A stretch of DNA of 33,106 nt, from positions 1 through 33,106 of IMG/VR virus record IMGVR_UViG_3300037882_001031; one strand, 5' to 3'. A program made the translations under genes and the position numbers. The notes below the pieces were generated by a model. That model searched no databases. It saw nothing but the letters and a program-made list of their open reading frames with translations, and had not been told where the DNA came from. The stretch comes from a virus. Positions 1-33,106 of the stretch are shown one piece after another (positions within the stretch are counted from its first letter, which is position 1; each line of letters starts with the position of its first letter).

Positions 1-780
1 GGCTGCGATGCCGGGGCCGCCGATGCGGTCAATGGTCGCCTGCTTTTCCTTCTCGATTGTGATGGCCTGCAGCAAGTTCTTGCGCTCTTGGTCAAGCGCA
101 AGCTGCTCTTGTGCAATCGCCTGTTGCGCAAGCGTCTTATCTTCTGCCTCCGCGTACAGCTTAATGTGCGTGGCCGTCATCGCAACGCGGTCTGATTCAT
201 ACTTCGCATTGACGGCTTGTGCTCTTGCCGACGCATCCAACTCGCGCGTCGACGCCTGCAGTGAATCAACAGCGCGCGCATCGCCCTTTGCGCGTGCGTC
301 CTCGAGTTGCTTCTGCAACCCAACGCGAGCGATGTCCAAGCCGGCGCTGATTTTCACACCGGCAAGCGTATCGCCTGACAACTTGGCGCGCGCGGCTGCA
401 CGGTCAAACGCCGACATTGTGATTGCGATGTTGGCTTCTGTCTCTTGAATGTGCTTGTTGAGCAGGGAGAACGCGCCGACAGCGACGGCGATGCCGCCCA
501 TCAATGCGCCGCGCGACAGCATGTCTCCCAGGTCGCCAAATGCATCCAGCGCACCGACGGCCTTTGAGTTGGTTGCACCAAGCGCATCGCCAACGGAACC
601 AAGTGCGCGCTTTGCGGCCGATGCTTTGGAGTCGAAGTCTCCAAAGCCCTTGGTCAGCTTACCGCCAAGTGATTGCGCTTTGTCGCCTGTGCGGTCGACA
701 GCATCGCCGACTTGCTTGACGCCGTTGACGGCTTGCGCGCCGTCAAATGTAACTCGCATTTCGACAACTGAATCAACCAC
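1..780 (-). CDS. Tape measure protein, N-terminal part (cut by window edge)
   Basis: I translated this frame by hand; it is open for 260 codons from a GTG at 780 to the left edge. The GTG follows an AGGTGAG ribosome-binding site that overlaps the stop of the chaperone frame; an ATG at 759 is the alternative. The N terminus (MRVTFDGAQAVNGVKQ-like, a beta strand then amphipathic helices) is typical of siphophage tape measures. A hydrophobic Ala/Gly-rich stretch lies near residues 108-128, followed by a long Glu/Lys/Gln-rich coiled coil ending GGPGIAA at the edge. Family role: sets tail length and passes through the tube during DNA entry. Its position directly after the frameshifted chaperone gene supports the call. 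The C-terminal half appears to be at 32349-33106. Confidence 0.88.
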   Translation of the reverse strand, partial: MVDSVVEMRVTFDGAQAVNGVKQVGDAVDRTGDKAQSLGGKLTKGFGDFDSKASAAKRALGSVGDALGATNSKAVGALDAFGDLGDMLSRGALMGGIAVAVGAFSLLNKHIQETEANIAITMSAFDRAAARAKLSGDTLAGVKISAGLDIARVGLQKQLEDARAKGDARAVDSLQASTRELDASARAQAVNAKYESDRVAMTATHIKLYAEAEDKTLAQQAIAQEQLALDQERKNLLQAITIEKEKQATIDRIGGPGIAA

Positions 781-787
781 AGCTCAC

Positions 788-1138
788 CTACTTCTGGCGT
801 GATGCAGACCGTTGCCGTTCCATCTCTTGCTCGTGTCGCCACGCTTGCGCCGACGACGTCAATTGCAGGCAATCTATCAGAGAACCGGTCATCTGTTCAA
901 GCGATGCGAGACCTGGTGATTCACCAACCAAACGCACTACGCGAAACACATCTACAATCCACGGCTCGTCGAGAACATGTCGCTTTGGGCACTTGTCGTC
1001 TGTCTGCACAAACGCGCCGTCGGGGTACTTGCGCTCAACACCGCCGTGACATCCAAGCACCTTGCGACGACCGCTCGGGCACTTGTCGCAATTGTAAATG
1101 CTCAAATCGGCGGCGGCGGCAATCCAAAGCGAACGGCT
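788..1138 (-). CDS. Tail assembly chaperone T-domain, reached by -1 frameshift
   Basis: This 116-codon segment has no start of its own. It is read by ribosomes leaving the upstream 225-aa frame at an A7 run (1144-1138) with a -1 shift, giving a fusion of about 330 aa. In the shifted frame the product resumes as SRSLWIAAAADL and carries a CDKC pair plus two further Cys (GCHGG, DKCPKR), possibly a zinc site, and ends in a charged tail. This is the classical gpG/gpGT arrangement of lambda-like siphophages, in which the rarer fusion links the tape measure to tail-tube subunits. The stop TAG overlaps the ribosome-binding site of the tape-measure gene. The family inference rests on position, frame geometry and slippery site rather than sequence recognition. 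Confidence 0.85.
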   Translation of the reverse strand, partial: SRSLWIAAAADLSIYNCDKCPSGRRKVLGCHGGVERKYPDGAFVQTDDKCPKRHVLDEPWIVDVFRVVRLVGESPGLASLEQMTGSLIDCLQLTSSAQAWRHEQEMERQRSASRQK

Positions 1139-1779
1139 TTTTTTGCGGACAAACCCTGTGCGTGCATTGCGACATCCGACAACAGCGACAAAACGCCCGC
1201 GCTCTGCAAGATTGCAGCCGCCTCGACGGGCAACTTGTCGCTTGGCCCAAGGCAAGACCACGACAGCGTCTTGATGTTGTCGCCATCCCACTCGCTAAGG
1301 CCGTCGACGTGTGCGACAGCGCGCGCCACAAACTCGGCTTGCGCTTTGTGAACAGCGGCAACGGCAGACCATGAGACGTTGTCGCCCTCGGAGCGTGCGG
1401 CATTGCGTGCGATGTCGATTGCGTCGGCAAAGCCAACGCGCTCAGCTTCGGATAGATACCGGATGCGGACACGAATGCCCGCCGCCTGTTCAGGTTCCAC
1501 AAACTCGGGAGGGTCTTGCGGTGCGCCTGCCAAAATCTCGACCGCGTGCCTCACCTCCTTTGATGCGTCAGCGCTGTTGCCAGCGCGCAAGAGGGTTGCC
1601 GCTTGTTCGCATGATGCGGCTGCTCTCGCGTAGTCAAGCTCGGCATCTGGTACGCCGTTTGCCTTGCGTTGCTCGCGCCGCTTTTTGATTGCCGCTGCTT
1701 GGTCGTCGTGAATCTCCCGCAGCGTGGCGATCAATTCAGCGACGGGTCCGACGGTGTTTGGACGAATGCCGATTGTCAT
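1102..1779 (-). CDS. Tail assembly chaperone (gpG-like)
   Basis: A 225-aa protein, ATG at 1779, three bases after the TAA of the major tail protein. It is helical, with charged stretches such as IKKRREQRKANG near residues 31-42, and has no membrane segment. Between major tail protein and tape measure siphophages almost always carry two chaperone frames joined by a -1 slip, which is what is seen here: the AKK-coding A7 run at residues 212-214 leads into the downstream frame. Family role: it binds the tape measure and recruits major tail protein during tail-tube assembly, and is absent from the virion. I do not recognise a specific family from the sequence alone. Confidence 0.82.
   Translation of the reverse strand: MTIGIRPNTVGPVAELIATLREIHDDQAAAIKKRREQRKANGVPDAELDYARAAASCEQAATLLRAGNSADASKEVRHAVEILAGAPQDPPEFVEPEQAAGIRVRIRYLSEAERVGFADAIDIARNAARSEGDNVSWSAVAAVHKAQAEFVARAVAHVDGLSEWDGDNIKTLSWSCLGPSDKLPVEAAAILQSAGVLSLLSDVAMHAQGLSAKKAVRFGLPPPPI
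1138..1144 (-). other. Programmed -1 ribosomal frameshift site (A7)
   Basis: On the coding strand the sequence is GCA AAA AAA GCC. P-site and A-site AAA codons can both re-pair one base back, after which AGC is read instead of GCC. This matches X XXY YYZ geometry with all-A. The zero frame ends 11 codons later at ATT TGA, after four CCG proline codons. The shifted frame stays open for 116 codons up to the tape-measure gene. Confidence 0.88.
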
Positions 1780-1782
1780 GAT

Positions 1783-3003
1783 TTAGCCCAACGCAAATTG
1801 GAATGGGTAGCCGTTGCCGGATGCTGGTCGCGATGAGGTAAACTCACATTCAACCATCGCCAGCCCGTCGACGTTCGTCACGTTCGACACGGTGCAATCA
1901 GCGTTGACCATGCGAGCCGCGCCCCACGCGCCGCGTGCTTGGCCGATTTGCAACAGCACATCGAGACCGCCGCCTGCAATCAGGTCTTGGAAATCGAGGG
2001 CCGTGCCGCTGATTGCGATTCCACCCGTGACGGTTTGTGAGCCCGTCATGTACAGTTTGCACTTGATTTTCGGGTCCTGCCGCATGACCGCAACGCCATA
2101 GCGACCATTGCCCCCAGCGTACTGCGCCTTCTTTTCAGCAACAGTGATGCCCAGGTCGACTTCCAGGTCGCGCACCATGAACGAAACCGGCGAGCCGGTG
2201 TTGATGGTGATTGACGACGTCAGGCCGATGATTGGCGAGCCAGACGTTGGTAGCGTGACCGATGGTGTCGCAAGCGCTTCGTCGCCATCCCACGAGTTCG
2301 GCATGAACCCAAGCGTCCACATTGCACGCTCGCCCTCGGGCACTTTCAAAACCGCCGACGACGGGATGCACCCGAGCATGATGTTGCGCCACGTGCCGCG
2401 CTGCTCAGCATCAAAGTAGAGCGGCGTGCGCATCGGGACATCAGGCGTCGCCTGGTAGCGAATCGAGCGCCACACTTGCGACGATGTCACAGCGGCGGCG
2501 GATAAGGCCCGATCCAGCGTCAACACGTTGGTCGAGATGCTGGCAATCTGACGGACCTCGCGCGTACCGTCGGCGTTCACTTGGCATGAGACAAATTGCC
2601 CCACCGCGTAGTTCGTGCCGCTTGCGACCGTGACAGCCGTCGTCGTGGATGATGAAACCGTGGAGCCGGTTGACGATGCGTCCGTGACGCTGCCGAACAC
2701 GGATGCCAAGATTGGCCCGATATTGCAGCCGGTCGCGTTCGCCAGCGCTTCGACACCGGTGCCCGCGATGCCCATGGCCTCACAGTCAAACGAGAACTCG
2801 TCGATTTTCTGCGCGCCGTTCAGCGCCAGCTTCCGGTAGTTAAATGCGTCAATCTGATTGCGCTCCAACTTGTTGTAGCTGCGCGGCGCAAATGCGTCGA
2901 TGGACTCGGGTTCCAAAAAGATGAGTGTGCCCGGCGTCGACGTGAAGTCGTTAATGCCAGAATGAGCGCCATAGCGCAGAGTCGATGCACGTGCCAAAGT
3001 CAT
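1783..3003 (-). CDS. Major tail protein (tail tube)
   Basis: 406 aa, rich in Ser, Thr, Gly and Val, with predicted beta structure and no signal peptide. Start ATG at 3003 overlaps the preceding stop (ATGA). Features fitting a tail-tube subunit are the N-terminal region built around a long helix and loop (DAFAPRSYNKLERNQ), a Ser/Thr-rich insertion near residues 110-130 (SSTGSTVSSSTTTAVT), and a C-terminal half with repeated beta hairpins. It follows the tail-terminator-like gene and precedes the chaperones, the standard position for this gene. A segment near residues 180-210 (RYQAT...MRTPLYFDAEQR) is echoed in the small gene at 14278-14496. The 406-aa length suggests an extra domain, since many tube proteins are 150-250 aa. 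Confidence 0.8.
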   Translation of the reverse strand: MTLARASTLRYGAHSGINDFTSTPGTLIFLEPESIDAFAPRSYNKLERNQIDAFNYRKLALNGAQKIDEFSFDCEAMGIAGTGVEALANATGCNIGPILASVFGSVTDASSTGSTVSSSTTTAVTVASGTNYAVGQFVSCQVNADGTREVRQIASISTNVLTLDRALSAAAVTSSQVWRSIRYQATPDVPMRTPLYFDAEQRGTWRNIMLGCIPSSAVLKVPEGERAMWTLGFMPNSWDGDEALATPSVTLPTSGSPIIGLTSSITINTGSPVSFMVRDLEVDLGITVAEKKAQYAGGNGRYGVAVMRQDPKIKCKLYMTGSQTVTGGIAISGTALDFQDLIAGGGLDVLLQIGQARGAWGAARMVNADCTVSNVTNVDGLAMVECEFTSSRPASGNGYPFQFALG

Positions 3004-3467
3004 AACGTCACCTCACTTGGGATTGTGATTCGCAGAATGGATGCGCCGTCGGTATTCTCGACGCGCGCAGGGAAAAGTTCGTCGCTGCCGGACATACCGA
3101 GAGTGACAATGCCGGTTGTGTTTTGTGCCCAGTTGAGCGGCGATGCCAAGGCAACAGCGAGCGCCGCGTAGTCGGTGGCGATGCCCAAATCGAGAACTTC
3201 ACCGACGCGTGATGCGCGGTACGCAATCGACAGCACCCATTCAATCTTGGCGCGTCGTGGGTGTGCTTGGTGAATCGGCATCGGGCGCATCGACATCTGC
3301 CCTGCCAAGTCCAGCCAGAAGCCGCCGCTATCGGGCAAGTGTTCCAGTGAATCCGACGACGGACGCTGTGAGTTGCGGAACTTGAGCGCGCCACGACGAC
3401 CGTAAGAGGTCGATGCGGTCGCCTCCACAATCTCAACAATCTTGTCGCGTGCGGCTTTGATGGTCAT
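3000..3467 (-). CDS. Tail terminator / neck-like protein
   Basis: 155 aa, ATG at 3467. It starts with a basic helix (MTIKAARDKIVEIVEA) followed by alternating strands, and has a central segment that compares values per experiment-like pattern (IEWVLSIAYRAS). This architecture and the location directly upstream of the major tail protein fit a gpU-like tail terminator or a neck protein, which caps the tail tube and joins it to the connector. I do not recognise a definite family, so the call is positional. It overlaps the tail protein gene by four bases, suggesting translational coupling and matched stoichiometry. Confidence 0.5.
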   Translation of the reverse strand: MTIKAARDKIVEIVEATASTSYGRRGALKFRNSQRPSSDSLEHLPDSGGFWLDLAGQMSMRPMPIHQAHPRRAKIEWVLSIAYRASRVGEVLDLGIATDYAALAVALASPLNWAQNTTGIVTLGMSGSDELFPARVENTDGASILRITIPSEVTL

Positions 3468-3471
3468 TTGG

Positions 3472-4428
3472 TCACATCACATTCGAGATGTAAGAGAACC
3501 GTGCGCCGTCGCCGCCGTCTTTGGGTGATGGCTTTTCATCGTCGGAGTCGTCGCCAACCCATGACTCGACGTGCCGCATTGCCATGTCGACTTTGTCGGC
3601 AAGCTCAGTGCGCGCATCGGCAACACGTTCGCGCGGTGCGGTCGGGTCGTTCAGCATCAGCTGCAAACGGCATGCGGACACGTGTGCTGGTTCCAGCGGC
3701 TCGGTGTCACGAATCATGTCCTCGCGAATGCCGCGCGCAGCCAATCGTGGCAGCAACTCATTCACGAGCGCGGCGTCGATTGTCTCTTGCAGCGTGTGGT
3801 CGTCTTGCTCGCGCGAGTGCCAGATTGACGGCATCAACGTCTGCAATCGCTCCGGCGTCAGCGACCAGTTTGGCACGTAGCGCACAATTCTGAATTGCTG
3901 CGTGAGGCGAAACTTCTCGCCATTGGCATCGGTCAACTCGACGTCGACGGTCGCCGGTCCAGTGCTCTGCGCATTCGACGCGGACACCGTCGCATACACA
4001 ACCAGCGAGAACACCGAGACGCCGGATGCAATGTCGCACGGCAATGGCGAGCCAAGCAAAACGGTGTTGCCCTCGCCTGTCACGCCGACGACGCGCGCGG
4101 TCGTGTACTCGTCAAACGTGTCTGCGCTAGAGCGTCCAATGGCAATCGTGTCGCCATACTTCAAGACAGCCGTCGACGGCGACGACGTTGCCACTTGAAT
4201 AAACGTGTCGCCCTCATCGGCCGCAAACGTCGTGTCGGTCGACAGCAATGGGAAGCCCGAAGATGGCGCGGCCCACGTGCCATCCGTGTTAAACGGCGTG
4301 CGCACGCGGCACTGGATGTCGGTCACACCGCGCAACCAATCAAGCGACGACACGACGCCTGGACGGCGTGAGACGCTGCCCAGCTCGATGCGAACTTCGG
4401 ATGCTTGGTTGCGTGCGATGCGTTGCAT
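3472..4428 (-). CDS. Putative head-tail connector/adaptor protein
   Basis: 318 aa, ATG at 4428 immediately after the TAG of the previous gene. The N-terminal half (to about residue 180) is beta-rich, with a segment FAADEGDTFIQV...KYGDTIAIG resembling immunoglobulin- or barrel-like folds. The C-terminal half is helical, with TPERLQTLMPSIWHSR, LLPRLAARGIREDM and a heptad-rich helix, ending in an acidic Asp-rich tail. A helical C-terminal half of this type resembles gp6-like connector proteins (head completion), but the beta domain is an addition I cannot assign. Position between the exported-protein block and tail-terminator gene supports a neck role. Function is not recognised with confidence. 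Confidence 0.4.
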   Translation of the reverse strand: MQRIARNQASEVRIELGSVSRRPGVVSSLDWLRGVTDIQCRVRTPFNTDGTWAAPSSGFPLLSTDTTFAADEGDTFIQVATSSPSTAVLKYGDTIAIGRSSADTFDEYTTARVVGVTGEGNTVLLGSPLPCDIASGVSVFSLVVYATVSASNAQSTGPATVDVELTDANGEKFRLTQQFRIVRYVPNWSLTPERLQTLMPSIWHSREQDDHTLQETIDAALVNELLPRLAARGIREDMIRDTEPLEPAHVSACRLQLMLNDPTAPRERVADARTELADKVDMAMRHVESWVGDDSDDEKPSPKDGGDGARFSYISNVM

Positions 4429-4770
4429 CTAGGTGTCCTCGTCAAACGTCGTCGGCGTGTGTTGCGAATCTCTGCGTTGCGCGATGCGCCGGACATCTTT
4501 TCTGAGTTCTCTCAGTGCCTCTGTATTGCTGCGCAATTCCGATTGCACTGATGCCATGTTGATAGCCAACGCCTCGCGGTCTTTTGACAGTGTGGCAATC
4601 TTGCCGTTGATGTCGTCGCACTTGGCGTCAACCATTGAGCGAACATCACGAACATTCGTCTCAAGTGTTGCAATCTTTTCGCGTGCTCCGCCGACGGCAA
4701 ATGAACCACCGGCAACGGATGCGATGGCCGAGCCCACGACAGTCACGACCGTCTTGATTTCATCGTCCAT
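4429..4770 (-). CDS. Small membrane protein with coiled coil (holin-like?)
   Basis: 113 aa, ATG at 4770 preceded by GAGGTCATGT. One hydrophobic segment sits near residues 8-26 (VVTVVGSAIASVAGGSFAV), followed by about 70 residues of charged heptad-like helix (REKIATLETNVRDVRSMVDAK...) and a basic, Arg-rich tail. This one-span plus coiled-coil layout occurs in some phage holins, in spanin inner-membrane components and in DUF2730-like proteins. It is the last of five consecutive genes with an N-terminal hydrophobic segment, inside what should be head-to-tail genes. The endolysin lies some 10 kb away, so a lysis role is only a possibility. Confidence 0.5.
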   Translation of the reverse strand: MDDEIKTVVTVVGSAIASVAGGSFAVGGAREKIATLETNVRDVRSMVDAKCDDINGKIATLSKDREALAINMASVQSELRSNTEALRELRKDVRRIAQRRDSQHTPTTFDEDT

Positions 4771-4785
4771 CACATGACCTCGTCG

Positions 4786-5181
4786 CTATTCGGCGATTGG
4801 CTCAGCGGCAACTTCCACGACAACGCCGTCGACTACATCGCGTCGCTTGTCGACAAACACAGCCGGGGCTTGCTTGTTCGCGCGCTCACCGCACTCGTCG
4901 ACAAACTTTTGCACCTTGTGTTGTGGGCAGATTGCAACCTCTGACCAGCGGAGCGGTTGAACGCCGACAGCGACGGCTTCTGCGTCCTTTGGTTCAGCGA
5001 CAACGCTTGCGACGACTTCGCACTTGTCTTTGTCGCTGCATGAGACGTGGAACTCAGAGACGACCGGCGTCGCGTACAGCGAGCCAAACTTCTCCAAAAG
5101 CTCGGGGCTTGCCGCAATCGACGCGCTGCCCGCAATGCCGCTGCCCAACAATGCGCCAACGAGAATTGATTTTGCGTCCAT
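4786..5181 (-). CDS. Exported or membrane-anchored small protein
   Basis: 131 aa, ATG at 5181 sharing one base with the previous stop (TGATG). The N terminus (AKSILVGALLGSGIAGSASIAA) reads as an uncleaved signal anchor or signal peptide with a possible A-X-A cleavage near residue 24. The remaining 100 residues are soluble, with four cysteines (SCSDKDKC, ICPQ, DECG) that could form two disulfides in an oxidising compartment, and a Val/Glu-rich acidic tail. No family is recognised. Cysteine content and leader suggest the mature part is outside the cytoplasm. It could be a periplasmic partner of the neighbouring membrane proteins, but nothing in the sequence fixes its function. Confidence 0.5.
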   Translation of the reverse strand: MDAKSILVGALLGSGIAGSASIAASPELLEKFGSLYATPVVSEFHVSCSDKDKCEVVASVVAEPKDAEAVAVGVQPLRWSEVAICPQHKVQKFVDECGERANKQAPAVFVDKRRDVVDGVVVEVAAEPIAE

Positions 5182-5603
5182 CACTGGCCTGCTTTCTTGA
5201 ACTTCGCTGCGACATCTGGTCGTTTCAGCAATTTGGAAATCAGCTCTTTTTGCTCCTCGCCCTTGGCAAGCGATGGCTTGTTGATGTCAGCCTCGAGAGC
5301 AGCCAAGATGCCTGCCGCGCGCGACACAGTTGCAGGGTTTGCCTTGCCGCCTGCCTCACGGATGGCCTTCTCGACAAGCTCAAGAACCTGCGCGGCCTTG
5401 TCGTCAGCCTTCGTGTCCGTGCCGCGCGAGATGGCCTCGACGGCGGCGTGAATGCCTTTGACGATACCTGGCAGCGCGTCTTGGATTTGCTTGTTCTTGA
5501 TTGCTGCCAAGATGGCGCGCACAATCAACGGGATGACGATGGCAGCGCCGGACATCAGCAGTCCGAAAATGCCTTCTGCGTTTTGCTTGAACAATTCCAA
5601 CAT
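5181..5603 (-). CDS. Putative holin-like membrane protein
   Basis: 140 aa. Start ATG at 5603 is chosen over the longer frame because GAGGTCAA lies just upstream. One hydrophobic segment occupies about residues 10-31 (EGIFGLLMSGAAIVIPLIVRAI), followed by a mostly helical, Lys/Glu/Ala-rich soluble part and a basic C terminus (LKRPDVAAKFKKAGQ). A single N-terminal span with a helical C-terminal domain is the layout of LL-H-type phage holins, so a holin or antiholin is plausible, but I cannot confirm the family. The gene follows the signal-peptide-bearing fibre-like gene with a 16-base gap and is coupled to the next exported protein. Confidence 0.45.
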   Translation of the reverse strand: MLELFKQNAEGIFGLLMSGAAIVIPLIVRAILAAIKNKQIQDALPGIVKGIHAAVEAISRGTDTKADDKAAQVLELVEKAIREAGGKANPATVSRAAGILAALEADINKPSLAKGEEQKELISKLLKRPDVAAKFKKAGQ

Positions 5604-5619
5604 GATTTGACCTCGTGAG

Positions 5620-6606
5620 TTAGGTGGTGGTCCAGGTGCCGACGACGCTGGTTGTGACCCATTCGGCATTGGCGACACCGGTGTACACAACGGTCAGGCA
5701 GTTGCCGACTGCCGCTGACGAGATGGTGCCGGTGGTGTCAGTGGTGATTGCGCCAGCGCTAACAATGTTGGTTGTGTTGTTGGTGCGAACCGCAATGCCA
5801 TCCGCGTCAACAACGCAGAACGTGTATGTGGTGTTGGCCTGCGTGGCTGTCGGCAGCGTGAACACGACTTGCGCCGTCGCGCCGCTGTTATTGTAGACCG
5901 CGCCGCTGTTGCTGGATGTAACAGAAAGCGATGAGGCCTGGTTGACGGTGGGCAGCTCATAATAGAGCGGCAAGACAGTTTGGACGAATGTCGCAGCAAA
6001 GCGCATTGCCTCGGTGCCAGACGCAGAGATTGCAGCGATTGCCGTCGTCGGAAACCAAACGCCGGTTGTCAACCCGCCAACTGGTGCAAGTGCCGGAGCG
6101 CCAACCGCGCCAAGTGGCGAAACATATGGCAGCGTTGACGTTAGCGCCGACGTCGACAGCGTCAACCGCAGCGTGCCGTTAGTTGCAAAGCCAAGCTGGT
6201 CCGCGCCAACGTTGTAAGCCCCGGTGTTTGGGTCTCCACTAAAGGACCACGCTGGTCCGCCGGCTGTGCCGTTTGGACCAAGGCGAAGCAGCGTCGTTGA
6301 TATCGAGGTGGTGGTGTATGTGTCACGGAGTGTGCCGCCAACAGACAAGCCAAACGAGTTTGCGCCGATGTAGTAGAAGCCGTTGTCGAAATCGCTGGCG
6401 AAGGTCAAAGACGGTTCCGCTGCACTGCCGTCACTCGCGCGCACAGGTCCGGTCATAATGCAGTCGGCACCGCCCGGCAGCTCACACGCAGCGTCGCCAC
6501 CGCCACCGCCGCCGCCGCCCGCAGGCGGATTCAAGCGAATGCGAGGCGCATCGGCAAACGCCGATGCCGACAACAGCAACGCGACGACAAGTGTCTTGAT
6601 GTTCAT
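5620..6606 (-). CDS. Secreted tail-fibre-like repeat protein with Sec signal peptide
   Basis: 328 aa. The start, ATG at 6606, overlaps the previous stop. Residues 1-18 form a textbook Sec signal: Lys4, a hydrophobic core (TLVVALLLSA) and a probable cleavage site in SAFA|DA. An octaglycine linker follows at about residues 31-38. Then come three degenerate repeats of about 40 residues with a GFYYIGAN..GLSVGGTLR / GAYNVGADQLGFATNGTLR / TGVWFPTTAIAAISASGTEAMR pattern, as seen in phage tail-fibre and appendage proteins. The C-terminal third is Thr/Val-rich beta. Phage fibres are not normally exported by Sec; combination with a signal peptide is odd. Possible roles are receptor masking against superinfection or a surface-displayed adhesin, both inference. 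Confidence 0.7.
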   Translation of the reverse strand: MNIKTLVVALLLSASAFADAPRIRLNPPAGGGGGGGGDAACELPGGADCIMTGPVRASDGSAAEPSLTFASDFDNGFYYIGANSFGLSVGGTLRDTYTTTSISTTLLRLGPNGTAGGPAWSFSGDPNTGAYNVGADQLGFATNGTLRLTLSTSALTSTLPYVSPLGAVGAPALAPVGGLTTGVWFPTTAIAAISASGTEAMRFAATFVQTVLPLYYELPTVNQASSLSVTSSNSGAVYNNSGATAQVVFTLPTATQANTTYTFCVVDADGIAVRTNNTTNIVSAGAITTDTTGTISSAAVGNCLTVVYTGVANAEWVTTSVVGTWTTT

Positions 6607-7004
6607 TTAAGCCCCATGCACGACAGAGTCACAGTGCCAGATGCGACACGGCAGAAGGCGGCACCGGCATCCATTGACGCCGAGAAGCCGTTGGAGCCGC
6701 AATTGCTTGCGTTGGTTGACACGCAGAAGCCGGATGCTGTCACAGCGCTGTTGCCGATGAATACCGACGTCGCAGACACCGTGTAGCACGCGACGTCATT
6801 GAAGCCGGACATGCCAGAGATGGCCGTTGCGGTCGTACCGCACGTGACATCAAACGAGCCCGCTGCGCCGGACGCCAGGCCGGTCATTGCCGACGTGACA
6901 TCGTGTGCCACGTAAATCGGCGATGACTCGACGTCACGCGACGCTAACAATGCAACCGCAACGACGACGGCGATTGCCAGAATGGTTGCGGTTGCTGCTT
7001 TCAT
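6603..7004 (-). CDS. Small exported or membrane-anchored Cys-containing protein
   Basis: 133 aa, ATG at 7004 overlapping the previous stop as ATGA. Residues 4-21 (ATATILAIAVVVAVALLA) form a signal anchor or signal peptide. The mature part is Ser/Thr/Ala/Gly-rich beta-type sequence with six cysteines (TCGT, ACYT, FCVS, NCGS, FCRV, SCMG), consistent with three disulfides outside the cytoplasm. No lipobox is obvious. It is coupled to the signal-bearing fibre-like gene downstream, so the two products probably act together at the cell surface. No family is recognised. Confidence 0.55.
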   Translation of the reverse strand: MKAATATILAIAVVVAVALLASRDVESSPIYVAHDVTSAMTGLASGAAGSFDVTCGTTATAISGMSGFNDVACYTVSATSVFIGNSAVTASGFCVSTNASNCGSNGFSASMDAGAAFCRVASGTVTLSCMGLK

Positions 7005-7159
7005 CACTTCCCGCCTTTGTTGCGAGCGTCTTGCTCGCGTGCGATTTTCGCGGCCTCACGGTGTGCCGCTTCGGATGACTGGCCGGTCGTGCGCGAGATG
7101 CGCTCGGCCAGCTTTTCGACGGCCTTGGATTTGCTTTGCTCGGTGTGGTGCTTACTCAT
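7004..7159 (-). CDS. Small basic helical protein
   Basis: 51 aa, ATG at 7159 overlapping the previous TGA (ATGA), so it fits the operon precisely although short. Composition is charged: SKSKAVEKLAERISRT, AAHREAAKIAREQ and a basic tail NKGGK, predicted almost entirely helical with no hydrophobic segment. It lies between an unknown 133-aa protein and an exported protein. It may be a virion-associated or regulatory helper. No family recognised. Confidence 0.6.
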   Translation of the reverse strand: MSKHHTEQSKSKAVEKLAERISRTTGQSSEAAHREAAKIAREQDARNKGGK

Positions 7160-7557
7160 CGTGCACCGAGCGCTTTTTTGGTTGCGGCGATACCAGCCGT
7201 CTGCGTCATCGCTGCGACTTGCGCTTCGGCGCGCATCTCGCTTTCGGCTTGTTTGCCGTTGCGCTCGGCGACGTTCTTCGCTTGCACTTCCGACCATGCG
7301 GGAGTTGGCATAAGCCACTCACCATCGTGTTGCAGATACATGCGGTCAAATTCTTGGTCGAGCACCTTTGGCGCTTCTTGCAGCTTGTAGAGCTTGAGCT
7401 GCTTGCCGTTGTACTCGCGCGACTTGGCGAGTGCTTGCATTAGCACTTGGCGCGACGCCGACGGGTCGCCAGCTTTTGATGTGCCGTCATCTGCAAACGA
7501 ATAGACGTTGCCGTCGACGACTGAAACCAGATTCACTTTGCGCTTAATGTCTGACAT
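7156..7557 (-). CDS. Hypothetical protein downstream of the capsid gene
   Basis: 133 aa, ATG at 7557, starting just after the terminator that follows the capsid gene. The N-terminal third looks beta-rich (KRKVNLVSVVDGNVYSFAD), the middle contains a loop GDPSASRQVLMQALAKSREYNG, and the C-terminal half is helical and Ala/Glu/Arg-rich. No signal peptide or membrane segment. I do not recognise the family. Position after the major capsid protein would suit a capsid decoration or completion protein, but the sequence itself shows nothing decisive. Confidence 0.6.
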   Translation of the reverse strand: MSDIKRKVNLVSVVDGNVYSFADDGTSKAGDPSASRQVLMQALAKSREYNGKQLKLYKLQEAPKVLDQEFDRMYLQHDGEWLMPTPAWSEVQAKNVAERNGKQAESEMRAEAQVAAMTQTAGIAATKKALGAR

Positions 7558-7585
7558 TTTGTGTGTGCTCGTTCTTGAGAGAAAA

Positions 7586-7611
7586 GCAGGGCGGCGCGAT
7601 TGCCGCCCTGC
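7586..7611 (-). terminator. Rho-independent terminator after the major capsid gene
   Basis: A perfect 10-bp inverted repeat (GCAGGGCGGC / GCCGCCCTGC, loop of six) sits 11 bases past the capsid stop and, on the minus strand, is followed by TTTTCTC. The short T run suggests partial termination, which would leave downstream genes expressed below the capsid. Confidence 0.75.
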
Positions 7612-7621
7612 GTAGCCGTCA

Positions 7622-8599
7622 CTACGGCGCGTCGGTCACAATCTTGATGTAGTGCTTGTCGGTGTGCTCACCAATTGCGTACTCATACAAGCCGATGATT
7701 TCGACGTTGCGGTTCGACATGTCGACGTCCACCAAGATGCGTGGAGCGTGGCCCTCGACGATGACCGATGGACCGCGTTGGCCGGTGACAGGGTCGCCGC
7801 TGCCACGTGCAACCAGAGCACCGACATCGTCAGCGCCAGCGTTTGCCGTTGCTTTCGACAGCGCGTCGATTTGGAACACGGGGAACCCGAGGAAGTCGCC
7901 CTTGAAGCCGTTCATCTGGACAGCGCCGTTGACCATTGACATAGTCGCTTGCGAGTTCAACACCGTCGACAACGCGGCGCCAGAACCAGCCAAGAGCGCA
8001 GTACGCAAGTCGCTGATTTGGATTGGCGTCAGGTAGAAGGCGAAGTCACCGTGTGATGGCGAGTTTGCTTCGAGCGCGTAAATCGCGCTCAGCATGTTCG
8101 CAATCGTCAGGTCGCCGCCCGAGGTGCCGACTGAGCCCGATGCGTTTGCCAATGAGGCAGCGCAGTCAAACTCAAGTTTTGCCCACAAGCGCTCGCCAAC
8201 GGCAGCAACCGGCGCCGCCAAGAGGGACATGAATCCCGCGAGGTCGCCGTTTTGCATGGCATCGAACACCATCGATGCACTGCGACCACCAAGGCCACGG
8301 CGAATTGCGCGGTCGGTCAAGTCAACACGCGAGTACACAGCGGTCGGCGTAACCGACACACCGGCGGGAATCGCGTAGTCGCTGATGGTCGAAGCATCGC
8401 TACCCTCGGAAACGGCGGACGCCGCATCCAAGATGGTTTGCGTCGGCAGCTTGTACGTCAGCGAGCCGGCGCCGTCGATGCTGACGCTGTTGAATGCAGC
8501 GGCAACGATTGGTTGTTTCGGGGTGAGAGCAAGCAAGTGCTGCGAAAGGATTTCGCTTGCAATGCTGCCCGTGAGAACGGTCGTCGTAGTCTGTGCCAT
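7622..8599 (-). CDS. Major capsid protein (HK97-like fold)
   Basis: 325 aa, ATG at 8599. Composition, length and order (after scaffold, before an immediate terminator) fit a major capsid protein of HK97 fold. Visible traits are a Ser/Thr/Ala-rich N-terminal arm, a long middle helix region (AIRRGLGGRSASMVFDAMQNG) followed by a helical spine-like segment (LTIANMLSAIYALEAN), a domain with FYLTPIQISDLRTALL typical of the A-domain, and a C-terminal beta region (VEIIGLYEYAIGEHTD). No maturation protease gene is visible nearby, so cleavage of the prohead may not occur or may use an unrecognised protein. The assignment is by architecture and position rather than by a clear motif. Confidence 0.8.
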   Translation of the reverse strand: MAQTTTTVLTGSIASEILSQHLLALTPKQPIVAAAFNSVSIDGAGSLTYKLPTQTILDAASAVSEGSDASTISDYAIPAGVSVTPTAVYSRVDLTDRAIRRGLGGRSASMVFDAMQNGDLAGFMSLLAAPVAAVGERLWAKLEFDCAASLANASGSVGTSGGDLTIANMLSAIYALEANSPSHGDFAFYLTPIQISDLRTALLAGSGAALSTVLNSQATMSMVNGAVQMNGFKGDFLGFPVFQIDALSKATANAGADDVGALVARGSGDPVTGQRGPSVIVEGHAPRILVDVDMSNRNVEIIGLYEYAIGEHTDKHYIKIVTDAP

Positions 8600-8608
8600 G
8601 GGAGTCTG

Positions 8609-9232
8609 TTACTTTCTGCCGAACATTGCGCCGATGGCGCTTTGCGGTCGGCCTTGATTTGCCAACTTGCCCAACATCGCACGGAACCCGACGGGGTCTG
8701 AGTCGGCAGCACGGCGCACATCGTCGGCGCTGTGGAACGAATCAAGACCAAGTGGCGATGTGGGATTCGCAGGATTCGCAGCCGGAATTGGCTGAGCCCG
8801 CTGTTGTGTTTGTGGTTGTGCTGCCTGGTACTGCGCAACGATTTCGCGTTTCACCTTGAGTGATGGCGCGTTGTCAATTGCTGTCTGCATGTACGTTGGC
8901 AGCGTTGGCTTGAGAGCATCAATCTCTCGTGCCGATGCGGTCATAAACTCTTGCGCCTCGTCGACCATCGCCAGCTTTGGCTTCAGCTCGTCGAGTTGCT
9001 GCTGATACAGTTCCGCTTGCTTGCGGTAGTCGCCAGCCTTTGCAGCCTCTTGTGCGGCGCTCTCTGCCGATTGCTTTGCAGCAATGCGGCGGTCTGCGGC
9101 TTCTTTGCGCAGCTCTTGCACCTCGCGCTCAAGACGACTCACGACGTCATTGCTTGCGCTTGGTTGCACGGTATTCGCCGCAACCACCGGGGTCGTCGAC
9201 GTGGGTTCGCTTGTCGCCTGGACATCGCTCAT
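8609..9232 (-). CDS. Scaffolding protein
   Basis: 207 aa. The start ATG at 9232 is chosen because AGAGGC lies seven bases upstream; an earlier in-frame start at 9289 would add 19 residues of Cys-rich sequence unlike the rest. The N terminus is Thr/Pro/Ala-rich and disordered, followed by a continuous coiled coil (about residues 35-80: SRLEREVQELRKEAADRR), a Gln/Pro-rich linker (QPQTQQRAQPIPAANPA) and a C-terminal helix (MLGKLANQGRPQ...). This is the standard layout of phage scaffold proteins immediately upstream of the major capsid protein, where they template prohead assembly and are then lost. Confidence 0.82.
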   Translation of the reverse strand: MSDVQATSEPTSTTPVVAANTVQPSASNDVVSRLEREVQELRKEAADRRIAAKQSAESAAQEAAKAGDYRKQAELYQQQLDELKPKLAMVDEAQEFMTASAREIDALKPTLPTYMQTAIDNAPSLKVKREIVAQYQAAQPQTQQRAQPIPAANPANPTSPLGLDSFHSADDVRRAADSDPVGFRAMLGKLANQGRPQSAIGAMFGRK

Positions 9233-9272
9233 GTGGTTTGCCTCTGTGTCGGCACCTGGCCAACACGGGCAC

Positions 9273-9309
9273 TGTGGCACGCGGGACACAGTGTGTCAAC
9301 AGTGACACA
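9273..9309 (-). promoter_or_regulatory. Candidate control region upstream of scaffold/capsid genes
   Basis: The 101-base gap before the scaffold gene contains an 18-bp box at 9273-9290, TGTGTCCCGCGTGCCACA on the minus strand, matching the box upstream of terS in 16 of 18 positions. Just before it lies a perfect 7-bp inverted repeat with a four-base loop at 9292-9309 (TGTGTCA / TGACACA), overlapping a TTGACA hexamer. A promoter with an operator is a reasonable reading, with no good -10 element visible. Confidence 0.4.
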
Positions 9310-9333
9310 GCCGCCATTTGCAACCGTGAGACA

Positions 9334-9978
9334 CTAGCCCTGGACACGTCGACGGGCGGCGGTTTGCTTGGCGTGGAATGCCTGCCATGCTTTCGCGCGC
9401 CGGTAGCTGCCATTGGTTTGCACAGCCAGCCCTTGCAGCTCTTGCTCTGCCTCGCGCTTGTTTTGCCCGCGCGCTTTCTTGTCCGGCTGCTCTGCTTTCT
9501 TGCGTGGCTCACGCGGCGGATTCACCAACGGCGCACCCCAAATAGACAACAGATTGCGCGCCACCCATTGCGACAACTCGCGATTGCCATCCGGCGACAA
9601 GCCGAACCACCGTCGTGTCCGCTGCTGATATGCGGCAATCAGGTTGCGCTCGTCGCGTGGCTTGACGCCGAACGTGATTGTCATTGACGTGCCGACGACT
9701 TGGCGCGCGAGTGCGGCAACGCTGTTAAGCATCTTGCCAGACCAAATGAGCTGCACGGGGTTTGCACTGCGACCGGACAACCGGCGCACAAGTGAGTGTT
9801 CTTGCGAGTACGGCTTGAACGCGCGCCCGTGGATGTCGATGCCGTCTGACGTGCGCTCGACAATGTGACCGACGACGATTGCTTCGACGCCTGATGCGAG
9901 CGGCCTAAAGTTTGGCTTCTTCGGTTTGCCATCGAAGAACCCTGTTTTCTTGACGGTGACGTTTGCCTTGACTGCCAT
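9334..9978 (-). CDS. Phage virion morphogenesis protein (gpG/gpS-like)
   Basis: 214 aa, ATG at 9978 with AGGTGA upstream. The segment GIDIHGRAFKPYS followed by WSGKMLNSV and a later RTRRWFGLS resembles the Phage_virion_morph family (Mu gpG, P2 gpS tail completion type), where a pattern 'G..w.pl...GkL..s' precedes a conserved arginine/'R..lGls' C-terminal part. The C-terminal 60 residues are highly basic with a Lys/Arg/Gln-rich helix, unlike the typical family member and possibly DNA- or scaffold-contacting. It lies between the MuF-like and scaffold genes. Confidence 0.72.
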   Translation of the reverse strand: MAVKANVTVKKTGFFDGKPKKPNFRPLASGVEAIVVGHIVERTSDGIDIHGRAFKPYSQEHSLVRRLSGRSANPVQLIWSGKMLNSVAALARQVVGTSMTITFGVKPRDERNLIAAYQQRTRRWFGLSPDGNRELSQWVARNLLSIWGAPLVNPPREPRKKAEQPDKKARGQNKREAEQELQGLAVQTNGSYRRAKAWQAFHAKQTAARRRVQG

Positions 9979-9988
9979 AGCTCACCTC

Positions 9989-10807
9989 CTATCGGCGAAT
10001 GCGAGCACCGCGCGGCACCAAGTCAACTGGCACCGGCGACAGCGAGTGACGACAGTTGTAACCACCGCACGTCGAACGCATCGGCAGCCCTTGGTCATTG
10101 GTCGTTTTGTCGACGTACTCTTGCGATAGATACTGGCCAAGATGCTCGTCGCAGAAGTCTCGCGTTAAGTCGTCTGACGGCCCCGTGTAGCGATACACCA
10201 TCAATGGCTCACCGTCCTCGTCGACAACTTCGGAAGCGGTGTCCATAAGCGCCGTGCGCGCACCGGCTGACACGGCAGTGTCAATCAGCGTCATCGCTCT
10301 CGAGATTGCCGCCGATGACTTGTCTTTCAGCTTGTCAATCAGCCGTTCGACGTCAAGCGCGCCATTGGTTGCCGCTGCAATCTCGCGGGACATCTGCGCG
10401 CCGTAGTCGCCAAAGATTGCCGCAATGTCTTTGTTTGCCTGATTGGCAATGGCCGCAATGTCGCGCGATGCGTCGGCGTCAAAGGTGAACCCATCCGGTG
10501 CGCCGTCGACTTTGGCTAAGTCTTTTGCGACCAGCTCGCCAATCTTCGATGCGGCATCGGCAACGGCGTTTGACGTGCGCGACGTGATTGGACGGACGCC
10601 AATCTCTTTAATGGCTTCGATGACTTGCTTGCGCACACGGGTCAAATTGCGCGCTTGGCCAGCGACCAGCTCGCCGTTCTTGGTGTCCAGCCCTGCAACG
10701 ATTCTGGCAATGCGGGCATCCAAGTCCTCAAGCAAATCCTGCAAGCCAGACGCCGCGCGAGTCGCCTCGCGCTCAATCTCTTTGGACCATCCGTCGCGAC
10801 GTGGCAT
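9989..10807 (-). CDS. MuF-like minor head protein
   Basis: 272 aa. A long helical N-terminal two-thirds (repeated Ala/Ile/Asp-rich helices) ends in a compact C-terminal domain RDFCDEHLGQYLS...LPMRSTCGGYNCRHSLSPV. The conserved Cys residues, a Gly-rich CGG..CRH and a final P-V are the hallmark of the C-terminal segment of MuF-family (gp7 of SPP1) minor capsid proteins. Family role: small number of copies inside the capsid near the portal, assisting assembly or DNA ejection. The gene sits directly after the portal gene, the usual location. The start is ATG at 10807. Confidence 0.85.
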   Translation of the reverse strand: MPRRDGWSKEIEREATRAASGLQDLLEDLDARIARIVAGLDTKNGELVAGQARNLTRVRKQVIEAIKEIGVRPITSRTSNAVADAASKIGELVAKDLAKVDGAPDGFTFDADASRDIAAIANQANKDIAAIFGDYGAQMSREIAAATNGALDVERLIDKLKDKSSAAISRAMTLIDTAVSAGARTALMDTASEVVDEDGEPLMVYRYTGPSDDLTRDFCDEHLGQYLSQEYVDKTTNDQGLPMRSTCGGYNCRHSLSPVPVDLVPRGARIRR

Positions 10808-10810
10808 TGG

Positions 10811-12352
10811 TTAACCCTGTTCGCCGTCGTCGGCGTTGTTGTCGTCATCGTTGTTGTCTTGCGCGTGCGGATGATTGCGCGCGCGCGGCATGTACGGCGG
10901 CACCACTGACGACATATCTGACGCTGACTTGCGCTCGTCGCTGTAGCCCTTGGCGATTGCGTCGACCAAGTCTGACGCCTCGCCAACCATGACGGCGGCG
11001 CGCGCTTGCGAGATAAGCCCCTCAGCCATGAGTTCAATTGCGCGCTGCACTTTGGTCGTCTCATCCTCATAGGCGGGACGCGGAGATGGCGCAAACGTCG
11101 CACGATTTGGCGCGATACTCGGCCCGTCGCAGAACGTGTCGTTGACGTCGATAATGACCGCGCCCAACATGCGCTCGAATTGCTTAGCCACTTTCAGTTG
11201 CTCAGCGCGCGCTTTCTCTTGCGGCTCATTGGCAATCAATCGTGCGACGCCAGACTCAACCGTGCGGTTGCCCTCGACGATGTAAGCGCTCGTCGACTCA
11301 CGATTGACGACAGCCATCATGGCGATGTGTGCTTGCATCGACTGACGGCGCTCGGTCGTCTTTGGGTTGTAGGAGATGGTCTGCATCACCTCGTCTGGGC
11401 CAACGTGCAGCGTCACGCCGGGTCCGCCAACCAGCTCGCCTTGCTTGGCTTGCGTCCCCGAGTAGTACGCCTGGTCGTGAGACTGCATTGCTTCGGTGTA
11501 TGCCGCATGCGAGATTGATGCGTTGACTTGCTCAATCAGCTCACATGACGATGGCGACACGTGCGGCCATGGTCCGACAGATGGCGCGGCAGTGCGATAG
11601 ACCAGAATTGGCAGCATTGACCCAAGGTACCGATTGCCATCCAGCGACGGTGCAGCGATGACTTTGCCGTCTGACGAGATTTGCGTGACGTAAATGTCGC
11701 CGCCCTCGTCTTGCGTCCATAGCTCCCAAAACTCAGCGTCGACGGCTGCTGATGGCCCGTCCGGTCCAGCGATTTTCAAAGCAACCGCATGCGCAAGCGA
11801 GATGTCGTGCGGCGCGTCTGCGTTTGGCAAAACACGCACATCCGACGACCAGTAATTGTCGACTGCTGGCATCGTCATGCGCACGCCGTCAACGATGCAT
11901 GGGCGTGGACGAATCACGACGACGCTGGAGCCGCACACTGATGCGCGGCGCTCGCACTCTGCCATCGCGTTGTCGAGTCCCATGTTATCGATGACCGCTT
12001 GGTAGTGCATGGCAACCGGGTCATCTGATGGCACTTCGTCGCCGGTTGCCGTTTGCAGCCCGCGCTTGGGTGCCAAGTCATACACCGTCGAGGCAACGTG
12101 TGCGCGCAATCGCATCCAGTTGTAGTCGATGATGGGGACTTTGACGTACGTGTTTGGCATCATAAACGCGAGACGGCTCACGACGTGCTTTTTGCCATCA
12201 CCCAAATAGTGGTCGCGGATGCGGCGTTGCGTCTGCGTGAACCCCATTGGCTCCCACGCCGTGCATGCTTGCAGGATGTCTTTGATGGCGCTCGCGTTGT
12301 TGATTGCTGCACCGCTGTTGATGATGTCGATGGCCTGTTGTGTCGTCGTCAT
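10811..12352 (-). CDS. Portal protein
   Basis: 513 aa, ATG at 12352 overlapping the terminase stop (ATGA). Length, order (directly after terL) and the domain outline fit a SPP1-type portal: an N-terminal helical region with a basic motif (GFTQTQRRIRDHYLGDGKKHV), a central clip/stem region, a conserved wing-type beta stretch and a helical C-terminal part (LMAEGLISQARAAVM) ending in an Asp/Asn-rich acidic tail. The portal ring is the vertex through which DNA is packaged and ejected, and is the docking site for terminase. The assignment is positional plus overall architecture. Confidence 0.86.
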   Translation of the reverse strand: MTTTQQAIDIINSGAAINNASAIKDILQACTAWEPMGFTQTQRRIRDHYLGDGKKHVVSRLAFMMPNTYVKVPIIDYNWMRLRAHVASTVYDLAPKRGLQTATGDEVPSDDPVAMHYQAVIDNMGLDNAMAECERRASVCGSSVVVIRPRPCIVDGVRMTMPAVDNYWSSDVRVLPNADAPHDISLAHAVALKIAGPDGPSAAVDAEFWELWTQDEGGDIYVTQISSDGKVIAAPSLDGNRYLGSMLPILVYRTAAPSVGPWPHVSPSSCELIEQVNASISHAAYTEAMQSHDQAYYSGTQAKQGELVGGPGVTLHVGPDEVMQTISYNPKTTERRQSMQAHIAMMAVVNRESTSAYIVEGNRTVESGVARLIANEPQEKARAEQLKVAKQFERMLGAVIIDVNDTFCDGPSIAPNRATFAPSPRPAYEDETTKVQRAIELMAEGLISQARAAVMVGEASDLVDAIAKGYSDERKSASDMSSVVPPYMPRARNHPHAQDNNDDDNNADDGEQG

Positions 12353-13671
12353 GTGCCCAACCTTTGTTGATTGCGAAAGCGTTCGATAGTGGATTGTGCG
12401 CCGTGCTTGGTGGTGTTGCCCATGGGCCTAGTGGACGGCAAATAGCGATGCACCGCATAACCCACGGCATCCGTGATGTCGTCGATGCCGCCGCCCTTGG
12501 CTGGTGAACCGTATCGGTCATATCCCTGTTGTTCGATTGCATTGATGGTCTTTGGGCAACCAGTCGGGTCAAATGCCAATAGCCCATCCGCAAGCGCGGC
12601 GTTAACTGAGAACACACGGTCGCGGATGAATGGATTGGACCCGGCTTTCTCGACGTGGAATCCAGCCGAGATGATGTGATGCACATCGGAGCGCGCGGCG
12701 CTGGTCTTGTCTGACGACGACGACGCATCGGGGATAACTGTCGTTCGCCGGATAATTTCCGACATCGACTCGGTCACGCCATATTCACGACGCTTGGCGT
12801 TCAGAAAATCCCGTAGCCGCTCGCACTGCTCAATCGTGTTACCGGGCGCAATAACCTCGCCCCAAAAGTGCAGCCGGTCCCCCATGCGCTTTGCAACAAC
12901 CCACGACATCTGCCCGACGTTGAAGTCAGCGCCGACGACGATGTCACCGCCAAACGGGTCGGCGCATTCCCTGACGTGTTTCGAGCGTTGGAATTGACGG
13001 TAGACGCCGCCGCTGAAGTTGACAAACTCGCCATGGACATACGCTTGCACCTGTTCGGGCGACAAGTGCCGCGTCATGTTCGGGATGTAGTCGTCTGACA
13101 GAAACGGGTTATCCAGCGACGACGCTTTGATGTGCCGGATGCCATCGCCGGGCGCTGCCGACGATACCAGCTCGTAGACCCAGTTATGGCCCTCGGGTGT
13201 CGTCGTGATAATCATCTGCATTTTGTGTCGACCGGGGACACGGCATCGACCAGTCAACGCCTCGAATGATTCACGCGACAAGCGCGCGCCCTCGTCAAGC
13301 AACCCATAGCCTGCGTTAAACCCCACGATGCGCTCGGGGCGGTCTGCTGAACGGCAGTAAATAAGATTCGTGCGGCCATGCGAGAACACTTTTATAACCG
13401 ACGTGCCGGGGCACCACTTGTGCCGGATGCCTGCGACCTCGCATGCTTTGGCGAACTCGGGGACAAACACGTTCTCGATGTGGTTGTACGTTGGCTCGAT
13501 GACGATTGATGGCGCGTCGTTCTCGGCGGTGATGACGGCCATCTTCATCGCCGCGCTAAACGTCTTACCGGAGCCCATGCCGCCCGTCATCACAATCAAG
13601 TTGGACGTAGTGTCAGCCATCAGTTCAAGGCCGGACTTCACAAGCCCGATGTTGCGCACATCCCCGCTCAT
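12349..13671 (-). CDS. Terminase large subunit
   Basis: 440 aa. Walker A is at residues 30-37 (GGMGSGKT), a Walker B-like LLDE at 124-127 and an ATPase coupling segment TTTPEGHNW at about 157-164. The nuclease domain shows catalytic acidic residues at D249 (GADFNVGQM), D315 (IPDASSS) and the DD at 397-398 with D401 (DDITDAVGY), the typical RNase H-like pattern. It packages DNA into the prohead by ATP hydrolysis and cuts concatemers. The ATG at 13671 overlaps the small-terminase stop (ATGA). Catalytic residues appear intact. Confidence 0.95.
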   Translation of the reverse strand: MSGDVRNIGLVKSGLELMADTTSNLIVMTGGMGSGKTFSAAMKMAVITAENDAPSIVIEPTYNHIENVFVPEFAKACEVAGIRHKWCPGTSVIKVFSHGRTNLIYCRSADRPERIVGFNAGYGLLDEGARLSRESFEALTGRCRVPGRHKMQMIITTTPEGHNWVYELVSSAAPGDGIRHIKASSLDNPFLSDDYIPNMTRHLSPEQVQAYVHGEFVNFSGGVYRQFQRSKHVRECADPFGGDIVVGADFNVGQMSWVVAKRMGDRLHFWGEVIAPGNTIEQCERLRDFLNAKRREYGVTESMSEIIRRTTVIPDASSSSDKTSAARSDVHHIISAGFHVEKAGSNPFIRDRVFSVNAALADGLLAFDPTGCPKTINAIEQQGYDRYGSPAKGGGIDDITDAVGYAVHRYLPSTRPMGNTTKHGAQSTIERFRNQQRLGT

Positions 13672-14111
13672 GGCGTCTCACCTTTGGCGGCCAGCGTGAA
13701 GTTCAGCACGCGCGACTCTGTAAACTCGGCGTCCACGGCTTCGTCTTTGACGTGCAACCCCATGAGGTCTTCCAACTGACGAAGCGCCTTGAGCAAGATG
13801 GCTGCATTCGCGGGCTTGTGAACCTCGGCCATGTTCGCCGCAATGATTTGTTCATACCGCCAGCGCTGCACCTCGCGCAACTTGGCAACGAGCGGGGCTT
13901 CAAGAGCAGCATGCGCAGCAACAGCGTCGGCAATATCTTGTGCGACTTGCTTGGTCGGTAGTCCAAGCTGCTCAGCGATGTCGTCGAGAGACTGGCCGGA
14001 AATGTAGCGGCGCATCGTGAGTGACGTCGTCAACGCAATCGCCGCGCGGTCACGTAAACCACGCGCGCCCTTGCGGGGCGTCGGCAAACCGTCTGTATCA
14101 TTGTCGCTCAC
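13668..14111 (-). CDS. Terminase small subunit
   Basis: 147 aa from a GTG at 14111; a GTG at 14117 would add two residues. A helix-turn-helix is visible near residues 36-60 (ISGQSLDDIAEQLGLPTKQVAQ), followed by a helical oligomerisation region with a KALRQLEDLMGL heptad-like helix. Family role: recognises the packaging site in phage DNA and loads the large subunit. It precedes terL with ATGA overlap. No Shine-Dalgarno sequence is visible before the start, which falls about where transcription from the candidate promoter at 14118-14146 would begin; see findings. Confidence 0.85.
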   Translation of the reverse strand: MSDNDTDGLPTPRKGARGLRDRAAIALTTSLTMRRYISGQSLDDIAEQLGLPTKQVAQDIADAVAAHAALEAPLVAKLREVQRWRYEQIIAANMAEVHKPANAAILLKALRQLEDLMGLHVKDEAVDAEFTESRVLNFTLAAKGETP

Positions 14112-14117
14112 CAGCAC

Positions 14118-14156
14118 ATGCTAACTGGATTTGTCAAGTGTGGCAAACGGGACACA
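14118..14156 (-). promoter_or_regulatory. Candidate late promoter with shared 18-bp box
   Basis: On the minus strand a -35-like TTGCCA (14146-14141), a 17-base spacer and a -10-like TAGCAT (14123-14118) lie upstream of terS. The box TGTGTCCCGTTTGCCACA (14156-14139) overlaps the -35 element and matches the box upstream of the scaffold gene in 16 of 18 positions. The region sits between the terminator at 14173-14199 and terS, as expected for a late promoter. Match to sigma-70 consensus is moderate. Confidence 0.45.
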
Positions 14157-14172
14157 CCTGTGTGCGGTGGGC

Positions 14173-14199
14173 AAAAAGAAACCGCCCGGTTAGGGGCGG
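14173..14199 (-). terminator. Rho-independent terminator before the late operon
   Basis: On the minus strand CCGCCC, a six-base loop and GGGCGG are followed by TTTCTTTTT. It lies about 80 bases past the small gene at 14278-14496 and upstream of terS, so it separates the lysin-containing operon from the late genes. Confidence 0.78.
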
Positions 14200-14277
14200 C
14201 TTGAGTTAACCCGAAGGCTTGGCTCAGTGTTTGACAGCCTCGTCACCAAGACTGCTTCGCTGTGTGGAAACTCAAGG

Positions 14278-14496
14278 CTACCGGTCATACGGCGGGGAGT
14301 CAACAACGATAGGCGGCGCCTCGTCCGGCTTGACTTCAACCATCGGCGGCACATTATCGTCCGTGTACGTTGCCGGGTTTGTCATGAACGTGCGCCAATG
14401 TGGCCGTCGCTCTGCCTCAAAGTAGATGGGCTGACGCATTTCGCCAGTTGACGTTGCGACGTAGCGGAATTGAACTGGTGTCTTTGGTCCACTCAC
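14278..14496 (-). CDS. 72-aa protein with a major-tail-protein-like segment
   Basis: 72 aa from a GTG at 14496 that overlaps the endolysin stop (GTGA), the junction type used throughout the operon. The segment FRYVATSTGEMRQPIYFEAE followed by RRPHWRTFM resembles major tail protein residues IRYQAT...MRTPLYFDAEQRGTWRNIM, with about 15 of 30 identical. The DNA matches at about 48 of 76 positions, including an exact TCAAAGTAGA on the plus strand. The rest is Pro/Asp-rich. A second copy of a tail-protein fragment outside the tail genes may be a recombination relic, a decoy or a small regulator of tail assembly. Expression is likely given the coupled start. Confidence 0.6.
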   Translation of the reverse strand: MSGPKTPVQFRYVATSTGEMRQPIYFEAERRPHWRTFMTNPATYTDDNVPPMVEVKPDEAPPIVVDSPPYDR

Positions 14497-15029
14497 GGCC
14501 ACACCCCATATCCCGCAATCCGGGTATCATCCACATGGTACGCACGACGCCGCACACCGTTTGCCGTGTTGCCCTCGATTGTGTGCACCGTCTCTGTTGC
14601 GGCGTTATATCTCTCGACGATGCCAACGTGACGACCGCGACCGGGGTCGCTGGCGACGCGGCTCTTGAAAAATACAACCTCGCTCGGTGATGTCGCGCGA
14701 CGTTTGCCGTTGACGGTTGCATTCGAGGCCCACACGCCATCGCCGCGTTTCTCATCAAGGCATGCTGCCTTAAGCCGCCGCTCCATCGTCGCCACCGACG
14801 CAATGGGGTTGGCGCGCGTTGGCGTCGGCACCACATCACCCGGCAACGGCTTACCCGCCATCCGAAAGCACCACGCCACAAAGTGCGCGCACCACGGCTC
14901 ACGTCTCCCACCCGTGAACACGTCAACGTCCGGCCCGTCATTGTTGCCGGTCGCCTCGCGGACGCCAATAATTGATTGTGCCCATTCAAGCGGCGTACGC
15001 GCGCTGTGTGTTTGTCCATTGTTGGTCAT
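14493..15029 (-). CDS. CHAP-domain endolysin
   Basis: 178 aa. CHAP-type catalytic residues can be placed: C47 in EPWCAHFVAWCF, H134 in GRGRHVGIVERY and N154 in TIEGNTAN. This is the standard Cys-His-Asn/Glu arrangement of amidase or endopeptidase domains that cut peptidoglycan. There is no visible signal peptide and no separate cell-wall-binding domain, so release would need a holin. The ATG at 15029 overlaps the preceding stop (ATGA). It sits in an operon of small proteins with RusA rather than beside an evident holin gene; candidates with membrane spans lie at 4.4-5.6 kb and 20.9-21.5 kb. Confidence 0.88.
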   Translation of the reverse strand: MTNNGQTHSARTPLEWAQSIIGVREATGNNDGPDVDVFTGGRREPWCAHFVAWCFRMAGKPLPGDVVPTPTRANPIASVATMERRLKAACLDEKRGDGVWASNATVNGKRRATSPSEVVFFKSRVASDPGRGRHVGIVERYNAATETVHTIEGNTANGVRRRAYHVDDTRIAGYGVWP

Positions 15030-15244
15030 TGCAATTCCTTTGCGCGAATCTGCGACGTCAACGCGCGCACACTGGCGTCATCGCCGCGACTCAGTTTGTT
15101 GAGATGCTTTTGGTCGACCAGCTCGGGCTCATCATCATTCCATCCATACGGGCGAAGCTCGCCTTTGCGGTAGGCGTATTTGCTTTCACCCGGCGCATGT
15201 TGCTTTGGCCGGTCGTCGTCGTCGAATGCGTAACACCAGGTCAT
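15026..15244 (-). CDS. Small acidic hypothetical protein
   Basis: 72 aa, ATG at 15244 overlapping the previous stop (ATGA). It opens TWCYAFDDDDRPKQ and has a KYAYRKGELRPYGWNDDEPE middle section and a charged helical C terminus. No membrane segment or known motif. It is coupled to the endolysin gene downstream. No family recognised. Confidence 0.6.
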   Translation of the reverse strand: MTWCYAFDDDDRPKQHAPGESKYAYRKGELRPYGWNDDEPELVDQKHLNKLSRGDDASVRALTSQIRAKELQ

Positions 15245-15504
15245 GACAACGACCCCGCCATCCGGTCGGCCAACTCATCAAGCGTCAGCTCGTCGTCTGG
15301 CGTGCGGGCGTCGTCGTTGATGTCCTCAACAACCAACTCGTCCTTGGGGCCAATCGCAATAACGCGGTCTGGTCCAATCACCAGCGATGCCGGGTCGATG
15401 CTCCCGACATATAGGAGGTCGGACAACGGCCCCGACAACCGCCGCCCCGTCTCCTCGCGGTCCTCTTTGTCCATTGACATAAAGTCGTCGTCTCCCCAAA
15501 TCAT
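15241..15504 (-). CDS. Small acidic hypothetical protein
   Basis: 87 aa, ATG at 15504 overlapping the previous stop. Strongly acidic (MIWGDDDFMSMDKEDREE, DELVVEDINDDARTPDDE) with a central hydrophobic beta-like patch (LLYVGSIDPASLVIG). No recognised motif. Highly acidic phage proteins of this size can be DNA mimics or regulators, but nothing specific is visible here. Confidence 0.6.
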   Translation of the reverse strand: MIWGDDDFMSMDKEDREETGRRLSGPLSDLLYVGSIDPASLVIGPDRVIAIGPKDELVVEDINDDARTPDDELTLDELADRMAGSLS

Positions 15505-15812
15505 TCACCACCCCCGAAGCGTTTTTGCTTTTGCTGCTTAATCATCGCCCAAACGTTGCTGTCCTCAAACTCATGCAAGACCACATAAAGCATGTGCAGT
15601 GTCGACAGGTTCATGTATCCGGTATGTCTAAATGGCTCCATTAATTTGACGACCAGGGCCCTGATTTGCCGCCCATTGTCCAGTAGGCTCTCTTGGGTTG
15701 CCATTTTTCTACCGAGCGCGACATCGGCGCGCTTTAGCTGGCCCTCTAGTTTCTCGATGCGCCTAGCCATCTCCCTGGTGTCAGCTTGCTTGCAACAGCA
15801 ATCGCAAATCAT
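15501..15812 (-). CDS. Hypothetical protein with N-terminal Cys cluster and coiled coil
   Basis: 103 aa, ATG at 15812. It begins MICDCCCKQ, four cysteines within the first seven residues, then a heptad-rich helix (RRIEKLEGQLKRADVALGRK) and a C-terminal region containing Leu/Met-rich segments. The Cys cluster may bind metal or a neighbouring protein, or form disulfides; no paired second site is visible. A repeated leader (TTAACAGGGAGAGACGA) precedes the start, giving a clear ribosome-binding site. No family recognised. Confidence 0.62.
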   Translation of the reverse strand: MICDCCCKQADTREMARRIEKLEGQLKRADVALGRKMATQESLLDNGRQIRALVVKLMEPFRHTGYMNLSTLHMLYVVLHEFEDSNVWAMIKQQKQKRFGGGE

Positions 15813-15815
15813 CTT

Positions 15816-15831
15816 CGTCTCTCCCTGTTAA
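15816..15831 (-). promoter_or_regulatory. Repeated leader/ribosome-binding element
   Basis: On the minus strand TTAACAGGGAGAGACG lies six bases upstream of the ATG at 15812. Closely matching sequences precede the genes at 19091 (TTAACAGGCGGAGAGACGA) and 21489 (TAACAGGGAGAGACGA). See findings. Confidence 0.6.
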
Positions 15832-15856
15832 CGCCCAAGCGACTCAACCGTGATGG

Positions 15857-16315
15857 TCAAGAGCGCGGCTCAATTTCGTACTCAATCCCGCCGACAGAAG
15901 CAACAGAAATCTCCGTCCTCGGGTCCCATGAATACCATTTGCCGGAACCGTTGAATGATACAACCTGGCAATCATCAGCCCACGTGATGCCCTTTAGCGC
16001 ATCCTCTGCGAGTTTCATAATGTTGGTGAGGTCTGGACGAATGTGCCACGCTGGCTGGCCAACCATCGACTCCCTGTGCTCATCGCTGATTTTCGTCCTG
16101 CGACCTTTCACGGTAACCGATTTAGGTGGCTCGAAGTAGGCGCGCACGACTAGGTTAACGCCGCCCGTGATAAAAGGCAGCCTCGCTTGCCTTGCGGCTT
16201 TGGCGATTGCCTGCATCTGGTCGGCTTGCGGCTTTGGGTGCCAGCGCTTTTTTACATATGGCACCGGCTTGCCAAGTACCATGCATGCTCTGGTTGGCAT
16301 TGGCACTAAAGGCAT
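15857..16315 (-). CDS. rusA: RusA-like Holliday junction resolvase
   Basis: 152 aa. RusA-family traits are a beta strand ending FEPPKS (about 61-66), the HIRPDLTNIMKLAEDALKG motif with D95 and D105, the adjacent D114-D115 (WADDCQV) and K126. In RusA these acidic residues and a lysine form the active site that resolves four-way junctions. For phages it is used in recombination-dependent replication or debranching before packaging. Start ATG at 16315 overlaps the previous gene by ten bases; an in-frame ATG at 16330 is possible. It fits the recombination set elsewhere in the window (Sak4-like ATPase, DUF669-like protein, RecB-like nuclease). Confidence 0.85.
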   Translation of the reverse strand: MPLVPMPTRACMVLGKPVPYVKKRWHPKPQADQMQAIAKAARQARLPFITGGVNLVVRAYFEPPKSVTVKGRRTKISDEHRESMVGQPAWHIRPDLTNIMKLAEDALKGITWADDCQVVSFNGSGKWYSWDPRTEISVASVGGIEYEIEPRS

Positions 16316-16527
16316 CGATACACCCAACAAGGCGCGCCCGCACCCGGCCCACGCTCTTGCTCAACGATGGCACCCATGCTGCGCAAAACGGCCCGCACTG
16401 CGTCCGCCTTGTAGTTGGTGTTCAGTCCGCCGTGCTGCATGCGTGCAACACGCTGGACGTCTCTCACGCGACCGACTGGATACTTGGAGATGCGTTGGGC
16501 AACCTTGGCAATCAACTCATGGTTCAT
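16306..16527 (-). CDS. Small wHTH-like protein
   Basis: 73 aa, ATG at 16527 overlapping the previous stop (ATGA). Helical N-terminal half (ELIAKVAQRISKYPVGRV), a turn and a segment YKADAVRAVLRSMGAIVEQE followed by a beta hairpin ending WVYRCL. This alternation of helices then a wing-like hairpin fits a small winged helix-turn-helix, but I cannot confirm it. Probably a DNA-binding regulator. No family recognised. Confidence 0.5.
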   Translation of the reverse strand: MNHELIAKVAQRISKYPVGRVRDVQRVARMQHGGLNTNYKADAVRAVLRSMGAIVEQERGPGAGAPCWVYRCL

Positions 16528-16736
16528 GCGTTCACCCGGTCGCTGTAAATGCCGAGCGCATAGCACCCGGCCTCCGTCAGTGCCAACCGAACCGGTTCAC
16601 CCTTGTGCGTCCCGTAGCGTAGAAACCCGCCGTCCTTAAGCTCACGAAGCGTGGCCAACGAAACCCGGTCACCCTGCGCACCGTTGGCAACCCATTCGAG
16701 AACCGCCTTGTGTCGTTTGGTCAATTTGTAAGTCAA
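16524..16736 (-). CDS. Small winged-helix-like protein
   Basis: 70 aa from a TTG at 16736 preceded by AGGGGGAG. A longer open frame extends to an ATG at 16907 but would overlap the previous gene by 79 bases and add a Cys/Trp-rich sequence unlike the rest, so I prefer the TTG. Sequence TKRHKAVLEWVANG...SLATLRELKDGGFLRYG...RLALTEAGCYAL reads as a helix-turn-helix followed by a wing, like many small phage regulators. The start choice carries uncertainty. Confidence 0.5.
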   Translation of the reverse strand: MTYKLTKRHKAVLEWVANGAQGDRVSLATLRELKDGGFLRYGTHKGEPVRLALTEAGCYALGIYSDRVNA

Positions 16737-16827
16737 TCGCTCCCCCTGTTCGATGGTTGCCCATACCGCGCACGCAATGCAATCGCAAGCAGAAAAGCGC
16801 GCACCGCATCCCCACCCGCGCGCCCAC

Positions 16828-17142
16828 TCAATCAAACACAACACCATCCCACACACTGGCTCTTGGCTGTCTGAGGCGGTGCAGCATGATGGTCTGAAGG
16901 CAATCAACCCGCATTATCCAGGCGACACATCGTGAACGCTCCAAGACCCTCTCGGCTCCGACTGAGTCCATGTACCGGCTTACGACGGCAGCCGGTACGC
17001 CGACTTGCTTGCCGTCAACAGACACCAAAATACTTCGCAAATCCTTTGCATCGACTGACCTGGCCCCCTTGGGCAGCTCCATGTCAACAGCCTTATTGAG
17101 TACGCGGGTTGCTATCGCCGACCTAACCTTTGCCATGTCCAT
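16828..17142 (-). CDS. Hypothetical protein, first gene after the AT-rich control region
   Basis: 104 aa, ATG at 17142 with a strong AGAGGTGA site. Basic N-terminal helix (KVRSAIATRVLNKAV), a middle SVDAKDLRSILVSVDGKQVGVPAAVVSRYMDSVG that could be a helix-turn-helix, and a C-terminal Arg-rich region. Not recognised. As first gene after the intergenic region with a palindrome, it may encode a regulator. The 91 bases between its stop and the next likely start (16737-16827) hold nothing else I can identify. Confidence 0.6.
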   Translation of the reverse strand: MDMAKVRSAIATRVLNKAVDMELPKGARSVDAKDLRSILVSVDGKQVGVPAAVVSRYMDSVGAERVLERSRCVAWIMRVDCLQTIMLHRLRQPRASVWDGVVFD

Positions 17143-17269
17143 GTGTCACCTCTTGAAGACAACATCACACAAGCAACAAAACACGTCAACACAATTAAAC
17201 ATCACGGTCGATGACGCTCCGCGCCAACTTAGCTGTACTTAGATGTTTCCTGTACGGACCCCAAAAGTG

Positions 17270-17404
17270 TCAAAATGCACACCTTGATTTTATTGAGTTT
17301 TCAAAAACCGCCCAAAACATCCCAGCAGCAAACAACGAAGAAGTTAGAACAGCCGTTATAACGAAGCCGGATATCTGGACAGAACCGCCAACAAACCCAA
17401 GCAA
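17270..17404 (-). CDS. Possible small membrane protein in an AT-rich gap
   Basis: A 44-codon frame from a TTG at 17404 with AGGA eight bases upstream (a GGGAG lies too close). Hydrophobic throughout: LGFVGGSVQISGFVITAVLTSSLFAAGMFWAVF, then a short basic tail. The frame is open back to 17542 within the terminator. There is no good start codon, so coding status is unsure. If real, it is a single- or double-span membrane peptide. Confidence 0.28.
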   Translation of the reverse strand: MLGFVGGSVQISGFVITAVLTSSLFAAGMFWAVFENSIKSRCAF

Positions 17405-17529
17405 ACTCCCTATCCTATAAGGATAAAAATTTTTACTATAAATAGATAGCAGATTTCGAGAGATTCGACCCTTTGCAAGTTTCGCGCCATGTCGATTCGC
17501 TATGACGCAATGCGTTGCGATGTGCCCAC
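17405..17529. promoter_or_regulatory. AT-rich intergenic control region
   Basis: The stretch 17143-17529 is the longest without a secure gene. It contains the palindrome TATCC/GGATA with a five-base spacer (17411-17425), overlapping AAAAATTTTT (17425-17434) and an A/T-rich run that includes a TATAGT -10-like hexamer on the minus strand around 17439-17434. These look like a promoter/operator for the operon starting at 17142, though no clear -35 is visible. Confidence 0.35.
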
Positions 17530-17554
17530 AAAAAAGCCACACGCGATGTGTGGC
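17530..17554 (-). terminator. Rho-independent terminator after the DUF3987-like gene
   Basis: On the minus strand GCCACAC, a five-base loop and GTGTGGC are followed by TTTTTTG, 26 bases downstream of the DUF3987-like stop. It closes the early operon before the AT-rich region. Confidence 0.85.
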
Positions 17555-17579
17555 GATTCCGTTGATGTGTTAAACCACA

Positions 17580-19091
17580 CTACCCTGCCCAGCGATACAT
17601 AACAGCCCTACGGCCCCCCGTTGTCATTGTCGTCTCCTCGGCCACGCCAGACTCCAAAAGCGAATCTACGGCCATGTCGCGCAGCGGAGCGCCATGCCTA
17701 CGGGCCTTGGCCGTAATCTCAGACTTGGCAACCCATCCGCCGCCTGCCTCGCGCAAGATGCCCTCAATTTGCGCCATGCACTTGGCGAGCGGCGTTCCAG
17801 TTTCCGCATCATTGCCAGCCGTTGCCTCGATAGCTGCGCTCTCCAAGACCTCATGTGACAACTCCACCAGCATCTCAGCCGCGATTACACATTGCTCACA
17901 CACTTGCGGGTCGATGACGTGTTCGACCACTGCGAATGCCAACGCCACTCGCTCTATCTTTTCGTATGCCCGCGCGGCGATTGACTTGGCGACCTCGCCC
18001 TTGGCCTCGTTGTACCGCCACCCGTACTCGGTGCAAATCGAATCCAACCGGCGCAATGCACCTGCCGTGTACCGGACATCCATTGGCTCTGGAATTAACC
18101 GGCCTGGATTGATACCCATTTGCCATGCCGAATGTGCTTCGCTCGCCCTCTTGCGCAACACCAAAACCGTTGGGGTCAACTCGGCCTTGATGGGCCCCCG
18201 GTTGTCGGGGTTTCTGCGGTCCAACCCATTCAGCGCAATCGCCCGGCCTAATAGCCCGTCTTTTGATGCATCCGATGCCAACATGGATTTCAACGCCACA
18301 CTGGTCGACGTCCCGTAAACCGTTACCGCCGGCGATTGAATCTCGATGATTTCACCGCCACCGCCAGCAATGGACGTCTGACGCCTGAATGGCTTGGTCG
18401 CTGGCATCGGCACCAGCTCCAAAAGCGCCGTCGCAACCTCACGACGTGATGGCGCAACCGTCTTTGCAAACAACTCTGCGAAGTTCTTGCCGACCTCCTC
18501 GCCCGTAAAGAACACCGTCAACCCGTCGTGCGAGTGGTCCTGGATTGCCTTCACGAATGATTGCACGCTGGCAAATGTCGACGGCACCACTTGCGCCGCC
18601 CGCACCGGCTCACCCGGGTCACGCATGCCCGGTTGCGCAATGGCGCACTTGCTGACAAATGCGTGTGCTGAATCCTTACCGGAACCTGATGGCGAGATGC
18701 CGAGCAAAATCGACGACGCCAGATGCCCGGTTTGTGTCTTGACTCGACGGCCTGCCCACAATGCACCTAACGCGACAACCGCCAATGCCTCTAAGTGCGG
18801 CTGCGGGATGCGCTGATTTTCGATTGCCTGGACGACGGCGCTGATGTTCGCGCCAATCTTGGCAATCTCTGTGGTTAATCGTCGCTGGCGTGCTATGTCC
18901 GCTTCAATCTCCCGCAACATCCGCACGCGCGATTCCAACTTGGAATCGAGCCCATTGAATTGCGCCAACGCCCCGCCAATGGACACCAACCCCGTTTGCG
19001 GGTCTATCGGCATGTCATAATCATCGTCATCGTCTCGTGGCAATAAAAACGATTGACGCCCGCTATTGTCTTTGCTATTTGAACCCTGCAT
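17580..19091 (-). CDS. DUF3987-like ATPase (primase/helicase-like)
   Basis: 503 aa. ATG at 19091 is supported by the repeated leader ending GGAGAGACGA and by the position; a longer frame starts at 19130. The N terminus is disordered and has an Asp run (DDDDDYD), then a helical coiled segment. Walker A lies at residues 131-139 (GISPSGSGK), with LTVFFTGEE near 191-199 as a Walker B-like element. In phages this family stands in for a primase/helicase or replicative helicase. The C-terminal 60 residues look like a winged helix (EITAKARRHGAPLRDMAVDSLLE). It is the last gene before a terminator. Confidence 0.72.
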   Translation of the reverse strand: MQGSNSKDNSGRQSFLLPRDDDDDYDMPIDPQTGLVSIGGALAQFNGLDSKLESRVRMLREIEADIARQRRLTTEIAKIGANISAVVQAIENQRIPQPHLEALAVVALGALWAGRRVKTQTGHLASSILLGISPSGSGKDSAHAFVSKCAIAQPGMRDPGEPVRAAQVVPSTFASVQSFVKAIQDHSHDGLTVFFTGEEVGKNFAELFAKTVAPSRREVATALLELVPMPATKPFRRQTSIAGGGGEIIEIQSPAVTVYGTSTSVALKSMLASDASKDGLLGRAIALNGLDRRNPDNRGPIKAELTPTVLVLRKRASEAHSAWQMGINPGRLIPEPMDVRYTAGALRRLDSICTEYGWRYNEAKGEVAKSIAARAYEKIERVALAFAVVEHVIDPQVCEQCVIAAEMLVELSHEVLESAAIEATAGNDAETGTPLAKCMAQIEGILREAGGGWVAKSEITAKARRHGAPLRDMAVDSLLESGVAEETTMTTGGRRAVMYRWAG

Positions 19092-19121
19092 TTTGCTCGT
19101 CTCTCCGCCTGTTAAATGCCT

Positions 19122-19170
19122 GCGGCGCAACCTACCGGACCACCCCGGCTGTTGCGCCGCTCTTTTTTTG
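19122..19170. promoter_or_regulatory. Strong hairpin before the DUF3987-like gene
   Basis: A perfect 10-bp inverted repeat (GCGGCGCAAC at 19122-19131, GTTGCGCCGC at 19151-19160) with an inner CCGG/CCGG pairing in its loop. The T run CTTTTTTT (19162-19169) follows on the plus strand, so a classical terminator reading would serve rightward transcription, yet no plus-strand gene is seen. On the minus strand it lies in the 5' leader of the DUF3987-like gene. Confidence 0.6.
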
Positions 19171-19203
19171 CGCTGTGTTGGTTAACTTAATTCATCGACG
19201 ATG

Positions 19204-19704
19204 TCACTCAACAATATACCACGAGTCATTGTCTCGGTCTTCGTCTCGACACTTTATATAAAACGTCAGCGATGGAAACGCCTTGCGCATTTTCTCGTAC
19301 ACCGGCATCGGTGGTGACCATGCCGTGCTGAACTTATATGTTAGGGCTTTTTGGTCTTTGTGTTTCTTCAAATACACGTCGCACGCGTTCCACTTGGTGC
19401 CCCAATTCTCGTACGCCCAATCATACCACGATGTAAAACCCGTCGCACGCACTTGCGCCCATTCGGCATCTGTCAACTTGCGCGGTTTTGCACTGCCGTC
19501 TGGCAGCCTTTCCTCAACCCACACTGTAACTGAGTCGCCGTCGACAGTGTTGTATCCACAGCTCAAGCCACGCAAAGCCATGGGCATGTGAATAATTGCA
19601 TTGAAATCAAACACACCATCATCGCCCTGCATCATTGCTGCAAATACTGCGACGTCCTCACGACGGCCGGAAACTCGCACAATATTCTCTGTCCAATTCG
19701 GCAT
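19204..19704 (-). CDS. Api92/YubB-like ferredoxin-fold protein
   Basis: 166 aa, ATG at 19704 with an excellent GGAGGTGAG site. N terminus MPNWTENIVRVSGRREDVA, a DFNAIIHMPMAL segment, then WYDWAYENWGTKWNACDV and FSTAWSPPMPVYEKMRKAFPSLTF. These are the conserved elements of Api92/YubB-like proteins found in phages and plasmids (ferredoxin-like fold), whose function is unknown; a role in anti-defence has been discussed for related plasmid genes but I would not assert it. A clean, intact family member by length. Confidence 0.82.
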   Translation of the reverse strand: MPNWTENIVRVSGRREDVAVFAAMMQGDDGVFDFNAIIHMPMALRGLSCGYNTVDGDSVTVWVEERLPDGSAKPRKLTDAEWAQVRATGFTSWYDWAYENWGTKWNACDVYLKKHKDQKALTYKFSTAWSPPMPVYEKMRKAFPSLTFYIKCRDEDRDNDSWYIVE

Positions 19705-19727
19705 TTCTCACCTCCCCTCGTTAAACA

Positions 19728-20063
19728 TTAAACCGCAACCCCACGCATCTCACACCACCGCAACGCAAACGGCATCCAATGCGTTCGCAGCCAAACACAC
19801 ACCGCCCACAGCCTGTCGCGATGCACGTACACGCCGACAACGTTGACGACATCATACATGATATCGCCGTCGACGTGTGAATGATTGCCGGTCGCTGTCG
19901 GAATCAATGCCCACCCGCTCGCATAAAGCCCCGCCGCAACAACACTGACGCGCGGTGCATGCGTATCGCTTGCGTGTTCGATTGCAGACACTGCATCTGC
20001 AATCAATTCACGTCGACGCTTGTCGCCGAAGCGCATCAATGGCGGGGCTCGCTTGCGTCTCAC
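19728..20063 (-). CDS. Hypothetical protein
   Basis: 111 aa from a GTG at 20063 that overlaps the previous stop (GTGA). Basic N terminus (MRRKRAPPLMRFGDKRRREL), a helical region (IADAVSAIEHASD), then a beta-rich middle with conserved-looking GLYASGWALIPTATGNH and a C-terminal segment carrying several Trp residues. No motif is recognised. Possibly nucleic-acid binding given the charge. Confidence 0.55.
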   Translation of the reverse strand: MRRKRAPPLMRFGDKRRRELIADAVSAIEHASDTHAPRVSVVAAGLYASGWALIPTATGNHSHVDGDIMYDVVNVVGVYVHRDRLWAVCVWLRTHWMPFALRWCEMRGVAV

Positions 20064-20272
20064 CAATCACCCCCTACGTTGTCGATGACTGTGCACTGAT
20101 TCCAGAAGTCGACAGAGCAAAAATCACCAATGTTAGACCCGTCATCGTGTAGCGTTGTTAGACGCATGGCTCGAACATCTTTATCGTTGAACGGGGTGAC
20201 GTTGCCGCTTTTCAATGCCAGCACAAGCGTCCCGCCCGTCGTCATCAGCACATCAACCTTGCGGATTTTCAT
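20060..20272 (-). CDS. Small hypothetical protein
   Basis: 70 aa, ATG at 20272 sharing a base with the previous stop (TGATG). Beta-rich sequence: KIRKVDVLMTTGGTLVLALKSGNVTPF..., C-terminal DFWNQCTVIDNVGGDW. No known motif. Part of the tightly coupled run of small early genes. Confidence 0.55.
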   Translation of the reverse strand: MKIRKVDVLMTTGGTLVLALKSGNVTPFNDKDVRAMRLTTLHDDGSNIGDFCSVDFWNQCTVIDNVGGDW

Positions 20273-20598
20273 CACGTCCCCCTTTTTGCTTTTGCGATTG
20301 TGGCATGCCGTCGGCGACTAAAGTCACAGAATTTGCATTCGATGCCGTGCCCGCTCAGCTCAGCGCATGTGCCGTCGTGTGCTGCGTAGTCGTCTGACTC
20401 AATCAACAGCGCAAGCAAATCAGGGGCGGCGGCGCATAGTGTGGCGTCTGCGTCATTCATCCAAATCACCTCGGCAGACGTTTGACCGTCCACGATCCCA
20501 ATCAGGCAAACGTCATCACTGCCCACGATGTCGCTATACGTTCCGTTGTCGAGACGACATATACGCCACGGCCCCGGCGTGTGTTTTTGGTTGGTCAT
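20272..20598 (-). CDS. HTPGPW-type phage protein of unknown function
   Basis: 108 aa, ATG at 20598. It opens with KHTPGPWRICRL and contains ADATLCAAAPDLLALLIESDD, the two hallmarks of a widespread family of small phage proteins whose function is unknown. A CKFC pair near residue 90 and a basic C terminus (RRRHATIAKAKRG) suggest nucleic-acid or zinc contact. Overlaps its neighbours as usual in this operon. Confidence 0.65.
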   Translation of the reverse strand: MTNQKHTPGPWRICRLDNGTYSDIVGSDDVCLIGIVDGQTSAEVIWMNDADATLCAAAPDLLALLIESDDYAAHDGTCAELSGHGIECKFCDFSRRRHATIAKAKRGT

Positions 20599-20885
20599 AG
20601 CGTGCCCCCGTGTTCGCGACAGTATGCCTCAAGCATTGCGCGTGCCTGCTTTCTGGACTGCGCACCGACAATGGTTGGCCCGATGTCTGTTTGCCCGTCT
20701 AGTGCAGCCTCATGCGCGTAAACAATTGCAGACAGCTCTCGTTTGTCTGCCTCAAGCTCTTTAACCCGCTCGCGCAACGCATCCAGCATGTATGTGTGGT
20801 CGGACAACATCGCAAACTCACCGCGTAACGTCTTTAGCTCGTCGGCGATTGCATCCATTCTCTCAATCACTTCGTCTCTCGCCAT
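20595..20885 (-). CDS. Coiled-coil hypothetical protein
   Basis: 96 aa, ATG at 20885 sharing a base with the previous stop (TGATG). Heptad-rich through residues 5-60 (VIERMDAIADELKTLRGEFAML, ALRERVKELEADKREL), then a loop and C-terminal GAQSRKQARAMLEAYCREHGG. Likely a cytoplasmic oligomer. No known family. Confidence 0.6.
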   Translation of the reverse strand: MARDEVIERMDAIADELKTLRGEFAMLSDHTYMLDALRERVKELEADKRELSAIVYAHEAALDGQTDIGPTIVGAQSRKQARAMLEAYCREHGGTL

Positions 20886-20977
20886 CAAATAACCCCCATT
20901 ATTTTGAACACCAACCACGTCGACGCCAGCAAGAATAATGCTGCGCCGCTACACTCAAACAACGCATCACGGCTCAC
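20885..20977 (-). CDS. Very small membrane protein (30 aa)
   Basis: 30 codons from a GTG at 20977 (SRDALFECSGAALFLLAST...), with AGGGTGAA upstream and a stop that shares its last base with the next ATG (TGATG). Residues 8-28 are a single hydrophobic segment. The site is well coupled at both ends, which supports coding although it is too short for ordinary gene callers. Product role unknown; see cluster finding. Confidence 0.5.
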   Translation of the reverse strand: MSRDALFECSGAALFLLASTWLVFKIMGVI

Positions 20978-21086
20978 GCTTCACCCTGACAAATTGAGTC
21001 AGCTTGTCGAACACAATTCGAAAGCCAACTGCCGTTGCAATGATGATGGCTGCAATCTCGTAACCGCTCATTCCTGTATTAAACAT
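20967..21086 (-). CDS. Very small membrane protein (39 aa)
   Basis: 39 aa, ATG at 21086 sharing a base with the previous stop. One hydrophobic segment (YEIAAIIIATAVGFRIVF), then a basic tail (KLTQFVRVKREP). The layout, N-out or N-in single span with a positively charged end, is typical of small phage membrane peptides. It overlaps the next small gene by 11 bases. Unrecognised; too short for many callers. Confidence 0.55.
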   Translation of the reverse strand: MFNTGMSGYEIAAIIIATAVGFRIVFDKLTQFVRVKREP

Positions 21087-21304
21087 CAGTTCACCTCGCT
21101 ATCGTTTTGAATGAAACGCGAATGCTGAACGCCTCGCAACTGGTCGCGCGCCAACTCCAACAACAACGCCGTGCGCATGTGCTGCGTGGTCGCGTGCTCT
21201 GCCATGTGCCATGCAAACTTAAGCTCATCGCGCAAGCGCAACACATAGCGAATGAGTGCTGCAATGGACAACACCAGGAACATGAATGCAGCGCCAGCAA
21301 TCAC
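21086..21304 (-). CDS. Small membrane protein (72 aa)
   Basis: 72 aa from a GTG at 21304 that overlaps the previous stop (GTGA); a longer start at 21331 is possible. Hydrophobic residues 2-20 (IAGAAFMFLVLSIAALIRY) are followed by a charged, helical soluble part with His/Gln/Arg residues (WHMAEHATTQHMRTALL). No family recognised. Part of the membrane-protein cluster. Confidence 0.58.
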   Translation of the reverse strand: MIAGAAFMFLVLSIAALIRYVLRLRDELKFAWHMAEHATTQHMRTALLLELARDQLRGVQHSRFIQNDSEVN

Positions 21305-21489
21305 TGAACACCACTGAGCAGCGACGAGCACTTGACCATTAGCCTGTGATATTCGTCGCGGTGCTCCTTTGCTTCTTTCAACTCACCGGCCAACTTGTCG
21401 ACGGCGTCTTGCTTTGACGCGCCAAAATATCCAGCCGCCATGATGGCCGCGATGGTTACAAAAGATAGAATCACAATCGCCAGCTTCAT
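21301..21489 (-). CDS. Small single-span membrane protein (Rz-like layout)
   Basis: 62 aa, ATG at 21489 preceded by the repeated leader GGGAGAGACGA. Hydrophobic residues 3-20 (LAIVILSFVTIAAIMAAG), followed by a charged helical stretch (ASKQDAVDKLAGELKEAKEHRDEYH). The N-terminal span plus coiled helix resembles the i-spanin or Rz layout, but the length is short and no outer-membrane partner with a lipobox is visible. Directly downstream of the SF2 helicase gene. Confidence 0.6.
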   Translation of the reverse strand: MKLAIVILSFVTIAAIMAAGYFGASKQDAVDKLAGELKEAKEHRDEYHRLMVKCSSLLSGVQ

Positions 21490-21491
21490 AT

Positions 21492-21506
21492 CGTCTCTCC
21501 CTGTTA
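21492..21506 (-). promoter_or_regulatory. Repeated leader/ribosome-binding element
   Basis: On the minus strand TAACAGGGAGAGACG lies directly before the ATG at 21489 and overlaps the end of the helicase gene. Same sequence as at 15816-15831. Confidence 0.6.
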
Positions 21507-23147
21507 GAACAACCCAACTTGCACCGCATCACGAAACACTCGCGATACCGGGACCGGGTACTTATCACCTGGATTTTTTCGCGTCACTAATTTTGTCATG
21601 ACGCGAATCTCCTTCTTGCGGTCAAACGCATCGACGCATCGTGACGGCACCGAGCCGCCCGCGTTTTCTCTCCACCATGCAACGGCCTTGCGATGTGGTT
21701 CGCTGTCGCGCCACGACTCGAATGCAAGAAACTCGCTCAAGATGCATTGCGATGTCGCATCCTGTTTGCCGTCGCGATAACCCCAGTGGTCAACACGCAA
21801 GACCGGCGTTGCGTCTTTGTGTGCTCGGTGCAATGTGACCATGCGGTCAGTGATGGTCCACGTTGTATCTCTTGAGCCGTCGACATTGCGAATGATTGGA
21901 AGCATTGATGGTGCCGCTGAGACGATGTCTGGCTTATCGTCGGTCGCCTCGGATTCTGGGAATGCCATGCCGCACTCTTTGCACACGCGAGCGAATGTCA
22001 GATTCACCGCGCAGCATGCACCACACGTCTTGTGGTTCGGGTCGCGCTTTGGCTTGCGCTTGATGTCGTCGATTGGCCCCAACCGTTTGACATTGGTCCC
22101 ATAGCACCACCAAAGCGCATCTTCTTTGCCGCCCTCTTTGAATGTGCGCATCAGACGGCCTGCCGCTTGGATTTGTACGCCTGGGATGTTGGTCGCTCGC
22201 ACCATGCCGCCAAAGTCCAGCCATGGCAGGTTGACGCCCGTTAGTGCCTTGTTGACGGTCAATAGAACCTTGATGATTCCGCTCTTGCATGCCGCATAAA
22301 TCTGGTCGCAACGTGTCGCGCTCGTGCTGCCATCAATGACCTCGCATGACACACCGTGGGCCAACATGAACTCCCGCAGTTTGTGCGCGTGCTTGACGCT
22401 GGCAACAAACCACATCCCCGCCCTACGCTTGCGCGCCAATGCGTAGCGAGTCTTTTCGATGACGTCTGCGTTAATCTCTGGCGTGTCGGCACGCGCGGCC
22501 ATCTCATCGGCGGCAAACTCGCCTGCGTTAATCTTGACTCCGTCGGTATCAATCTGCGCGTCTGTCTCTTGAACAACCAACGGGCACAGCCATCCATCGT
22601 CTAACGCCGTGCGGATTCCCATGCGGTATGGGATGCTGGTATAGATTGCACTCTCGACCTCGGTGATTGGGGTCGCACGCGGACCAACAAACGGCGTCGC
22701 CGATAGCCCGATGAATCTTGCATCGGGATTGCGCGACATCACGCCGTCATGAAACTGACGGTAGCGCCCGCCTTGAATGTGGCACTCGTCGACGATGACA
22801 ACGTCTAGCCCCATCAATTCCGGCTTATTGTACGCGCTTTGCACTTGCAAAAACATCACTTGGCGGCCAACATCGCGACGGCCCAACCCCGCCGAGTAAA
22901 TGCCGCTGCGCACACCGGGCAACAGCTCCGATAACTCGTTAGCGTTTTGCTGCACAAGACGCGCGCGGTCAGTGATGATTCCAACACGCGCATTCCACTT
23001 GCTGACGGCGTGCCCCGCGAGCGCGGCAATGGTTAACCCCTTCCCCGTGCCGGTTGGCAGCTCGACAACTGGATTCCCGCCGCCGCTTTCGACGACGTTG
23101 ACGACGCTGTTGACCGCGTCTTGCTGGTATGGTCGCAGCTCGGTCAT
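21504..23147 (-). CDS. SF2 DEAD/DEAH-type helicase with zinc-binding insertion
   Basis: 547 aa, start ATG at 23147 chosen over an upstream 23186 start. Motif Q-like RPYQQDAV is at the N terminus, motif I at residues 31-37 (PTGTGKG), motif II DECH at 120-123, motif III SATP at 149-152 and motif VI QAAGRLMR further on. A Cys-rich insertion (CGACCAVNL...CKECG) is a likely zinc ribbon near residue 370. This matches phage SF2 helicases related to type III restriction-helicase/UvsW-like enzymes, which unwind branched DNA and promote recombination-dependent replication. Intact motifs suggest activity. It sits beside the RecB-like nuclease and Lar-like genes. Confidence 0.85.
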   Translation of the reverse strand: MTELRPYQQDAVNSVVNVVESGGGNPVVELPTGTGKGLTIAALAGHAVSKWNARVGIITDRARLVQQNANELSELLPGVRSGIYSAGLGRRDVGRQVMFLQVQSAYNKPELMGLDVVIVDECHIQGGRYRQFHDGVMSRNPDARFIGLSATPFVGPRATPITEVESAIYTSIPYRMGIRTALDDGWLCPLVVQETDAQIDTDGVKINAGEFAADEMAARADTPEINADVIEKTRYALARKRRAGMWFVASVKHAHKLREFMLAHGVSCEVIDGSTSATRCDQIYAACKSGIIKVLLTVNKALTGVNLPWLDFGGMVRATNIPGVQIQAAGRLMRTFKEGGKEDALWWCYGTNVKRLGPIDDIKRKPKRDPNHKTCGACCAVNLTFARVCKECGMAFPESEATDDKPDIVSAAPSMLPIIRNVDGSRDTTWTITDRMVTLHRAHKDATPVLRVDHWGYRDGKQDATSQCILSEFLAFESWRDSEPHRKAVAWWRENAGGSVPSRCVDAFDRKKEIRVMTKLVTRKNPGDKYPVPVSRVFRDAVQVGLF

Positions 23148-23148
23148 G

Positions 23149-23334
23149 CTATTCGCTTGCCTTGTCTTGCAATGCCTTGATTGCATATGCCTGCCTGGTT
23201 ATCGTGTCGCGCAATATCTGCATCTCCTCTCTCATCTCCCTGATGTGCCTTTCGGAGACAACGCACCGCTTTGCGAGCGCTACAATTGAATCGGTGAACT
23301 CGTCAACAACTTCGTCCAAGTCAAAATTGCTCAT
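23149..23334 (-). CDS. Coiled-coil small protein
   Basis: 61 aa, ATG at 23334 with AAGGA upstream. Acidic N terminus (SNFDLDEVVDEFTDSI) and a continuous heptad-like helix (ERHIREMREEMQILRDTITRQ). No membrane segment. Its stop is one base before the helicase ATG. No family recognised. Confidence 0.6.
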   Translation of the reverse strand: MSNFDLDEVVDEFTDSIVALAKRCVVSERHIREMREEMQILRDTITRQAYAIKALQDKASE

Positions 23335-23473
23335 TGTTTGTTCCTTGTCCTGGCAAAATAACAACGTCGCATCTGCGGTCGTCAGCGTCGATACACGGCC
23401 AGCCAAACAAAGTCCTTACAGCAACTGTCCCGTCAGCGACCGATAGCGCCAGCAAAAGCAATCCAGCCGTCAT
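23321..23473 (-). CDS. Small protein with N-terminal hydrophobic segment (50 aa)
   Basis: 50 codons from an ATG at 23473 overlapping the previous stop as ATGA, and overlapping the next start by 14 bases. The N terminus TAGLLLLALSVA is hydrophobic, followed by WPCIDADDRRCDVVILPG with two cysteines. Coupling to both neighbours supports coding, though this is short. A signal-like or membrane-anchored peptide is possible. Confidence 0.5.
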   Translation of the reverse strand: MTAGLLLLALSVADGTVAVRTLFGWPCIDADDRRCDVVILPGQGTNNEQF

Positions 23474-23682
23474 CATTGGTTCACCTTCTCCCAATCTTCA
23501 ATGGCGTCTTCTTTAAGCCAATGAATCGAATACATATCGGTGCGCCTAAGGCATGCCGGGCACTGCACATAGTATGCATACTCCCAATAAATATTTCCGT
23601 CATCATCCTCGCCGTCATCAACCGAGTACTCGACGACCTCGGCAGCGATGTTAGTATGCTGCTTGCATGGCGTCGGCTTCAT
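23473..23682 (-). CDS. Small zinc-binding protein, Lar-like
   Basis: 69 aa, ATG at 23682, overlapping the previous stop. Two Cys/His pairs (C6 with H9; C41 and C44) and a strongly acidic middle (VDDGEDDDGNIYWE) give a zinc-ribbon-like outline, with EDAIEDWEKVN at the end resembling the A..AW.R C terminus of Lar (restriction alleviation) proteins. It is directly next to a clearer Lar-like gene. The family is inferred from pattern only. Confidence 0.45.
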   Translation of the reverse strand: MKPTPCKQHTNIAAEVVEYSVDDGEDDDGNIYWEYAYYVQCPACLRRTDMYSIHWLKEDAIEDWEKVNQ

Positions 23683-24068
23683 CGCTTCGCTCGATTCCAG
23701 GCGGCGATTAAATCTGCACGCATCATGTAGTCACATGGGCCATAAGCCCTGCAATCATGGCATACGACCACACCCTCGCTGCCAACATATTCAACCTTGA
23801 TGCTCCCGCAAAACGGACACGGCAAGGGAACGCTGTCGTCGACAGGCCTTGTGCCGCCAACCATCCCCCGCAACCCCGCATCATGTTCGGCGTGCCGCTT
23901 TTCGATTGCGTCGAGGCGCTCGCAAATGTCTGACATATCGTCGACAACGCCCTGCACCTCTGAGTCAATCGAATCAAGAGAGATTGCCCATTGCCCATGC
24001 ACGGTGTTGTTGATTGGCATTCCCTTTGCCATGCGCTCTTTTAGCCACTGATAATGCTTGCCCGTCAT
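23679..24068 (-). CDS. Lar-like restriction alleviation protein
   Basis: 129 aa, ATG at 24068 sharing a base with the previous stop. The C-terminal 48 residues match the Lar pattern: CPFCGS at C84/C87, CHDC at C103/C106, A.GP, then AAWNRAKR. Family role: Lar-type proteins relieve restriction of unmethylated DNA by host type I systems. The first 80 residues are an added helical extension (IDSEVQGVVDDMSDICERLDAIEKR) that short Lar proteins lack. It is likely a second zinc protein tandem with the 69-aa gene. Given the phage-wide scarcity of GATC, antirestriction pressure is a coherent context. Confidence 0.72.
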   Translation of the reverse strand: MTGKHYQWLKERMAKGMPINNTVHGQWAISLDSIDSEVQGVVDDMSDICERLDAIEKRHAEHDAGLRGMVGGTRPVDDSVPLPCPFCGSIKVEYVGSEGVVVCHDCRAYGPCDYMMRADLIAAWNRAKR

Positions 24069-24850
24069 CACACACCACCCATCTGTTTAGCGGCAATCTT
24101 CGCCGCACGTTTCTCTGCATTGCGAGCAACTGTTGCGGCTTTGCGTTGCTCACGACGCGCCAATGATTCGGCGCGCTTGCTGTCTTTGATTCGCTTGTGC
24201 GCTTGGTGTGCGTCCCGCGCGACCTCAAAAAGCCGCAAGTAGTCCGACAGCTCGGCGGCTGTGCTGCGATGCTCTGTTACGCCGATGCACTTTCCATCTG
24301 CGTCAACCTGCAAAACAACAACACAAGCGCCAACGAATCCTGCACCGTCGATAAGCAGCTCAACCATGCGTGCATACGCCGCCACCTGAATCCAGTGCTC
24401 TAGCTTTGGCTTGTCATCTGACGATGTCTTCCAATCATACACCGTCCACTCGCCATCCTCGACAGCAACCAGGTCGGGGGCGCCGTGAAACCTGTCGTCA
24501 TAATCAATCAGCCTTTGCTCGCACAGTTTGACGTCGAGAGTGCGCGCATTAAACCACGTCAACCACATCGCAAAGATGTCCTTCACATCCTGTTGCAATT
24601 CACGCTCAACAGCAAACGGGTCATCGTCCGTCGGTTGCGGCTCGCCCTTGATGTGCCTGGCAATCCACGCATGCACCGCTGTACCGCGTGCCGCTGCGTC
24701 GTCTCGCACTTGGTCCGGGTCGATTCCGCGCATGTAGCATGACCGCTGCCACGCCATCAAGCCCGGTGTCGAGAATCCCAGCGTGCGGATAATCTCGGTG
24801 ACGCTTGGCGCTGGCTTGCAGTCGATTAAGAATGGTTCGCGTCTTGACAC
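24068..24850 (-). CDS. RecB/Cas4-type PD-(D/E)XK nuclease
   Basis: 260 aa from a GTG at 24850 with a GGGG-containing site upstream. PD-(D/E)XK elements can be placed: H60 in RGTAVHAWIA, E112, D126 in FHGAPDLVAV, D139-x-K141 in YDWKTSS and the Q155-x3-Y159 motif QVAAY that marks RecB/AddB-type nucleases. In phages such exonucleases pair with a recombinase and ssDNA-binding protein to perform recombination. The long basic C-terminal helix (RREQRKAATVARNAEKRA...) probably binds DNA. Upstream is a terminator hairpin, so expression may be attenuated. Confidence 0.85.
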   Translation of the reverse strand: MSRREPFLIDCKPAPSVTEIIRTLGFSTPGLMAWQRSCYMRGIDPDQVRDDAAARGTAVHAWIARHIKGEPQPTDDDPFAVERELQQDVKDIFAMWLTWFNARTLDVKLCEQRLIDYDDRFHGAPDLVAVEDGEWTVYDWKTSSDDKPKLEHWIQVAAYARMVELLIDGAGFVGACVVVLQVDADGKCIGVTEHRSTAAELSDYLRLFEVARDAHQAHKRIKDSKRAESLARREQRKAATVARNAEKRAAKIAAKQMGGV

Positions 24851-24861
24851 CGTTACCCCGC

Positions 24862-24898
24862 CAAAAAAGAAAACCCGCCGCCGTTATTGACGGCGGGT
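24862..24898 (-). terminator. Terminator hairpin within the recombination operon
   Basis: On the minus strand ACCCGCCG, a ten-base loop and CGGCGGGT, then TTTCTTTTTT. It follows the DUF669-like gene and precedes the nuclease start by about 12 bases. A genuine terminator here would limit nuclease expression or act as an attenuator. Confidence 0.72.
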
Positions 24899-24905
24899 GA
24901 TGTTG

Positions 24906-25340
24906 CTAGAACTTCACGGTACGTGCTGGCATCTTTGACGCCGACGGCGCCGACGATGACGTTCCGCGCGACGCAACAGACTTGATGCCCTTGACTTCGG
25001 TGCGACCGGCAAAATCACCGCTTGTCTGCGCGGCAACCGTGATGATTGCCTCGCGGCCAATCGCCGACGCTGGCTCATTCGGGTCACAGCCGAGCGCGAC
25101 GCATGCGCCTTTGTACATGCCGACCGCCTTTGGCGACAGATACCAGCGACGCGGCATTGTCTTGCCCTCGTGTGGTTCGCCCTCGACGGCCTTAAAGACC
25201 ATCATCACATAGTCGCTCTTGCCATCATTCGGGAACACCTCTTTTGCAGAGATGACCACGACGTGATGATCACCGACTGGCAGATTGTCGAAGCTGCCAC
25301 TTTCTTTCACTTGGTCGAAATCAATATCAGCCAAACCCAT
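24906..25340 (-). CDS. DUF669-like ssDNA-binding/recombination protein
   Basis: 144 aa. ATG at 25340 preferred over 25388 because AAGGGAGACG lies directly upstream. N-terminal IDFDQVKESGSFDNLPVGDHHVVVISAKE, then VMMVFKAVEGEPHEGKTM and C-terminal GREAIITVAAQTSGDFAGRTEVKGI. This fits DUF669-like phage single-stranded DNA-binding proteins found next to Sak4-type recombinases. The C terminus is Ser/Pro/Ala-rich and disordered, as in many SSBs. Function is supported by the adjacent RecA-like ATPase and RecB-like nuclease. Confidence 0.72.
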   Translation of the reverse strand: MGLADIDFDQVKESGSFDNLPVGDHHVVVISAKEVFPNDGKSDYVMMVFKAVEGEPHEGKTMPRRWYLSPKAVGMYKGACVALGCDPNEPASAIGREAIITVAAQTSGDFAGRTEVKGIKSVASRGTSSSAPSASKMPARTVKF

Positions 25341-25356
25341 TGCGTCTCCCTTGTTG

Positions 25357-26022
25357 TTACTCGCCAATTGCTGCGCGCAGCTTGGCAAAAATTGCGCTCA
25401 TGTCTGCGGGCTCTTGCTCGTCAAGCAGCCCGCTTCGGTCCTTGCCAGCCGTCACCATTGACGACCGCGTGGACAGTGTCTTTTTCTTTGTTCCTGTCAA
25501 TCGGAAGCAGTAATCCACATCGCTCGGCACATCGCCGCTCGATGACTTCTTCGCGAACGCGGGGTCATACCGCATCACTTCGTTTTTTTCGTCGCCGATG
25601 TTCGATGATGTCTCGCGCGCAATCAGCAGCACTGGAATCTCGACTTCGCGACATGCGCGCACGAATTGCGCGATGCGGCTTTCGTACTCCGGCCACACGT
25701 CATACTTGTTTTTGATTTCCGACTTGCACTCAGCTGCAACGATATCGGAGAACACCGACAAGCTGTCGACGACGAATGACTTAAACTTGCCACTCGCAAT
25801 CATCGCTGTAACCGTGCGCATGTCGGCGTGCGATGCAACCGGGATTGCCGTCTTGTCCAGCTCGTCACGCTCAATTGACAGCAACCCATCTTCCAGGTCT
25901 GCAATTAGCACCGGTTGCGGCATCGTCGCAATCAGCCGTGTTTTTCCTGAGTCATGTGCACCGTACACCAACACCGTTGGCGCACGCAAAATGTGCTTCG
26001 CTCTCTCGCTGTATTCAACCAT
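25357..26022 (-). CDS. RecA-like AAA ATPase (Sak4-type)
   Basis: 221 aa. Start ATG at 26022 overlaps the previous gene by 8 bases and is preceded by GGGGAGACGG. Walker A at residues 21-28 (GAHDSGKT) and a Walker B-type strand FVVDS at 83-87, with PVLLIARETS as the following sensor-like segment. Short RecA-core ATPases with this layout are Sak4/AAA_24-type phage recombinases, which promote single-strand annealing. It heads the recombination operon with DUF669-like and RecB-like genes. Confidence 0.82.
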   Translation of the reverse strand: MVEYSERAKHILRAPTVLVYGAHDSGKTRLIATMPQPVLIADLEDGLLSIERDELDKTAIPVASHADMRTVTAMIASGKFKSFVVDSLSVFSDIVAAECKSEIKNKYDVWPEYESRIAQFVRACREVEIPVLLIARETSSNIGDEKNEVMRYDPAFAKKSSSGDVPSDVDYCFRLTGTKKKTLSTRSSMVTAGKDRSGLLDEQEPADMSAIFAKLRAAIGE

Positions 26023-26230
26023 TTTCCGTCTCCCCTGTGTAAGCCACAATCTCCGGCGCACCGTTGCGAATCCATTGCAGCGCATCCGACTTGAGCACTG
26101 CGCCTGGCACACCACGCGACCCCGGCACGCCCGCGAGCGCACCGCTCGCAAGAGCAGCACGCACACGCCGCTCGCTTTGTTTTGTTAGTGCCATGCATTG
26201 CTGCACGGTCAAAACTTCGTCGTTACCCAT
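26015..26230 (-). CDS. Small HTH (excisionase-like/MerR-type) protein
   Basis: 71 aa from ATG at 26230, 8 bases into the end of the previous gene. The segment LTVQQCMALTKQSERRVRAALASGALAGV is a helix-turn-helix of the excisionase/HTH_17 type, followed by GVPGAVLKSDALQWI as the wing. Such proteins bind DNA as regulators or architectural factors. No integrase is present in the window, so an early regulator is more likely than an excisionase. Confidence 0.62.
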   Translation of the reverse strand: MGNDEVLTVQQCMALTKQSERRVRAALASGALAGVPGSRGVPGAVLKSDALQWIRNGAPEIVAYTGETENG

Positions 26231-26420
26231 CGGTTCCTTCCTTTTCCATTTCTGCCAACTTGAGTTGCATGATGTCGTCGATAATCGCCGCGCATGCTGC
26301 CAACGCTTTGACATCGCCAGACGACGCCCTGTCAATCATTGTGCCCACGTAGCGCATTGCGCCGAGCCATTGGAGTGTGTGCCGCAATGCAGCCAGGTCG
26401 GCGAAGGTGATGTCTTTCAT
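26223..26420 (-). CDS. Small helical hypothetical protein
   Basis: 65 aa, ATG at 26420 overlapping the previous stop (ATGA). Helical composition: DITFADLAALRHTLQWLGAMRYVGTM, then VKALAACAAIIDDIMQLKLAEMEKEG. No motif recognised. Possibly an oligomer or a regulator, as first-transcribed genes often are. Confidence 0.55.
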   Translation of the reverse strand: MKDITFADLAALRHTLQWLGAMRYVGTMIDRASSGDVKALAACAAIIDDIMQLKLAEMEKEGTDG

Positions 26421-26524
26421 CCCGACACCGCCGCGAGGTACTTGGCAACAGCCGCCGCAAGGTCGGCGTTATCCGTGCCGTTGTCGATTGCGTCTTGAAT
26501 GTCACCCATATCGAAGTCATTCAT
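26417..26524 (-). CDS. Tiny acidic protein (35 aa), first early gene
   Basis: 35 codons from ATG at 26524 with GGAGAG seven bases upstream, and an ATGA overlap with the next gene. NDFDMGDIQDAIDNGTDNADLAAAVAKYLAAVSG is acidic then helical. An ATG four bases further in would read another frame, but its product (basic, 62 aa) does not fit the coupled neighbour. The first gene of an early operon often encodes a host-takeover peptide; no homologue is recognised. Confidence 0.55.
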   Translation of the reverse strand: MNDFDMGDIQDAIDNGTDNADLAAAVAKYLAAVSG

Positions 26525-26559
26525 TTGGTCTCTCCGTTGCGTTGCCGCGTTGTTTAACC

Positions 26560-26587
26560 ATCATAGTCAAATAAAGCCAAATAGCAA
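26560..26587 (-). promoter_or_regulatory. Candidate early promoter
   Basis: On the minus strand TTGCTA (26587-26582), a 16-base spacer and TATGAT (26565-26560), five of six matches to the sigma-70 -10. Transcription would start near 26553 and lead into the first early gene 30 bases later. It lies just after the late-operon terminator, so the two operons are cleanly separated. Confidence 0.5.
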
Positions 26588-26621
26588 GCAACAAGGCAAA
26601 ACAAAGGCAAACAAAAGCAAA
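26585..26621. repeat. Degenerate 10-nt CAAA-rich repeats
   Basis: On the plus strand the tract reads as imperfect repeats of about ten bases, each a variant of GCAAACAAAA. It is A-rich on one strand and T/G-rich on the other and sits just upstream of the early promoter. It may be an UP-element, an A-tract bend, or a replication-initiation site; the function is unproven. Confidence 0.45.
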
Positions 26622-26645
26622 CAACCGCCATATTTCAGGCGGTTG
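26622..26645 (-). terminator. Rho-independent terminator at the end of the late operon
   Basis: On the minus strand CAACCGCC, an eight-base loop and GGCGGTTG, then a T-rich run (TTTGCTTTTGTTTGCC). It sits 31 bases after the stop of the HExxH membrane protein and marks the end of the late transcript. Confidence 0.72.
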
Positions 26646-26676
26646 CGGTGCAAAAAAGTTGTGTCTCAGCTGGGGC

Positions 26677-27264
26677 TCAGCCCACGCGAAGCGCCTCAAT
26701 CAACCCGGCGTATCGCTCAAATTGCGCATGTTCGCGGTCTGGATTGCCGGTAGTGCGCCACAAATGCGCGTGCACGATTTCGTGCGCGAGAGCCGTTGCG
26801 CCAATGGTGCGGCCTGGTCGTGTTGCGACGACGACGCAAGAGTCTGAGCGAGTGACACCAGCGAGTGTGCGCGTGCCCTCGGTAAATGACTCACCGGGCC
26901 TCCACTCGATGTCGAGTTGTTGCAAAGTCTGCAACAGCTCCGCCGGGTCTCCAATTCGCGCGCGCCATTCAATCACCAGGTCAGACAAGAAACGCGAGTG
27001 CTCGTCGATGGTGCGCAATCCACCATCGCCCCCGTAGCACAGCCCAAACCCCGGCACGCGATTTGGCATGCGTGCATTGTGTTGTTTGACGCCATACAAA
27101 ACACCCGCGCCGATGACGGATGCGATGACGCCGAGCGCGATAGCCAAACCGCCCGGTGTGAGCTCGCCGCGTGATGCCGCCGCGATGACGGCACCGATTG
27201 CGACGACGATTAGAAAACCGCCGCCAATTAGGATTGGTGTTGCTGCGTTCATGCGAAATGGCAT
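26677..27264 (-). CDS. Membrane-anchored HExxH (zincin-like) protein
   Basis: 195 aa, ATG at 27264 with GGAG upstream. Two N-terminal hydrophobic segments (about residues 9-30 and 38-58) anchor it to the membrane, followed by a soluble domain. The C-terminal part carries HEIVH at 161-165, the zinc-binding motif of metallopeptidases, and a downstream DREH (176-179) that could supply a third ligand. Fused spans plus zincin in a phage late gene are uncommon. It is last in the late operon, after fibre genes. Possible roles include processing a surface protein or peptidoglycan-linked target; the substrate is unknown. Confidence 0.65.
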   Translation of the reverse strand: MPFRMNAATPILIGGGFLIVVAIGAVIAAASRGELTPGGLAIALGVIASVIGAGVLYGVKQHNARMPNRVPGFGLCYGGDGGLRTIDEHSRFLSDLVIEWRARIGDPAELLQTLQQLDIEWRPGESFTEGTRTLAGVTRSDSCVVVATRPGRTIGATALAHEIVHAHLWRTTGNPDREHAQFERYAGLIEALRVG

Positions 27265-27909
27265 CTAGTGACTCCGTCGTGCTTTTTGGTACAGGGTCGC
27301 GCACTGTAGCACCGGGTTATCAGTGCCGGTCAGGCGGTCAAGAGTGATGTCGATGGCGTTCCAGCCGGGCACGATGTCGGCATACGCCGTCGACGTCGTG
27401 AATGTGGTGTAAGTGCCCGCGCCATTTGAGATTGACCCGGATGTTTCCGACCGCGTTGCGGTGCTCGGTCCACGAAAGGATGCGCTTACTGTCGACGTTG
27501 TGCCGCCGTTGCCAAGAAAAATCAGCGACAAATACGCGCGTGAGTATGGCGTGCCATCCCACCGTGGGAATGGCCGCACCCAAAAGCGCGCCTTGAGCGT
27601 TGCGCCCGCGTCGCTAATGAATGCCGTCGACGATGACTCCCGCGACCAAGCCCACGTTGCCAAGTTGTGCACAAACGCAGTGCCGAACGGCGGGCCGGAA
27701 TGGTCGTGGCCGTATGTGCCCTGTGGGTTTTTCGCGATGGCCGGTGACGTTCCAGTTTGGCCAGACGCTCCAGTTGCGAACTCATAAGCCCAGCGATTTG
27801 CACCCGCGAGCGATTGCATAACGTCGGCATACGCCGGGGCCTCTGACGTCGTCAGTGCGCGCGGCAAGTATTGCGGCCAGTGCCGGATGATTTTATTATT
27901 GCCGCTCAT
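27265..27909 (-). CDS. Tail fibre-like protein with HDHSG motif
   Basis: 214 aa. ATG at 27909, one base after the previous stop. It contains GTYGHDHSGPPFG (H68 and H70), a motif like the His-x-His sites found in trimeric phage fibres or spikes, and then beta-rich sequence (TLKARFWVRPFPRW, SASFRGPSTATRSE). The C terminus is basic (LYQKARRSH). It shares GTY..HDHS with the larger neighbour, so the two may be paralogous fibre components. Probably a receptor-contacting protein at the tail tip. Confidence 0.6.
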   Translation of the reverse strand: MSGNNKIIRHWPQYLPRALTTSEAPAYADVMQSLAGANRWAYEFATGASGQTGTSPAIAKNPQGTYGHDHSGPPFGTAFVHNLATWAWSRESSSTAFISDAGATLKARFWVRPFPRWDGTPYSRAYLSLIFLGNGGTTSTVSASFRGPSTATRSETSGSISNGAGTYTTFTTSTAYADIVPGWNAIDITLDRLTGTDNPVLQCATLYQKARRSH

Positions 27910-27910
27910 G

Positions 27911-29278
27911 TTAAGCCACCCATCCAGACCAGCATGCAATGCCAGTGCTACCGCCGGTTACGTTAACCACCGACAGCCCGACGCGGTTGATTGCGCCGCG
28001 CGTGAGGCTGGTTGGTGACGTCAGGCTCGCGGTCCAGAATTGCGACGTGCCAATACGTGCAATCGTCATCGCTTGTGCGCCGCCGCCCGCAACAGAGATT
28101 GACGCAGTCGGCGCTGTCGTGCCGCTCTCTTTGTACAGCAGCGCCAAAAATCGCATCGTCGTTGTCGGCACATCAGGCACAGCGACCGCCATTGTTGAGA
28201 TAACAGTGCCCGCAACGGACGATGTGTTTGGCGGCGCTGCATACTCAAGGCCAACCGTTTCGCCATCCGTCGTGAAAATCCCAAGCGACTCAGCGAACAA
28301 CGGCATTGCCGCCGCGTTCTCGCTGGTCTTAAGTGTTGGCGCTGAATGGTCGTGGAATGCGCGATACGTGCCTGATGAATGGTCAGCCAGTGTGAGTCCG
28401 CCGTCGTCATTTCCAGCGGGTGCGCCGGTCAATGACTCAGCCATTGCGTTTTGCGCGCGCGACAAAAGATGCACGTGCGCCGCCGAGAACTTGAGCCCGT
28501 CAACAACGGCGTCAGACCATGGCAGCGGCGTCAGCGCGATTGCGGATGACCCACCATATGTCGATGTGGTTTGGATTTGCGGCGGCGAATTGTTTTTGCG
28601 CAGCTTGCGCTGGTAGACCATGTCGGTTCTTTTGGCTGTGCGATTATGCCACACGCAAACAGCCGGTCGCAGCGGCGAAACATCCGGCGCAACAACCGAC
28701 GGCAGAAACGCCGCCGCAAGCTGCATTGGCATCGCCAGCCCGACAAGATAGATGCCGGTCCCGCCGGGCCTTGTTGTTGCAAACACCAGGCTGCCGTCAT
28801 CGGTCAAGTCCAGCAAATCGTCGGCGTCAATGATTGTCGACGAACCGTAATCAAGCGCAACGCAAAACGCCTTATAGAAGTCGGGGCGCGCAAGGCCGAT
28901 ACCGCGATAAAGCGATGAATCATAGCCGATGCGAATCGCTGATGTGTCAATGCAGTTAATGAATGCTGCGCTCAGGAAGACATAGTCTGCCGTGATTTTC
29001 GTCTTGTCGATTGCAACTGAATCAAACCGATAGTCAATTGCAGAGCCCGCCGCGCCAATGAACGTCATCCGCGCCGATGACGGCAGCCCAAGCGCAACGC
29101 CGGTCCCGTTGCCGCTGTGCGTGTGTTGCAATGCTGGCGAGTTGTTGCCGCTCAAAAAATCATCGGTCAGATTGTAATCGCCGATTGCGTCTTCAAGCAC
29201 GCGCGTAAACGATGGCCTGCCGGGGTCGCAGTCTTGCGCTGATGCGCCCTGGAATGATGACGACACGAGACGTGGCAT
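27911..29278 (-). CDS. Tail fibre/spike protein with two HxH motifs
   Basis: 455 aa, ATG at 29278. Starts MPRLVSSSFQGASAQ, then a mixed beta/helical N-terminal domain. HxH motifs occur at H52/H54 (LQHTHSGNG) and H309/H311 (FHDHSAP). In known phage spikes such sites hold a metal ion in trimers. The C-terminal third is Ser/Thr/Ala-rich beta. It follows the large tail-tip protein and precedes a shorter homolog, typical of an adhesin locus. The receptor is unknown. Confidence 0.65.
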   Translation of the reverse strand: MPRLVSSSFQGASAQDCDPGRPSFTRVLEDAIGDYNLTDDFLSGNNSPALQHTHSGNGTGVALGLPSSARMTFIGAAGSAIDYRFDSVAIDKTKITADYVFLSAAFINCIDTSAIRIGYDSSLYRGIGLARPDFYKAFCVALDYGSSTIIDADDLLDLTDDGSLVFATTRPGGTGIYLVGLAMPMQLAAAFLPSVVAPDVSPLRPAVCVWHNRTAKRTDMVYQRKLRKNNSPPQIQTTSTYGGSSAIALTPLPWSDAVVDGLKFSAAHVHLLSRAQNAMAESLTGAPAGNDDGGLTLADHSSGTYRAFHDHSAPTLKTSENAAAMPLFAESLGIFTTDGETVGLEYAAPPNTSSVAGTVISTMAVAVPDVPTTTMRFLALLYKESGTTAPTASISVAGGGAQAMTIARIGTSQFWTASLTSPTSLTRGAINRVGLSVVNVTGGSTGIACWSGWVA

Positions 29279-29281
29279 GTG

Positions 29282-31573
29282 TTAACCCCACTCGCTGTTC
29301 AAGGCGCTTGATTCGTTCGCGTCCTGGTTGTTTTGATGCAACAGATTTTCCGAGATGTACCCACCAGCCGTGAACCCGCCGCCGTCGAACCAAATAAAGC
29401 ACTCATTCGCGGTGTATGTCCACACGCTCGGAACAGCGGTTAGCACAACCGTTGTCGACGTGCTAGAGTCGACGACCGCGAACTCTGTTTCTCCTGTTGC
29501 GGTGTTTGTCAGATACAGCTCACAACCAGCCGGGAAGCTGAGGCCGGGCGAGGACTTGCCGTCCCACGACGCCGACAGCGATAGCGTCTTGGTGCCAGCG
29601 TTCCAGTTTGTCACCCATGCGCTCGGCGAAAAGCGCCAACCCGCGCGCGTCAACATCAACCGCAACGTGACGACACCGCGAACCCAGTCAGGCTCCGAAC
29701 CAACAACGCGACACAACGCGCCGGACACCGTGCCGCCCTCACCGTTTGGCATGCGGTCGTCAGTGTATGTCACGACATCGCCGATGGACACCGACAGCCA
29801 ATGAATCGGCAGCGTCACATCAAAAAACTGTCTCGTCAAAACAGACTCGCGCTGAATGCGTCGCAACATTGACTCGACGGTGCCGATGTCAACACCGCCG
29901 GTTCGCTTTAATGCGCCGTTCAATTGCGCCGCTGGCACAACGCTCTCAACATTCACGCTCGCCATGTTTGCGGTGATGACAACGGCTTCGGCGTCGTCAC
30001 CGAACTGGTTTTTGATTTCCCAGTCCACCGACTCGATAACTGCCAAATGCTTGCCGACCAATGCATCCCATGATGCTTTGATTGTGACGCTAGAAAGGGC
30101 GGGGCCTTGCTCGATTGACGCGACCGGCATCTTATCAACGACGGTATCGCTCTTTGTGATGGTTGCCGTCGACGTGCTCGCGTAGTCCCGGTCAGACATT
30201 GTCGCAAACTTAATCTTGGAATCATTCTGCGATGTTGGCTCAAGATACCAAAACAAGCCAAGCGCCGTGCACAGCTCTTGCAGAACCTCACCAACCTTTA
30301 TTGGCCGGTCAATCAACACATCCCATGGCACCGGGGATAATCCAATGAGCGCCTTGAATTGGTCGGTGTCAATGTGTCCATCATCGACACCGAGTCCAGC
30401 GCCGAACCGATACTGCGGTCCTCCGTATGTTGTGCGCGCATTGCCCGGCAATAAGTCTTCATTTATGAACGCCTGGTCGCCAACGATTGAACTCAGCATC
30501 ACCAGCGCGACCCACGCGGGGTCTCCCTGTAGGCGGCATGCGTGGCGAATCGATTTCAGATTTTGCGCGTTGAATGACTGGCCAAATGCAATTTGGTCCT
30601 CTCGCGACATATCGGACACTTGATTGTAGACGCGTTCAAGATTATCCGTCGACGAAACCAGCTCAACATAATCAGCGCCAACGCTTGCGATGCTTGCGAC
30701 AATGGAGCCGCTCTCGCTGGCGGACACCGCAAACGAGAACTCGTCAGACAGCGCGGAGAAAAGCGCAAGGTCTGTTGCTGGTATGTAAACCCTGGACGGC
30801 TCTAGCTCATCCTGTAGTTCGGGCATCACACTGATTTCGCGCAAGCCGAGCCCGCATTCGATATTGGCGATGCGCTCCGAGTCGTGCTCCAAATTAAACG
30901 ACCAAACACCATTGGCAAACGTCGGCATGTCAGAGATGCGCCCGCTATATGCTGTGCCATATGCGGCTGCGTCAGCCGGTGGCAGCCCCCGGTCATCCAT
31001 CAGGTAGCACCACACGCGAACACGACGGTTAGCCCATGATTGCGGCGCGGCGAACACATCAGCGCCAGCGCCGTCAGTGCCACCGTAGTGCTCTTGCGCA
31101 GTTGTGCCGTATTGTCCGCGCACCGCTGTTATCTGGCTGCCTGTCCAAACCGTTGCGCGCAGAGACTCACCGCCGATGTAGATATTCAACGGCAAATCAG
31201 CACGCGACGCCAGCGTGCAATCAATCAACGTCTCGGCGGTGTTCACTTGCTCTTTGATGCGGGCGATTGGCTTTGCTCGTGGCGTGATGAGTGACTGAAC
31301 AATGCCGCCGTCGTCAAGCGCAACATCAAACCGAGCGGTGGCCGATGTGACTCGACGCTGCTTTGTGTCAAGCCGGTATTCGCCGACCTCGACCGAGTCT
31401 CTGGTTAGACATCGCAATGCTGAACGGTTCGCGCCAAACAGTGACGTAAACGCTGTTGCATCGAATGCATCCGACGTGAACACGTACGGGATACCGATTA
31501 CCTCGACGGCAAAGCGGATGTTCGCGTCTGGTGCGCGTGCCTGTAAGTCTGCGACAAATCCTGCCCACGTCAT
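29282..31573 (-). CDS. Large tail-tip/baseplate hub-like protein
   Basis: 763 aa. Start ATG at 31573 overlaps the previous stop (ATGA); an upstream ATG at 31612 is less likely. The N terminus (TWAGFVADLQARAPDANIRFAVEV) and the later TVESMLRRIQRESVLTRQFFDVTLP...WLSVSIGDVVTYTDDRMP resemble hub or tail-lysozyme-like proteins of siphophages, which form the tail tip and connect to fibres. The C-terminal 150 residues are a fibre-like beta region ending GYISENLLHQNNQD, a possible docking site for the fibre genes downstream. I cannot name the exact family. Confidence 0.68.
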   Translation of the reverse strand: MTWAGFVADLQARAPDANIRFAVEVIGIPYVFTSDAFDATAFTSLFGANRSALRCLTRDSVEVGEYRLDTKQRRVTSATARFDVALDDGGIVQSLITPRAKPIARIKEQVNTAETLIDCTLASRADLPLNIYIGGESLRATVWTGSQITAVRGQYGTTAQEHYGGTDGAGADVFAAPQSWANRRVRVWCYLMDDRGLPPADAAAYGTAYSGRISDMPTFANGVWSFNLEHDSERIANIECGLGLREISVMPELQDELEPSRVYIPATDLALFSALSDEFSFAVSASESGSIVASIASVGADYVELVSSTDNLERVYNQVSDMSREDQIAFGQSFNAQNLKSIRHACRLQGDPAWVALVMLSSIVGDQAFINEDLLPGNARTTYGGPQYRFGAGLGVDDGHIDTDQFKALIGLSPVPWDVLIDRPIKVGEVLQELCTALGLFWYLEPTSQNDSKIKFATMSDRDYASTSTATITKSDTVVDKMPVASIEQGPALSSVTIKASWDALVGKHLAVIESVDWEIKNQFGDDAEAVVITANMASVNVESVVPAAQLNGALKRTGGVDIGTVESMLRRIQRESVLTRQFFDVTLPIHWLSVSIGDVVTYTDDRMPNGEGGTVSGALCRVVGSEPDWVRGVVTLRLMLTRAGWRFSPSAWVTNWNAGTKTLSLSASWDGKSSPGLSFPAGCELYLTNTATGETEFAVVDSSTSTTVVLTAVPSVWTYTANECFIWFDGGGFTAGGYISENLLHQNNQDANESSALNSEWG

Positions 31574-32349
31574 TGTGCATCCTCGGATTTCAAATAGAAC
31601 CCGGTCGACCACATTTGCACGCCGTCTCCGTCTCGCGATGGACGGTCAACATCGCGCGCGCGGTACGTGCCACCGACTCTGGTCGACGACGACAGCGCCG
31701 CAAGCGTGGTGCCGCTGGATAACGTAGCCTCGTGGTACTCAAGCGCCGAGCCGTCAATGACGCGCTTAAATGCGGGGTGATATGTTGACCGATTGGCATT
31801 GGTCCAAATGCGTGTCGCTTCCAACAGTGAGATTTGCAGCTCGATGTCATGCTGTGTCGCGCCGGTCGAATACAACGACGATGAGCCGCCTGCCAGCTCA
31901 TTGATTATTTTGCGCGACACTGGCTGCCCGTCGTCGCTGCGTGCGCATTCAGACGACACCCAACAGCAGCCCACAAACGTCGTCGAGTTTTGCGTTGCCG
32001 CGGTCGATGCGTTGACGGTTTGCGACATGCCAATCAACGACATATCAAATGTGTGCAGTGATGAGGCCACATCAAAAAACCATGACGCCGACGAAACAAT
32101 CGCCACCGTGCACCCGCCGACAGCGGATGAGCGGTCAACGTTGCGCGAAACTGTAACCGTCGTGCCGCTCAACAGCGAATGCAAATCGATTGCCGTCGCG
32201 AGCGCCGCTTGCAGTGTGCCGCTCTCGCCCGCCGAGTATGTGCCGACAGCGACGGCGCACGTCTCCACGGTGCCGCCACGATTGATGCGCAGCGAGTTGT
32301 TGGCCGATGTGATTTTGATTGACGGGCAAAGAACGGGATAACTAGACAT
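31570..32349 (-). CDS. Distal tail/tail-tip protein
   Basis: 259 aa. ATG at 32349 shares a base with the tape-measure stop (TGATG). Ser/Thr-rich beta sequence (TVETCAVAVGTYSAGESG, STRVGGTYRARDVDRP) with a repeated Cys content (GCCWVSSEC). Directly after the tape measure siphophages place the distal tail protein (Dit-type), which forms a ring between tube and tip. The pattern here is compatible but not diagnostic. Confidence 0.5.
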   Translation of the reverse strand: MSSYPVLCPSIKITSANNSLRINRGGTVETCAVAVGTYSAGESGTLQAALATAIDLHSLLSGTTVTVSRNVDRSSAVGGCTVAIVSSASWFFDVASSLHTFDMSLIGMSQTVNASTAATQNSTTFVGCCWVSSECARSDDGQPVSRKIINELAGGSSSLYSTGATQHDIELQISLLEATRIWTNANRSTYHPAFKRVIDGSALEYHEATLSSGTTLAALSSSTRVGGTYRARDVDRPSRDGDGVQMWSTGFYLKSEDAQ

Positions 32350-33106
32350 CAACCACCCCACGTTCTCGGCGACGCCGTTGGTCTGCCGTTACGCCGCAAC
32401 GCAAACTGTTCCTGCGCCGTCAAATCGCGCGCAACCTTTTCGCGTGGCACGCCTAGCCCGTAGTTGTTGACGATGCTGACGCCGCCCGCGTTATCGCTTC
32501 CACCGCCACCACCCGATGAGCCGCGACGACCAGCACCGGTGTTAATGCCGCGCTCATTGGTCGCACGCGACGACGATGCGCCGGATGGCTTCGGTGTGGC
32601 TTTTGCACCAAGCGCACCCATGCTTGCACCGAGCGCAACAGCGCCGACGCCGAACCCGATTTCAGCCGCACCAATTGGAGCCGCTGGTCCAAACAGCTTT
32701 GCGCCGCCGCTGATGATGGACGTCTGACCGATGCCGACGATTGCCGTGCCTGCTTGCTGCAATGCGGCCGCGCCAATCTCAGCCGCTGATTTCTTGGATG
32801 CGCCAGCGGCAACCATCGCGAACTCTTGCACGGCACTCACGCCGACGCCGACGAATGCGCCGTACGCCTGTGAGCCAATCGACGAGAATGTTTGCTGCCA
32901 CAGCGCGGCCATTGCTTGCGCGGCTGTATATTCCTCGGACAGTGCGCGATTGCGAATTGCCTGTTCACGGTCGGCGCGGTCGCGCGCCAGGCTCATAATG
33001 TAGTTTTCTTTTTCGAGCGCGATTCGCTTTTCTTCGTCGGCGGCAAACACTTGGCCATCGATGCGCGCGGCGGTCCACTCAGCATCGAACGCCAGCGCCG
33101 CGTTCA
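32349..33106 (-). CDS. Tape measure protein, C-terminal part (cut by window edge)
   Basis: Open frame from the right edge (first complete codon at 33104) to a stop at 32349, 251 residues. It continues the charged coiled-coil seen at the left edge (KENYIMSLARDRADREQ), then a hydrophobic, Gly/Ala-rich region near the C terminus (GFGVGAVALGASMGALGA) and a Ser/Gly-rich linker with a final basic segment. These match a tape-measure C-terminal half. The N-terminal half is at 1-780. Joining the ends directly gives a TGA and a frame break; one extra base (3n+1) restores the frame. Confidence 0.8.
   Translation of the reverse strand, partial: NAALAFDAEWTAARIDGQVFAADEEKRIALEKENYIMSLARDRADREQAIRNRALSEEYTAAQAMAALWQQTFSSIGSQAYGAFVGVGVSAVQEFAMVAAGASKKSAAEIGAAALQQAGTAIVGIGQTSIISGGAKLFGPAAPIGAAEIGFGVGAVALGASMGALGAKATPKPSGASSSRATNERGINTGAGRRGSSGGGGGSDNAGGVSIVNNYGLGVPREKVARDLTAQEQFALRRNGRPTASPRTWGG

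Follow-up and report, generated by a model that had tools for sequence, protein, structure and literature searches.

A predicted export and lysis gene cassette with a signal-bearing fibre-type protein between the capsid and tail genes of an uncultured tailed phage

In tailed phages, folding and assembly of the fibres are assumed to be cytoplasmic, and since the particles are put together inside the cell, a secretion signal on a tail-type protein comes as a surprise. In phage T5, the receptor FhuA is the target of the periplasmic protein Llp, whose gene neighbours that of the receptor-binding protein; periplasmic Llp can close the receptor, and such proteins also prevent the loss of progeny on debris (PMC9586334). 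A literature search for exported tail fibres, or for the product p64 of Myxococcus phage Mx8, returned no description, and the run p64-p72 of this phage is not discussed in the Mx8 papers found.

The window, that is, the whole stretch of DNA analysed here (33.1 kb), is the nearly closed genome of an uncultured tailed phage, in which the tape-measure frame runs on across the contig ends, save for a frame shift at the junction. The virion operon is located on the minus strand. It includes the genes of a CHAP endolysin, TerS, TerL, the portal, a MuF-like protein, the gene at 9334, the scaffold and the major capsid protein (MCP), followed by the gene at 7156, a 51-residue gene, the block of five genes named here A-B-C-D-E, the adaptor-position genes 3472 and 3000, a tube-like gene (1783) and tail genes. 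The CHAP endolysin (14493..15029, minus strand; PF05257, 4.5e-8; phrog_21357 endolysin, 1.6e-13) has no export signal and is placed upstream of TerS, ~9 kb from C-E. The genes 27911-29278 and 27265-27939 occupy the expected place of tail-end receptor-binding proteins.

The block A-E lies between the capsid and the tail genes, and all five genes are on the minus strand and start with ATG. A and B overlap by 4 nt and C and D by 1 nt, the gaps are 16 nt for B/C and 15 nt for D/E, and the stop of E abuts the next start (4428). These distances bear out the tight coupling described in an earlier note on this DNA, whose ORF positions also hold. Before A, a flank protein of ~51 aa (7004..7162, minus strand, ATG at 7159) corresponds by eye to the "ARESAERINRERR" proteins of 48-52 aa in the relatives, to which phmmer gave no match. 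At the other end, the slot is closed by a head-tail adaptor-position gene (3472..4428, minus strand) with homologues in L221, L222 and 29 relatives. Together with 3000-3467 it directly follows the block, in accordance with the earlier statement that head-completion genes are usual at this position in siphophages.

A hydrophobic N-terminus was found in all five products, textbook in B, strong in A and C, and weak in D and E, whose anchors are Gly/Ala/Ser-rich. The best 15-residue N-terminal hydropathy is 3.03 for A, 2.02 for B, 2.64 for C, 1.79 for D and 1.83 for E, and all signal and anchor calls are based on hydropathy, charge and the -3/-1 rule. The claim of five consecutive products with a "signal peptide or hydrophobic anchor" is thus confirmed, and its wording is apt because D and E are weak anchors. 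The cysteine counts given earlier (six and four) also hold, with six in A and four in each of B and D, while C has none and E one. Among 6,102 genes of other loci, a comparably hydrophobic N-terminus was found in 497 (8.1%), and the longest same-strand run of such N-termini was four, seen once; as each ORF is read here from its first possible start, this is an undercount, and the window's own run is not flagged by the same procedure. A lipobox scan detected none in A, B, D or their neighbours, hence no partner outer-membrane lipoprotein (o-spanin) among them. A defence function for the block was considered and rejected, as a PADLOC search with the block proteins gave no defence match, only coiled-coil matches for E.

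B (5620..6606, minus strand; 328 aa, 4 Cys) is composed of a signal peptide, a G8 linker, fibre repeats and a C-terminal domain. Its signal reads as textbook cleavable (MNIK TLVVALLLSASAFA|DA), and its shaft (residues ~58-204) is built of the fibre repeat GTAxxPxxxFSGDPNTGxYxxGADxxGxxTNGTxR. B matches phrog_28766 (tail fiber, 1.1e-9), and residues 58-204 match the fibres of the viral contigs L226 and L227 (E 1e-38 to 1e-39), which lie downstream of a tail-tip-like gene of 1148-1150 aa. The signal peptide is missing from all these matched fibres. In a survey of repeat-bearing fibres, 79 of 80 viral loci were without signal, the exception being Mx8. In a second survey, of the canonical fibre head domain as found in Mx8 p64, this applied to 78 of 80 loci, the exceptions being Mx8 and contig L321, which has a fibre resembling p64 in sequence. 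Over both surveys (~155 fibre genes), a B-like signal was found only in the Mx8 group. Signals on such fibres are therefore rare (about one to two in eighty), and the two surveys rule out signal peptides as a common trait of metagenomic fibres.

B is best read as a tail-fibre shaft with an acquired signal peptide, in line with the earlier claim that one product of the block is fibre-like with a cleavable signal. As regards the features of a tail fibre, the repeat domain is present and the signal-less, cytoplasmic start is not. The earlier note had named structural homology to ordinary virion proteins without export as the finding that would overturn its view; B does have domains of virion type, but it carries an export signal which ordinary fibres lack. 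Export of both A and B, as predicted from their N-termini, is highly likely.

No match came from single-protein scans of IMG/VR with MCP, E and TerL, nor from tblastn searches of the phage collection with A, C, E and MCP, because the patterns were too strict for so divergent a phage. Relatives, which are metagenomic contigs (IMG/VR), were found by profiles, with TerL leading to L092 and L099 and the portal to 62 relatives. The MCP (7622..8599, minus strand) has detectable homologues in 14 of the 62 (best 2e-41), the window capsid being at most 33% identical.

Wherever the slot behind the MCP is readable, it has one of two contents, and four of these relatives (five contigs: L402, L448, L394 and L421/L422) have the exported type. 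The capsids of L421 and L422 are identical, and the two may be one phage. The slot starts with a homologue of A with a signal, followed by a signal-bearing tail-type protein of ~730 aa with 12-14 Cys in the place of B. After B, an anchored 4-Cys protein of 174-177 aa and an anchored coiled coil of 77-82 aa are located, and the end is formed by a holin-like protein of 73-75 aa and a candidate cysteine-peptidase endolysin, which has no Pfam match and was called from its position and a reading of the sequence. In three exported-type relatives a metallophosphoesterase comes after the endolysin candidate (PF00149, 8.6e-9 in L402). In L402, the genes A, B, D, E and C are consecutive, with 4-nt overlaps, and precede the endolysin candidate, and L448, L394 and L421/L422 are alike. 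The search of related phages for a conserved block in the same place, as proposed in the earlier note, was thus positive.

The B slot of L402 contains a signal peptide and a PHROG tail protein (phrog_5939, 1.3e-15); a LamG lectin, also considered for this type of B, was unsupported by Pfam. The B of the window and that of the relatives carry different tail-type domains, and common to them are the position and the export signal. Small residues at -3/-1 mark the signal of B as well as those of the B-slot proteins of the four relatives, which have no domain in common with it. The relatives' A, B and D have even numbers of Cys, as expected of disulphide-bonded exported proteins, and their C and E have none.

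A (6603..7004, minus strand; 133 aa, 6 Cys) is a small protein with a signal peptide or anchor, and its homologues in L402, L448, L394 and L421/L422 lie in the same slot (phmmer 3e-8; hhalign 97%, E 1.1e-10). The best of 100 shuffles reached E 0.015, and an A profile run against 42,522 ORFs matched only these relatives and the window. The invariant columns of the family include M1, Cys 55, 73, 118 and 129, and Ala21, where cleavage is expected. Judged from these alignments, A is a true homologue of the A of L402-type phages. AlphaFold2 of A alone (pLDDT 39) gave an N-terminal helix at residues 3-27, with pLDDT of 69 in the first ten residues and 80 in the next ten, and the remainder was unmodelled. 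A general phage decoration protein was also considered for A and rejected, as the motif VFIGxSxVT matched nothing in the ORFs then collected.

In the non-exported type of slot (L399, L447 and L445/L092), signal-less proteins replace A, B and D, that is, a virion structural protein of 134 aa (phrog_3758, 2.5e-29), one protein of 374 aa and one of 380-401 aa, and behind them the same coiled-coil, holin-like and endolysin genes are kept. L405, L413 and L397 show a non-exported start, and their contigs end before the lysis genes. On a tree of the MCPs, both types are intermingled among closely similar capsids, so that four label changes are needed, and sister phages with near-identical capsids differ in slot type. 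On the basis of this interleaving, the exported set A+B+D behaves as an exchangeable unit. The window capsid is placed far outside, which suggests either an old origin or a long-distance exchange of the arrangement of A with an exported B. The window's C, D and E are like those of the relatives in architecture and position alone. With all this taken into account, a conserved cassette of exported and lysis proteins is likely, with good confidence.

C (5181..5603, minus strand; 140 aa) is a holin candidate with a single N-terminal TM segment (~21-36) followed by charged helices. Its weak holin matches are below cut-off (phrog_6918, 0.046; PF09682, 0.024, with 15.5 bits against a cut-off of 24.9). 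The topology and slot are as in the 73-75 aa holin-like proteins of L402, L448, L394, L421, L399 and L092, hhalign gave no homology to these (0.1%), and no endolysin gene adjoins C. D (4786..5181, minus strand; 131 aa, 4 Cys) has a weak Gly/Ala-rich N-terminal anchor and then C-x5/6-C, the same architecture as in the relatives' 4-Cys D proteins, to which hhalign showed no homology (0.1%). AlphaFold2 of D alone was uninformative (pLDDT 37).

E (4429..4770, minus strand; 113 aa), with a weak N-terminal anchor and a coiled coil, is a candidate for an Rz-like or XhlA-like accessory lysis protein. It matches the function-unknown family phrog_3961 over its full length (1.4e-8) and the Rz-like spanin family phrog_739 (5.8e-5), and the E proteins of the relatives also match an Rz-like family, weakly. 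Homology of E to these proteins was not established by hhalign (4.8%), and the phrog_3961 profile gave chance matches only in 37 related records. The anchor of E is preceded by a negative N-terminus and followed by positive charges, which makes the N-in orientation expected of a true Rz less likely. Overall, C and E probably act in lysis. Position and architecture speak for the lysis module suggested in the earlier note, the relatives having in this slot a coiled coil with an anchor, a holin-like protein and either a candidate or a recognised endolysin; homology does not, being undetectable for C, D and E.

In the more distant phages L022, L024, L026 and L041, the post-MCP region holds a signal-less fibre-like protein, an XhlA-like TM protein (phrog_689 holin, 1.1e-3) and a second TM protein, with a GH108 endolysin in three of the four (2.2e-27 in L024). 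This content points to a fibre-plus-lysis slot in a broad group. A similar run, an independent parallel to the window block, is p64-p72 of the unrelated podophage Mx8. Here p64 consists of a signal peptide followed by a fibre with the canonical head domain, p66 has a signal, a Gly-rich linker and 7 Cys, and p67 a signal and a GDSL-like hydrolase domain (1.5e-6). Then p68, with a TM segment and a coiled coil (Rz-like, 1e-3), p70, p71 and the NlpC/P60 protein p72 (2.2e-6) follow.

We slightly favour the reading of the block as a swappable set of Sec-exported, disulphide-stabilised proteins of fibre type (A, B and perhaps D) joined to a lysis set (C and E). A, B and probably D would leave the cytoplasm through Sec and be stabilised by disulphides, and C and E would form the membrane part of the lysis machinery. 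In detail, C would be the holin giving the cytoplasmic CHAP endolysin (14493-15029) access to the wall, and E, with its anchor and coiled coil, an accessory lysis protein of the Rz/XhlA type. Both parts would be translated together from the virion operon, and as a result the exported proteins would accumulate late in the periplasm or on the surface and be released with the progeny. Receptor blocking, late fibre addition and envelope disruption are conceivable jobs of the exported part. For the surface modification or superinfection exclusion also proposed in the earlier note, A and B would be the candidates, given their very probable export and the fibre origin of B. With Llp of T5 as a precedent, we tentatively suggest that it occupies or masks host receptors, and would thereby exclude further phages and stop progeny from re-adsorbing to debris; this job is favoured among them in view of the adhesive origin and predicted export of the products and of their synthesis at the time when progeny appear.

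The cassette reading is supported by the same slot and the same product classes in four distant relatives, with A homologous. Against it count the absence of C, D and E homology to the relatives, the absence of an endolysin from the window's slot, the holin scores of C below the cut-offs and the different tail-type domains of B in the window and the relatives. That at least two unrelated tailed-phage lineages route fibre-type proteins through Sec as a dedicated late cassette, whose disulphide-bonded, receptor-binding fibres act outside the virion by occupying receptors or preventing re-adsorption, or join it after export, and that this cassette is swapped as a unit for ordinary virion proteins, is possible but somewhat short of an even chance.

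The main competing reading is late addition to virions, given that a virion structural protein stands in for the exported set in sister phages. According to it, A and B are virion parts which are exported, disulphide-bonded in the periplasm and joined to finished virions at or after lysis; in a variant, both would be held in the membrane by their N-termini until lysis. The tail-fibre repeats of B, the PHROG tail protein in the B slot of L402, the exchange with the 134 aa structural protein (phrog_3758) in sister phages and the signal before the canonical head domain of p64 are all consistent with it. However, tailed phages assemble in the cytoplasm, we know of no mechanism for the late attachment of exported fibres, and with 27911-29278 and 27265-27939 at the expected site, B need not be the virion's receptor-binding protein. 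We regard this explanation as rather unlikely.

Another explanation, unlikely in our judgement, extends the lysis module to all five genes, with A, B and D joining C and E at lysis and acting on the outer membrane or the wall. The translational coupling to holin, coiled-coil and endolysin genes in L402, L448, L394 and L421/L422 agrees with it, as do the exported GDSL hydrolase and the NlpC/P60 protein of the Mx8 block. On the contrary, a Pfam-type domain search of A, B and D gave no enzyme domain, and sister phages, which keep the E-like, holin-like and endolysin genes, presumably lyse without A, B and D. Finally, that the N-termini are not export signals but hydrophobic starts of ordinary cytoplasmic virion or accessory proteins, as the weakness of D and E, the hydropathy type of prediction and the virion-type domains of B would allow, is very improbable given the -3/-1 signal shared by the B slots, the invariant Ala in the cleavage column of A, the even Cys numbers confined to the exported classes and the near absence of such starts in ~155 comparable fibre genes.

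If the favoured reading of an exported set with a lysis set is true, a conserved late cassette, exporting a tail-type protein with Cys-rich partners and coupled to lysis genes, would either control adsorption at the end of infection in a new manner or mature virions by a new route. The question can be put to a direct test in Mx8, a cultivable phage with a parallel block.

Compared with known systems, the block resembles Llp of T5 and Cor in having a small exported phage protein with a disulphide (export and disulphide being predicted in the window). It differs in the absence of a lipobox from A, B and D and in the late timing expected, and Llp is not fibre-like. With the ordinary GTA.AP.LTFSGDPNTG-repeat fibres B shares the repeat shaft (E ~1e-39 to a siphophage fibre), whereas these have a signal-less start, and their genes stand at that end of the operon where the tail tip is encoded. 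Phage lysis cassettes (holin, endolysin, Rz/Rz1, XhlA-type) likewise contain small N-terminally anchored proteins and a TM coiled coil, and the relatives' block shares with them the coupling to an endolysin gene; the window differs from such cassettes in its endolysin being elsewhere, in the lack of a lipoprotein o-spanin and in the added exported fibre proteins.

The run p64-p72 of Mx8, together with the fibre of Mx9 (contig L321), is like the window in the signal on a fibre of the same repeat family (both phrog_28766), in exported Cys-containing proteins, in a TM coiled coil and in the lysis-type genes which follow the fibre. It differs in belonging to a podophage with unrelated virion genes, in its place after the late virion genes and in the presence of a GDSL hydrolase and NlpC/P60, and a homologue of A was not found there. 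The L402-type block has a B of ~728 aa with other domains and 12-14 Cys, the order A-B-D-E-C-endolysin instead of A-B-C-D-E, an endolysin candidate and a metallophosphoesterase behind these genes, and C, D and E without detectable homology to the window's. It shares with the window the slot, a homologous A, an exported tail-type neighbour, an anchored 4-Cys protein, a coiled coil, a holin-like protein and overlapping genes.

A strong terminator-like hairpin on the minus strand (7586-7611; 10 pairs, nine of them G-C, and TTTT) lies immediately 3′ of the capsid gene, ahead of the five genes whose products have hydrophobic N-termini (A-E, 4429-7004).

In the relatives L099, L404, L408, L411, L414, and L416, the counterpart of the gene at 9334, which precedes the scaffold and major capsid protein (MCP) genes in the window, seemingly adjoins the head-tail adaptor gene, an arrangement directly visible in L099. 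A search of these six detected no homologue of the MCP, and therefore their capsid gene and the slot occupied by A-E in the window must be elsewhere or different. In the relatives L402 (20034-20816) and L221 (12626-13405), a calcineurin-like phosphoesterase gene has an endolysin (a candidate in L402) on one side and head-tail adaptor genes on the other.

Two small transmembrane proteins of 62 and 81 aa are encoded by overlapping minus-strand ORFs (21301-21489 and 21086-21331) in the early region, outside the A-E block. Downstream of the tail fibre genes, a 195 aa protein (26677-27264, minus strand) combines two transmembrane segments at its N-terminus with an HEIVH motif of the zinc-peptidase kind and gives a weak SprT-like match; no homologue was found among the relatives.

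Both contig ends (1-870 and 32349-33106) fall within the tape-measure gene, and since their frames meet, with a shift, the genome is nearly closed at ~33 kb.

In Mx8 (L223), an unrelated Myxococcus podophage, the parallel block of exported proteins includes p67 (7784-8332), a predicted exported GDSL-like hydrolase.
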